Below, one piece after another: positions 1 to 64,000 of a stretch of DNA of 64,000 bases; the stretch's first letter is position 1; each line of letters opens with the position of its first letter. A program made the translations under genes and the position numbers. Below the pieces are notes generated by a model, which saw nothing but the letters and a program-made list of their open reading frames with translations, had not been told where the DNA came from and ran no database searches. The stretch lies in contig NZ_CP018760.1 in assembly GCF_001913155.1 (NCBI RefSeq), positions 248,001 through 312,000 of the forward strand, written 5' to 3'. The DNA is from Maribacter hydrothermalis (GTDB lineage: Bacteria; Bacteroidota; Bacteroidia; Flavobacteriales; Flavobacteriaceae).

Positions 1-116
1 TCTTTAGCGTTCTCAGCTAGTTTTTCTTGAACCTTATTTTCCTTGGGCTCTGACTTACAGTTTACCAATCCTATTAAAAGTAAACCCAACCCTAAAAAAC
101 GTACAATTTTATTCAT
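1..116 (-). CDS. Partial lipoprotein gene (N-terminal end only)
   Basis: The first 38 codons of a minus-strand gene run off the left edge of the window. They begin with ATG at 114-116 and read MNKIVRFLGLGLLLIGLVNC, which is a short charged start, a hydrophobic core and a lipobox Cys at residue 20. A Lys/Glu-rich linker follows. This supports an exported lipoprotein anchored at a membrane. Nothing of the functional domain is inside the window, so no role can be given. Confidence 0.6.
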   Translation of the reverse strand, partial: MNKIVRFLGLGLLLIGLVNCKSEPKENKVQEKLAENAK

Positions 117-166
117 AGTATAAATATACTTTCACAGTCTTTAATTCTATCCTAAATACCAAGATT

Positions 167-3373
<3,207 letters not shown>

Positions 3374-3568
3374 TTATGCTGGTTTCAATATCTGCTATTT
3401 CATTACATTTAAAATGACTTAACATCTATGTCCTATTCTAAATTTGGAATTTACATTTTTTATGCAATCTGCCAATCCATCCGAGCAAAATACAACTTAA
3501 CTTACAATTGTGGAAAGGAAAATACGAGGTTAGTGTCTTAAGTTTATGTAATTTCTAACCACACATTT

Positions 3569-5131
3569 CTACTCACTTAATAATCCGCCTTCTAATAATG
3601 GAATTTGAAAACGCTCAGTCTCTGGTTTCGTGTGTTCCCTTTTAAATATTGCTTCCGCCTTCTCTAAAATCTCTGGATGATTTGTAGCTATATTATTCTT
3701 CTCGGTAGGATCGTCTTTTAAATTGTAGAGTTCCAATGTTGGTTGCTCGTCATCTTTTAGATGTTGACGAACTACTTTCCAATCGCCTATTCTAATAGCA
3801 ATTTGTCCACCATATTCTGGGAATTCCCAATACATGAACTCATGCTCAGTCTGATCATCTTCACCCAATAATGTAGGTAAAAAACTAATTCCGTCCGTGT
3901 CAGCTGGTTTTTCAATTTCAAGAATGTCAGTAAAGGTTGCCAACATATCGTAATGTGCAGAAGCATGTTCGCTTGTTGTACCCGACTTTATTTTGCCTGG
4001 CCAGGTAAAGAATGTCGGCACTCTAATTCCCCCTTCATATACAAACCCTTTTCCTTTGCCATAAACTCCGTCAAATGGTTTTGCGCTTTCAAAAAAAGTA
4101 GGGTCGGCACCACCTGCATAACTTGGCCCGTTATCCGAAGTAAATACAATCAGTGTATTCTCATAAATTCCTTCGTCCTTTAACTGCTTTACCAATTTCC
4201 CTACATTCTCATCAAAATAAGAAACCATAGCGGCATAGGCCGCATGGGGAGTCTGATGTGAAAAATAACCATTTCCGTTACCTGATAAATACGGTTCTTC
4301 TGGTCCAAATTTTTCTACATAATAATCTACCCAACGCTGCGGAGCTTGTAACGCCACATGCGGAATAGGAGTTGCCCAATACAGAAAAAACGGATTATCC
4401 TTATTCTCTTTAACAAAACCTGTTAGCTCTTTAAACATTAAGTCTGGAGCATAATCCGTTAGCGTGTAGTCTTTATAACTTTCAGGATTCTTTGGGTCTA
4501 ACCCCTTTGGGAACGGTGAACTTGGTGCTACGGTATCATTCGCTAAATGCACACGGTTCTTGTTCTTATACAAATGCAGCGGATAATACGTGTGCGCTTG
4601 TCGTTGACAATTGAAGCCGTAGAAAAAATCGAATCCCATTTCATTGGGTATGGAGTGTGTATGCGGAGCCCCTAATCCCCATTTACCAACCAAACCAGTT
4701 TTATACCCTTCATCTTTTAAGTAGTTGGCAATGGTCTTAGTACCTTTCGGTACTGGTCGCTGCCCTTCTAAAGTAGAATCTTTTGACATGGCTTCATAGT
4801 TCCAAACATCGCCACGGTCGTTCCACTCATCATTTCCACGAATAAATGAATTGCCTGCATGCTTACCAGTTAAAAACATATATCTGGCAGGTGCGCAAAC
4901 GGGAGCACTGGAATAATGCTGCGTAAAAATCATGCCTTCTTTTGCTAGGGCATCTATATTTGGAGTTTCAATTTTCTTTTGACCATAAGCGCCAATTTCA
5001 GCATATCCTAAATCATCTGCAAGAATATAAATGATGTTCGGTTTTTGGGTTATTTGCTCTTCAATTTTCTTTTCATCTTGACAGGAAAAGAGCTGAATAG
5101 CAAAGAATAGTACTAGAAATAGATTTTTCAT
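3569..5131 (-). CDS. Arylsulfatase-type sulfatase lipoprotein (family S1)
   Basis: This 520-aa sulfatase hydrolyses sulfate esters. It starts with a lipoprotein signal (lipobox Cys at residue 17), followed by the metal-binding DD of ILADDLGY (residues 39-40). The activation motif is C79-A-P-A-R, in which Cys is converted to formylglycine, so an anaerobic or oxygen-dependent formylglycine maturase elsewhere in the genome is required. Further family motifs are GKWGLG and FTSDNGP. It lies 33 bp downstream of the M20 amidohydrolase and upstream of the GH2 gene, all on the minus strand. The pairing with a beta-galactosidase suggests sulfated galactan or glycan use; the exact sulfated sugar cannot be read from the sequence. 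Confidence 0.9.
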   Translation of the reverse strand: MKNLFLVLFFAIQLFSCQDEKKIEEQITQKPNIIYILADDLGYAEIGAYGQKKIETPNIDALAKEGMIFTQHYSSAPVCAPARYMFLTGKHAGNSFIRGNDEWNDRGDVWNYEAMSKDSTLEGQRPVPKGTKTIANYLKDEGYKTGLVGKWGLGAPHTHSIPNEMGFDFFYGFNCQRQAHTYYPLHLYKNKNRVHLANDTVAPSSPFPKGLDPKNPESYKDYTLTDYAPDLMFKELTGFVKENKDNPFFLYWATPIPHVALQAPQRWVDYYVEKFGPEEPYLSGNGNGYFSHQTPHAAYAAMVSYFDENVGKLVKQLKDEGIYENTLIVFTSDNGPSYAGGADPTFFESAKPFDGVYGKGKGFVYEGGIRVPTFFTWPGKIKSGTTSEHASAHYDMLATFTDILEIEKPADTDGISFLPTLLGEDDQTEHEFMYWEFPEYGGQIAIRIGDWKVVRQHLKDDEQPTLELYNLKDDPTEKNNIATNHPEILEKAEAIFKREHTKPETERFQIPLLEGGLLSE

Positions 5132-5164
5132 TTTGGTAGAATTGGTTGTTGGTCTTAAAGATAC

Positions 5165-6298
5165 CTATTTTCCCAAAATCTCAGTAATTAAACCTTTAAA
5201 CATCAAAAGGCCTGTAGCTATAATTTCATCTGGAAAATCATAGTCGGCATGATGCAAGGCAGGCTGATGTTTCCCAGCTCCTAAACCGAAAATAGCACTT
5301 TTATATTTTAATGAAAACCAACCAAAATCTTCTCCAAATTTTAAGGAACATGGGTGCTCAACTAATTCAAAATTATTTTCATTGGCAACTTTCTCAATCA
5401 TTCCCACACACTCGGTATTATTATTAGAAGCCGGAAAAAACTCGAACCAATCTATTTCTGCTTTTATTGTATGGGTATTAGATATTTCACTTACGGCTTG
5501 TTTTATTTTATTTTCCAAAACACTCATAACTTCACCGCTCCATGTGCGTATAGTATAATGTAGTTCTGCATTTTCAGGGGAAATTCCGTAATTTTTTTCT
5601 CCTAAATCAATACAAATTGGAGTCAACAGCGCAAAGTTTTCACTATTAGCATTCGGATTCGCAAACGTATGTATAACTTGAATTAATTGTGATATTGCCA
5701 TTGCCGGATTCACTCCGTTTTCTGGTTCAGAAGCATGCGATTTCTTTCCTGTTAATTGAATTCTGAAGCTTTGTACCGTAGCTGTAAAGAAACTTGATTT
5801 TACAATTATAGAATGTATTTTTTCTCCGGGAAGGTTATGAAGCGCAAAAACATAATCGGGATTAAGGTTTAAAAATCTATCATCTTCTAAAACTTTAGTC
5901 GCACCTTTTCCTGTTTCTTCTGCAGGTTGAAAAAGTAAGACCACGTTTCCTTTATCAAATTCAGTCGCGGACAACCATTCCGCTAAACCAGCTACGATAG
6001 CCATATGACCGTCATGACCACATTTATGAGATACTCCACTGTTTTTGGACTGGTGTGCAAACGTATTTTCCTCAACGATGGGTAAGGCATCTAATTCGCA
6101 ACGAATTACAACAGTTGGTCCAACATTCTCAAATTCATAAACAACCGCAACCCCTGCCCCACCAATGGAATCGATAATTTTAGTTGGTTTAAATTCTTTT
6201 ACAAATTCAATTATTTGTTTTGCAGTTGCATATTCTTCGCCTGAAAGCTCTGGATATTTATGGAGTCGTTTTCGTAATTGAACCAAGGTTTTATTCAT
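5165..6298 (-). CDS. M20 family amidohydrolase (N-acyl amino acid / hippurate hydrolase type)
   Basis: This 377-aa zinc/manganese-dependent amidohydrolase is of the M20D type. The metal site is visible in H91-K-C93-G-H95-D96-G-H98, and the second-shell LFQPAEETGKGA and the late HxADYDF segment match the family. The dimerisation insert lies around residues 175-290. There is no signal peptide, so it is cytoplasmic. Such enzymes release amino acids from N-acyl conjugates. It may be cotranscribed with the sulfatase gene 33 bp downstream, although their functions do not obviously connect. Length is normal for the family. Confidence 0.85.
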   Translation of the reverse strand: MNKTLVQLRKRLHKYPELSGEEYATAKQIIEFVKEFKPTKIIDSIGGAGVAVVYEFENVGPTVVIRCELDALPIVEENTFAHQSKNSGVSHKCGHDGHMAIVAGLAEWLSATEFDKGNVVLLFQPAEETGKGATKVLEDDRFLNLNPDYVFALHNLPGEKIHSIIVKSSFFTATVQSFRIQLTGKKSHASEPENGVNPAMAISQLIQVIHTFANPNANSENFALLTPICIDLGEKNYGISPENAELHYTIRTWSGEVMSVLENKIKQAVSEISNTHTIKAEIDWFEFFPASNNNTECVGMIEKVANENNFELVEHPCSLKFGEDFGWFSLKYKSAIFGLGAGKHQPALHHADYDFPDEIIATGLLMFKGLITEILGK

Positions 6299-6397
6299 AG
6301 CAATACATATAGCTTTATACTATTTAAACTAGAAATTCAGAATTAATTTTCCTAGACTTTTATTGATCTAACAGAACTCTTGGAGAAGTTTTTTATA

Positions 6398-7249
6398 TTA
6401 AGAAATTCGTTCTCCATGAGCGTATTTCTGAATACTTTCAAGTTTTCCTTGTTCGTCATAAAGAAATCTTTCGCCATCCAATTCGCCATTTTCATAGTAT
6501 TCTTTAATAGCCAAGCTACCGTTTAAATTCCACCAAATTCTTTTCCCGTCTTCTATTCCATTCTTATAAACCCCTTCGCGCATTTTTGTGTTGTTAGGAA
6601 AGTAGACCGTTTCCTTACCGTTTGGTATATCATTTTTGTATTCCGTTTCGCTGTATATTCCACCGTCAATTATGTTTCCTTTATAATCCCATAATTCATA
6701 TACCAACCCTTCTATTTTTCCTTTTTGATAATACCTTTTTCTTTTTAAATAACCGCTTTCTAGATATTTTAGACTTTCACCAGAAGGAACCCCTTTTACA
6801 AAAACTTCTTCAAGTTTTACTTGCCCATTTATGTACCACTCCATTTGTTTTCCTTCTAATTTTCCTTTTATATAATGCCTTTCTTTCTCTTGTTGTCCAT
6901 TACCAAAATAAGAAACTACCTTCCCATGCATTTGGTCATTTAACCAATTCGTTTCGGTCTTTGAACCATCTTCATAATAGCCTCTTTGTAAACCATTTAG
7001 TTTACCATTCTTATAATTTTCAATTAGGTAAATTTTACTTTTATTCTCAGGAAAATGAGTAAAAGGTTCGTTCATTCTACCAATAGTTAATCCATGTAGC
7101 TTACCATTTTTATAATTTTCCTCTACCGTGTAGTTTTCAAAAATCTGTATTCGTTTTTCAATACCACTCTGTTCGTAAATTTTTTCTTCAGAAGTTTCTT
7201 TTATAAGTTTCCAGTCTTCAATATCTATATTTTCTAGATTACTACTCAT
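6398..7249 (-). CDS. MORN/YwqK-repeat protein
   Basis: This 283-aa protein is built almost entirely of short tandem repeats of the form YxNGKLxGxxxxYYxNGxxxxE, which is the pattern annotated as YwqK-family antitoxin or MORN variant. Examples are NYKNGKLHGLTIG, YYEDGSKTETNW, WYINGQVKLEE and YYENGELDGE. There is no signal peptide. Such repeats form open beta-meanders and often occur as immunity-like or adaptor proteins, but a real partner toxin is not evident here. The neighbouring gene at 7382 encodes a DKNYY protein, a family that also turns up near polymorphic toxin systems. Confidence 0.7.
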   Translation of the reverse strand: MSSNLENIDIEDWKLIKETSEEKIYEQSGIEKRIQIFENYTVEENYKNGKLHGLTIGRMNEPFTHFPENKSKIYLIENYKNGKLNGLQRGYYEDGSKTETNWLNDQMHGKVVSYFGNGQQEKERHYIKGKLEGKQMEWYINGQVKLEEVFVKGVPSGESLKYLESGYLKRKRYYQKGKIEGLVYELWDYKGNIIDGGIYSETEYKNDIPNGKETVYFPNNTKMREGVYKNGIEDGKRIWWNLNGSLAIKEYYENGELDGERFLYDEQGKLESIQKYAHGERIS

Positions 7250-7381
7250 AATTTGTTTTTGGGTAATGTTTTAAAACTTTATTGCTAAAGAATTATTGCG
7301 GGTTTACGCGTTTGACGTTGTCAGTGAAATTAACAGACATTATTAATTCTCTAACCCTTTGTCATGTACAGGTAAATTTAT

Positions 7382-8248
7382 TCATTCATCTTTTTCTATT
7401 TCTTTTTCCATTTTATACCACCAATATTCATTACTTATGCTTCCCCTTAAATCTTCAAAAAGAGGCTTAAAACTCTTAAAGTCATATTTCTTATTTGGCT
7501 GTCTATCATCATAATAACAATACGCAGGCTTATGGATGTCGGAAACTAAGCCGTGCATTGAATTATTTATTATAAAGTTGTTATAAACTAAGGTTGGCCT
7601 ATCAAATTCTTCTATTTTTTTTAATCTTTGTAAATCATATTCAAAAACAGAATAATCATCTGCCCAATAAAATTGATTTATCCGCTTTAGACTGGGGTGA
7701 ATATCCTTTTTCAGTAAACCCTTCCAATACACTTTATCTTTTGATACCGCTATGTTAGAATTCCATAGTTTATTTTTTAACGGAACGTTTCTTTCAGGAT
7801 ATAATTTATTCCAATCATCTCTATATGTTTCGTCAAAAAATAATTCCAAGTAATCTTCTTTTATTTTTTTAGCACCTGGACCATAATAAAAATGATTTTT
7901 ATCCTTTGCATAAAACCTTCCAATGGGTTCAAACGAATAAAAATCTACTTGTGCTTTTACTTCTGTAAAAAAAAGTTTTACAGAATTACTTTTCTCAATT
8001 AATGAAAACCCATATAGGGTATTATTATTTCTAATGAATGTAGGAGATAACCACTCACAATCATCTTCATTAAAAAATATTGGGTCTCCCTTTTGGTTAT
8101 TTATAAACCTATTAACTTTCGCCTTAGTTTTAAAATCTACATAATAGTTTTCAACTAAACGATTGTCTTTTATAGTAATGGTAGGTATTATTTGAGTCTC
8201 CCTACAACTAGGTGTGTTCTTATGTAATAGATATGAAGATATTTTCAC
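7382..8248 (-). CDS. DKNYY-family protein
   Basis: This 288-aa protein carries repeats of the DKNYY type: FYAKDKNHFYYGPGAKKI, AVSKDKVYWKGLL and WADDYSVFEYD, each an Asp-Lys-x-aromatic turn followed by short strands. The molecular function of this family is not known to me. It has no convincing signal peptide. It lies upstream of the YwqK-like gene on the same strand with 132 bp between them. Tyr, Lys and Asn are very abundant, as is common in this family. Confidence 0.6.
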   Translation of the reverse strand: MKISSYLLHKNTPSCRETQIIPTITIKDNRLVENYYVDFKTKAKVNRFINNQKGDPIFFNEDDCEWLSPTFIRNNNTLYGFSLIEKSNSVKLFFTEVKAQVDFYSFEPIGRFYAKDKNHFYYGPGAKKIKEDYLELFFDETYRDDWNKLYPERNVPLKNKLWNSNIAVSKDKVYWKGLLKKDIHPSLKRINQFYWADDYSVFEYDLQRLKKIEEFDRPTLVYNNFIINNSMHGLVSDIHKPAYCYYDDRQPNKKYDFKSFKPLFEDLRGSISNEYWWYKMEKEIEKDE

Positions 8249-8391
8249 TTTAGATAGTGTTCGTTAAGTTTTTATATTAGAACATTGATATAGCCACAAG
8301 TATCTATAAGCACCTTTCATAGACCGTACTAAATTAAAATAAAAACGATGGACTTATAAGTGTATATTAAAGACATTGATAGTATTTAAGA

Positions 8392-9639
8392 TTACCGATT
8401 GTAAGGATATTCATTTACCCAATTAAAACCTCTAGAAGTAAGTCTAAAATCCTTTTTATCCAATCGTTTTGTTTCGCAAAATATAGTGTCTTTTCGAAAT
8501 ACACCACTTAAGTTTAAAGTAGAATCGGTTCTTTTATACTTGAGAATATATACAGCAGTAGTGTCGTTATATTCCGTTAATTTAATTTGTTTTTTTAAAG
8601 TATCTACTTCGGTTCGTAATCCATATCTTCCTTTTGCCATCGTTGAAAATTGGGTAGTGTTCGGGTATTCAAAAAATACATGACGCCATCTTTTCTCATT
8701 ATTTAATATGGGCGGAACAGTGTCTCGATTACGTTTAAAAAGGTTTACTTCATATAAGCCATAAAGCTCGGGCTTATCTATGTTTTTACTATAAATTCCT
8801 GTTGTGTAACTTATAGAGTTAAAAAGTATTAAAATTACAATTGCCCATTTTAAAATAGTTGCTCGTATAGCCCATTTCCTAGATTTAAAATAATTTTCAA
8901 ATTCTATTTTCTTAGTGGCTTTATTAAAAACAATTACATTCCACAACCGCTTTATATCTGGTACTATTATTATAATTGCCATTAAAAGTAACTGTGAGGA
9001 AAATAGTTTAACCGGTACATCATAAAAGAAATTTATAGCTACAATGTTTGCCGTTACAGGTAATAAAATAAGACTGCCCAATAAGGTGGTTCTTCTATGA
9101 AAAAGCAGTATTCCTCCAATAAATTCAGCCAAACCCATAAATAAATTGTACCCTTTAGAGTATCCCAAAAATGTCCAAGCCAAGCCCATAGGCGATGAAT
9201 CTCCATAGGGTTGAAGCATTCTCCAAAAAGCAATTTCCCCAAATTGTAAAGGCATTATCTTAAAAAGACCATAGTATATCATAGTCGAACCTAAAGAGTA
9301 CCTTACAAGTACTAAAAACCAGTAATTTAATTTTGCATAGCCATTTGCATTCTTTAAAAGAAACGACCACAAAATAGCTCCTAATAAAGCTATAGAGAGA
9401 ATGAATAAAAGCAAAACATAATCATAGGTTTTATCACCACTTCCGTTTTCAAAAACAGTTATAGGTTCTTCTAATTTTAATATGTGCTCCCCAATCCAAG
9501 GAACTATATACTGATAAATATTTGGAACAAGCTTTTCAAAAAAATCAAACTTTGGAAATACATCAAGCGGAAAAGGAAATATTAGAAGCATAAAAAACAG
9601 CACTAAAAATCTAAATAAGAGTTTATTGTTCGTAATCAT
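8392..9639 (-). CDS. DoxX-like integral membrane protein
   Basis: This 415-aa protein has several hydrophobic segments: residues about 10-25, 75-95, 108-130, 165-182, 188-208, 215-230 and 262-282. A DoxX/SURF4-like core is visible, including LVRYSLGSTMIYYGLFKIMPLQF and GYNLFMGLAEFIGGILLF. The C-terminal 130 residues are hydrophilic, follow the last membrane helix, and are probably periplasmic. A specific activity cannot be assigned. Upstream there is an Asn/Lys-rich start with no cleavable signal. It stands alone, with a transcription terminator-like hairpin between it and the DinB gene. Confidence 0.6.
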   Translation of the reverse strand: MITNNKLLFRFLVLFFMLLIFPFPLDVFPKFDFFEKLVPNIYQYIVPWIGEHILKLEEPITVFENGSGDKTYDYVLLLFILSIALLGAILWSFLLKNANGYAKLNYWFLVLVRYSLGSTMIYYGLFKIMPLQFGEIAFWRMLQPYGDSSPMGLAWTFLGYSKGYNLFMGLAEFIGGILLFHRRTTLLGSLILLPVTANIVAINFFYDVPVKLFSSQLLLMAIIIIVPDIKRLWNVIVFNKATKKIEFENYFKSRKWAIRATILKWAIVILILFNSISYTTGIYSKNIDKPELYGLYEVNLFKRNRDTVPPILNNEKRWRHVFFEYPNTTQFSTMAKGRYGLRTEVDTLKKQIKLTEYNDTTAVYILKYKRTDSTLNLSGVFRKDTIFCETKRLDKKDFRLTSRGFNWVNEYPYNR

Positions 9640-9687
9640 TTCTTGTACTATTTCTAAAAGCCTAAACCACTAATATAAAACAAAAAA

Positions 9688-9711
9688 AACCATCACTTTA
9701 CAGTAATGGTT
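9688..9711 (-). terminator. Rho-independent terminator of the DinB gene
   Basis: A 10-bp stem (9688-9697 with 9702-9711, loop 9698-9701) is followed on the minus strand by a run of U. The only non-Watson-Crick pair is C9694/A9705 on the plus strand, which becomes a G-U wobble in minus-strand RNA, so the hairpin is perfect only for minus-strand transcripts. It lies downstream of the DinB gene. About 30 bp of its sequence (9668-9698) recurs at the transaldolase terminator at 17377-17406. Confidence 0.75.
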
Positions 9712-9828
9712 TGGATATAAAAAAGTCTAAATCTATACTACTAAGTTTCCTTATTACAATTAGCTGAGAGCTGTATTAGAACTTCTTATATGAGGTTGTG
9801 CTTTACGTTTTGGATTTGCTATTACTAG

Positions 9829-10341
9829 TTAATTCCACCAACCATTTCGTTTTCTAATATAAACAATTTGTCCCGTATGATATGCGGTATGTGATGCCAT
9901 ATTCAATATCTCCATACTCCACGTTGTAATTTGTTCGTCCGTTGCTTTTTCCGTCAGTATTTCCCATTGTATTTGAATACTGTCCAATCGTTGTTTTGCA
10001 ATTTCCCAATCAACAGTATTATTTTTCTTAAAGGTTTCTTTGTTTTCACCATTAAATTCCGACACTTCTTCTCCTTTAAATGATTTTAGATTCATTTCGT
10101 TCCAAAATATCAAATGAGAAACTAATTCACCTATCGAATGATTTTCCGTGCTGTCCTTCCAATTAGACTGCTCCACGGTAAGACCTTCAATTGCTTTTTT
10201 TGTTGGAACAAACCACTCTTGATTCGTATGTGTGTTTTTTAATTGTTCCACCGGTATTGATTTTACCTTAGGCATATTTTTAGTATCCGAACAACTTAAT
10301 ATTGATAATCCTATACCGACTAAAATTAATATTTGTTTCAT
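9829..10341 (-). CDS. DinB-family lipoprotein
   Basis: This 170-aa protein begins with a lipoprotein signal (MKQILILVGIGLSILSC, lipobox Cys at 17) and continues as a DinB four-helix bundle. Helix motifs ELVSHLIFWNE and MASHTAYHTGQIVYIRKRNGWW supply the three metal-ligand histidines typical of DinB/YfiT metalloenzymes. The DinB superfamily includes thiol S-transferases and many proteins of unknown activity. Export as a lipoprotein suggests a periplasmic role. The gene is monocistronic and followed by a terminator. Confidence 0.75.
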   Translation of the reverse strand: MKQILILVGIGLSILSCSDTKNMPKVKSIPVEQLKNTHTNQEWFVPTKKAIEGLTVEQSNWKDSTENHSIGELVSHLIFWNEMNLKSFKGEEVSEFNGENKETFKKNNTVDWEIAKQRLDSIQIQWEILTEKATDEQITTWSMEILNMASHTAYHTGQIVYIRKRNGWWN

Positions 10342-10589
10342 AAATAGCGGAGGGTGTAAAATTTTAAAATAGTGTTAGTTTCATTTATCTAAAACAACTT
10401 TCAAACGAAATTCGACTTTTTTCTGATGAGTTTAAGTGTTATAAATTAACTAAATTAAGACGCTAGATTTCTATTTATACCATGTATAGGTTCATAAATA
10501 TTGTAATTTTCAAATTAATAGATTCTTGAAATGGGTCAATATCACTGTCGGTTTTTAGTAATTTTACCTATCATATTATATGTTTTAAA

Positions 10590-11390
10590 ATGAAAAAACT
10601 TCTTCAAATAAGTAATGCCATAGCATTGATTTTGACAATTTTTATCAACTATTTGTCAAATACAGGTCTTATTAATAACACAACTATTGGCAAAATTTCC
10701 GGTGAATTAAATTCGCTCTTCACGCCTTCTGGATATGCCTTTAGCATTTGGGGTTTCATCTATTTATTCCTGTTGGCTTTTATAGTGTATCAAGGAAGAA
10801 GTTTATTTGTAAAAGTAAGAGAAGATGATTTCGTTTTAAAAACGGGATGGTGGTTTGTAATTTCTTGTGTATTTAATTGCGCATGGATTTTTGCTTGGCT
10901 CTATGGCTACACCGGACTTTCTTGTATCATCATTTTCTTGCAACTCTTTTCACTTTTAAAAATTGTCATGATTAATTCCATGGAACTCAACGACGAACCT
11001 ATTTCTGTGATTGCATTTCTGTGGTGGCCGTTTGTATTATATAGTGGCTGGGTAACCGTTGCAAGTATTGCTTGTGTCTCTTCCTATCTAACAAAAGTAG
11101 GTTGGGATGGCTTTGGTATTTCAGAAGTTACATGGACAATTTTTATGATTACCATCGCCACCATAATTAATCTTATCGTGACATGGACTCGTAATATGAG
11201 AGAGTTTGCATTAGTTGGCGCTTGGGCATTGATTGCAATTGCGCACGCCAATAATGAAAGTAATAACGTGATACTGGTTTATGTGGCAGGCATTGCCGCA
11301 GGAGTTTTAATCGTTAGTAGTTTGGTTCATGGCTTTATAAATAGAAAGACAAATCCGATGATTAAATGTTTGGAGTATTTTAGGAATTAA
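10590..11390 (+). CDS. TspO/MBR-like tryptophan-rich membrane protein
   Basis: This 266-aa, Trp-rich, polytopic membrane protein has about seven hydrophobic stretches. TPSGYAFSIWGFIYLFLLAF and CAWIFAWLYG resemble the first helices of the TspO/tryptophan-rich sensory family, whose members bind porphyrins or act in oxygen/redox responses. At 266 aa it is longer than classical 160-aa TspO, as is common for the Flavobacteriaceae variants. It stands alone on the plus strand. A porphyrin-related role is inferred from family membership only. Confidence 0.6.
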   Translation: MKKLLQISNAIALILTIFINYLSNTGLINNTTIGKISGELNSLFTPSGYAFSIWGFIYLFLLAFIVYQGRSLFVKVREDDFVLKTGWWFVISCVFNCAWIFAWLYGYTGLSCIIIFLQLFSLLKIVMINSMELNDEPISVIAFLWWPFVLYSGWVTVASIACVSSYLTKVGWDGFGISEVTWTIFMITIATIINLIVTWTRNMREFALVGAWALIAIAHANNESNNVILVYVAGIAAGVLIVSSLVHGFINRKTNPMIKCLEYFRN

Positions 11391-11578
11391 CCATTGCTGG
11401 TATATTATTTTAAATTTTAGTAAATACTTTTTATGGTACGTATTTGAATTACAGCTTAGTTTTTTGAAGTAAACATTTATCAATTAGACTGAAAGTCTTT
11501 AAATTACCAATGTTCAGGTCTATAAGTTTGTAGTTACGTTTAGTATTGGGTTTTATTTTCAGCAGTCTAGATAATATA

Positions 11579-12781
11579 TTAATTAATCTCACCACCAACT
11601 TCAAGACCACTAGGTACCTTTTCTGGGATAGTTTTGTCAAAACTATCATCGTTTAAAGTATTTAAAAATGATATAATAGATGACATGTCCTTAACCCTTA
11701 AAGTCAAATTTTTGGCTAAACTATCAACAGTATGTATAGGAACTTCAGGATTTCTAGATTTGTTAAAGGATAAATCCTCGTAGAATTCCAATACCGCTTT
11801 AAGATTTGTTAGTGTGCCATTGTGCATGTATGGCGCTGTAAACCGTAAATTACGAAGTGTCGGCGTTCTAAAACCAAATTGCTGCTCAAAACCATTATCC
11901 GGTATTGATAGTTTGTTGTTTTCTGGAACACTTAAGGTATGTATTTTATAATCTGAAAACATTGGTCCATTATGGCAATTTATGCAGCCAACTTTTTTAA
12001 ATAATTGAAAACCTTTTTTTTCACCTAGTGAAATAGCTTCGGTATCGCCTCGCATATATTTGTCGAAACTGGAGTTGTTAGTAATTAAGGTTCTTTCGTA
12101 AGCAGCTATGGCTTTTCCGATATTATCAATGGTTATGGCGTTGGCTTCATTAAAGCTATTATTAAAAAGTTTTTGGTATTCAGGTATTTCTTTTAACCTT
12201 AAAACCACCTCTTTTAAAATTTCATCTTCTGAAAAATTTAAGCCACGCATTTCCTCAAGTGTTTTTATAGGTTCTATTGCCTGCGTTTCCAAACTATTAA
12301 CTCTTGAGTCCCAAAACATAGGAGAATCTTCGGGACTGTATGTATCTAAGGAATTTATACCATTAAAAGCAGTATTTATAATAGTATGTGCATTTCTTTT
12401 AAGAAAAGGAATGTTATTTGGTTTTTTAAATTCTCTTGCCAAACCAAACCCAGTACCATTAACTCCAATTGAAATATCTCTAAATTCAGCATAGCCATTA
12501 TCTGGATGATGACAAGTAGCACATGCCACATCTTTGTCTCCTGACAAAATTGGGTCGAAAAAAAGTAGTCTACCTAAGTTAATTTTTTCCTTAGATTGAG
12601 GATTGTTTACAGGTGATTTTATTTCTAGAGGTAAAGCATTTACTAGTTTATTGGCTTTAGGTATAGGGATTGCAATATATTGATCAGATTTTTTTTTGTT
12701 ATCCGAAACACAACTTGTTAAAAGAGGAATACATAGAAATAAAAAAAGTTCTATTATTTTTTTAAAATTAAGATATCTCAT
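11579..12781 (-). CDS. Diheme cytochrome c peroxidase lipoprotein
   Basis: This 400-aa enzyme of the MauG/CcpA family reduces hydrogen peroxide in the periplasm. Two heme c motifs are visible: CATCHH (about residue 90) and CINCHNGPMFSD (about residue 265). The family segment LRNLRFTAPYMHNGTLTNLKAVLEFY carries a conserved distal Met/His region. The start MRYLNFKKIIELFLFLCIPLLTSC gives a lipobox Cys at residue 24. The gene is monocistronic. It could act as a peroxide detoxifier fed by the respiratory cytochromes encoded further along the window. Confidence 0.88.
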   Translation of the reverse strand: MRYLNFKKIIELFLFLCIPLLTSCVSDNKKKSDQYIAIPIPKANKLVNALPLEIKSPVNNPQSKEKINLGRLLFFDPILSGDKDVACATCHHPDNGYAEFRDISIGVNGTGFGLAREFKKPNNIPFLKRNAHTIINTAFNGINSLDTYSPEDSPMFWDSRVNSLETQAIEPIKTLEEMRGLNFSEDEILKEVVLRLKEIPEYQKLFNNSFNEANAITIDNIGKAIAAYERTLITNNSSFDKYMRGDTEAISLGEKKGFQLFKKVGCINCHNGPMFSDYKIHTLSVPENNKLSIPDNGFEQQFGFRTPTLRNLRFTAPYMHNGTLTNLKAVLEFYEDLSFNKSRNPEVPIHTVDSLAKNLTLRVKDMSSIISFLNTLNDDSFDKTIPEKVPSGLEVGGEIN

Positions 12782-12834
12782 TCTTTAAATAAATTGTATT
12801 GCACTAAAATCAGAAAGATAATTGATAATGACTG

Positions 12835-13013
12835 AGCTAAAGTTAATGCGAAGGCAAGTAAACTTTTCATTTCTGTCTACGCACAAATCAAAATCTTTTT
12901 GTTTTTTTCTTTTCATTTTAAAAGCCAAATCCCAACGATTTTGCAATCTTAGCAAATACGCCCAAGCTTTTAAATATAACACTTTCTGCCCTATTTGCTA
13001 TAGCCATTGTGCC
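12835..13013 (+). repeat. Dispersed intergenic repeat, copy A (interrupted by the IS)
   Basis: This AT-rich stretch without a gene resembles 16436-16610 in the same orientation. Both start with GAGCTA, then TGCGRAGGCAAGKAAAC, then a T-rich tract (TTTTTCTTTT) and a short segment with a CTAAAT/CAAATC core. Copy A stops at the left inverted repeat of the IS1182-like element. Similarity is partial (roughly two thirds by eye in the first 50 bp). No coding potential is seen. Confidence 0.45.
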
Positions 13014-13083
13014 TGTTGCACAAGATATAAAAAATATCGAGCTCTGATCCTTGCCGATCGGACATTTGATCGTAACTTGTTGT

Positions 13084-14646
13084 ATGCAGGGAAAAAAGGA
13101 GTACCAGGAGAAGCTTTTCGCTAGTTTCCAACTTAGTGAACGTATACCGAAGAACAATTTTTACAGGCGTTTGGGATCCGCCCTTGATCTTGGTTTCCTC
13201 TATAAGTTGACTCGGCCCTATTATGGGGAGAGCGGTCAAAAGAGCATAGACCCCGTGGTGTTCTTCAAGCTTTGTCTGGTGGGTTATCTGGAGAACCTTA
13301 TCAGCGACCGTAAACTGATTGCGCATTGTTCGATGCGCTTGGACATTCTTTATTTCATAGGCTATGACATTGATGAGGAACTTCCATGGCACAGTACCAT
13401 AAGCCGTACACGCCAACTGTTTCCAGAGTCCGTTTTCGAGGAAGTGTTCACGAATATTTTACAGTTGTGTATAGAAAAGGGAATGGTAAGTGGTCATACC
13501 CAAGCGATAGATTCGGCACCGGTAAAGGCGAACGCGAGTATGGATACCTTGGAACTGAAAGTGCCCGAGGAAGAACTAAAGGAGCACTTGGTGCGGATAC
13601 GGGCGATCAGCGCCATGGACAGGGAAGTGCCACACCGTAAGTCCAAGGATAATAAAGCGGATAAGGGCGATCGTAGTATTACCGCAAGTGGAAAGGAGCT
13701 GAATGCGATAAAGAGCCGTAACAAGAAGTGGGCGAAGGATCAGGATCAAAGACCCGGTGCAGGTAATAAAGGTGCGAAGTACACCAGTAACAAAACACAT
13801 TATAGCCCAACGGACCCCGATGCCAGGATAAGTGTGAAACCCGGCAAGGCCAGAAAGCTGAACTATCTTTCTCAACTTAGTGTTGACACGGCGCATCATG
13901 TTATAACCGACATCAGGGCGTACCATGCAGATGGAAAGGATAACCAGCAATTACAGGATATCGTACAACGCTTGCAAAGAAGATTATGGCAACAAGGTCT
14001 GGTATTTGAAAACTGCGTGGCCGATACGGGGTATAGTAGCGGGGAGAACTATGCATTTCTGGAAAACCAAGGGCTAAAAAGTTTCATTCCACCGCATGGC
14101 ACCTATAAAGGTGGTCCCGATGGGTTTACGTACATCAGGGAACACGACAATTATCTATGCCCACAGGGCAAGGTGATCCCTTTCAAAAAAGTGTTCCTTG
14201 ACAGCCGGACCAAGACCAAAAAGAAGGCGTACCGCGCGTCGAGCAAGATCTGCAAGGGCTGCTCGATCATGGAAAGCTGCCTTGGAAAGGTCAACGAGAA
14301 ACAGTTCTCGGTCACGTATTATCGGGCGGAATACGAACGGAACATCGCAAGGGTCGAGAGCCCACAGGGCAGGTATATGAAGGGTAAACGACAAAGCACC
14401 GTAGAACCCGTTTTCGGTACCCTCACCCAGTTCATGGGCATGCGCAAGATAAATACGATAGGTCTGGAACAGGCCAACAAGGTGATGCACCTCTCCGCAA
14501 TCGCCTATAACCTTAAGAAGTACCTGAAATTTGAACTGAAACGTTCAAATAGTGGGCTAGCAAAGCTTGCTTTTAAGGTCTTTATAAAAAGTACTGTCCA
14601 AGATATGTTTTCAGTATTCCTAAGGCATCAAAAAGTGACATTCTAA
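13084..14646 (+). CDS. IS1182-family transposase
   Basis: This DDE transposase of about 520 aa is chosen to start at the ATG at 13084 (MQGKKEYQEKLF), because the 11 codons upstream look like non-coding IS end. The N-terminal DUF772-type domain (FYRRLGSALDLGFLYKL, DPVVFFKLCLVGYLENL) is followed by the catalytic core. The first Asp is in AIDSAPVKANAS, the second in VADTGYSSGENY, and the Glu in STVEPVFGTLTQFMGMRK. A Cys pair region (SKICKGCSIMESC) forms the usual zinc-ribbon-like insert. The frame is open throughout, so the element may be active. Confidence 0.92.
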   Translation: MQGKKEYQEKLFASFQLSERIPKNNFYRRLGSALDLGFLYKLTRPYYGESGQKSIDPVVFFKLCLVGYLENLISDRKLIAHCSMRLDILYFIGYDIDEELPWHSTISRTRQLFPESVFEEVFTNILQLCIEKGMVSGHTQAIDSAPVKANASMDTLELKVPEEELKEHLVRIRAISAMDREVPHRKSKDNKADKGDRSITASGKELNAIKSRNKKWAKDQDQRPGAGNKGAKYTSNKTHYSPTDPDARISVKPGKARKLNYLSQLSVDTAHHVITDIRAYHADGKDNQQLQDIVQRLQRRLWQQGLVFENCVADTGYSSGENYAFLENQGLKSFIPPHGTYKGGPDGFTYIREHDNYLCPQGKVIPFKKVFLDSRTKTKKKAYRASSKICKGCSIMESCLGKVNEKQFSVTYYRAEYERNIARVESPQGRYMKGKRQSTVEPVFGTLTQFMGMRKINTIGLEQANKVMHLSAIAYNLKKYLKFELKRSNSGLAKLAFKVFIKSTVQDMFSVFLRHQKVTF

Positions 14647-14660
14647 TACTGAACCGGTAA

Positions 14661-14689
14661 TAATAAAACCTCTTAAAGAGGCTTTATTA
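14661..14689. terminator. Hairpin at the right end of the IS
   Basis: An inverted repeat with arms 14661-14672 and 14678-14689 (one mismatch, A14668/C14682) lies 15 bp after the transposase stop. It probably ends transposase transcription or blocks outside read-through, a common feature near IS ends. The mismatch becomes a G-U pair in minus-strand RNA, so protection from convergent read-through is as likely as transposase termination. Confidence 0.5.
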
Positions 14690-14733
14690 TGTTGATTTTA
14701 TTCAGAATTTAAGCTTGTGCAACGGTTACCGGT

Positions 14734-14938
14734 GTTAGCGTTTGTTGTTTTCGCCCGAGTATTCCAAAATAGCTAGATTTTTTGCTTTTATTTATCTCCG
14801 ACCGAGTGGGAAATCCGTTCGAGTTATCTTTTTTGAACTAGTAGGAATTCTTACCAAATAATTTTTCAAAACTCTTCACAACATTGACTTTTACACCAAA
14901 AATAGAACAAAAAGTTCTTTTTGATTATCTGAATTTTC
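14734..14938. repeat. Left flank of the hydrolase cassette, with inverted repeat
   Basis: This non-coding stretch begins with GTTAGCGTTTGTTGT (14734-14748). It matches, in inverted orientation and at 14 of 15 positions, 16420-16434 on the far side of the alpha/beta hydrolase gene. The rest is a compositionally distinct sequence (TTCGCCCGAG, CTCCGACCGAG), which looks like a dispersed flavobacterial intergenic element. No gene is seen in it. Confidence 0.45.
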
Positions 14939-16336
14939 CTATTGGGCGTTTTCGTGGAAGTTCCATTCAATTGGTTGTCTTATTGTGCTACAATCTAAAT
15001 TCGGTTTATTGAATGGATTGTTAAAAAAATCTTCGGTTATTTGAAGCAAACAGGGATTCACCAAATCATGACTTTCATCTGGGAAAACGACCCCGTAACC
15101 ATTTTTCAAATGCTTTAAAGCTTCGATGGAATTACTAATGGGATTGACTGGGTCCAAACTGCCCGAAACCAACAACGTTGGAACATCTGAAATCACGGGT
15201 TGGTTTTCAAGGACCGAAGCTCTAAATGGATGCCAATCGGATAGAGAGTTTAACCCTTCAAAGGTCATAATGTCAAATCCCAGTTCAGATTTTTTCTGAG
15301 CATTACTAATTTCAACACTATCCATAAATGGCAGTTCTTCATAGGCCATGACAGAATTGTTCATAGGCCAATGAACAAGATTGTACATAAACTCAATACG
15401 TTGAAGGACTTTGATTATGGGTTCCGAATTACCCTTCTCCATCGCTTCAATAATTTCGGGGATATCGGCTATTGAAGAGCGACTATAAAGTGATTGGTGT
15501 AATAATAGTAAGGCATCTCGACGGTTTAGAACAAAAGGTTTTGAGTCGTATTCTAAATGCAAGGGTTCAGATTTTAACTTTTTTAGAATTTTTAATAAAC
15601 GATTTTTAAGGTTTGGATAGCGGCTATTACATTTCTCACTTTGTTGACAACGCTTGAGAACCTCAAAAAGGGAATTTTCAAAATCGATAACCGTTTCTCC
15701 AAGTAATTGAGATTCTGGAGCAAAAACGCCTACAAATATTGAGCTACGAACACTAAGTGGAAAATCGCGCATGATGGTCAATCCTAATCTTGAACCATAA
15801 GATGCTCCTAATAGATTCCATTGCTCATATCCCAAATCTTTGCGCAAGGCCTCGAAATCAGCAGCATTTTCTTGGCTATTATAGCCTGCTAAATCGACCC
15901 CTTTTTTATTGAGTACTTTGCTACATTGATTAAAGATTGAGTCCAAGGCTTTCAATTCTTCTTTAGCACTTAAGTCTTGTCTTACCACAGCAATAATAGC
16001 TTTACCTATATTACTACAGTCTGCATCGGACGACGCACCTGTTCCACGTTGATCCATAAGTACAATATCCCTATTGTTCCTAAAAGGATGATTTTTCCAA
16101 TTCTCTTCCATGATTAAGGTAGGAACACCTGGTCCACCCTGTAAATATAAAATAGGCTTCTTTAAAGAATCGGCTTTTTTAGCCTTAAGAACTTTATATG
16201 TCAATTTGAGAGTGCGAGAATCTGAGTCTAGTCTGTTTTCGGGGACTTCTAGAATGCCATCTATGACTTCATACGGAGAAGTTGTATTACATGAATGAAA
16301 GAGAACTGCAAAAATTAAAACTGTCCATAAACGCAT
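14939..16336 (-). CDS. Alpha/beta hydrolase lipoprotein, S33 proline-iminopeptidase/TAP-like
   Basis: This 465-aa exported hydrolase has a lipobox Cys at residue 16 (FAVLFHSC). The core has the oxyanion motif LYLQGGPGVP, then DQRGTGASSDADC, and the nucleophile Ser in LLGASYGSRLG. The C-terminal part supplies the Asp (SGSLDPVNP) and His (PDESHDLVNPC) of the triad, as in the TAP-like C-terminal domain of S33 peptidases. It probably cleaves N-terminal residues from peptides or a related ester/amide. It is the only gene between two dispersed repeats and inverted-repeat ends, so it may be a mobile gene cassette. Confidence 0.8.
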   Translation of the reverse strand: MRLWTVLIFAVLFHSCNTTSPYEVIDGILEVPENRLDSDSRTLKLTYKVLKAKKADSLKKPILYLQGGPGVPTLIMEENWKNHPFRNNRDIVLMDQRGTGASSDADCSNIGKAIIAVVRQDLSAKEELKALDSIFNQCSKVLNKKGVDLAGYNSQENAADFEALRKDLGYEQWNLLGASYGSRLGLTIMRDFPLSVRSSIFVGVFAPESQLLGETVIDFENSLFEVLKRCQQSEKCNSRYPNLKNRLLKILKKLKSEPLHLEYDSKPFVLNRRDALLLLHQSLYSRSSIADIPEIIEAMEKGNSEPIIKVLQRIEFMYNLVHWPMNNSVMAYEELPFMDSVEISNAQKKSELGFDIMTFEGLNSLSDWHPFRASVLENQPVISDVPTLLVSGSLDPVNPISNSIEALKHLKNGYGVVFPDESHDLVNPCLLQITEDFFNNPFNKPNLDCSTIRQPIEWNFHENAQ

Positions 16337-16419
16337 ACTTAATTGATTTTAAAATGACTATTAGAGATTCCGTCAAAACTCAATATTTTTTATATTGAAA
16401 TTTCCCAAAATGCTTTTTT

Positions 16420-16655
16420 ACAATAAACGCTAACGTTTGAGCTATGCGTAGTGCGGAGGCAAGGAAACATTTCGTTGCCGTCAGCGTGCGTAGCTAAAGC
16501 TTATTGCCCGCCCGAACGTGCCTTTTCGGTACGGGCGGGTTTTGCTTTTTCTTTTTTCTTGTCTAAAGCTAAATCCATAAGATTTAGCGACTTTATAAAT
16601 TTACTCAGACCTTAGCTTTAAACCCTAAAGACCGCATTACGTTTAGGTTTTGTTG
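16420..16655 (+). repeat. Dispersed intergenic repeat, copy B, with two hairpins
   Basis: This gene-free stretch holds the inverted-repeat end 16420-16434. A segment similar to copy A (TGCGGAGGCAAGGAAAC) follows. Next come an 8-bp perfect GC hairpin (CCCGCCCG 16507-16514 with CGGGCGGG 16532-16539) followed by a T-rich tract, and a second perfect hairpin (GCTAAATC 16568-16575 with GATTTAGC 16581-16588). It could act as a terminator in the plus direction. The whole unit looks like a structured dispersed repeat and not a gene. Confidence 0.5.
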
Positions 16656-16664
16656 TAAAAATTT

Positions 16665-17306
16665 TTATAAACTATATTCAATTCCTAGATTAAATACAAA
16701 AGATTTAATATCATCATCTCGTTTTAATAATCCAGAATATGACCTTAAGTTTAGGGATAAACTTTCTGATAATTTTTGACCAAACCCAAGGATTACTCCA
16801 AAATCAAAAGAATCTCCTTCTCTAATCACAAAACTATCATCTTCTCCAGCTAATAATTGCTGAGACGTATTCAAACTTCTGTCAACAATAAATCCAAATT
16901 GCGGACCACTTTCAAGATAAAAGCTTTTGGAAAAAAAGACTTTTATTGCTAATGGTATAGAGACAGTCAATTCGTTAACCTGATAAGTGAATTCATATGT
17001 ATTTCGATTGGGTAATGGATTACCGTTGTAATCGAAGTTAGGAATACTTAAACTTCCCAAATTGACCTTACTACCTTGTAGTGCAAATAAAACCTCTGGT
17101 TGAAATTCCAATTTTTCTTCCAAAGAGATATTAAAAAATCCCCCTGCATAAAATCCAATTTTGTATTTATAATCTATAGAATTTTTATTTGGAGTATATT
17201 TTCCATAATTAATTCCCGCCTTTAATCCGAAATTAAAACTTTTATCTTGTCCATAGAAGTTTGATAAATTAAATAATAGAAAAATTAGAATTAAAAGTTT
17301 TTGCAT
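16665..17306 (-). CDS. Outer-membrane beta-barrel protein (porin/PorT-like family)
   Basis: This 213-aa protein has a signal peptide (MQKLLILIFLLFNLSNFYGQ) and a barrel of alternating strands that begins FNFGLKAGINYGKY. It ends with the aromatic-rich strand SFVFNLGIEYSL. This is the outer_membrane_beta-barrel_2-type domain found in many Bacteroidota proteins of unknown substrate. It probably sits in the outer membrane as a small eight-stranded barrel. No operon partner is evident. Confidence 0.75.
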   Translation of the reverse strand: MQKLLILIFLLFNLSNFYGQDKSFNFGLKAGINYGKYTPNKNSIDYKYKIGFYAGGFFNISLEEKLEFQPEVLFALQGSKVNLGSLSIPNFDYNGNPLPNRNTYEFTYQVNELTVSIPLAIKVFFSKSFYLESGPQFGFIVDRSLNTSQQLLAGEDDSFVIREGDSFDFGVILGFGQKLSESLSLNLRSYSGLLKRDDDIKSFVFNLGIEYSL

Positions 17307-17395
17307 TTTATTAGTTAGTTAAATTTTTTACAACAGTTGTATAAGATAACAAGTTACTTTATCCATCTTATACAAACACTAATATAAAACAAAAA

Positions 17396-17419
17396 AACCA
17401 TCACTTAAAAGTGATGGTT
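17396..17419 (-). terminator. Terminator of the transketolase-transaldolase operon
   Basis: A perfect 10-bp stem (17396-17405 with 17410-17419, loop TAAA) is flanked by A on the left and T on the right. On the minus strand it is followed by seven U, so it ends the tkt-tal transcript. It may also work for the plus strand. The left flank plus left arm (17377-17406) duplicates 9668-9698 almost exactly. Confidence 0.8.
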
Positions 17420-17448
17420 TTCTATATCAATAGACTAAATATTAAGAC

Positions 17449-18102
17449 TTAGTTTCCTTTTTTGTAATCTGCCAAGAACTTCTCTAAACCACTATCAGTT
17501 AATGGGTGCTTTAATAGTCCGGTAATTGAACTTAAACCACCTGTCATAACATCAGCACCAATTTTAGCACAATCGATAATATGCATTACGTGACGTACAG
17601 ATGCTGCTAATATTTGAGTTTCGTAACCGTAGTTATCATAGATTAAACGAATATCTGCAATCAATCCTAATCCGTCTGTAGAGATATCATCTAAACGACC
17701 AATAAAGGGCGATACGTAAGTTGCACCCGCCTTCGCGGCCAATAATGCTTGACCAGAAGAGAATACCAATGTACAGTTTGTTCTATATCCTTTATCGGAG
17801 AAATATTTAATTGCTTTTACACCTTCTTTAATCATAGGTACTTTAATAACGATTTGCGGGCTAATTTTAACCAACTTCTCGCCTTCTTTTACCATACCTT
17901 CAAAATCAGTAGAAATAACCTCAGCACTAACGTCACCGTCTACTAGATCACATATTTTCTTGTAATGCGCCAAAATGTTGTCAGCCCCTGTAATTCCTTC
18001 TTTTGCCATTAAAGATGGGTTTGTGGTAACACCATCTAAAATACCCATATCCTGAGCTTCTTTAATCTCGTCTAAATTTGCTGTATCTATAAAAAATTTC
18101 AT
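17449..18102 (-). CDS. tal: Transaldolase (FSA/TalC subfamily)
   Basis: This 217-aa class I aldolase transfers dihydroxyacetone units in the non-oxidative pentose phosphate pathway. The Schiff-base lysine is K87 in IVIKVP, and the N-terminal [10 protein letters not shown] and GVTTNPSLM motifs are typical. The residue equivalent to Tyr131 of E. coli fructose-6-phosphate aldolase is Phe133 here ([11 protein letters not shown]), which is the transaldolase-type residue. It lies 55 bp downstream of transketolase on the same strand, so the two form an operon. Family length is normal. Confidence 0.93.
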
Positions 18103-18157
18103 CTTGTCTTATTTTAAATTTATTATGAATGTCTTTTGGGCAAGCCCCAAAGATTAT

Positions 18158-20188
18158 TTATTTTAAAAAATCTACTACTTGTTGGTATACTTGCTCTCCT
18201 GTGAAGCCGAATTTTTCATCAAGTACAGTTGCCGGAGCAGAATAACCAAAATGCTCTAAACCGAATACTTTACCGTTTGGTCCTGCCAAGCCTTCTAGGT
18301 TTACAGGTAAACCTGCCGTAAGTCCGAAAACTGGTTTGTTTGGCGGAATCACTTTTTCTTGGTATGATTCTGACTGCTGTCTGAATATACCTTCTGATGG
18401 TATGGAAGCGATATTCACTTTTAATCCTTCTTTCTCTTCTAATAATTTTGTTGCAGCTACCAATGTTGCTACTTCAGAACCATTAGCGATTAAAATTACA
18501 TCTGGATTCGCTACTTCTTGTACCAAGTATCCTCCTTTTTCTGCTCCTAATGCTTCTTGGTAACGGTTACCACTCTTCGCTGGTACATCTTTTATCCCTT
18601 GACGAGATAAAATAAGTCCGGTCGGCGTTTTTTGGTTTTCCATTGCCATTTTCCAAGCTACGTTTGTTTCTTGAGAATCTGCAGGACGTAAGGCTACAAA
18701 ACTTTGATCGTGGCTGTGGTTCTTTAATTTCTCTAACAAACGTATTTGAGCTTCTTGCTCTATTGGCTGGTGTGTTGGTCCGTCCTCACCTACTCTAAAG
18801 GCATCATGCGTCCATACAAACTTTACTGGTAATTCTTGAATACAGCTTAAACGAATAGCTGGTTTCATATAATCTGAGAATACAAAGAATGTTGCTACTA
18901 CCGCCATTACTCCGCCATGAAGCGCAATACCGTTAGCCATAGTTGCCATTGTTAATTCTGCTACACCTGCTTGTAAGAATGCTCCAGAGAAATCACCTTT
19001 CTTTAAAATGTGTGTTTTCTTTAAGAATCCGTCTGTTTTATCACTGTTCGATAAATCGGCAGAGGATACAATCATATTCTCCACATTTTGCGCTAAATAA
19101 GCCAAAACATTAGAAGATGCTGCACGTGTTGCCTGGCCCTCTTTTTGCTCAATAGAGCTAAAGTCTAGTTTAGGTAATTTACCTTCTAAGAAACCATCTA
19201 ATTTTGCAGATAACGCAGCATTCGAAGAACGCCATGCATCAATTTCTTTTTTCTTAGCTTGTGCTTGGTCTTTCTTTTTATTGATAATTCCTTCGTAGTA
19301 CTCTTCTACTTTTGAATAGATATCGAAAGGATTTGCTACATCTGCTCCTAAATTTATTAGGGTCTTTTCGTAATCTGCACCTGTATCGCCAATTGGCTTA
19401 CCGTGCAATTCTGTATACCCTTCGTAAGGACTACCATCTGCAGTTACACAACCTTTACCCATAATCGTTTGACCGATAATTAGTGTTGGCTTATCTGTTT
19501 CTGCATTAGCATCTGTAAGTGCTTTTCTTATTTGTTCATGGTCGTGACCGTCTATAGTTACAACTTTCCATCCCCATGCTTCATATTTTTTCGCTGTATC
19601 TTCTGAAGTTACCTCATCTGTTTTAGATGATAATTGAACATCGTTAGAATCGTAGAACATAATAAAGTTGCTTAACCCTAAATGACCTGCAATTCTACCT
19701 GCACCTTGCGATATTTCTTCTTGTACACCACCATCAGAAATAAAGCCATAAATTTTATGGTTCATCCAATCTCCAAAACGAGCTTTTAAGAAATTTGCCG
19801 CAACTGCAGCACCAACTCCCATTGTATGCCCTTGACCTAATGGTCCTGATGTATTTTCAATTCCTCTTGCAACATCTACTTCTGGGTGACCCGGTGTTAC
19901 CGAACCCCATTGTCTAAAATTAGCAACATCATTCTTTTCATAATTACCTAATAGGTAATACTGCGCATACATTAATGTCGATAAGTGCCCCGCATCCATG
20001 AAAAAACGGTCACGAAATGGCCATTTCATATCTGAAGGATCATAGTTGAAAAATTCAGAGTATAAAATGTGCATATAGTCTGCTCCTCCCATTGGCCCAC
20101 CTGGGTGTCCAGAGTTTGCCTTTTCTACCATCGCTACAGCTAATGCCCTAATATTATCGGCTGCTAATTGATCTAGTTCCTTATTCAT
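18158..20188 (-). CDS. tkt: Transketolase
   Basis: This 676-aa thiamine-diphosphate enzyme moves two-carbon units between sugar phosphates. The ThDP motif runs from GDGG-like ISDGGVQEEIS (about residue 150) to YDSNDVQL. The N-terminal NSGHPGGPMG is the phosphate-binding region, and the central domain has THDAFRVGEDGPTHQPIEQ with a catalytic His and Glu. The C-terminal domain carries SNGSEV-like ANGSEVATLV. It is the first gene of an operon with transaldolase. Confidence 0.97.
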   Translation of the reverse strand: MNKELDQLAADNIRALAVAMVEKANSGHPGGPMGGADYMHILYSEFFNYDPSDMKWPFRDRFFMDAGHLSTLMYAQYYLLGNYEKNDVANFRQWGSVTPGHPEVDVARGIENTSGPLGQGHTMGVGAAVAANFLKARFGDWMNHKIYGFISDGGVQEEISQGAGRIAGHLGLSNFIMFYDSNDVQLSSKTDEVTSEDTAKKYEAWGWKVVTIDGHDHEQIRKALTDANAETDKPTLIIGQTIMGKGCVTADGSPYEGYTELHGKPIGDTGADYEKTLINLGADVANPFDIYSKVEEYYEGIINKKKDQAQAKKKEIDAWRSSNAALSAKLDGFLEGKLPKLDFSSIEQKEGQATRAASSNVLAYLAQNVENMIVSSADLSNSDKTDGFLKKTHILKKGDFSGAFLQAGVAELTMATMANGIALHGGVMAVVATFFVFSDYMKPAIRLSCIQELPVKFVWTHDAFRVGEDGPTHQPIEQEAQIRLLEKLKNHSHDQSFVALRPADSQETNVAWKMAMENQKTPTGLILSRQGIKDVPAKSGNRYQEALGAEKGGYLVQEVANPDVILIANGSEVATLVAATKLLEEKEGLKVNIASIPSEGIFRQQSESYQEKVIPPNKPVFGLTAGLPVNLEGLAGPNGKVFGLEHFGYSAPATVLDEKFGFTGEQVYQQVVDFLK

Positions 20189-20570
20189 TTATTATCAGAT
20201 TATTTTTCAGGTTCGTGTTTACTTTTTAAACTACTATTATCTCCTCAAAGATACTTTATATCAAGCGCTAATTAAAATAATTTGGACAACATAATTCTAT
20301 AGTCTTCAAGTCATAAGCGCTTCTACCTCCTTAATTTATATTATCTACACGTTCGAAAGGGTTTTCGAAATAATTCAATTATGTATTTTCTTGAAGCATA
20401 ATCGTATTAAATACTAGAAGTAAACAACTTACGGAGTACTTTTGCCACAAAATTTTGATTTCACGCAAATAAGTCCTTTTCAAAATCAAATAGCGATTTA
20501 GTTGATATGTAACACTTTTTTCAAATTCTGTATACTTTAATTGATTGATGCCGAAGTACAACAACCTAAA
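20189..20570 (-). promoter_or_regulatory. Gene-free stretch with putative transketolase promoter
   Basis: This 382-bp intergenic region separates the divergent transketolase and esterase genes. On the minus strand, TATCTTTG (20246-20253) matches the Bacteroidota -7 box TAnnTTTG and would start transcription about 50 nt before the tkt ATG. No clear -33 TTG was found at the usual spacing, and no other conserved operator or small gene was seen. Confidence 0.4.
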
Positions 20571-21500
20571 ATGAAACTAAACATAGCTTCTTTTCTTAAA
20601 TATCTATTTACCTGTTTATTACTATTTAGTTTACAGATTACTGAAGCTCAAAAAACGAAAGTTATAAAGGATGGTGTACTTAGGCGCACCTATAATTATG
20701 CAGATACGCTACAGCTAGATTTCTATAGCATTCCTAAAGATACCATTTCATTAAAACCAACGGTGATTCTTGTACATGGTGGCGGATTTACTGCTGGTCA
20801 ACGTAATGGTGGCGATGAAGCCGGACTAAGTAGATACTTGGCCAAACAAGGTTTTAATGTAGCATCAATTGACTACAGACTTTCACGAAAAGGGAAATCT
20901 TTTGGATGTGACTGTGCTACATCAATAAAAATGGATACCTATATTGAAGCCGTAGCCGACCTTTCTAAAGCCATAAATTATCTTACAAAAAGTACATCCA
21001 TTTTTAAGGTAGACTCTTCAAAAATATTCCTAATAGGCAGTAGTGCTGGTGCAGAAACCGTTTTAAATTTTCAGTTTATGCGATACGATTATCGTTTTAA
21101 AAACCTTCCCTACCCCGATGCAAATATTATAGGAGCCGTAAGTTTATCTGGTGCCGTGCTTGATGAAAATTATATAAATTATAGAAATAAAATTCCGTTG
21201 CTTTTTTTCCATGGGGTAAAAGATTCTATTGTACCCTACAATACAAATTCGCATCGCTCTTGTAGTACTACAGATACCGGGTATATTGTTTTAAATGGAC
21301 CCAAAGCTATTGCAGAACGCTTGAGGGATTTAAATGGGGATTTTAGAATTTTTTATAATGAGAATGGCGGACACGAATGGGCTTCATTAGGTTATGAATT
21401 TCCTGAACAGATAAGTCAGTTCTTAGAAGAAGTGCTAAATGGAGTAGCTAATATGAAAGATTTTGAAAACGTTACTTCTCCTATTGAAAGTAGAGAATAA
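20571..21500 (+). CDS. Secreted esterase/lipase-type alpha/beta hydrolase
   Basis: The start at 20571 (MKLNIASFLKYLFTCLLLFSLQITEAQ) gives a normal signal peptide; a longer reading from 20541 would add ten residues before it. The core shows the oxyanion motif LVHGGGFTAGQ, a nucleophile Ser in IGSSAGAETV and a late GGHEW His, as in the BD-FAE/esterase group. The protein is periplasmic or extracellular by its signal. The substrate is unknown. The gene is monocistronic. Confidence 0.75.
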   Translation: MKLNIASFLKYLFTCLLLFSLQITEAQKTKVIKDGVLRRTYNYADTLQLDFYSIPKDTISLKPTVILVHGGGFTAGQRNGGDEAGLSRYLAKQGFNVASIDYRLSRKGKSFGCDCATSIKMDTYIEAVADLSKAINYLTKSTSIFKVDSSKIFLIGSSAGAETVLNFQFMRYDYRFKNLPYPDANIIGAVSLSGAVLDENYINYRNKIPLLFFHGVKDSIVPYNTNSHRSCSTTDTGYIVLNGPKAIAERLRDLNGDFRIFYNENGGHEWASLGYEFPEQISQFLEEVLNGVANMKDFENVTSPIESRE

Positions 21501-21506
21501 GCGTAA

Positions 21507-22196
21507 CTAAGCCAAATTTACATCAAAGAAATGTCCAATAAGTGCGGTAATTACCATAGCAACAGTGCCCCAAAAGCTAATTCTTAAAATGGCCGTCCAC
21601 ATATTTGAGCCTCCTGCTTTGGCCGCAATTGCACCTAATACTGCCAAGAATACTACTGCAAAGGCATATTGTACATATTCCATATAATCTAGAGATCCAA
21701 AATAAGCGACTAATACGGGTAATAATCCGCCAAAAATAAATGCTGCTCCAGACGATAAAGCCGCTAATAAAGGATTAGCTTGAGTAATATGATTAATACC
21801 TAACTCATCTCTTGCATGTGCCCCTAATGCATCATGAGCAGTTAATTGTTTTGCTACTTGTAAAGCTAAATTCTTATCTAATCCGCGTTCTTCATAGATT
21901 TCAGCGAGCTCTTTTAATTCTTCTTCCGGCATTTCTTCTAGTTCTGTACGCTCCCTAGCCAAATCTGCCTTTTCTAAATCTTCTTGCGAACTAACCGATA
22001 CATATTCCCCTGCAGCCATGGATAAAGCCCCTGCAACCAAACCTGCCACTCCGGCTAGTATTATAGGCTCTCTAGTAGAGCTCGCCGCAGCTACACCAAT
22101 TACTAAACTAGCAGTTGACAAAATACCATCATTAGCCCCTAAAACAGCTGCTCTTAACCATCCGCTTCTTGTACCGTAATGTGTTTCGTTCTGCAT
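21507..22196 (-). CDS. VIT1/CCC1-family iron/manganese transporter
   Basis: This 229-aa membrane protein has the family opening RAAVLGANDGILSTASLVIGVA and the AAGEYVSVSSQEDLEKADL motif, then a cytoplasmic acidic stretch with metal-binding Glu residues. Three C-terminal helices follow (about 145-165, 175-190, 203-222). VIT1/CCC1 proteins export or store Fe2+/Mn2+. It lies 71 bp downstream of rpiA on the same strand and may be cotranscribed. Confidence 0.85.
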   Translation of the reverse strand: MQNETHYGTRSGWLRAAVLGANDGILSTASLVIGVAAASSTREPIILAGVAGLVAGALSMAAGEYVSVSSQEDLEKADLARERTELEEMPEEELKELAEIYEERGLDKNLALQVAKQLTAHDALGAHARDELGINHITQANPLLAALSSGAAFIFGGLLPVLVAYFGSLDYMEYVQYAFAVVFLAVLGAIAAKAGGSNMWTAILRISFWGTVAMVITALIGHFFDVNLA

Positions 22197-22267
22197 AGTT
22201 GTTCTGTTTATTACTATAGCTGTTTATATAATTACCGTTGGAGTCTTTTAAATACGCGATTTATAAA

Positions 22268-22945
22268 CTATCTCCTCTTCTCAATGGCTTGTTCTCCTTT
22301 TCCTATAATTACCAAATTGGTTGTGGTCAAGAATAATCCCGTTTCTACAATGCCCGGAATGGTTTTTAATTTTTGTTCTAAATCGGTCAATTTCACAGTG
22401 GTATTCCAAATATCAACATCTACAATATCGTTATTCTCATCTGTTTTATAATCGGCATCGCCCTTAAGTCGCTGGACTGGACTAAGACCCATTTCTTCCA
22501 ATTCTATTTTGATAAGTTTTGTAGCAAACGGGATGGTTTCTATAGGTAACTTAAACTTTCCGAGTTTTGATACACTTTTAGAAGAGTCGGCAATTATAAT
22601 ATTCATATCAGAATTATGTGCCACTATCTTTTCGCGTAGCAATGCTCCTCCTCCACCTTTAATTAATTGAAAATCATCATCGACCTCATCTGCCCCGTCA
22701 ATCGTAACATCCAACCTTTTTGCTTCGGCAAGTGTAATTACATCAATACCGATTTTAGTCGCTAATTTTTCGGTTTCATTAGAAGTGGCTACGGCTTTTA
22801 TCACTGCTCCATTTTTAACCATTTCTCCAATAGCTTCAATCATAAAAAAGGCTGTTGAGCCTGTTCCTAAACCTACCGACATGCCAGATTTCACATACTT
22901 AACAGCTGCTAAAGCCGCTACTTTCTTTTCGTTTACCGAGTTCAT
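22268..22945 (-). CDS. rpiA: Ribose-5-phosphate isomerase A
   Basis: This 225-aa enzyme interconverts ribose 5-phosphate and ribulose 5-phosphate. Family motifs visible are GLGTGSTAFFMIEAIG (phosphate loop), DGADEVDDDFQLIKGGGGALLREK with the catalytic Asp/Glu, and the later GIVETGLF. Length is normal. It lies close to transketolase and transaldolase, although an esterase and a VIT gene intervene, so the region holds most of the non-oxidative pentose phosphate pathway. Confidence 0.95.
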   Translation of the reverse strand: MNSVNEKKVAALAAVKYVKSGMSVGLGTGSTAFFMIEAIGEMVKNGAVIKAVATSNETEKLATKIGIDVITLAEAKRLDVTIDGADEVDDDFQLIKGGGGALLREKIVAHNSDMNIIIADSSKSVSKLGKFKLPIETIPFATKLIKIELEEMGLSPVQRLKGDADYKTDENNDIVDVDIWNTTVKLTDLEQKLKTIPGIVETGLFLTTTNLVIIGKGEQAIEKRR

Positions 22946-23082
22946 TTTTTAAGTATTCTAAATTAAACTTGTTTTTTCTAAGCGCTAAAGATATTTATAA
23001 TAAACAAAAGCCCTAATGCTATGTTGGCTAAAAGGTAAAAAAGTATGTTTTAGAAGAGTTCAAGAAAAAATAGCGCTGTTTT

Positions 23083-23955
23083 CTAATGATTAACCATACT
23101 ATTGCTTTCAACCCCTTGGATTATCAACAAAGGTATTTCTGAACAAAAGGCAGAACGCTCAACAACAAAATCTCTACATAAATTATTTATGAAGCTATTA
23201 GTTACATTGGACATCAACAATAACTGACAATTTGCTTGGTTTATAAACTGCTTTAATGATATAGAAAATGATTCCTGGGGCTTTAAATAATGAAAAGAAT
23301 GAGAAATGGCAGCTAAGGACTTGTCTATCATATCTTGATTAATTCTTTGTAATTCTGACATACGACCTTCCTCATTTTGAACCTCTATGACATGTACTGT
23401 GCATTTTAATGTTTCTGCCATTTGTACAATTGTATTTAATTCTTCAGTACTATAAAACTGGTTGTAATCGGCAACAAAAGCGATATTCCAAGGCCGCACT
23501 ACTTTACCATCCTTAGGTATAATAATTACGGGACAGTTACTTATGGCATTTAATACCCTAACCGTATTTCTACCCATAAAGATTGATACATTTTCAGAGC
23601 TACCTGAAGCACTCATGATAATAAAATCTATTTTATATTCTTCAACTGTTTCCTTTACTTCTTCTATGAACAATGAAAATGAAGAAATAGATTGGTAATG
23701 GTGAAGCGGATTTTTATATTCCTTTTTAACTTGCTGAATTACTTTTTTTAAACCTTTTTCCGATACAAGTTGTGCGGATGAGTTTTGTATTCCATTTATA
23801 CCTGTACCGGCCATTAGTCTATTACTATGCAGCTCTGGCGTATAGGTATTTAAAAAGTAAAAAGTACAATTGGTAGCCTCAAATAATTGAAGGGCATACT
23901 TGGTTGCATTCCATGCAGCTATTGAAAAATCGGTAGGTATTAGTATATTTTTCAT
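23083..23955 (-). CDS. Universal stress protein, tandem UspA domains
   Basis: This protein of about 290 aa holds two UspA-like domains. The first begins MKNILIPTDFSIAAWNATKYAL, which is why the ATG at 23955 is chosen over the upstream ATG at 23973. The start is supported by promoter geometry: an FNR-type box at 24012-24023 and a -7 box at 23981-23988 place the transcription start near 23975. The second domain is more divergent (residues about 150-290). The fnr-type gene lies upstream on the same strand. Anaerobic induction is inferred from the box. Confidence 0.85.
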   Translation of the reverse strand: MKNILIPTDFSIAAWNATKYALQLFEATNCTFYFLNTYTPELHSNRLMAGTGINGIQNSSAQLVSEKGLKKVIQQVKKEYKNPLHHYQSISSFSLFIEEVKETVEEYKIDFIIMSASGSSENVSIFMGRNTVRVLNAISNCPVIIIPKDGKVVRPWNIAFVADYNQFYSTEELNTIVQMAETLKCTVHVIEVQNEEGRMSELQRINQDMIDKSLAAISHSFHYLKPQESFSISLKQFINQANCQLLLMSNVTNSFINNLCRDFVVERSAFCSEIPLLIIQGVESNSMVNH

Positions 23956-23980
23956 TTGAATGATGCTGGTCAATTGGCTA

Positions 23981-24023
23981 TAAATTTATAAGTCTTAATG
24001 AATTGAAACTATGACTTATATCA
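23981..24023 (-). promoter_or_regulatory. FNR-type promoter of the universal stress protein
   Basis: The operator TGAC-TTAT-ATCA lies at 24012-24023 and the -7 box TAAATTTA (one mismatch to TAnnTTTG) at 23981-23988, both read on the minus strand. The operator centre (24017.5) is exactly 29.5 bp upstream of the first T of the -7 box, the same spacing as at every other FNR-type site in the window. Confidence 0.65.
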
Positions 24024-24037
24024 GAATTTAAAGAAAT

Positions 24038-24727
24038 TTAAAATCCGTCTGCTAATTCTTGTAATTTTTGCTCTTGTAAAATCCCAATTTTTTTACCCGC
24101 TGATTTGATGAGTCCTTTTTTCTTAAATTCAGATATCATTCTAATAAGTGATTCTGTTGCAGCACCCACTATATTTGCATAATCATCTCTACTTAAAGTC
24201 AATAACAAAAAGCCACTCTCATCTTCCCCATAGTTCTTTTTCAAATAAATAAATGCTTCCGCCAAACGCTGTTTCACGGTTTTTTGAGACATATTTACAA
24301 TGACATCATCTGCCTCTTTTAAATCGTGCGCCAAGTGACGGAGTACTTCCAGTGAAAAATTAGGGTTTGTATTCAAGGTATTAGAAATAACTTCTTTTGG
24401 AATAAAGCATACCTCCATATCATTTATTGCAGTTGCACTAAGGTTTGTAAAATCTTCTGCAATTACAGAACGTTGACCCATAATCTCTCCTTTATTGGTA
24501 AGTTTCACAATCTGTTCTTTACCGTTACTACTAAGTTTAGAAAGTTTAGATACCCCTTCTTTTACGCAAAAAACGCCATCGAGTTTTTGACCTTCTATAA
24601 ATAAGGCGTCACCTTTTTTTATCTTTTTAGAAATTTTAGAATCAGAAACTTTTTGCAATTCCGTTTTGCTCAACGCTCTTAATGAATTAAACTGACGTAT
24701 AATACAATTTTCGCATCTGCTTTCCAT
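24038..24727 (-). CDS. FNR-type oxygen-responsive transcription regulator
   Basis: This 229-aa Crp/Fnr-family protein has a cNMP-binding-like beta barrel (about 20-130), a dimer helix and a C-terminal HTH. Its Cys residues are C5, C8, C54 and C107. C107 in DMEVCFIPKE lines up with C122 of E. coli FNR, and C5-x2-C8 is at the N-terminus, so an Fe-S cluster is plausible, although the N-terminal cluster is shorter than in E. coli. The recognition helix AATESLIRMISEF has the Glu of FNR proteins. It shares a bidirectional FNR box with ccoI and so appears autoregulated. Confidence 0.85.
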   Translation of the reverse strand: MESRCENCIIRQFNSLRALSKTELQKVSDSKISKKIKKGDALFIEGQKLDGVFCVKEGVSKLSKLSSNGKEQIVKLTNKGEIMGQRSVIAEDFTNLSATAINDMEVCFIPKEVISNTLNTNPNFSLEVLRHLAHDLKEADDVIVNMSQKTVKQRLAEAFIYLKKNYGEDESGFLLLTLSRDDYANIVGAATESLIRMISEFKKKGLIKSAGKKIGILQEQKLQELADGF

Positions 24728-24748
24728 GACTTTTCATTTAATGTTCAA

Positions 24749-24822
24749 CAAAATTAGGTAAGCACATTAATCTAAAAACTGACAATTATCATGTTTTATA
24801 ACGTCCCTGCTGTGCACCTTTG
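24749..24822. promoter_or_regulatory. Bidirectional FNR-type promoter for fnr and ccoI
   Basis: One operator, TGAC-AATT-ATCA at 24780-24791 (centre 24785.5), serves both directions. On the minus strand TAATTTTG lies at 24749-24756, a perfect TAnnTTTG. On the plus strand CACCTTTG lies at 24815-24822, with one mismatch. Each begins exactly 29.5 bp from the operator centre. Predicted transcription starts are 16-17 nt from the fnr and ccoI start codons. Confidence 0.8.
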
Positions 24823-24844
24823 CTCCCAGTAAGAGTTCTTTATT

Positions 24845-27241
24845 ATGCAAGATACAAAATGCTTTCATTGTGGTGATTCTTGTGACAGACAACTCATTGA
24901 ATTTGATGAGAAGTCGTTCTGTTGCGCAGGGTGTAAAACGGTTTACGAAATCTTTTCTACTAATGATCTAGAGCACTATTACGAAATACAGGCAGCTGCT
25001 GGTAGCACACCTAAATTTATTGAAGGAAAGTATGATTATCTTGAAAATGAAGAAATCACCAATAAGTTAATAGAATTTAATGATGGTACTATTCAAATCA
25101 TTAATTTATATATTCCAAATATTCATTGTAGCTCTTGTATCTGGATTCTAGAAAACCTTAAAAAACTTAATCCGAACGTAACAAATTCACAGGTAGATTT
25201 CCCTAAGAAAACAATTAGAGTTACTTATAAACAAGCTGAATTCAGTCTTAAAAACTTAGTCCTATTACTAGCCAATATTGGCTACGAACCTTACATTTCT
25301 TTAGACGATTTTGAAGGAAAGAAAAAAGCAACTGATAGAACCTTAATTTACAAACTTGGGGTTGCTGGTTTCGCTTTTGGTAATGTCATGTTTCTTTCTT
25401 TTCCAGAGTATTTTGACTTAGGCTCAAGCGCAGCTTCTGGCGGGGAATTTTGGCTAAACAAATACCAACACATTTTTCGTTGGCTTATGTTTATTTTCTC
25501 TTTACCAGTAGTATTCTATGCGGGTTGGGATTATTTTGTGTCTGCCTACAAAGGTTTGCGTGCTAAACTATTAAATATAGATGTCCCTATTGCCCTTGGA
25601 ATTTTAGTGTTGTTCTTAAGAAGTACGTATGAAATAGCGTTTCATGTAGGCAGTGGTTTTTTTGATTCCCTAACCGGTTTGGTATTCTTTCTTCTTTTAG
25701 GCAAGTTCTTTCAGCAACGTACCTATAGTTTTTTATCTTTTGAACGAGATTACAAATCCTATTTTCCTATTGCTATTACTCGGTTAAATGACCAGGGCAA
25801 AGAAGAAACTGTTCCTGTTCAGGAAATTGTAAAAGGAGATAAAATTTTAATTCGTAATGAAGAAATGATTCCTGTTGATGGAAAACTGGTTTACGGTAAT
25901 GCCCAAATAGACTATAGTTTTGTTTCTGGAGAATCTGAACCAGTTTCAAAAACCGTTGGTGAACTCATATTTGCAGGTGGCAAACAATTAAATGGTGTTA
26001 TAGAAATGGTAGCTTTAAAATCGGTCTCACAAAGTTATTTAACACAGCTTTGGGGTAATGCCGTTTTTGAAACCGATAAAACCACTACTTTTCAAAACAT
26101 TACCGACAGTATTGGTAAACGTTTTACCATTTCAGTACTTTCAATTGCCTTTATAGCTACTGCTTTTTGGTTATTCCACGACCCATCAAAAGCAATGAAT
26201 GTATTTACTGCGGTTTTAATTATCGCTTGTCCATGTGCCATTGCCTTAGCATCTCCTTTTACATTAGGAAATATGTTGCGCATTTTCGGGAAGAAAAAAT
26301 TCTATATTAAAAACACTCAAACTATAGAACAACTATCGAAAATTGACACTGCAATCTTTGACAAAACCGGTACCATTACTACCACCCAAAAAAGTACAGC
26401 TCACTATGAAGGTATGCCACTAACTGCAGAGGAAGAATCTATATTAAAGAATACCATAAGGGCATCTAACCACCCTTTAAGCAGATCTTTATATGATCTT
26501 CTTAAAGAACAGAATATAATAACCTTAGATGAATATGAAGAACACGTAGGAAAAGGTCTTGAGAGCAGTAAAAATGATATAAGTATGAAAATAGGTTCGG
26601 CAGATTTTGTGGGTAAAGCAAAAGCCGATAGTCTATTAGATACGTCTATTTACATCAGTACAAACAAAGGTTATAAAGGTAGGTATGTTTTTCAAAATAA
26701 ATATAGAGATGGTCTTTCCGATGTATTTAAGGACATGTCACAATCACTTAATTTGGCCATTTTATCTGGTGATAATGAGGGAGAAAAAGAACGCTTAGAA
26801 GCATTACTTCCCAAATTGACTCCCCTTTACTTTAATCAGAAACCTGATACAAAGTTGGAGTTCATAAAATCGTTACAAGACCAAGGTAAAAAAGTTCTTA
26901 TGGTCGGTGACGGATTAAATGATGCTGGTGCGCTTGCACAAAGTAATGTAGGTATCGCCATATCAGAAAACATCAATGTCTTCTCCCCTGCTTGTGATGC
27001 CATTCTTGATGCTTCTAAATTTCAACAATTATATAGCTACATATTAGCTTCTAAAAAAGCTATTCGTATTATTAAAATGAGCTTTGTACTATCGCTTCTT
27101 TATAATTGTATTGGGCTTTACTTTGCAATTACGGGTCAGTTACAACCGGTTATTGCTGCTATTTTAATGCCTTTAAGCTCTATTAGCATTGTTATTTTTA
27201 CAACTGTTATGACCAACCTTATTGGTAGAAAATTGGGATAA
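24845..27241 (+). CDS. ccoI: Copper-exporting P1B-type ATPase for cbb3 assembly
   Basis: This 798-aa P-type ATPase delivers copper to the cbb3 oxidase. The N-terminus has Cys-rich motifs CFHCGDSC and CCAGC (DUF2318-like zinc-ribbon), then an HMA-type CSSCIW site. The CPC metal site is in IACPCAIALA, phosphorylation is at DKTGT, and GDGLNDAGAL is the hinge motif. Eight membrane helices are expected. It lies directly upstream of ccoS-NOQP and divergent from the fnr-type gene, under a shared FNR box. Confidence 0.92.
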   Translation: MQDTKCFHCGDSCDRQLIEFDEKSFCCAGCKTVYEIFSTNDLEHYYEIQAAAGSTPKFIEGKYDYLENEEITNKLIEFNDGTIQIINLYIPNIHCSSCIWILENLKKLNPNVTNSQVDFPKKTIRVTYKQAEFSLKNLVLLLANIGYEPYISLDDFEGKKKATDRTLIYKLGVAGFAFGNVMFLSFPEYFDLGSSAASGGEFWLNKYQHIFRWLMFIFSLPVVFYAGWDYFVSAYKGLRAKLLNIDVPIALGILVLFLRSTYEIAFHVGSGFFDSLTGLVFFLLLGKFFQQRTYSFLSFERDYKSYFPIAITRLNDQGKEETVPVQEIVKGDKILIRNEEMIPVDGKLVYGNAQIDYSFVSGESEPVSKTVGELIFAGGKQLNGVIEMVALKSVSQSYLTQLWGNAVFETDKTTTFQNITDSIGKRFTISVLSIAFIATAFWLFHDPSKAMNVFTAVLIIACPCAIALASPFTLGNMLRIFGKKKFYIKNTQTIEQLSKIDTAIFDKTGTITTTQKSTAHYEGMPLTAEEESILKNTIRASNHPLSRSLYDLLKEQNIITLDEYEEHVGKGLESSKNDISMKIGSADFVGKAKADSLLDTSIYISTNKGYKGRYVFQNKYRDGLSDVFKDMSQSLNLAILSGDNEGEKERLEALLPKLTPLYFNQKPDTKLEFIKSLQDQGKKVLMVGDGLNDAGALAQSNVGIAISENINVFSPACDAILDASKFQQLYSYILASKKAIRIIKMSFVLSLLYNCIGLYFAITGQLQPVIAAILMPLSSISIVIFTTVMTNLIGRKLG

Positions 27242-27475
27242 TACCCTATAAATTTCATCAAACTTAATCTTATAAAACACACCTAGCTAAACACAAGTGT
27301 CCAATTATATTTTTTATATAAAATCGTGAAAATTTTTTAAACAAATATTTATTCTCAATAGGTTTTAAGCTAATAAAAACATACAGCAACGTACTTTATA
27401 TCAAATACTTACAACTAAACAACTCAAATTACACCTCACTATTTTTTAGATTTTATTAAGATATTTTTTAAAGTA

Positions 27476-27518
27476 TGACAATTGTCATTTTCTAAGGCTT
27501 TTAACCCCCTTAATTTTA
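27476..27518 (+). promoter_or_regulatory. FNR-type promoter of the cbb3 operon
   Basis: A perfect palindrome TGAC-AATT-GTCA lies at 27476-27487 (centre 27481.5). The -7 box TAATTTTA is at 27511-27518, with its first T again 29.5 bp from the operator centre. The predicted start is about 15 nt before the ccoS ATG. The remainder of the 296-bp gap between ccoI and ccoS is AT-rich, and I see no other feature in it. Confidence 0.8.
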
Positions 27519-27537
27519 CTTCATAATTCAGGTAGGT

Positions 27538-27747
27538 ATGAGTGTTATTTATGTGTTACTGGCTATCAGCATTCTTGTTGCAGTCATTTTTTTCATTGCA
27601 TTTATTGTTTCCGTTAAAAGTGGTCAGTACGATGATTCGTATACCCCATCGGTTCGTATGCTTTTTGAAGATGAGCTAGTTAAAACTCCAAAGACTAGTG
27701 CCAAAGAATTTACTAAAAAGAAAATCCAACTAAATAAACAAGTATAA
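27538..27747 (+). CDS. ccoS: cbb3 oxidase assembly protein CcoS
   Basis: This 69-aa single-span membrane protein (MSVIYVLLAISILVAVIFFIAFI) has a short hydrophilic tail, including the family element SGQYDDSYTPSVRMLFED. CcoS helps cofactor insertion into cbb3 oxidase. It starts the operon whose next gene begins 2 bp after its stop. Confidence 0.92.
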   Translation: MSVIYVLLAISILVAVIFFIAFIVSVKSGQYDDSYTPSVRMLFEDELVKTPKTSAKEFTKKKIQLNKQV

Positions 27748-27749
27748 TT

Positions 27750-29948
27750 ATGGAAGTTCAGCAGTTTTATTACGATAACAAAATCGTGAAAAATTTCCTC
27801 TATGCAACCATGTTCTGGGGTATTGTGGGTATGTCCGTAGGCTTATTATTAGCCTTTATGTTCATGTTTCCTAACTTAACCGATGGCATTTCATGGTTGA
27901 GTTTTGGTCGTTTACGCCCGTTGCACACCAACGCGGTAATTTTTGCATTTGTAGGTAATGCTATTTATGCGGGAGTCTACTACTCTACACAACGTCTTCT
28001 TAAAGCACGTATGTATAGTGACTTTCTAAGTAAATTCAATTTTTGGGGTTGGCAAGCGATAATAGTCGCCGCAGCAATTACCCTACCATTAGGATATACA
28101 AGTACAAAAGAATATGCTGAGCTAGAATGGCCTATAGATATTGCCATTGCATTAGTTTGGGTAGCATTTGGAGCAAACCTTATTGGTACTATGATAAAAA
28201 GGAGACAACGTCACCTTTATGTGGCGATCTGGTTTTATTTAGCAACTTTTGTTACTGTTGCCGTACTACATATCTTCAATAGTTTAGAGCTGCCCGTAAG
28301 TGCATTAAAAAGTTACTCTGTTTATGCTGGTGTACAGGATGCCTTGGTACAATGGTGGTACGGACATAATGCGGTTGCATTTTTCTTGACTACCCCATTT
28401 TTAGGACTTATGTATTATTTTGTTCCTAAAGCGGCCAACAGACCAGTGTATTCTTACAGACTGTCTATTGTCCACTTTTGGTCATTGATTTTTATCTATA
28501 TATGGGCTGGTCCTCACCACTTATTATATTCTGCTTTGCCAGATTGGGCTCAGAATTTAGGTGTTGCTTTTTCCGTTATGCTTTTAGCGCCATCTTGGGG
28601 TGGTATGATTAACGGATTATTGACACTTCGTGGTGCTTGGGATAAAGTACGTACCGATCCTGTTTTAAAATTTATGGTGGTTGCAATTACAGGTTATGGT
28701 ATGGCAACTTTTGAAGGTCCTTTATTATCGCTTAAAAATGTAAACGCAATTGCGCACTTTAGCGATTGGATTATTGCTCACGTACACGTTGGTGCTTTAG
28801 CTTGGAACGGGTTCTTGACCTTTGGTATGATTTATTACTTGGTACCTAAAATGACCAAAAATAAATTATTCTCCATTGGCTTAGCAAACTTTCACTTCTG
28901 GATAGGCACGTTAGGGATAATTCTATATACGTTACCCATGTATGTTGCCGGATTTACCCAAGCGTTAATGTGGAAAGATTTTAATCCGGACGGAACTTTA
29001 GTGTACGGTAACTTCTTAGAAACTGTAAATGAAATTATGCCAATGTATTGGATGCGTGCTATTGGTGGAAGCCTTTATATAGTTGGTGCTTGTGTTATGA
29101 TATATAATGTTGTACGTACCATAAAATCTGGAAGTACTATAGTGGATGAATTGGCAGAAGCTGCTGCACTTACTACAGTTTCTAAACATAGAACTGCTGG
29201 CGAAACTTTTCATACTTGGTTAGAGCGTAAGCCTATTCAATTAACTATTTTAGCTACCGTTGCTATATTAATTGGAGGAATTATTCAAATTGTACCAACA
29301 ATTTTGGTGAAATCTAATATACCCACGATTACTAGCGTAAAACCTTATACTCCTTTAGAATTAGAAGGTCGTGATTTATATATTCGAGAAGGTTGTGTTA
29401 GCTGCCATTCGCAAATGGTGCGTCCATTTAGAAGTGAGGTAGAGCGTTATGGTGAATATGCCAAAGCCGGAGAATTTGTATATGATCACCCGTTCCTTTG
29501 GGGTAGTAAACGTACAGGACCAGATTTGCTTAGGGTAGGTGGAAAATATTCTGACAATTGGCACTTAAATCATATGTACGATCCTCAGAGTACTTCATCG
29601 GGTTCTATTATGCCCTCCTATTCTTGGATGGTACGGGACAAGCATGACCGTAGTGACATTAAAGCAAAAATGGAAGCTATGGTAACCTTAGGAGTTCCAT
29701 ATACTGACGAAGAAATTGAAAATGCCGATGCGTTAATGGATGCCCAGGCAGAGCAAATCGAGAAAAATTTGTATACAGATCCAGATTTTGCTAAAAACTA
29801 TGAAGCAGATAAAAAATACGCTGCTGATAACGGAGAAGATTTCATTGAAATGAGAGACCGCGAAATTGTATCCTTAATTGCTTACTTACAACGCTTAGGT
29901 ACTGACATTAAGGTTAAGGAAACTGGCGAAATATTATCTGACAATTAA
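27750..29948 (+). CDS. ccoN: cbb3-type cytochrome c oxidase fused subunits I and II
   Basis: This 732-aa fusion holds CcoN (residues about 1-480) and CcoO (about 500-732). The CcoN part has the heme-copper His residues in FGRLRPLHTNAV, WWYGHNAVAF, GPHHLLYSALP and HFSDWIIAHVHVGAL. The CcoO part has one heme c motif, CVSCHSQMVRPF. The fusion into one polypeptide is normal for Bacteroidota. The enzyme reduces oxygen with high affinity and pumps protons at the inner membrane. Confidence 0.97.
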   Translation: MEVQQFYYDNKIVKNFLYATMFWGIVGMSVGLLLAFMFMFPNLTDGISWLSFGRLRPLHTNAVIFAFVGNAIYAGVYYSTQRLLKARMYSDFLSKFNFWGWQAIIVAAAITLPLGYTSTKEYAELEWPIDIAIALVWVAFGANLIGTMIKRRQRHLYVAIWFYLATFVTVAVLHIFNSLELPVSALKSYSVYAGVQDALVQWWYGHNAVAFFLTTPFLGLMYYFVPKAANRPVYSYRLSIVHFWSLIFIYIWAGPHHLLYSALPDWAQNLGVAFSVMLLAPSWGGMINGLLTLRGAWDKVRTDPVLKFMVVAITGYGMATFEGPLLSLKNVNAIAHFSDWIIAHVHVGALAWNGFLTFGMIYYLVPKMTKNKLFSIGLANFHFWIGTLGIILYTLPMYVAGFTQALMWKDFNPDGTLVYGNFLETVNEIMPMYWMRAIGGSLYIVGACVMIYNVVRTIKSGSTIVDELAEAAALTTVSKHRTAGETFHTWLERKPIQLTILATVAILIGGIIQIVPTILVKSNIPTITSVKPYTPLELEGRDLYIREGCVSCHSQMVRPFRSEVERYGEYAKAGEFVYDHPFLWGSKRTGPDLLRVGGKYSDNWHLNHMYDPQSTSSGSIMPSYSWMVRDKHDRSDIKAKMEAMVTLGVPYTDEEIENADALMDAQAEQIEKNLYTDPDFAKNYEADKKYAADNGEDFIEMRDREIVSLIAYLQRLGTDIKVKETGEILSDN

Positions 29949-29959
29949 AACTAAAAATC

Positions 29960-30151
29960 ATGTTCAAATTTGTAAAAGGTTACATGGAAACTATAGATGG
30001 CGTAGCTACCTACCCCATGATATCATTACTAATATTCTTTGTGTTTTTCACATTGTTATTTTGGTGGGTAATTACTGCCTCAAAATCATACATTAAAGAA
30101 GTTAGCGAATTACCTTTAGAAGAAGATAACCAACAAAATAAACCGTTATGA
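29960..30151 (+). CDS. ccoQ: cbb3 oxidase subunit CcoQ
   Basis: This 63-aa single-span membrane protein (MISLLIFFVFFTLLFWWV) has a short cytoplasmic tail, typical of CcoQ, which stabilises the complex. Its stop overlaps the ccoP start (ATGA at 30148-30151), which indicates translational coupling. Confidence 0.85.
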   Translation: MFKFVKGYMETIDGVATYPMISLLIFFVFFTLLFWWVITASKSYIKEVSELPLEEDNQQNKPL

Positions 30152-31104
30152 AAAACAAAACAGCTTGGTGGCTTAGAATAACAGTGGCCTTTTTCTTGGT
30201 CGTTGTACTTATGGAAGTTTATATCGATAGTGGAGATCAACCTGCCTTTTTGGTTTACCCTACCTTGATGTTTGGCTTCATGGCCCTTATTTTACTTTTA
30301 TTAATTGCTATAGCTTTTATTGTTCAAGCAATTGAAAATGTACTATACAATACCCTAGATGAGGAAGCTAAAGTTAGATACTTGGCCACAAAAGAAGATA
30401 AATGGGAATGGACCTGGGGCAAAAAAATGTACAACAAAATGCTTGGTTCTAAATCTATGGACGAAGAGGTTGAGATTATTCTTGACCATAACTACGATGG
30501 AATTCGCGAGCTAGATAATAACTTACCACCTTGGTGGGTATACCTATTTTATGCATCAATAGTTTTTGCCGTAGTTTATTTAGTTCGTTTTCACATTTAT
30601 GATGATTACACCCAAGATCAAGAATACGAACAAGAAGTTGCTGCCGCGCAATTAGAGATAGAGGAATACAAGAAAACAGCAAAAGGACTTGTAGATGCCA
30701 ATACGGTTGAACTCTTAACTGATGCATCTGACATCAATGCCGGTAAAACTATTTTTGAAATCAATTGTGTTGCTTGCCATATGGCCGATGGTGGTGGCGG
30801 TATTGGTCCAAACTTAACCGATCCAAACTGGATCCTTGGTGGTGGTATCAAAAACGTCTTCAATACCATTTCAGAAGGCGGTCGTGACGGTAAAGGTATG
30901 ATTGCTTGGAAACAAAACTTAAAACCATTAGAAATGGCTCAAGTAGCTAGTTATGTATTAAGCTTTCAAGGTACTACTCCAGCCAATCCTAAAGCTGCTG
31001 AAGGTGATATTTGGGTTGACCCTAACGCTCCTACTCCAGCAACTCCAGCACAAGAAGCTACACCAGAAATGGAAATAGACTCGGCAGCTGTTACAATGAA
31101 TTGA
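30148..31104 (+). CDS. ccoP: cbb3 oxidase diheme-family subunit CcoP, monoheme version
   Basis: This 318-aa protein has two membrane segments (about 8-28 and 37-60), a third near 130-150, and a C-terminal cytochrome c domain with CVACHMADGGGGIGPNL at about 205-220. Only one CxxCH is present, whereas proteobacterial CcoP carries two. The C-terminal tail is Pro/Ala/Thr-rich. It shuttles electrons to CcoO. The start overlaps the ccoQ stop. Confidence 0.93.
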   Translation: MKNKTAWWLRITVAFFLVVVLMEVYIDSGDQPAFLVYPTLMFGFMALILLLLIAIAFIVQAIENVLYNTLDEEAKVRYLATKEDKWEWTWGKKMYNKMLGSKSMDEEVEIILDHNYDGIRELDNNLPPWWVYLFYASIVFAVVYLVRFHIYDDYTQDQEYEQEVAAAQLEIEEYKKTAKGLVDANTVELLTDASDINAGKTIFEINCVACHMADGGGGIGPNLTDPNWILGGGIKNVFNTISEGGRDGKGMIAWKQNLKPLEMAQVASYVLSFQGTTPANPKAAEGDIWVDPNAPTPATPAQEATPEMEIDSAAVTMN

Positions 31105-31151
31105 ATAAAATGAGAAGGTAAAACCTCTCCAAGTTTGTAAAGAGAAATAAA

Positions 31152-32570
31152 ATGTCACAAGATCAAGATAATTTTAGAGATTCCATTGGCACCATTAAAG
31201 AAGATGGCAAACGCGCATGGGTTTTTCCTAAAAAACCAAGTGGCAAATTTTACGAGTATCGTAAATATGTTAGCTATGCACTACTAACTTTCTTGATAGC
31301 AGCTCCATTTATAAAAATAAATGGCAATCAGTTTTTAATGTTCAATGTTCTTGAAAGGCGTTTTAACATCTTTGGTTTTCCATTTTATCCACAAGATTTT
31401 CACCTCTTTGTTATTTCTATGATTATTGGGGTTATTTTCATTGCCCTATTTACAGTAGCCTTTGGTCGTATTTTTTGTGGATGGATGTGCCCACAAACCA
31501 TTTTCTTAGAAATGGTTTTTCGCAGAATCGAATATTGGATAGACGGTGACCGTGGCGCACAAATGCGATTAGACCGCCAAGAATGGAATGCCGAAAAGAT
31601 TAGAAAACGTGTACTAAAATGGATTATCTTTTTTATCATCTCGTTTATAATAGCCAATGTATTCCTTGCTTATTTAATTGGTAGCGACCGCTTAATACAA
31701 TACGTTACCGATGGGCCTGCGCAACATGTAAGCACAATGGTATCCCTTTTAATATTCACAGGCGTTTTCTATTTCGTATTTGCTTGGTTTAGAGAACAGG
31801 TATGTATTATTGCCTGTCCCTACGGCCGAATGCAAGGGGTTTTATTGGATAATAAATCTATTGTAGTTGCATATGATTATAAAAGAGGAGAAGGAGAAAA
31901 CGGGAGAAAAAAATGGCGTAAGAATGAAGACCGTGAAGAACTTGGACATGGTGATTGTATTGACTGTAATCAATGTGTAAACGTATGCCCTACTGGTATT
32001 GACATAAGAAACGGAACACAATTAGAGTGTGTTAACTGTACTGCTTGTATTGACGAATGCGATACTATTATGGAGAAAGTAGATCTTCCAAAAGGGTTAA
32101 TACGCTATGCAAGTGAAAATGAGATAACAAAAAAAGAAAAATTCAAGTTTACACCGCGTTTAAAAGGGTATACTGCTGTGTTAGTTATATTAACTGGTGT
32201 ACTTATTGGCATGATGTTTTTACGAAACGACCTGGAAGCCAATATTTTAAGACTACCAGGCCAACTGTATGAGCATAAGGAAGGAAATATTATAAGTAAT
32301 GTGTACACCTATAAATTGTTGAACAAAACAACTAAAACCGTTGAGAATGTGCATTTTGAATTGATTTCTCCTAAAGGTGAAATTAAATTAGTACGTCACG
32401 AGAATTTTGATGTACAGCCCGAAGCTCTTGCAGAAGGTACCTTGTTTATCGAAATTAATGCTTCCGCATTAAGCGGTGATAAGAACAATCTAAAAATAGG
32501 AGTTTATAGTGATGAAAAGCTTATAGAAACTACAACGGCTAGGTTTTTGGCTCCACGGAGTTATAAATAG
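31152..32570 (+). CDS. ccoG: cbb3 accessory ferredoxin-like protein CcoG (RdxA/FixG)
   Basis: This 472-aa membrane protein reduces Cu2+ for cbb3 assembly. It has CGWMCPQTIFLE and CIIACPYGRMQG in the membrane part, then two [4Fe-4S] motifs in CIDCNQCVNVCP and CVNCTACIDEC (about residues 275-310). The C-terminal Ig-like periplasmic domain is present (about 370-472). Its length is usual for the family. It lies in the cco operon 47 bp after ccoP. Confidence 0.95.
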   Translation: MSQDQDNFRDSIGTIKEDGKRAWVFPKKPSGKFYEYRKYVSYALLTFLIAAPFIKINGNQFLMFNVLERRFNIFGFPFYPQDFHLFVISMIIGVIFIALFTVAFGRIFCGWMCPQTIFLEMVFRRIEYWIDGDRGAQMRLDRQEWNAEKIRKRVLKWIIFFIISFIIANVFLAYLIGSDRLIQYVTDGPAQHVSTMVSLLIFTGVFYFVFAWFREQVCIIACPYGRMQGVLLDNKSIVVAYDYKRGEGENGRKKWRKNEDREELGHGDCIDCNQCVNVCPTGIDIRNGTQLECVNCTACIDECDTIMEKVDLPKGLIRYASENEITKKEKFKFTPRLKGYTAVLVILTGVLIGMMFLRNDLEANILRLPGQLYEHKEGNIISNVYTYKLLNKTTKTVENVHFELISPKGEIKLVRHENFDVQPEALAEGTLFIEINASALSGDKNNLKIGVYSDEKLIETTTARFLAPRSYK

Positions 32571-32587
32571 AATTAAAAATAAAAATT

Positions 32588-33034
32588 ATGAAAATTAATT
32601 GGGGTACTGGTATCGTAATAGCTATTCTAGCCTTTATGGGTTTTATTCTATTTTTTGTGGTTACGATGACCACTAGCCATAATGCAAATCATGATTTGGT
32701 AACAGAAGAATATTATAAGGCTGAACTAGGATATCAAAAAGAGATTGATGCCGAGCAGAATGCACGTAGAGCAAAAGAACAAATTCAACTACAAAAAGTA
32801 ACTGATGGGTTATTGGTTATTTTTCCAAAAGGTTACGATAATACTAATATAACTGGTAATGTGTCCCTGTACAGACCATCTAATAAGCACTTGGATTTTA
32901 ACTTACCCATAGTTTTATCCGATTCACATTTGCTCATACCTGACAAACGTTTGTTAGATGGTCGTTGGGACATTAAAATTGCTTGGAAACATAACGGAAA
33001 AGAATTTCTACATAAAGAAAGTTTAACCTTTTAG
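32588..33034 (+). CDS. ccoH: FixH/CcoH-type cbb3 assembly protein
   Basis: This 148-aa protein has one N-terminal membrane anchor (MKINWGTGIVIAILAFMGFILFFV) and a periplasmic beta-sandwich, which is the FixH domain (about 35-145). It follows ccoG by 17 bp. Its role in oxidase assembly is known from the FixGHIS operon. Confidence 0.9.
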   Translation: MKINWGTGIVIAILAFMGFILFFVVTMTTSHNANHDLVTEEYYKAELGYQKEIDAEQNARRAKEQIQLQKVTDGLLVIFPKGYDNTNITGNVSLYRPSNKHLDFNLPIVLSDSHLLIPDKRLLDGRWDIKIAWKHNGKEFLHKESLTF

Positions 33035-33037
33035 TAT

Positions 33038-33742
33038 ATGCTACTATCTGCCTTCATATTAGGACTAATGGGAAGTTTGCACTGTGTTGGTATGTGTGGC
33101 CCTATTGCCTTTATGTTGCCGGTAGACCAAACTAATAACTACAAGAAATTCGGTCAAATATTTATTTATCATTTTGGTCGTTTAATGGCATATGGCATTA
33201 TAGGCTTACTATTTGGATTACTTGGAAAGGGACTCTCTGTTTTTGGAATACAACAAAAGCTTTCCATTGCCATTGGAGCCATAATGATTCTTATAGTTTT
33301 AATCCCATATAAAACGTTCAACAAGTATAATTTTTCAAAACCTATCTATAAAATCATATCAAAAGTTAAGAACCAATTGGGTAAAGAATTAAAGAAAAAA
33401 TCACCCGATACGTTTTTAACCATTGGTTTTTTAAACGGATTTTTGCCTTGTGGATTAGTCTATATGGCACTTTTTGGAGCAATTGCCATGGGGAATGCAG
33501 TGCAGGGTAGTTTATATATGGTTTTATTTGGATTAGGAACTATACCATTAATGACCACTGCTATCTATTTTAGCGGGCTATTAAAAGGTGGTATTCGTCA
33601 AAAAGTACAAAAAGCAATTCCTGTTTTTGTAGTGGCTATTGGCCTACTTTTTATTCTTAGAGGTCTAGGTCTAGGTATACCGTATGTTTCACCAGCACCA
33701 GTGGTTGAAATGGCGTCGAGCGTAATTGAATGCCATAATTAA
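33038..33742 (+). CDS. SafE/TauE-like membrane protein of the cbb3 locus
   Basis: This 234-aa protein has six to seven hydrophobic helices. The start LGLMGSLHCVGMCGPIAFML has a Cys/Met metal-binding motif, and the repeat half contains NGFLPCGLVYMALFG. This type is the cytochrome c biogenesis/sulfite-exporter-like family that regularly follows fixH in Bacteroidota, where a copper-handling role has been suggested. It starts 3 bp after ccoH. Confidence 0.85.
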   Translation: MLLSAFILGLMGSLHCVGMCGPIAFMLPVDQTNNYKKFGQIFIYHFGRLMAYGIIGLLFGLLGKGLSVFGIQQKLSIAIGAIMILIVLIPYKTFNKYNFSKPIYKIISKVKNQLGKELKKKSPDTFLTIGFLNGFLPCGLVYMALFGAIAMGNAVQGSLYMVLFGLGTIPLMTTAIYFSGLLKGGIRQKVQKAIPVFVVAIGLLFILRGLGLGIPYVSPAPVVEMASSVIECHN

Positions 33743-33768
33743 ATGCCAATACTAAAAACGAACTATTT

Positions 33769-34260
33769 ATGAAACCTTTACCAAACGAAATTGTACTTCG
33801 CCCTAGGTTTCAAATAGCTAGTTCCGAAAACAAAGAAACAGTTCTTCAAAAATTCGAAAACGTATCTGAGCCTCCATTTTTAGTAAATAGATTAGATGAC
33901 CATGTTTTTATAAAATTCAATGTAAAAAATAACCATTTTTGGTCACCACAACTACATTTAGAAATTGACGAAGTTGATGAGACTAATTGCCAAATTAATG
34001 CCATTTTTGGTCCCAACCCTACACTTTGGACTTTCTTTATGTTCATACATTTTGTTATAGCTACTCTTTTTATAATTATTGGAATTTGGGCATATACAAG
34101 TGCAGCATTAAACAAACCATATCATTTTCAGATGGGCTCAATGGTTGTGATTACAGTTTTATGGTTTGTACTTTATTTTTTAGGTAGAAGCGGCAAGAAA
34201 AAAGGAAAACCACAAATGCACCAATTGCATGGTTTTGCCATGAAAGTTCTTACAAAATAA
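33769..34260 (+). CDS. Hypothetical membrane protein downstream of the cco operon
   Basis: This 163-aa protein has an N-terminal soluble part (1-80) and two membrane helices (about 82-105 and 117-138). A Lys-rich loop and the tail KGKPQMHQLHGFAMKVLTK follow. I recognise no family. It is 26 bp after the SafE-like gene and may be the last gene of the cco operon. No metal-binding motif is obvious. Confidence 0.6.
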   Translation: MKPLPNEIVLRPRFQIASSENKETVLQKFENVSEPPFLVNRLDDHVFIKFNVKNNHFWSPQLHLEIDEVDETNCQINAIFGPNPTLWTFFMFIHFVIATLFIIIGIWAYTSAALNKPYHFQMGSMVVITVLWFVLYFLGRSGKKKGKPQMHQLHGFAMKVLTK

Positions 34261-34324
34261 TTTTTAATTCAAATAGCAGCTTTATTATATTTGACCGTCA
34301 AGCAAAAGCTTAAAGACCAATTAC

Positions 34325-35779
34325 ATGAAACGTATTTTATTAGTATCCCTCATTTTCAGCTTTTTATCTACAAATGTAATATTTGGACAAAAAAACCAAG
34401 AGGAACCTACGGGAACAAAAAATGTAGCTTATCAATGGGGTAAAATGGCCTTAGATGCTACAGCTTCTGATACCGAAAAATTTAAACCAAGACCCACAAT
34501 AACTTCTAGATATTTAGGATTAATATTCATCTCCATTTTTGACGCATGGTCTAGATTTGACGAAAATGCTATTCCCGTATTCATGAATAATGTTGATAGA
34601 AGACCTATAGGTGAGCAAATAGTATCGAATAAAGAAATTGCTATTAGCTACGCAGCATATGGCACTATGAAAGAGTATTATTATTCCGATACTGAAATGT
34701 TCAAGGAATTTATGATAGAATTAGGTCTTGACCCAGATAATAATTCACTAGACCCAACGACACCTGAAGGTATTGGTAATTTGGCAGCTAAAGCCACTAT
34801 TGAAGCTAGAAAAAGTGATGGCAGTAATCAATATGGTGATGTTGAAGGCTCTAACGGAAAAGCTTATTTTGACTACACCTATTATAGCCCTGTAAATTCT
34901 GCTGACGAAAACAATGACATTAACCGCTGGCAACCTAAATACTTCTCGGATGGCAATGGCGGGCAATATGCGCCCGGCTGTCTAACCCCATATTGGCAGA
35001 AAGTTACTCCAATTACAATGACTTCAGCTGACCAGTTTAGACCTGGCCCACCACCAATGTTTGGCTCGGAACAGTTAAAACTTGAAGTAAAAGAGGTTAT
35101 AGAATTACAGGCCAATCTTACAGGTGAGGAAATTGCTTTAGTTGAATTTATGAGAGATGGACCACAATCTGTACAACAAGCAGGACATTGGTTAAAATTC
35201 GCCCAAGATGTTTCTCGCAGGGATAATCACACTTTAGATCAAGATGTAAAAATGTATTTTTTAACTGAAATTACAGCTATGGATGCTTTTATAGCTTCAT
35301 GGGATTCTAAAATGTTCTACGATTATGCAAGACCGTATGCACTAGTTCATGAATACTACAAAGACAAAACTATAAAAGCGTGGGGCGGACCCAGCAAAGG
35401 AATCGTAGAAATGAAAGGTCAAGAATGGAGACCCTATTCTCCAGACATTTTCCTATGCCCTCCTTTTCCTAGTTATACTTCTGGACACAGTACTATAAGT
35501 GGAGGTTGTGCCGAAGTTCTACGTTTGTTTACAGGGGATGATTATTTTGGCGAATCTGTAGAATTGGTACCTGGCACATTAACTGAAGTAGATGCCGCTT
35601 ATTATGGAAAACCGATTACTATAAATTTCCCAACGTTTACTGAAGCCGCAAATATGGCAGGTATGTCTAGAGTTATGGGTGGTTACCATATACAGGCAGA
35701 TAATATTGCGGGACTGCAATTAGGTAGAGATGTGGCCGTACAAGCTTGGAAATTTTACAATGAACATTTAGGTAATTAA
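34325..35779 (+). CDS. PAP2/vanadium-dependent haloperoxidase-family enzyme
   Basis: This 484-aa exported protein (signal ending SFLSTNVIFGQ) has the three vanadate/phosphate motifs of the haloperoxidase-PAP2 superfamily: K-x6-RP in KMFYDYARP, then the SGH in PSYTSGHSTISGG, and SR-x5-H-x3-D in SRVMGGYHIQAD. In such enzymes the middle His is the acid-base residue. It may be a bromo/iodoperoxidase or a phosphatase; the fold alone does not decide. Marine flavobacteria commonly carry iodoperoxidases of this kind. No FNR-type site precedes it. Confidence 0.82.
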   Translation: MKRILLVSLIFSFLSTNVIFGQKNQEEPTGTKNVAYQWGKMALDATASDTEKFKPRPTITSRYLGLIFISIFDAWSRFDENAIPVFMNNVDRRPIGEQIVSNKEIAISYAAYGTMKEYYYSDTEMFKEFMIELGLDPDNNSLDPTTPEGIGNLAAKATIEARKSDGSNQYGDVEGSNGKAYFDYTYYSPVNSADENNDINRWQPKYFSDGNGGQYAPGCLTPYWQKVTPITMTSADQFRPGPPPMFGSEQLKLEVKEVIELQANLTGEEIALVEFMRDGPQSVQQAGHWLKFAQDVSRRDNHTLDQDVKMYFLTEITAMDAFIASWDSKMFYDYARPYALVHEYYKDKTIKAWGGPSKGIVEMKGQEWRPYSPDIFLCPPFPSYTSGHSTISGGCAEVLRLFTGDDYFGESVELVPGTLTEVDAAYYGKPITINFPTFTEAANMAGMSRVMGGYHIQADNIAGLQLGRDVAVQAWKFYNEHLGN

Positions 35780-35841
35780 AAAATCGAATATGAAGAAGGG
35801 ATTCGAATATGATTTCCTTTTTTATTCTATTTTTTAACGTA

Positions 35842-35884
35842 TGACAATACTCATATTTTAAAATTTCTTTCAAATAGATATTTG
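35842..35884 (+). promoter_or_regulatory. Weak FNR-type promoter of the globin gene
   Basis: TGAC-AATA-CTCA (35842-35853) has one intact half-site, and the second is imperfect. A -7-like GATATTTG (35877-35884) begins 29.5 bp from its centre, with one mismatch to TAnnTTTG. The predicted start leaves an 80-nt leader. The spacing is right but both elements are degenerate. Confidence 0.4.
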
Positions 35885-35969
35885 TATTATCATAAAGGTA
35901 TTTGGTTAAGTGTTGTTACGAGAAATACCTTATCTACATTGAATCTAGTAAAATCGTATTTTTGAACTG

Positions 35970-36359
35970 ATGAAAAAAGAAATTGAATCCCGAATTGATG
36001 TGCAATTGCTTGTACACTCATTCTATGATAGAATTAGAAAGGATGCAATACTTGGTCCAATATTCAATGAAATAATTTCTGATTGGGAAACCCATTTAGA
36101 GCTCCTGACAGATTTTTGGGAAACGCAACTTTTTCTAAAAAGAAAATACCTTGGTAATCCTGTAACTGCTCATCAAGAAGTTGATGATAGAACAAATGGA
36201 ACCATTACTACCGAGCATTTTGGCATGTGGCTAAACCACTGGTTTGCAACTATAGACGAGCTATTTGATGGGGAAGTTGCCTGGATAGCAAAAAACCGAG
36301 CGCAAAAAATGAGCACAATGCTTTTTATGCAAATGTATCAACATAGAAATAGAGCCTAG
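35970..36359 (+). CDS. Truncated hemoglobin, group III
   Basis: This 129-aa globin has the TrHbIII pattern: LVHSFYDRIRKDAILGPIFNEII, then DFWETQLFLKRKYLGNP, and the proximal His in LTTEHFGMWLNHWFATID-type segment (TTEHFGMWLNHW). The Trp residues common in group III are present. Its context, upstream of an Rrf2 regulator and RIC, suggests nitric oxide or oxygen handling. No signal peptide, so it is cytoplasmic. Confidence 0.88.
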   Translation: MKKEIESRIDVQLLVHSFYDRIRKDAILGPIFNEIISDWETHLELLTDFWETQLFLKRKYLGNPVTAHQEVDDRTNGTITTEHFGMWLNHWFATIDELFDGEVAWIAKNRAQKMSTMLFMQMYQHRNRA

Positions 36360-36388
36360 ATTATAATCATAACCCAATAAAAATTTAA

Positions 36389-36429
36389 TTCGGATAAACT
36401 TGTCTGAGTTTTAATAATTAGTATCTTTG
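36389..36429 (+). promoter_or_regulatory. Rrf2 operator-promoter of the rrf2 gene
   Basis: An imperfect inverted repeat, TTCGGATAA-AC-TTGTCTGAG at 36389-36408, overlaps the -33 TTG. The -7 box TATCTTTG (36422-36429) is a perfect TAnnTTTG, 19 bp after the TTG. Overlap with the -33 element is the position of a repressor. A closely related repeat precedes ric (36904-36923) and another lies at 48541-48560. Confidence 0.7.
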
Positions 36430-36452
36430 TACTACAAAATAAGGTGAATAAA

Positions 36453-36887
36453 ATGTTTTCAAAAGCATGTGAATACGGAATTAGGGCATCAACTTATATA
36501 GCATTAAGTTCGCTTGACGGTACTCGTGTGAGTTTAAAAGAAATTGCCGAAAAAATAGATTCGCCTGTTGCGTTTACAGCTAAAGTTCTACAGCAGCTCA
36601 CAAAAAACAGTATAATAAACTCTGTAAAAGGCGCCTCTGGCGGCTTTGAAATTGAAAAAGAAAATATTTCTAAAATTAAACTAGACCAAATCGTGTACGC
36701 TATAGATGGAAATAATGTATATGCGGGTTGTGGTCTTGGACTTAAACAGTGTAATGCTATTGAGCCATGCCCAGTTCATTATAAATTTGTACAAATACGA
36801 AGCGATTTAAAGAATATGCTTGAAAACACAAGCCTTTATGATATGACCATTGGTCTTGAAGAAGGACTCACCTATTTGAGGCGCTAA
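36453..36887 (+). CDS. Rrf2-family iron-sulfur transcription regulator (NsrR-like)
   Basis: This 144-aa winged-helix regulator opens MFSKACEYGIRASTYIAL, the standard Rrf2 start. It has the cluster motif C-x6-C-x5-C in CGLGLKQCNAIEPC. The ATG at 36453 is preferred because the GTG at 36444 lies where AAGGTG acts as ribosome binding site. Its position next to ric and the shared operator indicate an NO or Fe-S stress sensor, likely autoregulated. NsrR/IscR subtype cannot be decided by eye. Confidence 0.88.
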   Translation: MFSKACEYGIRASTYIALSSLDGTRVSLKEIAEKIDSPVAFTAKVLQQLTKNSIINSVKGASGGFEIEKENISKIKLDQIVYAIDGNNVYAGCGLGLKQCNAIEPCPVHYKFVQIRSDLKNMLENTSLYDMTIGLEEGLTYLRR

Positions 36888-36903
36888 AAAAATTTAATTT
36901 TAA

Positions 36904-36923
36904 TTAGGACAATTTTATCCGAA
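36904..36923 (+). promoter_or_regulatory. Rrf2 operator upstream of ric
   Basis: An imperfect 9-2-9 inverted repeat, TTAGGACAA-TT-TTATCCGAA, lies 26-45 bp upstream of the ric ATG. Read on the other strand it is almost identical to the operator of the rrf2 gene. Rrf2 is the obvious candidate ligand-responsive repressor. Confidence 0.7.
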
Positions 36924-36948
36924 TTATGTATAACTAAAATATAAAAAA

Positions 36949-37677
36949 ATGATACAAACAATTGGCGAAATAGTTGCTTTAGACTACCGGACAGCACAAG
37001 TTTTTAAAAACCATAAAATTGACTTTTGTTGTCGTGGCAATCGTTCCTTACAAGAAGTAGCACTAAAAAACAACCTAAATATAGAAACTCTTACGGCAGA
37101 ACTTAAAGCGGTAACCGAACAAAATACCGATGATATTATAGATTTTAAATCTTGGCCCTTAGACCTTTTAATAGATTATATAGAAAAAAAGCATCATAGA
37201 TATGTTGAAACACAGAGTATTATTTTAAATCAATATTTAGATAAGCTATCTCGGGTTCATGGCAATAATCATCCTGAACTATTTCAAATAAAAGAACTCT
37301 TTAATGCTTCTACCGGGGAATTGGCAATGCATATGAAAAAAGAAGAGTTAATACTATTCCCATTTATAAAAAAAATGGTAAAGGACAAACAAACCGGGCA
37401 AGATTTGAGTGAATCACATTTTGGTTCTGTTTCCAATCCTATAAGTACAATGATGGATGAACATGATAATGAAGGGGAACGTTTTAGAACAATCGCAAAA
37501 TTGACCAATGACTATATAGCTCCTGCAGATGCATGTTCTACCTACAAGGTTACCTACTCTTTATTACAAGAATTTGAAAATGATTTGCACCGCCATATTC
37601 ATCTAGAAAACAACATACTTTTTACAAAAGCCAAGGAATTAGAAAAGCAATTAACCTTAGTAAACAATCTCGGGTAA
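36949..37677 (+). CDS. ric: Iron-sulfur cluster repair di-iron protein RIC (YtfE/ScdA)
   Basis: This 242-aa protein repairs Fe-S clusters after nitrosative or oxidative damage. The N-terminal domain has VFKNHKIDFCCRGN (the ScdA-type Cys pair, about residue 27-28). The hemerythrin-like di-iron domain supplies His and Glu ligands in KKHHRYVET, HGNNHPEL, MHMKKEELIL, MDEHDNEG and HRHIHLENNILF. Its place after an Rrf2 gene, with its own copy of the operator, supports NO-responsive control. Confidence 0.93.
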   Translation: MIQTIGEIVALDYRTAQVFKNHKIDFCCRGNRSLQEVALKNNLNIETLTAELKAVTEQNTDDIIDFKSWPLDLLIDYIEKKHHRYVETQSIILNQYLDKLSRVHGNNHPELFQIKELFNASTGELAMHMKKEELILFPFIKKMVKDKQTGQDLSESHFGSVSNPISTMMDEHDNEGERFRTIAKLTNDYIAPADACSTYKVTYSLLQEFENDLHRHIHLENNILFTKAKELEKQLTLVNNLG

Positions 37678-37882
37678 GGCCCGCAAGGAATTGAATAGAA
37701 AATTCAGTTAAAATTTCGTTGCAAGATTGCTTACTTGGCAGGCGTCGGAGCATTTAAATCTTGATTATCAAGTAAAATTATAAATAGAACATATGTCTAT
37801 CGCTTAAAAGTTTAGGCTTTTTAAAAGAGCAAGTTCTAATTAATGTGGCAGATTTGCATGGCAAATTCCTCATAACAAAAAT

Positions 37883-37926
37883 TTACACGGTATCTCTTTC
37901 AGTATTTTAAAAATGATGCCGTGTAA
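37883..37926. terminator. Hairpin between ric and the 402-aa membrane protein
   Basis: Arms TTACACGGTATC (37883-37894) and GATGCCGTGTAA (37915-37926) pair over 12 positions with one U-G wobble in plus-strand RNA and a 20-nt loop. It lies in the 250-bp convergent gap. It may end ric transcription, although it is 206 bp past the stop. The rest of the gap shows no gene. Confidence 0.45.
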
Positions 37927-37928
37927 TA

Positions 37929-39137
37929 TTAATTTTTAAGCTTGCCCTTATTACTATTAATTAACATACTTAGAACTGCTACTAAAATAAGTAGACTTGC
38001 TACGGCTAAAACAAGATAATACGATGTAAATAAAGTAATTGATTGCCACGAAGTAATGCCTTTATAGAAAATAAGCACTTCGGTAAGTATAAAACCAAAA
38101 ATGTATACTAAATAGAGCTTTTTGTTTAAAATAAGTAATTGAAAATAATCTAGAAACAAGAATAAGCTAATGGTTACAACGCCTAAAAATGTTAAATGCA
38201 AATAGCCTATAGTAAAATCTAAATATAGTATAGCTAAATCTGCAAAATAAGGAGCTGAGCTTAATAATTGTAGTAGCATTTTAATAGCCCATAACAGTAC
38301 AATTACTTTAACAATACGCACATAAAAAGGAGAAAATATATTTTTAACCGAACACCAATGTTCTTTCATTAATTTTAACAAATCATAAAATGCCCAAAGT
38401 TGTAAGACAGCACCAACACCACCTAAAATATAATAGAAGATAGTTGGTTTTGTAAATAGAGTAGATAATAAAAAGGATAAAACAATTCCTAAATTCAATT
38501 TCCAAAAAAACTTTTTAAAATCGCTTTCTGGCATTAACATGCCCTGTTTTTCAAAAATGTAAAAAAGTATAGCAACAAGTGCCATAATCATCCATCCGTT
38601 ATAAATAAAATGGAGATAGAAATAAATTGCCATTCGGTACCAAATAGATGCCGCGCCAAGGGTATTCATTATACCTCCTAATGCCCATGGACCAATACTT
38701 GAAATGAGTAAATATACTATAGCAACTTTTGCACATTTAAGTGACTGTGTTGAGTAGTATTTAGCAGGGACATTCTTAAAAAAGAACCAAGAAAACCAAT
38801 AGGATGCAAATAAAAATAAGGTTGAAAAAACAATTGAAAATAAGGCATACCCTTGAAACGGAAAAGTCAATAACATGCCTATTATGGTTACTTGAGTGAA
38901 CCAAAAAATTTTAGAGTACTTAGTCTCAATATCCGATTTACTTAAATATAACTTATAAAGTAATGTTGTAAGACCCAAATAAACCCAACCTAATAAAGCT
39001 ACATGAGAGTGGGCATGAACTATAAATTTATAGGTAATCGGAATATCTAAAACCTTATAAAAACGAAGAATACAACCCAATGCCGCAGCAAAGACAAAAT
39101 ACAATAAAGCAGTTTTTGTATGTGTTTTTAAATTCAT
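37929..39137 (-). CDS. 12-TM membrane protein resembling heme-copper oxidase subunit I / NnrS
   Basis: This 402-aa protein has about 12 hydrophobic helices and no signal peptide. Histidines sit within membrane segments: HAHSHVALLGW (helix 2), YLHFIYNGW (helix 6) and GYLHLTFLG (helix 10). HxH followed by LGW resembles the CcoN/NorB metal-ligand region. It is not a full oxidase and lacks other standard motifs. Its neighbours (ric, nos) suggest a role in NO or heme-copper respiration. Family assignment is tentative. Confidence 0.55.
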   Translation of the reverse strand: MNLKTHTKTALLYFVFAAALGCILRFYKVLDIPITYKFIVHAHSHVALLGWVYLGLTTLLYKLYLSKSDIETKYSKIFWFTQVTIIGMLLTFPFQGYALFSIVFSTLFLFASYWFSWFFFKNVPAKYYSTQSLKCAKVAIVYLLISSIGPWALGGIMNTLGAASIWYRMAIYFYLHFIYNGWMIMALVAILFYIFEKQGMLMPESDFKKFFWKLNLGIVLSFLLSTLFTKPTIFYYILGGVGAVLQLWAFYDLLKLMKEHWCSVKNIFSPFYVRIVKVIVLLWAIKMLLQLLSSAPYFADLAILYLDFTIGYLHLTFLGVVTISLFLFLDYFQLLILNKKLYLVYIFGFILTEVLIFYKGITSWQSITLFTSYYLVLAVASLLILVAVLSMLINSNKGKLKN

Positions 39138-39246
39138 AATAGTTTAAATGCAAGATAGATAAATATGGCAATATAAATAGACTTAAAAAAAAGGTGAATT
39201 ACTGTTTATACAACTAATCAACGACATTTTAACAACCAATTAAACC

Positions 39247-39289
39247 TGATAAAAATCATGTTTTAACTGCCTTCGAAAACCCAATTTTG
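39247..39289 (+). promoter_or_regulatory. FNR-type promoter of the 619-aa gene
   Basis: TGAT-AAAA-ATCA (39247-39258, centre 39252.5) is followed by CAATTTTG at 39282-39289, one mismatch to TAnnTTTG, beginning 29.5 bp from the operator centre. The predicted start is 15-16 nt before the ATG at 39310. In the minus direction no -7 box is present, so only the plus-strand gene is served. Confidence 0.7.
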
Positions 39290-39309
39290 CACACTATGGA
39301 TTATGTTTA

Positions 39310-41169
39310 ATGAACATTGACCATATCCTTCATAAAAATATAAAACTCCATTCTATGACTACAGCACATAATTTTCATATTCCAGTAATGGGTATTGGAT
39401 TTACCATTGACACCCCTCTAAAAGTTTCTCAATACGGTATAGATTCTGTCATTTCACTTGTCGACGATATTTTATTAGAAAAACTGCGGAAAATGTACGC
39501 CAGCAAGAACAATTTATCTTATCAAGAAATTACGGATAAGATGGAAGACTTTAGAGCTAAGCGCATAACATCATACTTAGATTTAATACATCGGCTTGCT
39601 CAAGACAAATTTGAGCAGTTCAAAAACACCACAACTGAAACGGCTGAGGACATTAAAAAATATTTCAATGCACTGCCAGACTCTTCGACTTTTAAACAAG
39701 AGTATACGCAATTGATAAAAAACGATTTTAACCTTGCGGACATAAAAAAATGGGTAAAAGACAGCATGCCCATAGGTAGTATCGACGTCAACATTATGAC
39801 GAAAGTCGATAAGGATAATTATGATAAAAAAGAAAAACTACCATCTGAATATAATGATGCTCATGCAGCTCTTAGAGGATATGCGAATAGTACGTTAAAT
39901 TCATCGGTTGTTCTTTCCGCGGGTATGAATCCACGTTTGTATAGTTACATGGAACAATTTGAAGATTTTTATCCTAATACAAATGGTATTATAAAAAAGA
40001 AGATTGTTCTAAAAGTTAGTGATTACCGATCTGCTTTAATACAAGGCAAATTTTTAGCTAAAAAAGGTCTATGGGTTTCTGAATATAGAATTGAATCTGG
40101 ACTTAATTGTGGTGGACATGCCTTTGCAACTGACGGGTATTTAATGGGACCTATTTTACAGCAATTCAAAGAAAATAAAGAGGAACTAATTAAAACAGTT
40201 CATGAACTATTAATTGCTGCACTAGAAAGTAAAGAACGTGCTTGTCCAAAAAAACCGATGGCTCTAAAAATTAGTGCACAAGGAGGTGTTGGTACTGCCG
40301 AAGAGCATCATTTTCTTATGAGTGAATATAATGTAGACTCTGTAGGTTGGGGTTCCGCTTTTCTTCTGGTGCCAGAGGCTACCACGGTAGACAAAGATAC
40401 CTTAGACAAACTTGTAAAAGCAAAGGAAGATGACCTTTACCTAAGTAATATTTCACCCTTAGGCATTCCTTTTCATAGTCTAAAAGGAAACACTAAAGAT
40501 GTTGAAAAAGAAAAACGAATCATAGAAGGAAAACCTGGAAGTCCTTGTCCTAAAAAATTTGTTGCCTTAAATAAGGATTTCAAAGAAAAAGGACTTTGTA
40601 CCGCATCAAGACAGTACCAAAGTAAAAAGGTAGAAGAACTTATTTCACAAAATCTACCCAAAGCAGAATATGATTACCACTTTAATAAAATAACCGAAAA
40701 ATCATGTACTTGTGTGGGCTTAGGCACTTCTGCCTTATTGGTATATAATCTTGATACAAAAATTGAAGGTGAGGGAGTATCGATCTGTCCTGGACCAAAT
40801 TTGGCCTATTTTTCAAAAATAGCCACATTAGAAGAAATGATAGGTCACATATACGGACGAAACAATGTAATTCAACGAACGGACCGACCGAATATGTTTA
40901 TAAAAGAACTACTTATCTATTTAGAATATTATAAAGAACAGATTGATGATTTTCGAATGAACATTACTGACAAGAGTAGAAAACAATTAGTGTCTTTTGG
41001 CAATAATTTAAATGATGGTATAACCTATTATCAAAATCTATTCCAAGACAAGCTAGAAGAGCTTAGCCCTTCGCCCACATGTGTTACTGTTCAGTTAGAT
41101 GGATGCCGTATTATTCTAAATACGTTACAAGAGCAAGTTGAAACTGCAGAAAAAAAGGTATTGACATAG
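39310..41169 (+). CDS. Uncharacterised Cys-rich TIM-barrel-like protein, FNR-controlled
   Basis: I do not recognise this 619-aa protein with certainty. The segment GIGFTIDTPLKVSQYGIDSVISLVDD, LNCGGHAFATDGYL and the late ISAQGGVGTAEEHHFLMSEYNVDSVGWGSAFL resemble nitronate monooxygenase/FMN TIM barrels. About ten Cys occur in LNCGGH, ACPKKP, CPKKF, LCTASRQY, SCTCVGLG and ICPGPN, which may bind a metal or Fe-S cluster. It has no signal peptide, so it is cytoplasmic. The start at 39310 agrees with the FNR-type promoter. It faces the nos operon and has its own terminator. Confidence 0.6.
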   Translation: MNIDHILHKNIKLHSMTTAHNFHIPVMGIGFTIDTPLKVSQYGIDSVISLVDDILLEKLRKMYASKNNLSYQEITDKMEDFRAKRITSYLDLIHRLAQDKFEQFKNTTTETAEDIKKYFNALPDSSTFKQEYTQLIKNDFNLADIKKWVKDSMPIGSIDVNIMTKVDKDNYDKKEKLPSEYNDAHAALRGYANSTLNSSVVLSAGMNPRLYSYMEQFEDFYPNTNGIIKKKIVLKVSDYRSALIQGKFLAKKGLWVSEYRIESGLNCGGHAFATDGYLMGPILQQFKENKEELIKTVHELLIAALESKERACPKKPMALKISAQGGVGTAEEHHFLMSEYNVDSVGWGSAFLLVPEATTVDKDTLDKLVKAKEDDLYLSNISPLGIPFHSLKGNTKDVEKEKRIIEGKPGSPCPKKFVALNKDFKEKGLCTASRQYQSKKVEELISQNLPKAEYDYHFNKITEKSCTCVGLGTSALLVYNLDTKIEGEGVSICPGPNLAYFSKIATLEEMIGHIYGRNNVIQRTDRPNMFIKELLIYLEYYKEQIDDFRMNITDKSRKQLVSFGNNLNDGITYYQNLFQDKLEELSPSPTCVTVQLDGCRIILNTLQEQVETAEKKVLT

Positions 41170-41182
41170 AAATATTATATCT

Positions 41183-41213
41183 CCCCTCTTTTTCAAGGAG
41201 GGGATTTTTTTTT
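41183..41213 (+). terminator. Rho-independent terminator of the 619-aa gene
   Basis: The stem CCCCTC (41183-41188) with GAGGGG (41198-41203), extended by T-A, is followed by nine T (41205-41213). It lies 14 bp after the stop of the 619-aa gene and near the 3' end of nosY, so it probably isolates the two convergent units. Confidence 0.8.
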
Positions 41214-41223
41214 ACAGAGTTAT

Positions 41224-42006
41224 CTAAAAATCTTTTTTCTTAGCTATTGACACCAATCGCCAAATGGGTAAAACAGTCCATAGAACAAGCATTAACATAG
41301 AAATTAAAAAGCCTTGGTCTGTTCCAAAGAATTTTTTGAATACCGCACCGGTATATCCTAATAAGGCAGAAATATCTAGCTTTAGTAGAATTAACGTTCT
41401 AGAAAGGTCTATTGGATTAAACATTGTTGCGCCTAACGAAAAACTGTCTAGCGGATATTCTTTAAAAATTATTAAAGACATTAAAAAGATTCCGTCATAA
41501 ATTACAGCCAGAAATAACCAGAGTAATACGGCATAACCAAACCCCTTAATTTTATTTTCATTGGACAAAGCTATATTGAATGCTAATACAGTAAAAATTA
41601 ACGTTAAAAACGCCCCAGTTACCAACAGCAAAGTGAAATCAAAAATAGCATCACTTTTAAATAGGCCATAGAGCACAAAAGGTATACCCAAACCTAACAC
41701 CAAGCTTAACGTTAAAGAACCTGCCACACCAAAATACTGACCTAAAAAAATTGAAGAGCGCTTAATAGGTTGTGCCAGTAAGAGTTCTGTAAACTCTTTG
41801 GAATTGTAGAAATACATGATTCCGAAAATAGTACCTATTAAAGGTACTAGAATAATAATAACGTTCATTAAGGTAATGATAGCTTTTGATACATCGTTAT
41901 TTAAGAATAACAATACAAAACCTAACAATAGGTAGAATAAAAAGTACACGTAGCTCCAACGGCTACGAATAAGGTCGTAAAAACTATATTTTAATATTTT
42001 AAGCAT
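41224..42006 (-). CDS. nosY: ABC transporter permease NosY
   Basis: This 260-aa permease has six hydrophobic segments (about 18-35, 40-60, 100-125, 128-150, 160-185, 235-255). NosFY powers maturation of the CuZ site of N2O reductase. It overlaps nosF by 8 bp, is the last gene of the nos operon, and its product ends KDF. Length is typical. Confidence 0.85.
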   Translation of the reverse strand: MLKILKYSFYDLIRSRWSYVYFLFYLLLGFVLLFLNNDVSKAIITLMNVIIILVPLIGTIFGIMYFYNSKEFTELLLAQPIKRSSIFLGQYFGVAGSLTLSLVLGLGIPFVLYGLFKSDAIFDFTLLLVTGAFLTLIFTVLAFNIALSNENKIKGFGYAVLLWLFLAVIYDGIFLMSLIIFKEYPLDSFSLGATMFNPIDLSRTLILLKLDISALLGYTGAVFKKFFGTDQGFLISMLMLVLWTVLPIWRLVSIAKKKDF

Positions 42007-42709
42007 GGGTCGGTGCTGTTGCTATAGCCGCTATGGCGTGTTCTAAATCAGTTTGGTTTGTTTTCGTTTTCAATTCTTCTATAGTGCCTTTAAAATAAAT
42101 ATCACCTTCTAACAAATAAACGATTACGTCTGAAACCTCAGCCACAAACTGCATAATGTGAGAAGTTATCAAAACCGTTTTATTCATTGCTTTTTGTTCG
42201 CTTATTAATTTCTTTAAGCTTATTATAGAAGCAGGGTCGAGACCTGTAGTGGGCTCATCTAAAATAAGCAAAGGACTATCGAACATAAAAGCTAAAACTA
42301 TATTTACTTTCTGCTTGGTACCCCCAGAAAGAGTGGAGAGTTTCTTATCTAAAAATGGCTCTAGTTTAAAAAGCGCAATTAATCTTTCTTCATTACTGGG
42401 ACTTTGCCTAAGGTCCTTAATCATTCTAATTAACTCCTTTACTTTCAGGTTACCCGGAAAATTTGCAATCTGTGGCAAGTAATCTATTTCTTTTCGGTAT
42501 TTCCAATTTTTCTTAATGGTGTTGCCCATAACCGATATGCTTCCCTTATCAGGAATAACCATTCCTAGTACACTTTTTATTAAAGTCGTTTTACCTGAGC
42601 CATTAGGTCCTAAAATTGCAAAAACACCACTTTTTTCAATGGTTAAATCTAAGCCAGATAGGACTATGTTTTTACCAAATTTTTTATGTAAACCTTCTAT
42701 ATAAATCAT
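41999..42709 (-). CDS. nosF: ABC transporter ATP-binding protein NosF
   Basis: This 236-aa ATPase shows Walker A GPNGSGKTT, signature LSGGTKQK and Walker B LLILDEPTTGLDP, then the H-loop SHIM. Together with NosY it energises NosD-dependent copper cluster assembly. Its ATG overlaps the nosD stop by one base (TAATG), and its end overlaps nosY by 8 bp, which points to tight coupling. Confidence 0.92.
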   Translation of the reverse strand: MIYIEGLHKKFGKNIVLSGLDLTIEKSGVFAILGPNGSGKTTLIKSVLGMVIPDKGSISVMGNTIKKNWKYRKEIDYLPQIANFPGNLKVKELIRMIKDLRQSPSNEERLIALFKLEPFLDKKLSTLSGGTKQKVNIVLAFMFDSPLLILDEPTTGLDPASIISLKKLISEQKAMNKTVLITSHIMQFVAEVSDVIVYLLEGDIYFKGTIEELKTKTNQTDLEHAIAAIATAPTHA

Positions 42710-43947
42710 TATACTTTAGTTATTAAGGGGTTACTATCCATTAAATTATCTGGTGTAAAAACAGGCGAAACTTTCTCAGAAAAATCAATTATATCCATAA
42801 AAAGACTTCGTAATAATACTATGGTTTCTGGAGTCTTGTTTACAATGTATGAAAACAATTTTACAGGGCGGTAAGGAACATCTCCCACCCCATCTTTATT
42901 TAGATCGTAACCCGTGTAATCACTCCAATAATTACCGTCAAAAACATTGTCATTTAGCTTACTGTTATAAGAAATATCAAAAGAGTTATAAAGGAAATTA
43001 TTACTACTAAAGAAATTAGAATAACAAGCCCCTAATACCTTTATGGCCCACCCGTTCTTAATAAAATTATTGTTTTTGTAATCTATTCGGTTAGAGCCTT
43101 CTATGTTGATACCAATAGTGTTTTCTTCAAAAATGTTTCCGGTAATTTCAGCGTCATTAATTTCCTTTAATAACAGACCAAATGCCGCTGTTCCCCAATT
43201 TTTCTTGAACGTATTGCCTATCATTTTTATGTTTTTGGAAAACATGACCGCTACTCCTGCGCCATTATTCTCAAAAACATTATTTGTATAGATATCATCA
43301 TCAGAAAACATAAAGTGTAGTCCGTACCTTAAATTATTGGTACTGGCATTATTATTTATGGTTACGTTATCTGAAAACTCAAGATAAATACCGTCTCTAA
43401 CGCCTTGTACTATATTACGATCTACTACAACATTATGTGAATACCATAATTGAATACCATTTCCTGAGTTATATTCGTCAACAGCATCACCAATTATTTT
43501 GTTGTGATACACTTTACCGTTATTCGATTTTTCTAAATAAATACCGAAAAATAATTTTTCTAAAACTACATTTTGTATTAAATAGTGTTCACTCCTAACC
43601 ACCCTAATTGCCGCATAATCGGACGTGTAACTTGTACCTACATTAATAATAAACAAACCATCTATAGTGACGTTGTCAGCTACTATTCTAATGATTTCTC
43701 CTTTGTCTTCCCCATCTATTATAGGAAAGTCTTCTCCTAGAAGCGTTAAAGGTTTATCAACCAGTATATTGTATTCTTTATACGTTCCTTTCTTGATAAG
43801 TAAAGTATCAAAAGCTGACGCAACTTTTATGCCCTCCGCAACTGATTTTACTTTGCATTGGGAGCAAACATTGATTGTATTTGCAAACATCAAATTGTTG
43901 AAAAACAAAAAAATAAACAAAAATATAAAAGAGAGGTATCTCATCAT
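42709..43947 (-). CDS. nosD: Nitrous oxide reductase maturation protein NosD
   Basis: This 412-aa periplasmic protein has a signal peptide (MMRYLSFIFLFIFLFFNNLMFA) and a long parallel beta-helix made of CASH repeats (NNNxxxNGxYGLxxxxS-type turns, residues about 60-330). It also contains the closing motif YWSDYTGYDLNKDGVGDVPY typical of NosD. It delivers copper/sulfur for the CuZ centre. It is translationally coupled to nosF. Confidence 0.92.
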   Translation of the reverse strand: MMRYLSFIFLFIFLFFNNLMFANTINVCSQCKVKSVAEGIKVASAFDTLLIKKGTYKEYNILVDKPLTLLGEDFPIIDGEDKGEIIRIVADNVTIDGLFIINVGTSYTSDYAAIRVVRSEHYLIQNVVLEKLFFGIYLEKSNNGKVYHNKIIGDAVDEYNSGNGIQLWYSHNVVVDRNIVQGVRDGIYLEFSDNVTINNNASTNNLRYGLHFMFSDDDIYTNNVFENNGAGVAVMFSKNIKMIGNTFKKNWGTAAFGLLLKEINDAEITGNIFEENTIGINIEGSNRIDYKNNNFIKNGWAIKVLGACYSNFFSSNNFLYNSFDISYNSKLNDNVFDGNYWSDYTGYDLNKDGVGDVPYRPVKLFSYIVNKTPETIVLLRSLFMDIIDFSEKVSPVFTPDNLMDSNPLITKV

Positions 43948-44043
43948 TTAAATATAAGAAATTAGAATTTTTGTATGCCGTTTGTATGGATGTAGTGATT
44001 AAACTCCCGGACGTAACATTACTCTATTTGCATTCTTCTTTTA

Positions 44044-44475
44044 TTATTTATATCGATTATTTAATTGTTCCCAAGTATATAATTCACCTTTATTATCTGA
44101 CTGTGCTTTTTCTGCAGCTTCTTTTGTAGCAAAAGCTGTTAAATACTCTCCCATTGGACTTGGAATATTTTTGCTTATTAAATAGGTGGCCTGGGTAGCA
44201 TCAATTAGTTCACCGGGAGCATTGTAGTCATTTACTAAAAATGTTTCAACAGTTGCCCTGTCAATTTCTTTTAAATGATTGAGCATACATTCAGAAGCAT
44301 CAAAAGCATAACTACGCCCTTTTTTGGTCATAAATTGCGCTGCATGTTGCTTATCAACTATGGTCATACTACAAAAATGACAATGATCTGTGCCATAAGC
44401 TATTGTTTTTGGTGAATTTGTACAGCTTGCAGTAACTAACAAAACAAAAAATATATAAATTATTGAATTTTTCAT
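44044..44475 (-). CDS. nosL: Copper chaperone lipoprotein NosL
   Basis: This 143-aa lipoprotein (lipobox Cys at about residue 18, VTASC) has the Cu(I) site C-x2-C-x-M in HCHFCSMTIVD and the conserved FDASECMLNHL. NosL supplies Cu(I) to apo-NosZ. It lies in the nos operon, 96 bp upstream of nosD. Confidence 0.92.
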   Translation of the reverse strand: MKNSIIYIFFVLLVTASCTNSPKTIAYGTDHCHFCSMTIVDKQHAAQFMTKKGRSYAFDASECMLNHLKEIDRATVETFLVNDYNAPGELIDATQATYLISKNIPSPMGEYLTAFATKEAAEKAQSDNKGELYTWEQLNNRYK

Positions 44476-44497
44476 GAAGTTTTGAGTTTTACCAATT

Positions 44498-45115
44498 TTA
44501 TTGCGTTGTAGAATTTCTATTTTTCCATCCTAAATAAAAGGCAAGTAGCGTAAGCATCATACCTAGGAACATTAACCAAGCACCTGTTTCGGGTAACGAT
44601 GTCACATCAAAATTTAACATCTTTGCATGACCTAATAGTGGTGGTTTATATGTCATAGGCGTGCCATCTGGGTTTGCTAACTTCATAATGGCATGTGGAT
44701 CTAAATTAGTACCATAGTCCACCATCCATGCATTAAAATCATACATTCCCAATACACCCAAGATACTCATTAGTATAAACCAACCTGCAAACCATTTATA
44801 ACTTAATTTACCAAAATAACCTAATAGACCAATAAGTACTCCCAAAGCGACCATTCCACCAATTACTATTGGAAATGTACTAAACTCCCACATGTCTTCT
44901 GGCTTAGGCAGGGTTCGCATACCTATATAGTGGTTTAGCCCATCAATGTTCTTTAAGTCGAATTCGTTCATATCACGGATACCGTCAATATGAATATTCA
45001 TTCCTAAAGGCTCAGGATATTGAGGTGCCCCTAAAATAATATTCCACAATGGAAAAAAATACAATCCTATTAATAACAAAGGACCTATGATCATAAAGAT
45101 ACTTGCCTTTTTCAT
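44498..45115 (-). CDS. Membrane protein of the nos operon (possible NosB-like)
   Basis: This 205-aa protein has four hydrophobic segments (about 8-24, 83-103, 112-128 and 178-198). The periplasmic loops contain Met/His residues (MNIHIDGIRDMNEF and LLGHAKMLNF), which could bind copper. Directly after nosZ in clade II operons lies a membrane gene called nosB; this one occupies that place, although I cannot prove homology. A terminator-like hairpin separates it from nosZ. Confidence 0.6.
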   Translation of the reverse strand: MKKASIFMIIGPLLLIGLYFFPLWNIILGAPQYPEPLGMNIHIDGIRDMNEFDLKNIDGLNHYIGMRTLPKPEDMWEFSTFPIVIGGMVALGVLIGLLGYFGKLSYKWFAGWFILMSILGVLGMYDFNAWMVDYGTNLDPHAIMKLANPDGTPMTYKPPLLGHAKMLNFDVTSLPETGAWLMFLGMMLTLLAFYLGWKNRNSTTQ

Positions 45116-45173
45116 TTCTATCTAATTTTAATGATGTTTCAATTTAATAAGAATGGATACTTGAATTTGTTAA

Positions 45174-45207
45174 AAAAGCGGGCTAGTCCACAACGCAGCC
45201 CGCTTTT
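45174..45207 (-). terminator. Terminator or attenuator directly after nosZ
   Basis: An 11-bp perfect stem (45174-45184 with 45197-45207) is followed on the minus strand by six U. It lies 30 bp after the nosZ stop and before the downstream nos genes. It should limit read-through and leave nosZ more abundant than its assembly genes, or force a second promoter for them. Confidence 0.75.
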
Positions 45208-45236
45208 CATTCTAAAAAACAAATCACTATAAAGCT

Positions 45237-47198
45237 TTAATCTCCAAGAGACCAAGAAAGTTCTATATTTGAATCTGCTGGAGAAACTCTAACATAACCC
45301 TGCATTTCTTGGTGTAATGCGGAGCAAAAATCTGTACAATAGAAAGGCCATACACCTGGCTTCTTTGGTTCCCAAACAGAACTTTTTGTTTGCCCTGGCA
45401 TAATTAACAATTCTGATGTGTTTTGACCAATCATTGCAAAGCCGTGCGGTACATCAAAATCTTGTTCATGGTTTGTAATATGAAAGTATACTTTATCCCC
45501 TACTTTAACTCCCTCTATATTATCGGGTGTAAAGTGGCTTCGTATCATTGACATGTAAATATGTACCTCATTACCTTCACGAACTACTTTAGCACCATCT
45601 GGAGAGGTTACAGCGTAAGGGTGTTTGTTCTCGTCCAAGCGGTATATCTTTTTAGATTTTGGTGCTAACAATTCTGCCGGAATACCAGCTGCATAATGTG
45701 GTTCACCATGTGTTGGGAAATCATAAATCAACTCCATTTTATCTCCTGTTATATCATATAACTGGGCAGAATGTTCCAGTTCGGGGCCTGTTGGTAAGTA
45801 ACGGTCTTTTGTAATCTTATTCATCGCTACAACATATTTACCAAATGGCTTTCTTGAATTTCCACCAGGAATCATTAAGTGACCTACAGAATAAAAAGTA
45901 GGTTTTCTATCAATAACTTCCCATGTTCCTAATTTCCATTTTACAACTTCCGATGAGATAAAAAATGTAGTATATGCATTTCCTTTTCCATCAAACTCAG
46001 TATGTAAGGGTCCTAGACCTCCACTTTTAACTGTACCTGCCAATACATCTTCGAATTTAAGAATTGGAATACCATAAGCTTCCCCATCGAATTTTTTACC
46101 TTCTATTGCTTCAATCATTCTATCAAAAGAATGCACGGTTAAATCTGCAGATAATTTACCATTACCAATAATATATTGACCTGTTGGATCTACATCACAA
46201 CCATGAGGTGATTTTGGGGTCGGCAAGAAATATACAGCCCCGGGTACTTTTAAAGGGTCTACAGTCAATACTTCTTTCTTCATGGTTGAAGTAGCGGTAT
46301 GCGTAGATTCATCATAAACATTATGCGCATAATTAGCAGGCATTAATTCCCCGCCGCCATTATTAACGTACTCTTCAATTACTTTCCAGTTAACCGCTGC
46401 AATAAAATCTTTATCATTTTGCGAAGCGTTTACTTCTAATAATGAATTCGCTTCTTCTGTATTATAGGTAGTAAAGAAGAACCAACCATGAGATTTATCA
46501 CGACCAGGGTGAGAAAGGTCATAATTGAAACCAGGCATCATTAATTGGAATTTAATATCCATATGACCATGCTCTGGGTCTACACTTATAAAAGAAAGAG
46601 CGCCCTTAAAGTTAGCTTTGTACTCATTAATAGGCATATCACGTTGTGGAACAGGAACTGAAAAACGAGTACCCGCCACTACATATTCTGTATTCTCGGT
46701 AATGAAAGAAGAACTATGATTACCAGCACTATTTGGTATTTCAATAATTTCTTCAGTTTCAAAAGTAGTCAAACTAATTCTAGCGATACGTGGAGTATTA
46801 TTTCCATTAATAAAAATCCAACGACCATCTAGTTCTCCTTTAGATTGTGAAATATCAGGGTGGTGGGAATCATCCCATGGCACAAAACCAAAAGAAGTGT
46901 TCAACATTGGCTTTGTTTCTTCAGAGTATCCGTAACCAGAGGTTGCAAATTGAGAAAAAACAGGAATTTCTTTAAACATACGCCCTGAAGGAAGTCCGTA
47001 TACCGTTAAGTTACCACTATATCCACCAGACATAAAGGCATAAAATTCATCTTGCTCGCCTGGAGCTACATAAACCTTTTCGGCGTTATTAGACGCCAAT
47101 GCACTATTAGATGAACTTTCCCCGTTCTGATTACCACAACCCGTGAACATCAAAGCAGACCCAAATAGCGCTATTAATTGATATTTATACTTTTTCAT
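45237..47198 (-). CDS. nosZ: Nitrous oxide reductase, clade II (Sec/lipoprotein type)
   Basis: This 653-aa enzyme reduces N2O to N2. The N-terminus is a Sec lipoprotein signal (lipobox Cys 21), not a Tat signal, which is the clade II type. Conserved CuZ-region His motifs include DDSHHPDIS, PHGCDVDPTGQY, GPLHTEFDGKGNAYTTFF and EPHYAAG. The CuA site is C621-TDF-C625-SAL-H629-QE-M632. The gene is in an operon led by a cytochrome c, under an FNR-type promoter, with an Rrf2-like site upstream. Confidence 0.97.
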   Translation of the reverse strand: MKKYKYQLIALFGSALMFTGCGNQNGESSSNSALASNNAEKVYVAPGEQDEFYAFMSGGYSGNLTVYGLPSGRMFKEIPVFSQFATSGYGYSEETKPMLNTSFGFVPWDDSHHPDISQSKGELDGRWIFINGNNTPRIARISLTTFETEEIIEIPNSAGNHSSSFITENTEYVVAGTRFSVPVPQRDMPINEYKANFKGALSFISVDPEHGHMDIKFQLMMPGFNYDLSHPGRDKSHGWFFFTTYNTEEANSLLEVNASQNDKDFIAAVNWKVIEEYVNNGGGELMPANYAHNVYDESTHTATSTMKKEVLTVDPLKVPGAVYFLPTPKSPHGCDVDPTGQYIIGNGKLSADLTVHSFDRMIEAIEGKKFDGEAYGIPILKFEDVLAGTVKSGGLGPLHTEFDGKGNAYTTFFISSEVVKWKLGTWEVIDRKPTFYSVGHLMIPGGNSRKPFGKYVVAMNKITKDRYLPTGPELEHSAQLYDITGDKMELIYDFPTHGEPHYAAGIPAELLAPKSKKIYRLDENKHPYAVTSPDGAKVVREGNEVHIYMSMIRSHFTPDNIEGVKVGDKVYFHITNHEQDFDVPHGFAMIGQNTSELLIMPGQTKSSVWEPKKPGVWPFYCTDFCSALHQEMQGYVRVSPADSNIELSWSLGD

Positions 47199-47233
47199 TT
47201 TATTTTGATTAAGTGATTATTTTAAAGTTTAAT

Positions 47234-47818
47234 TTATTCGTTTGATGGCGGTAATATTACCTTATCCACGACATGTACAATTCCGTTTCCTGCCGGTACA
47301 CTGGCTATGATTTTAGCACCACCAACGTATACATCATCACCCTTTACCTCAACTATCGCATTTTGATCGTTTGCCTGTCCTAATTTTTTAAATTTTTTCA
47401 GAAATTCTTTATCGTAATTACCAGCCGTAACATGGTGCTTTAAAATATTTGCCAGAGCATCCTTGTTTTCTGGTTTTAATAAATCTTCTACTGTACCTGC
47501 AGGTAGGGCATCGAAAGCTGCATTCGTTGGTGCAAATACCATTAAGGGCCCTGCATTTACTAAAGCGTTTTCAAGACTTGCGGCCTGTACTGCTGCTACC
47601 AAAGTAGTATGGTCGGGAGACCCAATGGCTATCTGTAATACATTTGGTGTAGAACCATCATCCTCAATAAAGGCTTGCCCTTTCTTTTGTGCGGTAGTGG
47701 CTTCAGTTGAAACAGGCGATGTGGTTGTTTTTTCTGTATTAGATTCATTTTTACAACTGCTAATTAAAAGCAGTCCTAAAATCGGAGCAAATATGAATTT
47801 TAAATTGGTCGTTTTCAT
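47234..47818 (-). CDS. Fasciclin-domain lipoprotein
   Basis: This 194-aa lipoprotein (lipobox Cys about residue 22, LISSC) has one fasciclin/BIgH3 domain: VQAASLENALVNAGPLMVFAPTNAAFDALPAGTVEDLL and the late NGIVHVVDKVILPP. It lies between the cytochrome c and nosZ, 35 bp upstream of nosZ. Such proteins accompany nosZ in several flavobacterial nos loci; the role is unknown. Confidence 0.85.
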   Translation of the reverse strand: MKTTNLKFIFAPILGLLLISSCKNESNTEKTTTSPVSTEATTAQKKGQAFIEDDGSTPNVLQIAIGSPDHTTLVAAVQAASLENALVNAGPLMVFAPTNAAFDALPAGTVEDLLKPENKDALANILKHHVTAGNYDKEFLKKFKKLGQANDQNAIVEVKGDDVYVGGAKIIASVPAGNGIVHVVDKVILPPSNE

Positions 47819-47956
47819 AATAATTGTTTCTAATTAATTATCTAATATTTGATTGTTATTCTATTTCATATGATTAGCAGTGAAAAAAGGACTAGAGGAT
47901 AAAAGATAATTTTTAAGTATAAATCCTTAGTCCATTTATTAATCCACTTCTAAATT

Positions 47957-48463
47957 CTATAAGGTTCTGAAATACTCTAAGATTGCCCTTGTCTGTTCTA
48001 CTGTCAGATTCTGATTAGACATGGCTGCACCATTAAATTCTACCAATAAATCTTTTGCACAACGATCTTGTTCTGTCATTAGTTTTGGATCTAGAATCAT
48101 GTTCATAATCCATTCTGGACTTCTTCTTTCTAAAATACCTTTTGGAGAAGGTCCTATAAAACGTTTGTCCAGTTTATGACAAGCGGTACAATTTGTTTTA
48201 AATATTTCACCACCCTCTGCTGCCATTTTTGCATCTATTTCCGCTGGCAGTGTTATATCTTTAATTTGCCCTACTCCTTTCTCATCTAATGTTACACGCA
48301 TAGATGCAGGCACCTCATCAGTAGCCGGGGCCGCTTTTAAAGATTCTTCTGTAGTTTTTGAACGATCTACGCTAAAACCTTCTTTTTTCTTTTCTTCTTT
48401 ACCGCCACACGCCATTAGCAGGAGTGAAAAAATAACTGCGGCACTTCTTAGTAGTATTTTCAT
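47957..48463 (-). CDS. Monoheme cytochrome c lipoprotein, first gene of the nos operon
   Basis: This protein of 168 aa carries one heme c motif, CTACHKLDKRFIGPSP, and a Met ligand candidate near AAMSNQNL. A lipobox Cys ends MKILLRSAAVIFSLLLMAC. The ATG at 48463 is chosen because the FNR promoter puts the start of transcription near 48487, which is downstream of the other ATG at 48496. It probably donates electrons to NosZ. Confidence 0.88.
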   Translation of the reverse strand: MKILLRSAAVIFSLLLMACGGKEEKKKEGFSVDRSKTTEESLKAAPATDEVPASMRVTLDEKGVGQIKDITLPAEIDAKMAAEGGEIFKTNCTACHKLDKRFIGPSPKGILERRSPEWIMNMILDPKLMTEQDRCAKDLLVEFNGAAMSNQNLTVEQTRAILEYFRTL

Positions 48464-48493
48464 TTTAAATGGTTTATTGATTAATTGACTAGA

Positions 48494-48536
48494 CAAAAGT
48501 AGAGGGTATTAAAAGGTTAAAATATGATAATTATCA
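48494..48536 (-). promoter_or_regulatory. FNR-type promoter of the nos operon
   Basis: A perfect palindrome, TGAT-AATT-ATCA at 48525-48536 (centre 48530.5), precedes TACTTTTG (48494-48501, minus strand), a perfect TAnnTTTG whose first T is 29.5 bp away. This places nos under anaerobic control by the FNR-type protein. Confidence 0.82.
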
Positions 48537-48540
48537 TCAT

Positions 48541-48560
48541 TAAGGATAAAATTGTCCCTA
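48541..48560 (-). promoter_or_regulatory. Rrf2-like operator upstream of the nos FNR box
   Basis: TAAGGATAA-AA-TTGTCCCTA, a 9-2-9 inverted repeat, closely matches the operators of rrf2 and ric. It is centred about 20 bp upstream of the FNR box, roughly at -63 of the predicted start. The position would suit an activator or an auxiliary site. The rest of the 48561-48806 stretch, about 250 bp, holds no gene and no further conserved site that I could find. Confidence 0.6.
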
Positions 48561-48806
48561 ATGATATTGTTATACATATTCAGTAGTATAATAAAAGAGG
48601 TAATCTAAATTATGCTTACCTAAAAAAGCTATAAAAAAAGGTCTATAATGTAGTATTTATTGATAATGCAGCATACTTTACCTAAATAAACCTCTTAGGT
48701 ACCTTACAACTAAATCTTGCTTAAATTGGCTCATTTAAAAATGAAATAATTAATAAATTATGGCAGTGTTTTTAGATGTAATAAAATAACATACGACAAT
48801 AAAAAA

Positions 48807-48830
48807 GACGGCCGTGTTAGCACGACCGTC
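48807..48830 (-). terminator. Terminator of the universal stress protein gene
   Basis: Arms 48807-48816 and 48821-48830 form a 10-bp stem with loop TTAG. The one C/A mismatch on the plus strand (48812/48825) becomes a G-U wobble in minus-strand RNA, followed by six U. It ends the 48854 stress-protein transcript. Confidence 0.8.
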
Positions 48831-48853
48831 TTTAATTATTTAGAATCATGAAT

Positions 48854-49675
48854 CTATATTTTAAAAGTAATAACCGGAATTTTAGCATGGTTTACAACAT
48901 CTTCACCAATACTACCATTAAACCAATGAGAAAGACCTTTACGACCATGTGTAGGCATTGCAATAGCATCTGCTAAAATGGTTTTTCCATAATTTAATAT
49001 ACCCTGCTCAACACTATAATCATTATATATCTCTACCTGCAGCCCGGCATTTGCCTTATATAAAAATTTATTGATTTTTTGATATGCATCTTTATTACTT
49101 AAAAATTCGTCGTTTGGTGTATTTATAAAAACAAGCTCCATACTACCATTTACCAATTTTGAAAATTCCCTAGCTTTTTGAAAAGCAGGAAGGTTATCAT
49201 CATTAAAATCGCAAGCGAAAACAAACCTATCAATACTAAAATCAGTCACTTCACCTTTAATGACCAATACTGGAGTAGACGAATTACGTACTACTTTCTC
49301 CGCATTAGAGCCTATTAAAATTTCTTCCAGTCCGCTTGCCCCGTTAGAACCCATTACAATTAAATCGGCATTATGCTCCTCCGCAATTGCATCTAACTCA
49401 CTAAAAACCTTATAATGTTTAATTACAGGAGTAACCTTAATACCCTCTAAAAATGGCTTATCTAAAAATTCCTTTAAATTTTTCTCGGCTAATTTTACTA
49501 GAAAAACAGTTTGTTCTATATACATTCCATCAGGTGAAGACAGTATTGCCTGGTTGAGCTCTAACATGTGAACAACAAGAAGCTCTACCTTGTGTTTTTT
49601 TGCCAAATCTGCAGCAGCCTTAAGCGCATATCCTGATTGGTCTGAAAAATCTGTAAGTACAATAATTTTTTTCAT
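48854..49675 (-). CDS. Universal stress protein, tandem UspA domains
   Basis: This 273-aa protein has two UspA domains. The first contains MKKIIVLTDFSDQSGYALKAAADLA and the ATP-type loop VMGSNGASGLEEILIGSNAEKVVRNS. The second ends APTHGRKGLSHWFNGSIGEDVVNHA-like (MPTHGRKGLSH). It may bind ATP. It lies downstream of hemN on the same strand, 149 bp away, and could be in the same anaerobic unit or have its own promoter. Confidence 0.88.
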   Translation of the reverse strand: MKKIIVLTDFSDQSGYALKAAADLAKKHKVELLVVHMLELNQAILSSPDGMYIEQTVFLVKLAEKNLKEFLDKPFLEGIKVTPVIKHYKVFSELDAIAEEHNADLIVMGSNGASGLEEILIGSNAEKVVRNSSTPVLVIKGEVTDFSIDRFVFACDFNDDNLPAFQKAREFSKLVNGSMELVFINTPNDEFLSNKDAYQKINKFLYKANAGLQVEIYNDYSVEQGILNYGKTILADAIAMPTHGRKGLSHWFNGSIGEDVVNHAKIPVITFKI

Positions 49676-49824
49676 GATAATTTAATTTTGCTGTTAATAA
49701 AATTTGAGCTCAAAAGTTTTATAAATTATAACCTCGCCCAATGGGTAAAAGGCATTTTTTATTTCAAGACCCGTCCAGCGTTACGAACGAGCAAAGCTCG
49801 GGAAATTAAACCCTCAAAGAGGTA

Positions 49825-51186
49825 TTAAATTGTCATTGAGAACAACTTTGTCTCTGGGGCCTTTTTTTGTAATGGCAAATCAAAAGCCATACATACATTT
49901 CTAACAAATGGTCTCCCTTTTTCAGTTACCCGTAAATTACCTTTAGAAATCTCAACTAATCCATCTTGCTCCATTTCGTTTAATCTTTCAAGAATACTTT
50001 CCATTTGGGGTAAATGTAATTTAAAAGCACTCCATGAAGTTGTAAACTGGCACATTAAATTTAATATATGTCTTCTAATAATTTGATCTTCTTCTGTTAA
50101 AATATGTCCTCTATATAATGGAATAATATTGTTCTCTACCAAGTTTTGATATTCCTCAATATTCTTTACATTCTGAGAAAAACCATACCAACTATCACTA
50201 ATACTAGAAGCTCCCAACCCAATCATTAAATGAGTATTAGAACTGGTATATCCCATAAAATTTCTATGCAAATGACCACTTTGCATGGCCTTATATAAAC
50301 TATCTGTTTCAAGCGCAAAATGGTCCATCCCTATTTCATGATATCCGTAATTTAACAATAACTCTTTCCCTACTTCATACTGGGTTCTTTTTTCATCTGC
50401 AGTTGGTAAATCTGCCTCATTATAACCTCGTTGTCCGTTACCCGCCAACCATGGTACATGTGCATAGCTATAAAATGCAATGCGATCAGGTTTTAGCTCT
50501 TTTGTTTTTGCGATAGTATTTTCTACGTGCTCTAATTTCTGGTGTGGTAACCCAAAAATGATATCATGACTTATAGAACTATACCCTATTTTCCGTGCCC
50601 ATTCGGTTACATTTTTTACATTTATAAAAGGTTGAATCCTATGAATTGCTTTCTGTACCGTTTCATTATAGTCTTGAACGCCAAAACTTACTCTTCTAAA
50701 TCCCACATTATACAAAGCTTGTAAATGATTTTTAGATGTATTATTAGGGTGCCCTTCAAAACTAAACTCGGCATCCTTTGCTTTATCCGCAAGTCTCAAA
50801 ATGCCATCAATTAAATACTTTAAGTTCTCTGGATTGAAAAAAGTTGGTGTACCTCCACCTAAATGCAACTCTTTAATTATGGGTTTTTCATCGAACAATG
50901 CGCTATACAATTGCCATTCTTTTAAAACTGATTTAATATAGGGCATTTCAACATCATGTCTTTTAGTAATACGTTTATGACATCCGCAGAATGTACACAT
51001 ACTTTCGCAAAATGGTAAGTGTATATATAAACTTATACCAGTTTCAGAATTACTAGCATGGAAACTTTTCTTGACTGTTTGTTCCCATTTTTTTCCTGAG
51101 AAGGTATTTATATCCCAAAATGGTACGGTTGGGTAACTAGTATATCTAGGACCCGGCACATTATACTTTTGAACAAGCGAACACAT
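49825..51186 (-). CDS. hemN: Oxygen-independent coproporphyrinogen III oxidase
   Basis: This radical-SAM enzyme makes protoporphyrinogen precursors for heme without oxygen. The cluster motif is C-x3-C-x2-C in FCESMCTFCGCH. Length is about 453 aa. The ATG at 51186 (MCSLVQKYNVPGPRYTSYP) is chosen because the FNR-type promoter places the start of transcription near 51199, so the ATG at 51207 would lie inside the promoter. An FNR-controlled hemN fits a switch to anaerobic heme supply for the cytochromes. Confidence 0.95.
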   Translation of the reverse strand: MCSLVQKYNVPGPRYTSYPTVPFWDINTFSGKKWEQTVKKSFHASNSETGISLYIHLPFCESMCTFCGCHKRITKRHDVEMPYIKSVLKEWQLYSALFDEKPIIKELHLGGGTPTFFNPENLKYLIDGILRLADKAKDAEFSFEGHPNNTSKNHLQALYNVGFRRVSFGVQDYNETVQKAIHRIQPFINVKNVTEWARKIGYSSISHDIIFGLPHQKLEHVENTIAKTKELKPDRIAFYSYAHVPWLAGNGQRGYNEADLPTADEKRTQYEVGKELLLNYGYHEIGMDHFALETDSLYKAMQSGHLHRNFMGYTSSNTHLMIGLGASSISDSWYGFSQNVKNIEEYQNLVENNIIPLYRGHILTEEDQIIRRHILNLMCQFTTSWSAFKLHLPQMESILERLNEMEQDGLVEISKGNLRVTEKGRPFVRNVCMAFDLPLQKKAPETKLFSMTI

Positions 51187-51204
51187 ATAAATCTGTTTTA
51201 ACAA

Positions 51205-51247
51205 CAAACTTACAAGAACAATAAAGTAAATAATATGATTAATATCA
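51205..51247 (-). promoter_or_regulatory. FNR-type promoter of hemN
   Basis: TGAT-TAAT-ATCA (51236-51247, centre 51241.5) precedes TAAGTTTG (51205-51212, minus strand), a perfect TAnnTTTG, exactly 29.5 bp from the centre. It decides the hemN start. Confidence 0.8.
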
Positions 51248-51310
51248 GTTCTATAGAGTACAATGACGCTATTTTAGTTCATTGACAATACTGTTAACCA
51301 GCTTAGCTGT

Positions 51311-51354
51311 GTAACTAATGTTACCTAAAAACTTACCATGATCCAATAAATTTG
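51311..51354 (+). promoter_or_regulatory. GTAAC-type promoter of the DUF983-crp operon
   Basis: The palindrome GTAAC-TAAT-GTTAC (51311-51324, centre 51317.5) precedes TAAATTTG (51347-51354), a perfect TAnnTTTG, whose first T is 29.5 bp from the centre. The predicted start is 13-14 nt before the ATG. This is the founder of a second operator family in the window. The box controls the operon of the regulator that is likely to bind it. Confidence 0.82.
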
Positions 51355-51372
51355 ACATAAAGTTTTAATGGT

Positions 51373-51762
51373 ATGATAGCAAAAGGTTCAAAACTGTACA
51401 GTATAATTTTTTTAAAATGTCCAAGATGTCATAAAGGAAAATTTTTGGAGGCCAATCCCTATAAATTAAGTAATTTCAATAAACTAAAAGAACGGTGTCC
51501 AAAATGCGATTTAAAATATAGTATAGAACCTAGTTTTTACACAGGGTCTATGTACGTTTCTTACGCCGTTGGTATTGCAGTAGCTGTGGCAGCATATGTT
51601 TTAACCCTTATATTTGGATTGCAACTTGGCATAAAATCTTTGTTCATAACAATTGTGGTTGCATTGGTGCTGACAATGCCATGGATAGCCGCAGTTTCTA
51701 AATCTATTTGGGCAAATATGTTTTTTAAATTCGATAAAGAATTAGCTAAAAAAATTAATTAA
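51373..51762 (+). CDS. DUF983 membrane protein
   Basis: This 129-aa protein begins with zinc-ribbon-like Cys pairs (LKCPRCHKGKF and RCPKCDLKY) and has two membrane helices (about 60-85 and 88-112). The family is of unknown function. It starts the operon of the Crp/Fnr-family regulator, which begins 8 bp after its stop. Confidence 0.85.
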   Translation: MIAKGSKLYSIIFLKCPRCHKGKFLEANPYKLSNFNKLKERCPKCDLKYSIEPSFYTGSMYVSYAVGIAVAVAAYVLTLIFGLQLGIKSLFITIVVALVLTMPWIAAVSKSIWANMFFKFDKELAKKIN

Positions 51763-51769
51763 AATAGAA

Positions 51770-52402
51770 ATGATCCAAGACTTAACGGAAGAATACGGAA
51801 ATATCTTTGAAGAAGAACTCATTAATGAGATTGTTCAAGTAGGCACATTTAAAGAAGTACCTGAGGGATATAAACTTATGGAGATTGGTGATTTTATAAG
51901 AGGTATGCCTTTATTGATTTCTGGGGTCATTAAAATTTTACGAGAAGATGAAGATGGTGATGAACTTTTATTATACTATCTAGAAAAAGGCGATACATGC
52001 TCTATGACCATGGCTTGCTGTATGGGTGATAAAAAAAGTGAAATTAGAGCAATCGCAGAAACTGATGCTAAATTAATAATGGTTCCTATTCAAAAAATGG
52101 AAGAATGGACAGCCACATACAAATCTTGGAGAAACTTTGTTTTTAACAGCTATCACGTTAGGCTAAATGAGCTGTTGAGTACTTTAGATAATATTGCTTT
52201 TCAAAAAATGGATGAACGCTTAATTGGTTATCTAAAAGAAAAAGCTAGGGTTACCAATGATAATATTATTCATAGCACCCATCAAGATATTGCCTACGAT
52301 CTTCATAGTTCTAGAGTAGTAATTTCTAGACTCTTAAAAAAATTAGAAGAGTTGGGCAAAATTAAACTACACCGAAATTATTTAGAGATTCTGGATTTAT
52401 AA
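51770..52402 (+). CDS. Crp/Fnr-family regulator of the sulfur module
   Basis: This 210-aa protein has a cNMP-binding-like barrel (1-115), a long dimer helix and an HTH. Its sensor domain holds C77, C83 and C84 (GDTCSMTMACCMG), a Cys trio that could sense redox or sulfur species. The recognition helix HSSRVVISRLLKKLE is like the NtcA one (STRVTVTRLLGDLR) and not FNR-like, since it lacks the FNR Glu. NtcA binds GTA-N8-TAC, the same arrangement as the GTAAC-N4-GTTAC boxes here. The regulator sits in their midst and has one in its own promoter. Confidence 0.85.
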   Translation: MIQDLTEEYGNIFEEELINEIVQVGTFKEVPEGYKLMEIGDFIRGMPLLISGVIKILREDEDGDELLLYYLEKGDTCSMTMACCMGDKKSEIRAIAETDAKLIMVPIQKMEEWTATYKSWRNFVFNSYHVRLNELLSTLDNIAFQKMDERLIGYLKEKARVTNDNIIHSTHQDIAYDLHSSRVVISRLLKKLEELGKIKLHRNYLEILDL

Positions 52403-52409
52403 TTCTTCT

Positions 52410-52453
52410 GTAACCATTGTTACTGCATAGGTTTCCGTACCAGTATATTTTTG
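52410..52453 (+). promoter_or_regulatory. GTAAC-type promoter of the TSUP permease
   Basis: GTAAC-CATT-GTTAC (52410-52423, centre 52416.5) precedes TATTTTTG (52446-52453), a perfect TAnnTTTG 29.5 bp from the centre. The predicted start lies 13 nt before the ATG. Confidence 0.8.
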
Positions 52454-52471
52454 TGATACCAAATATATCAC

Positions 52472-53269
52472 ATGGAAATTTTGCACTTTTTTGGATACTT
52501 CAGCGCATTAATAATAGGAGTTTCATTAGGACTTATTGGTGGCGGGGGGTCCATATTAGCTGTACCTGTTTTAGCTTATTTATTTACAATTAATGAAAAA
52601 GCGGCTACGGCTTATTCACTTTTTATTGTTGGTGCAAGTGCATTAGTTGGTGGTTGGCAACAACATCTAAAAGGTTATGTGGATTGGCGTACTGCTATCG
52701 TTTTTGGTATTCCTGCAATTATTGGCGTAACGGCTGTTAGACATTATGTGGTGCCCGCTATGCCCGATGTTTTATTTCAAATTGAACACTTTCAATTTAC
52801 GCGCAGAATGGCCATGTTTGGCTTATTTGCCATATTGATGATTCCTGCTGCATATTCGATGCTTAAAAAAGATAAACCTGTTCTTAAAACAGGTAGTGTC
52901 CACTATAACTATCCGTTAATATTGGCAGAAGGACTACTAGTTGGTAGCATTACCGGATTAATTGGAGCTGGTGGCGGATTTTTAATTATACCGGCACTGG
53001 TAATTTTGGCAAATGTAGAAATGAAAGTTGCCATAGGCACCTCTTTAATTATAATTGCTATAAAATCTTTAATGGGTTTCTTTTTAGGTGATGCTATGAC
53101 AATGGTTATAGATTGGAGTTTTTTGGCAATGTTCACAGGGCTCTCATTTATCGGGATTTTTATTGGTAGCTACCTTAGCAACTTTATAGATGGTAAAAAA
53201 TTAAAAAAGGGTTTTGGCTATTTTATTCTTATTATGGCAGCCTTTATTTTTTACATGGAATTTTATTAA
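52472..53269 (+). CDS. TSUP (TauE/SafE) permease, likely sulfur-compound exporter
   Basis: This 265-aa membrane protein has about eight helices. The two repeat halves open with IIGVSLGLIGGGGSILAVP and GLIGAGGGFLIIPAL, the duplicated TSUP motif. TSUP proteins export sulfite, sulfonates or thiosulfate-related compounds. Its place before a persulfide dioxygenase gene points to sulfite or thiosulfate export. It has its own GTAAC-type box. Confidence 0.88.
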   Translation: MEILHFFGYFSALIIGVSLGLIGGGGSILAVPVLAYLFTINEKAATAYSLFIVGASALVGGWQQHLKGYVDWRTAIVFGIPAIIGVTAVRHYVVPAMPDVLFQIEHFQFTRRMAMFGLFAILMIPAAYSMLKKDKPVLKTGSVHYNYPLILAEGLLVGSITGLIGAGGGFLIIPALVILANVEMKVAIGTSLIIIAIKSLMGFFLGDAMTMVIDWSFLAMFTGLSFIGIFIGSYLSNFIDGKKLKKGFGYFILIMAAFIFYMEFY

Positions 53270-53283
53270 AAAAAAATCCTTAT

Positions 53284-53327
53284 GTGACTAATGTCACTGT
53301 AGAACATAGTAACAACCTCTAATTTTA
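53284..53327 (+). promoter_or_regulatory. GTGAC-type promoter of the persulfide dioxygenase gene
   Basis: GTGAC-TAAT-GTCAC (53284-53297, centre 53290.5) precedes TAATTTTA (53320-53327), one mismatch from TAnnTTTG, again 29.5 bp from the centre. The inner part TGAC-TAAT-GTCA also satisfies the FNR-type pattern, so either regulator might bind. Confidence 0.75.
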
Positions 53328-53353
53328 TCCTATTAAATATTAATTATTACAAA

Positions 53354-54766
53354 ATGAAAGTAGAACAAATATATACAGGCTGTCTTGCACAAGGTGCATA
53401 CTATATAGAAAGTAAAGGAGAAGTTGCTATTATAGATCCACTAAGAGAAGTACAACCTTACATTCAAAAAGCAAAAACTAATAATGCTAAAATTAAGTAC
53501 ATTTTTGAAACTCACTTTCATGCCGATTTTGTTAGTGGTCATGTGACTTTGGCAAAAGAAACTGGTGCAGATATCATATACGGACCACAAGCAAACCCCT
53601 CATTTAAAGCAATTATAGCAACAGATAATCAAGAATTTAAACTTGGGGATATTACTATAATTGCCTTACATACCCCTGGCCATACTATGGAAAGTACCAG
53701 CTATCTTTTAAGAGATGAAAAAGGTAAAGACTATGCGTTATTTAGTGGCGACACCTTATTTCTTGGTGATGTAGGTAGACCAGATTTAGCGCAAAAAATA
53801 GGCATACTTACGGAGCGCGATTTAGCAGGATATTTATATGATAGCTTACGAAAGAAAATTATGCCCTTGGCAGATGATGTAATTGTATATCCAGCACATG
53901 GGGCAGGTTCTGCATGTGGTAAAAATATGATGAAGGAAACGGTTGATACTTTGGGTAACCAAAAGAAAATGAATTATGCCCTACGTAAAGACATGACCAA
54001 AGAGGAATTTATTGATGAAGTTATTGACGGTTTACTGCCCCCACCTCAATATTTCCCTCTTAATGTAAAAATGAATAAGGAAGGTTACGAAGATATTAAA
54101 ACAGTATTGGAACGTGGAACAAAAGCACTTTCCCCAAAGGCTTTTGAAGCCGCGGCAAATGAAACTGGCGCTATCGTTTTAGATGTACGCCATCAAGATG
54201 ATTTTGCACAAGGCCATATTCCACGTTCTATTTTTATTGGTCTAGATGGCAGTTTTGCTCCGTGGGTCGGTGCTTTAATCGCAGATGTAAAGCAACCTAT
54301 TTTATTGGTAACTGCAAAAGGCATGGAAGAAGAAGCTGTAACAAGACTTTCTAGAGTAGGTTTTGATGGTACGTTGGGATATTTGGAAGGTGGGTTTGAA
54401 GCTTGGAAAAAGGCTGCAATGGAATATGATACCGTAAGCCAAATTGATGCTGATGAACTTAAAACGGCGATAAAAAAAGATAATGTATCTGTTTTTGATG
54501 TACGAAAAGAATCTGAATACAAATCTGAACACGTTATAGGAGCCAAAAATACTCCTTTAGATTTTTTAAACGACCATTTAGCCCAATTCCCTAATAACAA
54601 AACATTTTATGTGCATTGTGCCGGTGGCTATAGAAGTATGATAGCTTCGTCTATTCTTAAAAGCCGAGGTATTCACAATTTAATAGATGTAAAAGATGGG
54701 TTTAAAGCTATACAGGAAGCGAAAATACCTGTCTCTGAATTTGTTTGCCCAACTACGCTTTACTAA
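53354..54766 (+). CDS. CstB-like persulfide dioxygenase-rhodanese fusion
   Basis: This 470-aa protein starts with a metallo-beta-lactamase persulfide dioxygenase domain (about 1-230): THFHADFVSGH, HTPGHTMES, FSGDTLF and YPAHGAGSACG hold the iron-binding His and Asp. A rhodanese-like domain at about 265-355 has no active-site Cys (LLVTAKGMEEEAV). A second rhodanese domain at about 365-460 has it in VHCAGGYRSM. That is the architecture of CstB, which converts persulfide to sulfite and thiosulfate. It is cytoplasmic and has a GTGAC-type promoter. Confidence 0.9.
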   Translation: MKVEQIYTGCLAQGAYYIESKGEVAIIDPLREVQPYIQKAKTNNAKIKYIFETHFHADFVSGHVTLAKETGADIIYGPQANPSFKAIIATDNQEFKLGDITIIALHTPGHTMESTSYLLRDEKGKDYALFSGDTLFLGDVGRPDLAQKIGILTERDLAGYLYDSLRKKIMPLADDVIVYPAHGAGSACGKNMMKETVDTLGNQKKMNYALRKDMTKEEFIDEVIDGLLPPPQYFPLNVKMNKEGYEDIKTVLERGTKALSPKAFEAAANETGAIVLDVRHQDDFAQGHIPRSIFIGLDGSFAPWVGALIADVKQPILLVTAKGMEEEAVTRLSRVGFDGTLGYLEGGFEAWKKAAMEYDTVSQIDADELKTAIKKDNVSVFDVRKESEYKSEHVIGAKNTPLDFLNDHLAQFPNNKTFYVHCAGGYRSMIASSILKSRGIHNLIDVKDGFKAIQEAKIPVSEFVCPTTLY

Positions 54767-54850
54767 TTTTTTATTGGTTGGTTTATTTAGGAAACGGTCA
54801 TTATATTAAATCGTTTTCTATTATTGAATATTAATTTTAAATAAAATACT

Positions 54851-55198
54851 ATGTCATTTTTAAGTGCACTCTTTGGTAAAAAAGAACAAGATGTTACCGG
54901 TAATATCACCGTATTGAGTAAGAACGAATATGCAACACAAATTGTAACTAATAATATTAAACCTATTGATGTTAGAACATCATCTGAATACAATAGTGGT
55001 CATATTAAAAATGCAATCAATATAGATTTTTTCAATGCTGGTAATTTTAAGAATTATTTTGATAAGCTAAATAAAGAAAAACCTGTTTATGTCTATTGTA
55101 GATCAGGTGCAAGAAGTCAAAAGGCTGCTCGAAAGCTATTAAACATGGGCTTTACACAAGTGTATGATTTAAAAGGAGGGTATAATTCTTGGAATTGA
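54851..55198 (+). CDS. Single-domain rhodanese
   Basis: This 115-aa sulfurtransferase has the active Cys in VYCRSGARSQKAA and DVRTSSEYNSGHIKNAINI as the domain entry. It may move persulfide sulfur to or from the CstB-like enzyme just upstream. There is no signal peptide. The 84-bp gap to that gene shows no operator of its own. Confidence 0.92.
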   Translation: MSFLSALFGKKEQDVTGNITVLSKNEYATQIVTNNIKPIDVRTSSEYNSGHIKNAINIDFFNAGNFKNYFDKLNKEKPVYVYCRSGARSQKAARKLLNMGFTQVYDLKGGYNSWN

Positions 55199-55300
55199 TC
55201 TAAAAATGGTTTTCAAATTTTAAAAATTTTGGCATTCTGTATTTATGCGTAAACAACTTTATCCTTGAAAATTATTTAATTAACTATTTATTTTATACTC

Positions 55301-55930
55301 ATGAAAAAGGCATTTTTTTTATTGGCAACTATTTTTGTATTTAGCTGTAAAGATTCTCCAAAAGTAAACGATGGAAACACAATTGATAGAATAGATACTA
55401 TTGATACTAATAAAACTTCTTTAATAAATGATAGTATTTTTCTAGAAAAAGGAAAAAACTACGCCCAAAGTACCCAAAAAATTTTAGGAAAAAATCTTAT
55501 GGCCAGTTTACAAAAAAACGGGGCTGTCGGCGCTGTAGAATTTTGTAATGAAAAAGCATACCCCTTAACAGATAGTATGGCAGTTGTACATAATGCAAAA
55601 ATTAAAAGGGTGAGCGATAAACCAAGAAACGCTAACAACCAAGCTAGCGAAAATGAGCTGGAGTATATTGAATTTTTCAAATCAAAAATCAATAATAAAG
55701 AGTCTTATGAACCTATCGTAGAAAACAATAATGGAAAAATTAATTATTACTCTCCAATTGTAACAAATACCATGTGTCTAAACTGTCATGGGATACCGGA
55801 GACGAATATAGACCCCAAGGTTACCCAAATATTGAATGATAGATACCCATATGACCAGGCAACTGGTTACAAAGAGAACGAGGTAAGAGGTATTTGGAGT
55901 ATAACTTTTAACAATGAACAAAATAAGTAA
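55301..55930 (+). CDS. DUF3365 heme-binding lipoprotein
   Basis: This 209-aa lipoprotein (lipobox Cys at residue 16, FVFSC) has the DUF3365 domain (Tll0287-like) with a single CxxCH heme c site in MCLNCHG near the C-terminus. Family proteins carry heme and are sometimes sensors or cytochromes. Sequence DKPRNANNQASENELEYIEFFK is typical. Periplasmic localisation is expected. It precedes the HMA gene by 3 bp. Confidence 0.82.
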   Translation: MKKAFFLLATIFVFSCKDSPKVNDGNTIDRIDTIDTNKTSLINDSIFLEKGKNYAQSTQKILGKNLMASLQKNGAVGAVEFCNEKAYPLTDSMAVVHNAKIKRVSDKPRNANNQASENELEYIEFFKSKINNKESYEPIVENNNGKINYYSPIVTNTMCLNCHGIPETNIDPKVTQILNDRYPYDQATGYKENEVRGIWSITFNNEQNK

Positions 55931-55933
55931 GAT

Positions 55934-56203
55934 ATGACATCAGTAATTCCTATTCAAAATTTAAAATGTGGTGGCTGTGCAAAAACAATCATCTCAAAAT
56001 TAGAAGAGATTTCATCGATTACCAATGTATCGGTCTCAGTAGAATCATCATCAGTTTCTTTTGATACTTCGAAACTTGAAGATATAACTGTCGTGAAAAA
56101 TAAATTAATGTCAATTGGCTACCCAAGTATTGACCAAGAAAATTCAGTGCTTTCAAAAGCAAAGTCTTTTGTGAGCTGTGCCACGGGTAAACTATCAGAC
56201 TAA
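55934..56203 (+). CDS. Heavy-metal-associated (HMA) domain protein
   Basis: This 89-aa protein is a single HMA/CopZ-like domain with the metal site CGGC (LKCGGCAKTIISKLEEI). It may be a cytoplasmic copper chaperone. It begins 3 bp after the DUF3365 gene, so they are cotranscribed. Confidence 0.85.
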   Translation: MTSVIPIQNLKCGGCAKTIISKLEEISSITNVSVSVESSSVSFDTSKLEDITVVKNKLMSIGYPSIDQENSVLSKAKSFVSCATGKLSD

Positions 56204-56239
56204 ATTATAAGAATTTTTAAAGAAGAAGTAATTAATTTG

Positions 56240-57115
56240 TTACTTCTTCTTTCTTTTAAACCCATGGGTAACTTGCCCTAAAAAATCTTGTGGTAAATTT
56301 TCATCTCCTGGATAACCTAATCTTATAGTACCACTATCTTCTGGTATGTAGTTCGTTTTGAAGATATAATCCCATAGACTTAAGCTAATACCAAAATTTA
56401 CGCCATAGGTGCCTTTCGGCAAATCATAGGCATGATGGTATAAATGCATAACCGGGTTATTAAATATATACTTTAATGGACCCCATGTAATTTTAATATT
56501 AGAGTGGTTGATATGACCAATCGCTATTGCTGCAAAATGAACTATGTAAGCTTGTTCTGGTTCAAAACCTCCAAGTATCATTACACCAAAAGTTTTTAAA
56601 GGTTTGTAAAAAATATTTTCCATCCAGTGGTAACGCAAATGAGCTGCAAAACCCATTTCTTTTACACTATGGTGTACTTTATGGAAATTCCATAGAAAGG
56701 CATATTTATGTAATAATATATGCGTAAACCATTGCACAAAATCCAAAACAAGAAAAAATACCACTAATTGTCCCCACATAGGCCAACTAGCTGTATCTAT
56801 TATTGCCAAACTATCTGTTTTAATACCTATGTCTTTAAAAAATACCTGTAAAAGTTTATATATACCACTTATTGCTATGGCAAATAGAAAGAAGTTGAAA
56901 AACATATAAAAACCGTCTAACCAAAAATCTTTTCTAAATACACCTTGTTGCTTTCTCCATGGAAAAACAATTTCTAAAAGCCAAACTACCAATGAAATAG
57001 AAATTAAGCCCCAAAAATAATTAAGGTACCAAGGAACCTGAAAAATGATTGATTTCCATGTCCAACTTAATGTTCCGGTTATTGCATTTAAAAAGGCATC
57101 AATATATGCTTCCAT
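56240..57115 (-). CDS. Fatty acid hydroxylase / sterol desaturase-family membrane protein
   Basis: This 291-aa protein has about four to five membrane helices and the His clusters of the family: HILLHKYAFLWNFHKVHHS and HLYHHAYDLP, which bind a di-iron centre. It probably hydroxylates a membrane lipid. It has a GTAAC-type promoter on the minus strand, which places it in the same regulon as the sulfur genes, for a reason not evident from the sequence. Confidence 0.88.
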   Translation of the reverse strand: MEAYIDAFLNAITGTLSWTWKSIIFQVPWYLNYFWGLISISLVVWLLEIVFPWRKQQGVFRKDFWLDGFYMFFNFFLFAIAISGIYKLLQVFFKDIGIKTDSLAIIDTASWPMWGQLVVFFLVLDFVQWFTHILLHKYAFLWNFHKVHHSVKEMGFAAHLRYHWMENIFYKPLKTFGVMILGGFEPEQAYIVHFAAIAIGHINHSNIKITWGPLKYIFNNPVMHLYHHAYDLPKGTYGVNFGISLSLWDYIFKTNYIPEDSGTIRLGYPGDENLPQDFLGQVTHGFKRKKK

Positions 57116-57132
57116 TCCTCAATCGCTTTTTA

Positions 57133-57176
57133 CAAAAATACTTTATTAAAAATGACCCTTTTGTAACCAAAGTTAC
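57133..57176 (-). promoter_or_regulatory. GTAAC-type promoter of the fatty acid hydroxylase gene
   Basis: GTAAC-CAAA-GTTAC (57163-57176, centre 57169.5) precedes TATTTTTG (57133-57140, minus strand), a perfect TAnnTTTG 29.5 bp from the centre. The predicted start is 12-13 nt before the ATG. Confidence 0.8.
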
Positions 57177-57208
57177 TTTAAACCATTGCATAATCATCAA
57201 TTTTATCG

Positions 57209-57252
57209 GTGACCAATGTCATAGGACTTAAACTAATTATAATGTAATTTTC
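57209..57252 (+). promoter_or_regulatory. GTGAC-type promoter of the DUF2892 gene
   Basis: GTGAC-CAAT-GTCAT (57209-57222, centre 57215.5) precedes TAATTTTC (57245-57252), one mismatch from TAnnTTTG, 29.5 bp from the centre. The leader would be about 80 nt. The inner TGAC-N4-GTCA also fits an FNR site. Confidence 0.65.
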
Positions 57253-57339
57253 AATAGTCAAATAGGCCGCCTTTATGTTTGTCCATAAATTTTTGGCAAC
57301 ATTACAAATTACTTTAAGCAATAACTAAAAATTAGTATC

Positions 57340-57546
57340 ATGAAAAAAAATATGGGAAGCACAGACCGTTTTATTCGAATTTTTATAGCCGTAGCACTTT
57401 TAACAACCTTTTATACGGATACCGTTACCGGAACTTTAGGTTATATAATGGCAGCGGTGGCAGGCATTCTAATTTTGACAACCTTTATTAGTTTTTGTCC
57501 AATCTATACTGTTTTAGGAGTCAATACCTGCAAAATTAAAAAGTAA
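57340..57546 (+). CDS. DUF2892 small membrane protein (YgaP-like)
   Basis: This 68-aa protein has two membrane helices and the family element SFCPIYTVLGVNTCKIK with two Cys. DUF2892 domains are fused to rhodaneses in YgaP, so the protein fits a sulfur-transfer module. It has its own upstream box and converges on the porin gene. Confidence 0.88.
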   Translation: MKKNMGSTDRFIRIFIAVALLTTFYTDTVTGTLGYIMAAVAGILILTTFISFCPIYTVLGVNTCKIKK

Positions 57547-57586
57547 TATTAGGAAATTTCATTTCACACCATTACACCTAAATAGT

Positions 57587-58921
57587 TTAAAAATTATAGT
57601 TAAGAACAAAGTCTAGATGAAACATATCTACCTTGTTAAAATAGAAATTGGGATTATCCGGTATATCCCCATTTCCAATTTTAGCAGTCAAAAGCAACTC
57701 TGGCCGAAATCGCTTTAACTTTTTAATATCAAAGAAAATATCTAGGTTAACATGGGTGTAATTTGGCATAGCATACTTGTTTAATATGGCATTGTCTACG
57801 TCTGGTTTCCAGTACTTACCCATACTAAGTATGGTGTTTAGGTTTAGATCTTTATGTATTAAAAAATCCTTTTTATAATTCACTACTAGAGCATGATTAT
57901 CCGCTGTCCCTTCACTACGCTCACGCTTTTGAAAACTGAATAAGTCTTCCCTACCCCATTCTCTTGGAGCTATAAATTGACCGTGCGGTAATATTCTATC
58001 ATACCCTAAAGAAACTAAACCTGCTTTAATTTTATAGGAGATTTTTAACCCTAACACATCAGCTGAATTTTGATTAAAATAACGAAAGGAATCTATATTG
58101 CTACCACCATTACCAACCTTATTTTGGTGTAACCACTCCCCTTCTAATTGAACAGATTTTGTAATTTTATAAGAAGGTTTTAAATAGAATGAATTGAATA
58201 TGTTTTCAACATACTGATTCCAGACGTTCACAGTTAAATTATCGGCTATTTCAAAATCAACATTAGCCAATAAAATATAATCAGATGCCGTATTATTTGA
58301 ATACAACGCTGTATTCCCATAAACGTTTCTACCCTCGGGGTATGTACCTATACTTTCCCCTATACCATAAAATTTGCCTGTAGATCTAGGTGCAATTTCA
58401 TTTAAAAATCCCAATTGCATTATTGTGTTGTTTATCTTATGGTCATACCAAAAACCCTGTACTAGAGTAGGTATCATTCTACCATCTTCAGGGTTAATCA
58501 AAGGTGAATTCACCTTCATTCTGCCTAAAGTAAATGTGTGATTCTTAACCCTATATTTAACATGAAGTTCTCCTAATAAAAAAACGGCATCATTTTCTAG
58601 ATCTAACCTATCAAAAAGTCCTTCTTCGTATCTACTTAATTTATTGGTAGTTACATCGGGTATTGTTAGGTCCTGTAATCCAAGATTAGTAGCATTATAA
58701 ACTGCAGCTCCTATTTCTAAATTTTTAAGCAGTTTGTATTGATATTTCAATTTTCCTCCTGTTGCCAATGCATTAAAATCTTTCAATTCTCCTTTGTTTG
58801 ACGTCATCATATAATAGGTCCGCCATTGCCCAGAAAGGGTTCCCATCTTCTTTGTATCAACAGAATCTTGTGCCATAGAAAATATGGGTAAACAAAAAAT
58901 GAATAGAAATACTAATCGCAT
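57587..58921 (-). CDS. Outer-membrane porin-like barrel (OprD/OprO-like)
   Basis: This 444-aa protein has a signal peptide (MRLVFLFIFCLPIFSMAQ) and a long, alternating-strand barrel with ends such as YRVKNHTFTLGRMKVNSPLINPEDGRMIP and a C-terminal aromatic Phe. The pattern of LxxGRxxxxSP and large exposed loops is typical of OprD-type channels. It starts 4 bp after the TsdA-like cytochrome gene, so the two form an operon, which suggests a channel for the substrate of that cytochrome. Confidence 0.75.
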   Translation of the reverse strand: MRLVFLFIFCLPIFSMAQDSVDTKKMGTLSGQWRTYYMMTSNKGELKDFNALATGGKLKYQYKLLKNLEIGAAVYNATNLGLQDLTIPDVTTNKLSRYEEGLFDRLDLENDAVFLLGELHVKYRVKNHTFTLGRMKVNSPLINPEDGRMIPTLVQGFWYDHKINNTIMQLGFLNEIAPRSTGKFYGIGESIGTYPEGRNVYGNTALYSNNTASDYILLANVDFEIADNLTVNVWNQYVENIFNSFYLKPSYKITKSVQLEGEWLHQNKVGNGGSNIDSFRYFNQNSADVLGLKISYKIKAGLVSLGYDRILPHGQFIAPREWGREDLFSFQKRERSEGTADNHALVVNYKKDFLIHKDLNLNTILSMGKYWKPDVDNAILNKYAMPNYTHVNLDIFFDIKKLKRFRPELLLTAKIGNGDIPDNPNFYFNKVDMFHLDFVLNYNF

Positions 58922-58925
58922 TATG

Positions 58926-59963
58926 CTATTTTGTTTTGATAATTCCGTATTTCTGCTTATAAAAATCCATTATGGGAGGAAAAGGGCCATATTTATGCTG
59001 TTCGGCAGAAAAATCATCTACCCATGGTCCATAGGGCGTAGATACTGGTTTTAGTTTCTTGTCTGGATAATCATTTTCAGTATTCAACTTATGAGGTCTG
59101 GTAAAACTATTAATATATCCGGCTACATGATATGCCTCCTCATCTGTTAATTTTGGATTATCCCAGGTGGCTTGTAAATATGGCATGTTACTTTTTATAA
59201 ATTCAGCCGAAGTAATCACCCTATTCATACCAGCACCATCATTAAAACTATCTGGTCCCCAAAGTGGCGGATACGTATAACTTTTACCATCCACTGCATT
59301 GAGAACTCCTTCCCCATTTTCACCATGGCAGATTACACATTCTTTTTGATACACCTGACTACCTTTTTCTAAGTTAACTGCTACATTGGGAATCTCAATT
59401 TTTGGATACCCTTTAAACTCCGCTTTTCTATTCTCTGGCAATCCTTCACTTAGCCAGGCCATATAAGCTACTATAGCATCCATTTTATCCGAATCTACAG
59501 GTAGCATTCTACCATTCATACTCCTTTCCATACATCCATTTATTCGGCCTTCAATAGTACCTATTTTATTACCACGACCACCAAATTGAGGGAAACGCTC
59601 TAAAATACCCACCCAAGAACCGGAACCTGCCTGTGCACCCTGTTTTAAATGACAATTGGCGCAAGCTAAATTGTTTCCACTATAGCGATCTGCAGGATTC
59701 ACTGCCTTGGGACCCATATATTTTGAGGACTCTGCTATCAGGTAATAGCCTTTTTTTACTTCTGCAGGCATATTATTAATTTCAGAAATGGCATTCCTAG
59801 GTTCCCAGTTTACACTTGTAGCGATTTCATCCGTCTCGGAAGTACTAACAGATTTAACATATGGCTTATAATTTAAAAGCCATAAAAATACAATACCGAC
59901 CAAAACGAATACTATCGCAAATAGTTTAAAAAATTGTTTCGCCAATATTCGTAATTCATTCAT
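58926..59963 (-). CDS. TsdA-like diheme cytochrome c (thiosulfate dehydrogenase family)
   Basis: This 345-aa protein has an N-terminal membrane anchor (about 10-30) and two heme c motifs, CANCHLKQG and CVICHGENG. The intervening segment WVGILERFPQFGGRGNKIGTIEGRINGCMERSMNGRM is typical of thiosulfate dehydrogenases; the Cys in GCMERS is the likely axial heme ligand as in TsdA. These enzymes oxidise thiosulfate to tetrathionate, or reduce tetrathionate. The membrane anchor is unlike the soluble forms. It shares a bidirectional GTAAC box with the DsrE-like gene. Confidence 0.75.
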   Translation of the reverse strand: MNELRILAKQFFKLFAIVFVLVGIVFLWLLNYKPYVKSVSTSETDEIATSVNWEPRNAISEINNMPAEVKKGYYLIAESSKYMGPKAVNPADRYSGNNLACANCHLKQGAQAGSGSWVGILERFPQFGGRGNKIGTIEGRINGCMERSMNGRMLPVDSDKMDAIVAYMAWLSEGLPENRKAEFKGYPKIEIPNVAVNLEKGSQVYQKECVICHGENGEGVLNAVDGKSYTYPPLWGPDSFNDGAGMNRVITSAEFIKSNMPYLQATWDNPKLTDEEAYHVAGYINSFTRPHKLNTENDYPDKKLKPVSTPYGPWVDDFSAEQHKYGPFPPIMDFYKQKYGIIKTK

Positions 59964-59993
59964 ACAAATGTAATCTTACGCTAATTTAAATAA

Positions 59994-60067
59994 CGAATCT
60001 ATAATTTACACATGATTATTAAAGTAACCGTAGTTACAGTAAAGTTAAATACATTAACTTACTTTTA
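59994..60067. promoter_or_regulatory. Bidirectional GTAAC-type promoter for tsdA-like and dsrE-like genes
   Basis: GTAAC-CGTA-GTTAC (60024-60037, centre 60030.5) has a -7 box on each side at the same distance of 29.5 bp. They are TAGATTCG (59994-60001, minus strand, one mismatch) toward the cytochrome and TACTTTTA (60060-60067, plus strand, one mismatch) toward the DsrE gene. Leaders are about 25 and 80 nt. Confidence 0.7.
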
Positions 60068-60151
60068 TTGCTCTTAAAAATAACGGACATTAGTATAGAA
60101 CTTTAGTTTACACCAAACCAACGTATTAGTAATTTTAAAATTTACCAGAAC

Positions 60152-60679
60152 ATGAAAAAAGCATTCTTAATTGTAATAGTATTTATGACTACACAACTAA
60201 TTTCAGCACAAGACTGGACTACACCCATTATTAAAGGCTACGGAAAAATAAAGGAATTTAAGGATGTGGTTACGCAGCCAGACCCTACCAAAGAGTATAA
60301 TCTTGTATTTGACCTTAAAGATGAACGTGTACTAGAAGGCATTAACATAGGCTATTTCAAGATCGCCAGAATGATAAATATGCTAGGTGCCGGTGGTGTT
60401 TCTCCTGATAATGTAAACATCGTTGCCGCTATACATGGGGGTGCAACATTTACCGCATTGAACGAAGACAAATACCAAGAAAAATATGAAAAGGCAAATC
60501 CTGATGCGGAGGTAATAAAATTATTAAAGGAATACGGCGTAAAATTTTATGTTTGTGCGCAAGCAACGGCCGCTAGAGATATAAGTGCAGCAGATTTAAA
60601 CCCAAATACAGAACTGAGCTTATCTGCTATGATGGTGCTTGCCAATTACCAATTAGAAGGGTATATTTTTATGCCTTAA
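60152..60679 (+). CDS. DsrE/F-like periplasmic protein
   Basis: This 175-aa protein has a signal peptide (MKKAFLIVIVFMTTQLISAQ) and a DsrE-type fold with the late Cys in YVCAQATAARDIS. Family members bind or transfer sulfane sulfur. Here the export signal would place it in the periplasm, along with the TsdA-like cytochrome. It is followed 11 bp later by a methyltransferase gene. Confidence 0.85.
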   Translation: MKKAFLIVIVFMTTQLISAQDWTTPIIKGYGKIKEFKDVVTQPDPTKEYNLVFDLKDERVLEGINIGYFKIARMINMLGAGGVSPDNVNIVAAIHGGATFTALNEDKYQEKYEKANPDAEVIKLLKEYGVKFYVCAQATAARDISAADLNPNTELSLSAMMVLANYQLEGYIFMP

Positions 60680-60690
60680 TTGAGCATGAT

Positions 60691-61281
60691 ATGAAAGATT
60701 TTTGGAATGCCCGGTATAAGGAGGAAAGTTATGCTTATGGAAATTTACCTAATGAATTCTTTAAACAACAGCTAGATAAATTAAAAGTAGGTTCAATTCT
60801 TTTACCTGCTGAGGGCGAAGGTAGAAATGCCGTTTACGCACTCTCTAAAGGTTGGGAAGTAATGGCCTTTGACTTTAGCAAATCTGCTAAGGACAAAGCT
60901 CAGAATCTGGCCAAAAAAAATGGTTTCCATCTTGAATATCAAGTAATAGATGTGCTTGATTTTGAAACAACAAAAAAGTTTGATGTTATTTGTTTTTGTT
61001 ATACACATTTTCCTTCATCTATTCGATTTAAAGCAAGTCAACATCTCCTAAAATCCTTAAGCACCAAAGGATATGTTATTTTTGAAGGGTTCTCTAAAAA
61101 ACAATTAGGTAAAACTTCTGGCGGACCTAAAGATATAAGCATGCTCTACTCCATTGCTGAAATTGAAAAAGAGTTTGAAGGTTTACATTTTGAAATGTTA
61201 AAAGAGCAAGAAATAGAATTAAATGAAGGGCCTTATCATATAGGTAACGCATCCGTAATTCGTTTCTTTGGAAGTAAATAA
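60691..61281 (+). CDS. SAM-dependent methyltransferase (TehB/thiol methyltransferase-like)
   Basis: This 196-aa class I methyltransferase has MKDFWNARYKEESYAYGNLPNEFF as its start, then the SAM loop LLPAEGEGRNAVYALSKGWEVMAFDFS, as in the TehB-like or thiol-methyltransferase group. Its place directly after the DsrE-like gene suggests a thiol or sulfide substrate, but that is inferred from context. It ends at a bidirectional terminator. Confidence 0.82.
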   Translation: MKDFWNARYKEESYAYGNLPNEFFKQQLDKLKVGSILLPAEGEGRNAVYALSKGWEVMAFDFSKSAKDKAQNLAKKNGFHLEYQVIDVLDFETTKKFDVICFCYTHFPSSIRFKASQHLLKSLSTKGYVIFEGFSKKQLGKTSGGPKDISMLYSIAEIEKEFEGLHFEMLKEQEIELNEGPYHIGNASVIRFFGSK

Positions 61282-61286
61282 ATCAT

Positions 61287-61313
61287 AAAAGGGACCCTAT
61301 TTTGGTCCCTTTT
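61287..61313. terminator. Bidirectional terminator between methyltransferase and TonB receptor genes
   Basis: A 10-bp perfect stem AAAAGGGACC (61287-61296) with GGTCCCTTTT (61304-61313) has a 7-nt loop. A/T runs on both sides allow termination of both the plus-strand methyltransferase and the minus-strand receptor. Confidence 0.85.
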
Positions 61314-61329
61314 ATATTATCTGAATCTA

Positions 61330-63627
61330 CTAAAATTTAAACTGTGCAAAAGCTGTTAAATTTCTACCTGGGTCATTGATAGGAAACGTCCCAAATGCTG
61401 CCTGATTGTTAAAAGCGAAGTTTAAATGATTGTTATAAGTCTTATCAAACACATTTAAAACTGCTAAACCTAAAGTTATATTTTTAACGGGTATAATTCC
61501 GAAACGTAAATCCATTACTTCATAACCTGGCGTAACCTGTTCCCCAAACGATAGTGCTATATCTTCTTGTTTAGAGGTTATTGTATAATTTGCATTTATC
61601 CAAAATTTTTCCTTTTCATAACCAAGTTTAAACCTTGTTGTTAGTGGCGGCACTAGAGGTAGTGACTCGTTTAAATCATTATTCTTGGCATAAACATAAG
61701 AAAGTTCAGTAGTGAAATTTAAATGATTCCAAAAATCTACTCCCGCCATAATTTCAAATCCGGTTTTATAGGCTTCATCTAAATTCCGAAATACTTTGGA
61801 GTAACGTGGTTCATTCATAGGCATGAATTTTCTTGGTTGTGTTTCATCAATTACGGCAACTATATAATTTTCATACAGTGAATAGTAAAAAGATGTGCTA
61901 TAATTAAACTTGTCTAAACCATTTTCCGAAATTGGTAAATTTCCTTTAAATCCTACTTCGAACTGATTATTTACCTCTGCATCTAAATTTGGATTACCAA
62001 TATATTCATAAGAATCCTGACCTACGGTAAAATGATTTATAACACGTTCTATCATATTGGCAGAACGAACGCCCCTACCATAAGCAACTTCCATAATAAA
62101 CTGATTAGATAGTACATATTTAATGGATGCCGTACCACTAAAGTTATGTTCGGTTCTTTTATCTAAATCTGGATACATCGCTGCAAAATCTGCTTCTGGA
62201 TCTTTAATTTCAGAGGTAACATTATCATACCGTAAGCCCACGGTAGCCATTGTTTTAGAAGTTAAAGGATATTTGCTTTCTACAAACACACCCAAATCAT
62301 TGATATAAGAATCTTGCCATACTTTGTCTATAAATTGAACAGGGGTGGCCAAAGGCCCCATAGCATTTCTTTTTACCAATCTAACACGGTTTCCGTCCCT
62401 AGCAATAGCTAAATAATCAAGACCTGTATAAAGTGCCATTTTTTCAGTAGGCTTTAACTTAAATTCTAACTTACCTCCTGCAGTGGTAGCATCTATTTCA
62501 GACAAAGCATCGGTCATCATAAAACTAGGCCGTTCCTTATTACTCATAATATGGTCCACATAGCTATAGTAGATTTTAGCATCTATATTTTCAACTAAAC
62601 CTGTTAATCCTTTTAGCTTATAATCTAAAGAAAGTATACTGCTGTTGTCCTCGTCGGTATCCATAGGCAAACCTGCATGTAAAACATCACGGCCATACGA
62701 TTGCCTCCAATGTGCTTGTAATCGTTGTTGACTAGAAAAATTATAACCCGCTTTTATTCCATAATCTAAACTTCTAAAAGAACTAGGAATTTCAACCCCA
62801 TCGCCATCTTCATAATTTCCAAAATCACGAAAACCTACATTCCCGACAATATCATATTTTTCTGTTGCCTGTTGTAGTCTTGCCATAGATACTAAAGAGC
62901 CGCCATTGCTTTCGTACCCTGTATTAACGCTCCCGTGCAGCCCAAAATCCTCTGCGGTAGGTTTTTGAGTTACCATGTTAACTATACCACCAAAAGTAGC
63001 TCCATAACGTACTGTATAGGGTCCTTTTATAATCTCTATTTTTTCTATTTCTTCGGGGATAACGTGCGTAGTAATAGGATCCATACGGTTAGGACAGGCA
63101 TTCATTGCCTTTGTACCTCCATCAAACTGAACATTTAACTGCTCATATTGTGTTGCCCTAAAACTTGGGTCAATGGCATAATTACCTCTTTTAATTAACG
63201 AGAAACCGTTAACATCATTAAATAAATCGGCAACATTTCTTGGTTGAACAATTTTCTTAACATAGTCATTAGTCTCTAAGGTAAGAACAGGGTCAATTTT
63301 TATATTCCCTGTAACCATAACTCCATTTATGGTAATGGGAGACTCTTGCATGGTAATAAAAATTGGCTCATTATTAACTTCTACCTGATGTTGTATTGTT
63401 TTGTACCCCATAAAAGAAATGGTCAATATCACATTTTCCCGGGTCGTTTTTAATTCAAAATCTCCATTAACATCTGAATATGTTGCGGATCCATTATTTG
63501 CCAGAATATGAGCCCCATTTAATGGTTCTTGGTTTACTTCTGAAACAATTTTTCCATTTAAATTTTGTGCGTTCAATAGGGGCGTCGATAATAATATCGC
63601 TAGCACCCAAAAATATTTTAGGTTCAT
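61330..63627 (-). CDS. TonB-dependent outer-membrane receptor, copper-receptor-like
   Basis: This 765-aa receptor has a signal peptide, an N-terminal carboxypeptidase-regulatory-like domain (about 20-95, NGKIVSEVNQEPLNGAHI), a plug domain and a barrel ending in Phe. The plug contains the motif C-x3-M in ACPNRMDPITTH, reminiscent of the CxxxM copper site of OprC/NosA. Copper uptake would serve the cbb3 and NosZ enzymes encoded nearby. The copper assignment is from this motif and context, not proven. Confidence 0.82.
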   Translation of the reverse strand: MNLKYFWVLAILLSTPLLNAQNLNGKIVSEVNQEPLNGAHILANNGSATYSDVNGDFELKTTRENVILTISFMGYKTIQHQVEVNNEPIFITMQESPITINGVMVTGNIKIDPVLTLETNDYVKKIVQPRNVADLFNDVNGFSLIKRGNYAIDPSFRATQYEQLNVQFDGGTKAMNACPNRMDPITTHVIPEEIEKIEIIKGPYTVRYGATFGGIVNMVTQKPTAEDFGLHGSVNTGYESNGGSLVSMARLQQATEKYDIVGNVGFRDFGNYEDGDGVEIPSSFRSLDYGIKAGYNFSSQQRLQAHWRQSYGRDVLHAGLPMDTDEDNSSILSLDYKLKGLTGLVENIDAKIYYSYVDHIMSNKERPSFMMTDALSEIDATTAGGKLEFKLKPTEKMALYTGLDYLAIARDGNRVRLVKRNAMGPLATPVQFIDKVWQDSYINDLGVFVESKYPLTSKTMATVGLRYDNVTSEIKDPEADFAAMYPDLDKRTEHNFSGTASIKYVLSNQFIMEVAYGRGVRSANMIERVINHFTVGQDSYEYIGNPNLDAEVNNQFEVGFKGNLPISENGLDKFNYSTSFYYSLYENYIVAVIDETQPRKFMPMNEPRYSKVFRNLDEAYKTGFEIMAGVDFWNHLNFTTELSYVYAKNNDLNESLPLVPPLTTRFKLGYEKEKFWINANYTITSKQEDIALSFGEQVTPGYEVMDLRFGIIPVKNITLGLAVLNVFDKTYNNHLNFAFNNQAAFGTFPINDPGRNLTAFAQFKF

Positions 63628-63709
63628 TTTTAAAACTTTTAATTATATAGAAATACAGCCAAACACCTGAAATAGTGGCAATGGCAAAATTAGATTGAGG
63701 AAATTACTG

Positions 63710-64000
63710 TTAGAATTTAGGGGGATGGATTATACGCTCAGTGAAATGAAAACTATATAAAACGTTGTATTGTGGTTCAAGTAATGAGGTTACTTGTTTT
63801 TCTAGGAACATTGTGGAAATAAGGGGGCCAATAAAAAGCACTACTTCGTTTTTAAGCCATTCTAAATCGTATGGAATTTTCTCATCATCGGTATCCTGAG
63901 ATAACATTTTCGACAAGGCACACTCTCCATTACAATTCATTTCTGGCCGTGCTTTATTCTCACAAAAGCGCTCCACAAAATCATCGGTAAACAACGCATA
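63710..64000 (-). CDS. Partial Cys-rich small protein
   Basis: The reading frame is open from the right edge, beginning there as YALFTDDFVERFCENKARPEMNCNGECALSKML. The true start lies beyond the window. It shows the conserved pattern CENKxxPxxxCNGxC common to small Bacteroidota proteins of unknown role near metal uptake genes. The three Cys could bind a metal. It lies 82 bp upstream of the TonB receptor gene on the same strand. Confidence 0.6.
   Translation of the reverse strand, partial: YALFTDDFVERFCENKARPEMNCNGECALSKMLSQDTDDEKIPYDLEWLKNEVVLFIGPLISTMFLEKQVTSLLEPQYNVLYSFHFTERIIHPPKF

Follow-up and report, generated by a model that had tools for sequence, protein, structure and literature searches.

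A Crp/Fnr-type protein encoded at 51770..52402 in the marine bacterium Maribacter hydrothermalis probably acts as an activator that controls a sulfide and persulfide regulon through class II sites and is switched by persulfide at C77 and C83. The stretch analysed, hereafter the window, comprises 64,000 nt of the forward strand (GCF_001913155.1, NZ_CP018760.1, 248,001 to 312,000); gene and site coordinates from 51311 to 61281 are window positions, and 299311-329687, 315086 and 327590 are genome positions.

Operators and -7 boxes in the window

All six GTRAC-N4-GTYAY palindromes of the original prediction were found, at 51311, 52410, 53284, 57163, 57209 and 60024, with one half of the 57209 palindrome degenerate (GTCAT), and each of the seven promoter directions that it described carries a TAnnTTTG-like box at exactly 29.5 bp. 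A direction was counted as boxed when 5 or 6 of the 6 fixed positions of TAnnTTTG matched and the first base of the box and the centre of the palindrome were exactly 29.5 bp apart. The elements are:

51311..51324, + strand: palindrome GTAACTAATGTTAC, putative operator of DUF983-crp
51347..51354, + strand: -7 box TAAATTTG, 29.5 bp from the centre of the 51311 palindrome
52410..52423, + strand: palindrome GTAACCATTGTTAC, putative operator of the TSUP permease gene
52446..52453, + strand: -7 box TATTTTTG, 29.5 bp from the centre of the 52410 palindrome
53284..53297, + strand: palindrome GTGACTAATGTCAC, putative operator of the CstB-like gene
53320..53327, + strand: -7 box TAATTTTA, 29.5 bp from the centre of the 53284 palindrome
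57133..57140, - strand: -7 box TATTTTTG (minus strand), fatty acid hydroxylase direction
57163..57176, - strand: palindrome, putative operator of the fatty acid hydroxylase gene
57209..57222, + strand: palindrome GTGACCAATGTCAT, putative operator of the DUF2892/YgaP-like gene
57245..57252, + strand: -7 box TAATTTTC, 29.5 bp from the centre of the 57209 palindrome
59994..60001, - strand: -7 box TAGATTCG, 5 of 6 positions, TsdA direction
60024..60037, no strand assigned: palindrome GTAACCGTAGTTAC, putative bidirectional operator
60060..60067, + strand: -7 box TACTTTTA, DsrE direction

Among 150 first-order Markov sequences with the composition of the window, palindrome strand hits averaged 0.57 (maximum 6), against 12 observed, and boxed directions had a mean and a maximum of 0, against 7 observed; together with the dominance of the 29.5-bp offset in homologue loci (below), this bears out the claim that chance is unlikely. 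A further motif match, unboxed, lies in the window at 17623.

Genome-wide, 10 of the 17 full GTRAC-N4-GTYAC palindromes fall within 30.4 kb (299311-329687; binomial P about 6e-18). The bare 14-mer itself is hardly commoner than background: its 17 occurrences compare with 12 for a reversed-pattern control, the GTYAY version gives 27 and 29 against 43 and 43, and the control exceeds the motif count in many of 199 family genomes. Per-genome counts of the bare 14-mer were therefore rejected as proof, and the signal is carried by clustering and fixed spacing rather than by the 14-mer alone. The median density of palindromes, 2.5 per Mb with the regulator and 1.1 without (69 of the 167 positive and 32 of the 32 negative genomes, the negatives tending to be small), weakly favours a regulon.

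Target genes

The genes predicted to be under the sites in the window, with those that follow them, are:

51373..51762, + strand: DUF983 membrane protein (PF06170), directly before the regulator gene and probably in an operon with it
51770..52402, + strand: Crp/Fnr-type regulator, 210 aa (PF00027 and PF13545 above cut-off; recognition helix SRVVISR)
52472..53269, + strand: TSUP (TauE/SafE) permease (PF01925)
53354..54766, + strand: CstB-like metallo-beta-lactamase/double rhodanese of the persulfide dioxygenase-sulfurtransferase type (near full-length matches to 3tp9 and to 3r2u, which we take to be CstB)
54851..55198, + strand: rhodanese (PF00581), 3' of the CstB-like gene and, from its position, probably co-transcribed
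55301..55930, + strand: Tll0287-like protein (PF11845), downstream of the rhodanese gene in the same direction
55934..56203, + strand: HMA-domain protein (PF00403), downstream of the Tll0287-like gene in the same direction
56240..57115, - strand: fatty acid hydroxylase-family membrane protein (PF04116)
57340..57546, + strand: DUF2892/YgaP-like transmembrane protein (PF11127)
57587..58921, - strand: OprD-type porin (PF03573), next after TsdA and probably co-transcribed
58926..59963, - strand: TsdA-like di-haem thiosulfate dehydrogenase (match to thiosulfate dehydrogenase 4wqc, E 8.4e-47)
60152..60679, + strand: DsrE-like protein (PF02635)
60691..61281, + strand: SAM methyltransferase (PF13649), next after the DsrE-like gene and, by position alone, a possible member

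The regulon extends beyond 60067 and beyond the window, to a peroxiredoxin gene with a second CstB-like gene and to TolC, and, less surely, to SQR-like and cytochrome bd genes. Two cluster sites of this genome are imperfect, with a box at 28.5 bp (315086) or matching at 4 of 6 positions (327590).

Across loci, the 370 boxed directions fell into 26 clusters. The regulon was predicted to be a coherent one of sulfur oxidation and persulfide chemistry, and 255 of these directions indeed face nine sulfur-gene clusters (CstB-like, TSUP, SQR-like, YeeE, DUF2892, TsdA, SulP, DsrE and SorA-like), with 47 before the regulator or DUF983; the other 68 face targets outside straightforward sulfur metabolism, among them fatty acid hydroxylase, Tll0287, peroxiredoxin and TolC. 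Single clusters account for 64 (TSUP), 20 (DUF983), 14 (fatty acid hydroxylase) and 12 (peroxiredoxin) directions, and three belong to a cluster that resembles the HMA-domain protein, a likeness judged by eye. In other loci the Tll0287/cytochrome c cluster has boxed sites of its own.

Conservation of motif and spacing

The comparison with relatives that had been proposed was made on 110 loci that surround 51770 homologues in Bacteroidota, and in these sampled loci both the motif and its fixed spacing recur beside the regulator. GTRAC-N4-GTYAC occurs 315 times, and no other gap between 0 and 11 gives more than 5 sites; TAnnTTTG stands at 29.5 bp 158 times and at no other offset more than 3 times. 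A scan of 80 loci that was blind to the half-site, for exact palindromes 29.5 bp before TAnnTTTG, returned GTAAC 124 times and its runner-up twice, alongside a smaller number of CTGAY/ATGAY near-palindromes at that distance. In 278 promoters under 75% identity, an extra G (55%) appears at -33 without a mirror on the far side. Of 240 boxed sites, 5 lie within an ORF of at least 120 aa, compared with 1358 of 1600 random positions; unboxed palindromes near homologues likewise tend to avoid ORFs (1 of 23 lies inside one), which suggests that more than the box is involved.

The regulator and its link to the sites

The 51770 protein belongs to the CRP/FNR superfamily (PF00027, 34.3 bits, cut-off 27.5; PF13545, 34.3 bits, cut-off 27), and its structure, predicted with 30 of the homologues, has a CRP-like fold, with low model confidence in the pocket region (pLDDT 67 and 58). 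Its only cysteines are C77, C83 and C84, in the effector-pocket region; C77 and C83 are kept in 111 of 111 alignment rows and C84 in 109, so that the protein has at least two conserved cysteines, as do reactive-sulfur-sensing regulators. The cAMP-binding residues of E. coli CRP, Glu72, Arg82 and Ser83, align with M79, K89 and S90 and are thus not retained as a set, and the NCBIfam CRP equivalog scores 45.7 bits against a cut-off of 266. The N-terminal cysteine cluster of Fe-S FNR is absent, and no ArsR or CsoR domain matched at E 0.01, which sets the protein apart from SqrR/BigR and CstR. The best match among solved sequences is PDB 3dv8, a Crp/Fnr-type regulator (E 3.2e-20).

That this protein drives the regulon, as originally proposed, is supported by proximity, by co-occurrence with the C-x5-C motif and by covariation at residue 183. 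A boxed site was present in 79 of the 80 named loci and within 3 kb of the regulator in 75. It was found in 43 of 73 loci of C-x5-C homologues and in 0 of 13 without C-x5-C, the remaining 30 C-x5-C loci lacking one in the DNA examined, which for some spans only about 3.6 kb; relaxing the motif adds a site for one homologue that lacks C-x5-C (L150). The third base of the half-site covaries with residue 183 of the recognition helix: with Val at this position, the base is A in 458 half-sites and G in 40; with Glu, it is A in 18 and G in 26. Sites with at least one G number 31 of 249 for Val183 and 20 of 22 for Glu183 (Fisher P 1.5e-14). Because the Glu183 proteins come mostly from a single clade and those lacking C-x5-C from two groups, P values exaggerate how independent the cases are. 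The exceptions are L059, with Glu183 yet GTAAC, and the Val proteins L134, L136, L144, L146 and L160, with G-rich sites. On this sequence evidence, the reader of the sites is very probably a Crp/Fnr-type protein carrying two conserved cysteines.

Proposed mechanism and alternatives

Persulfide or polysulfide arising from sulfide oxidation would most likely react with the thiols of C77 and C83, forming a di- to tetrasulfide bridge or S-sulfuration; these two strictly conserved cysteines (usually with C84) would occupy the counterpart of CRP's cAMP pocket, and their modification would switch the dimer to its DNA-binding form. The dimer would then bind TGTRAC-N4-GTYAC, with the site centred near -41.5, taking -12 as the start of the box, and covering the place of the -33 element, and contact RNA polymerase at the Bacteroidetes-type TAnnTTTG promoter. 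The regulator may thereby activate its own operon together with sulfide oxidation (SQR-like), persulfide, thiosulfate and sulfite chemistry (CstB-like, TsdA, SorA-like and DsrE), transport of sulfur compounds (TSUP, YeeE and SulP) and protection (peroxiredoxin and, by adjacency, cytochrome bd). The operator-box distance is fixed, as expected of a class II Crp-type activator, and suggests one. We infer activation rather than repression, the transcription start positions and the signal chemistry; the targets and the conservation point to sulfide or persulfide as the signal read by C77/C83.

The same regulator and regulon could instead serve a redox response of which the sulfur genes are a part, with the cysteines sensing oxidants, oxygen or redox state, NO or a metal. 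The 12 boxed directions of the peroxiredoxin cluster, which a Dps-like ferritin gene follows in this genome, the cytochrome c and 4Fe-4S/NrfD proteins among the targets, and the response of PrfA to glutathione redox state and the oxidation-sensitive cysteine of FixK2 (PMC12937710) fit such a signal; however, most boxed directions face sulfur genes and no NO reductase or catalase was seen among the annotated target clusters, and we consider this reading unlikely, though the most serious of the alternatives. Repression relieved by persulfide, as with SqrR and BigR, is a still less likely scheme: persulfide-responsive ArsR proteins are repressors (PMC9774590), and the operator overlaps the -33 position. 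A repressor would need no phase-exact distance, yet the boxes of the homologue loci concentrate at a single offset. Class II activator sites of CRP and FNR are centred about 41.5 bp upstream of the start, and the present sites share that position.

Binding by another Crp/Fnr protein, such as the Fnr-like product of 24038-24727, is improbable. The CTGAY/ATGAY near-palindromes suggest that other family members may share the geometry, and the genome may carry Crp-like genes missed by HTH_Crp_2; but the two other HTH_Crp_2 matches have the recognition helix ATESLIR, in place of SRVVISR, whose Glu should favour G-containing half-sites over GTAAC, and residue 183 covaries with the half-site within the 51770 family. 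On these two grounds the 24038 protein was rejected as the site reader among matches to one HTH family. Chance or a compositional artefact accords with the bare 14-mer being about as common as its control, and is exceedingly improbable given the clustering, offset distribution, conservation and gene context. We retain persulfide-switched activation by the 51770 protein as the most probable reading. That a Crp/Fnr clade widespread in Bacteroidota has converted the pocket for cAMP into one that senses persulfide covalently (C77-x5-C83), as a dedicated class II activator of sulfide oxidation, is a broader proposal that we favour with somewhat less assurance.

Relation to known systems and implications

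With E. coli CRP and FNR, both class II activators, the 51770 protein shares the cNMP-binding fold and the Crp HTH, as well as sites centred some 41.5 bp upstream of the presumed start. The CRP half-site is GTGA, with which GTRA(C) lines up; CRP has a recognition-helix Glu where 51770 has Val, which fits its tolerance of A or G. M79 takes the place of the CRP cAMP ligand Glu72, the N-terminal Fe-S cysteines of FNR are missing, and the promoters carry a Bacteroidetes -7 box, unlike those of E. coli CRP and FNR. Like 51770, 3dv8 carries cysteines where C77 and C83 align.

SqrR, BigR, CstR and FisR control SQR, persulfide dioxygenase or rhodanese genes. They are ArsR, CsoR and Fis-type proteins, SqrR and BigR being repressors, whereas 51770 is of the Crp/Fnr type. 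They sense reactive sulfur via two or three conserved cysteines (PMC9774590); 51770 resembles them in its conserved cysteines and may likewise sense sulfur. Acinetobacter baumannii Crp, P. aeruginosa Vfr and Listeria PrfA are thiol-linked, being persulfidated in sulfide-treated cells or glutathione-activated, and the effect of persulfidation on Crp is given as unknown (PMC7315123). For 51770, by comparison, sulfur chemistry is what the regulon itself carries out, and in the alignment the cysteines coincide with the effector pocket. The accessible portions of the review literature do not name Crp/Fnr among sulfide sensors, and a limited open-literature search found no account of how heterotrophic flavobacteria switch on sulfide oxidation, which does not prove that none exists.

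For the control of sulfide oxidation in flavobacteria, the analysis supplies a single motif, one candidate regulator and a list of genes. If the proposal is true, it would add a fresh protein family to reactive-sulfur sensing, with an activator rather than a repressor, and a natural V183E specificity switch traceable in the operators. If the cysteines sense persulfide, this would show that a covalent sensor can evolve from the CRP ligand pocket, and searching Bacteroidota genomes for the operator would yield candidate sulfide-responsive genes.

Palindromes and promoter spacing

The original prediction held that the window carries six GTRAC-N4-GTYAY palindromes serving seven promoter directions, each centred 29.5 bp from the first base of a TAnnTTTG-like -7 box; all were present as described on inspection, and chance is indeed an improbable source, as the seven boxed directions compare with none in 150 first-order Markov sequences of the window's composition. 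Genome-wide, the bare 14-mer has about the frequency of its reversed control, which counts against the motif by itself. We inspected all 17 full palindromes of the genome (one contig, 4.27 Mb) and 14 of the 22 one-sided GTYAT matches, and a box of at least 5/6 lies at 29.5 bp from 9 of the former and one of the latter, window site 57209. Ten of the 17 are packed into 30.4 kb that starts inside the window and ends 17.7 kb past it; in this cluster, sites 315086 and 327590 (own-genome numbering) are imperfect, with TACCTTTG at 28.5 and GAACTTTA at 29.5, respectively. Outside the cluster, the six palindromes apart from 4008267 have no such box at 29.5 bp.

The motif is also conserved, with 315 GTRAC-N4-GTYAC sites in 110 loci around regulator homologues (the best 80 of 177 relatives, plus 30 loci of about 3.6 kb). 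Every other gap from 0 to 11 gave 0-5 sites. TAnnTTTG stands 29.5 bp away 158 times, and no other offset between 7.5 and 72.5 bp has more than 3. When the half-site was left free, GTAAC accounted for 124 of the exact palindromes at this distance upstream of TAnnTTTG in the 80 loci, and the runner-up for 2. In these 80 loci, ORFs of at least 120 aa contain 5/240 boxed sites, 1/23 unboxed palindromes and 1358/1600 random positions. Among 278 promoters of <75% identity, a T precedes the palindrome in 86% and a G occupies -33 in 55%, on the promoter side only; the strength of the palindrome and box columns is no evidence, because those columns were selected.

Target genes

Boxed directions number 376, of which 370 have an ORF, in 26 clusters; these counts are not independent, because our own locus and several genomes entered twice. 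Nine sulfur-gene clusters hold 255/370, the regulator and DUF983 clusters 47/370 and the remaining clusters 68/370. For most larger clusters, one representative was compared with Pfam or NCBIfam.

Clusters of target genes (boxed directions)
CstB-like, 114
TSUP, 64
Regulator, 27
SQR-like, 24
DUF983, 20
YeeE/TsuA-like, 20
DUF2892, 15
Fatty acid hydroxylase, 14
Tll0287/cytochrome c, 14
Peroxiredoxin, 12
TolC-like (named by eye), 12
TsdA-like, 6
SulP, 6
DsrE, 3
SorA-like, 3
HMA-like (named by eye), 3
139-aa protein, no name given, 2
4Fe-4S/NrfD, 2
CydA-like, 2
Seven singletons, including OsmC and ArsR

The window's CstB-like protein resembles the solved structures 3tp9 (E 2.8e-69) and 3r2u (E 4.1e-56) over nearly its full length, and its cytochrome resembles thiosulfate dehydrogenase TsdA (E 8.4e-47); the SorA-like, TsuA-like and CydA-like proteins all score below the NCBIfam equivalog cut-offs. 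The DsrE-like gene is followed by that of a methyltransferase (window 60691-61281) with weak TehB/TPMT likeness, which may act as an S-methyltransferase on thiols or sulfide.

Sites beyond the window (own-genome numbering; L001, L006 and L008 are own-genome stretches)
312122 (minus), a boxed site facing the gene of a 125-aa protein with several cysteines (L001 711-1088)
312271, faces a peroxiredoxin gene, then a second metallo-beta-lactamase/rhodanese and a Dps-like ferritin
315086, upstream of a CydA-like gene
327590, upstream of a sulfide:quinone-reductase-like flavoprotein gene
329674, faces a TolC-like gene (L001 18675-20000 and L008 75-6261; own genome 329674-337260)
4008267, boxed palindrome facing a small ArsR gene (L006 1-1581)

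The 125-aa protein matched no Pfam family, and the top solved-structure match of the flavoprotein is 3sz0 (E 4.5e-34). Downstream of the TolC-like gene we recognized by eye a membrane-fusion protein, an RND pump and two YeeE/YedE parts, perhaps an efflux pump under sulfide control. The ArsR protein has neighbouring cysteines, and the next genes encode a thioredoxin-like protein and a permease (both by eye).

The regulator and its natural variation

The 210-aa regulator (window 51770-52402) comprises cNMP-binding and Crp HTH domains. Of 199 genomes sampled from the family, 167 have a relative at E 1e-10; for the phylum the figure is 131 of 395 at E 1e-30, and both counts take in more distant paralogues. 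All 111 rows (the query and 110 loci, own locus among them) have C77 and C83, and 109 have C84. In an alignment with CRP, these cysteines flank the phosphate-binding cassette, and M79 matches CRP Glu72.

Among 86 further loci (five genomes twice, some loci short), a boxed site occurs in 43/73 with C-x5-C and 0/13 without it; with a relaxed motif one of the latter, L150, does have a site. Homologues lacking C-x5-C fall in two groups of the tree (139/216 rows used). At L131, L132, L133, L137, L138, L150, L212-L215 and L217 the homologue has lost C83 but retains C77, and its recognition helix is mostly preserved.

Residue 183 of the recognition helix corresponds to CRP Glu181, whose contact in CRP is with the central base pair of the half-site. 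Most homologues have Val here and another set has Glu; among C-x5-C loci, a site is present in 149/171 Val vs 23/32 Glu loci. The third half-site base is A in 458/498 with Val183 proteins and G in 26/44 with Glu183 proteins, and at least one G occurs in 31/249 Val vs 20/22 Glu non-redundant sites. Most Glu genomes of this family have GTGAT/GTAAC at the TSUP promoter and GTAAC/GTGAC at the CstB-like promoter, and locus L204, with a Glu protein placed among Val proteins, has GTGAC/GTGAC. Exceptions are L059, another such Glu protein with both sites still GTAAC, and G-rich sites with a few Val proteins; we regard the covariation as good though imperfect, with few independent changes behind it. 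OsmC is the boxed gene beside the Glu-type regulator in two distant Bacteroidota (L204 7425-7886, by Pfam; L216, by eye), which suggests that it is part of their sulfur response.

Proposed mechanism and signal

With the box assumed to start at -12, the operator centre would lie at -41.5, the class II position; a spacing this exact favours direct contact with polymerase and hence a regulator that acts as an activator. The window also encodes an Fnr-like protein (24038-24727, minus strand) with N-terminal cysteines and the helix ATESLIR, and holds an ATGAC-type palindrome at 27475-27488. CTGAY/ATGAY near-palindromes near regulator homologues likewise lie 29.5 bp from TAnnTTTG, so a second, Fnr-type class II motif with identical spacing may exist.

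From targets that serve sulfide oxidation, the handling of sulfane sulfur and the transport of sulfur compounds, and from two invariant thiols in the effector pocket, we infer that the signal is sulfide or persulfide, which these thiols would read. Excerpts of a 2022 review list CstR, SqrR/BigR/PigS, FisR, OxyR, LasR and OhrR as reactive-sulfur sensors and name no Crp/Fnr protein among them (PMC9774590); Crp of A. baumannii is persulfidated, with an effect stated as unknown (PMC7315123). The superfamily is known, as are the promoter class and the target enzymes; judged from a literature check with few terms in open-access sources, the predicted sulfide-devoted Crp/Fnr activator with a cysteine pocket would be new.
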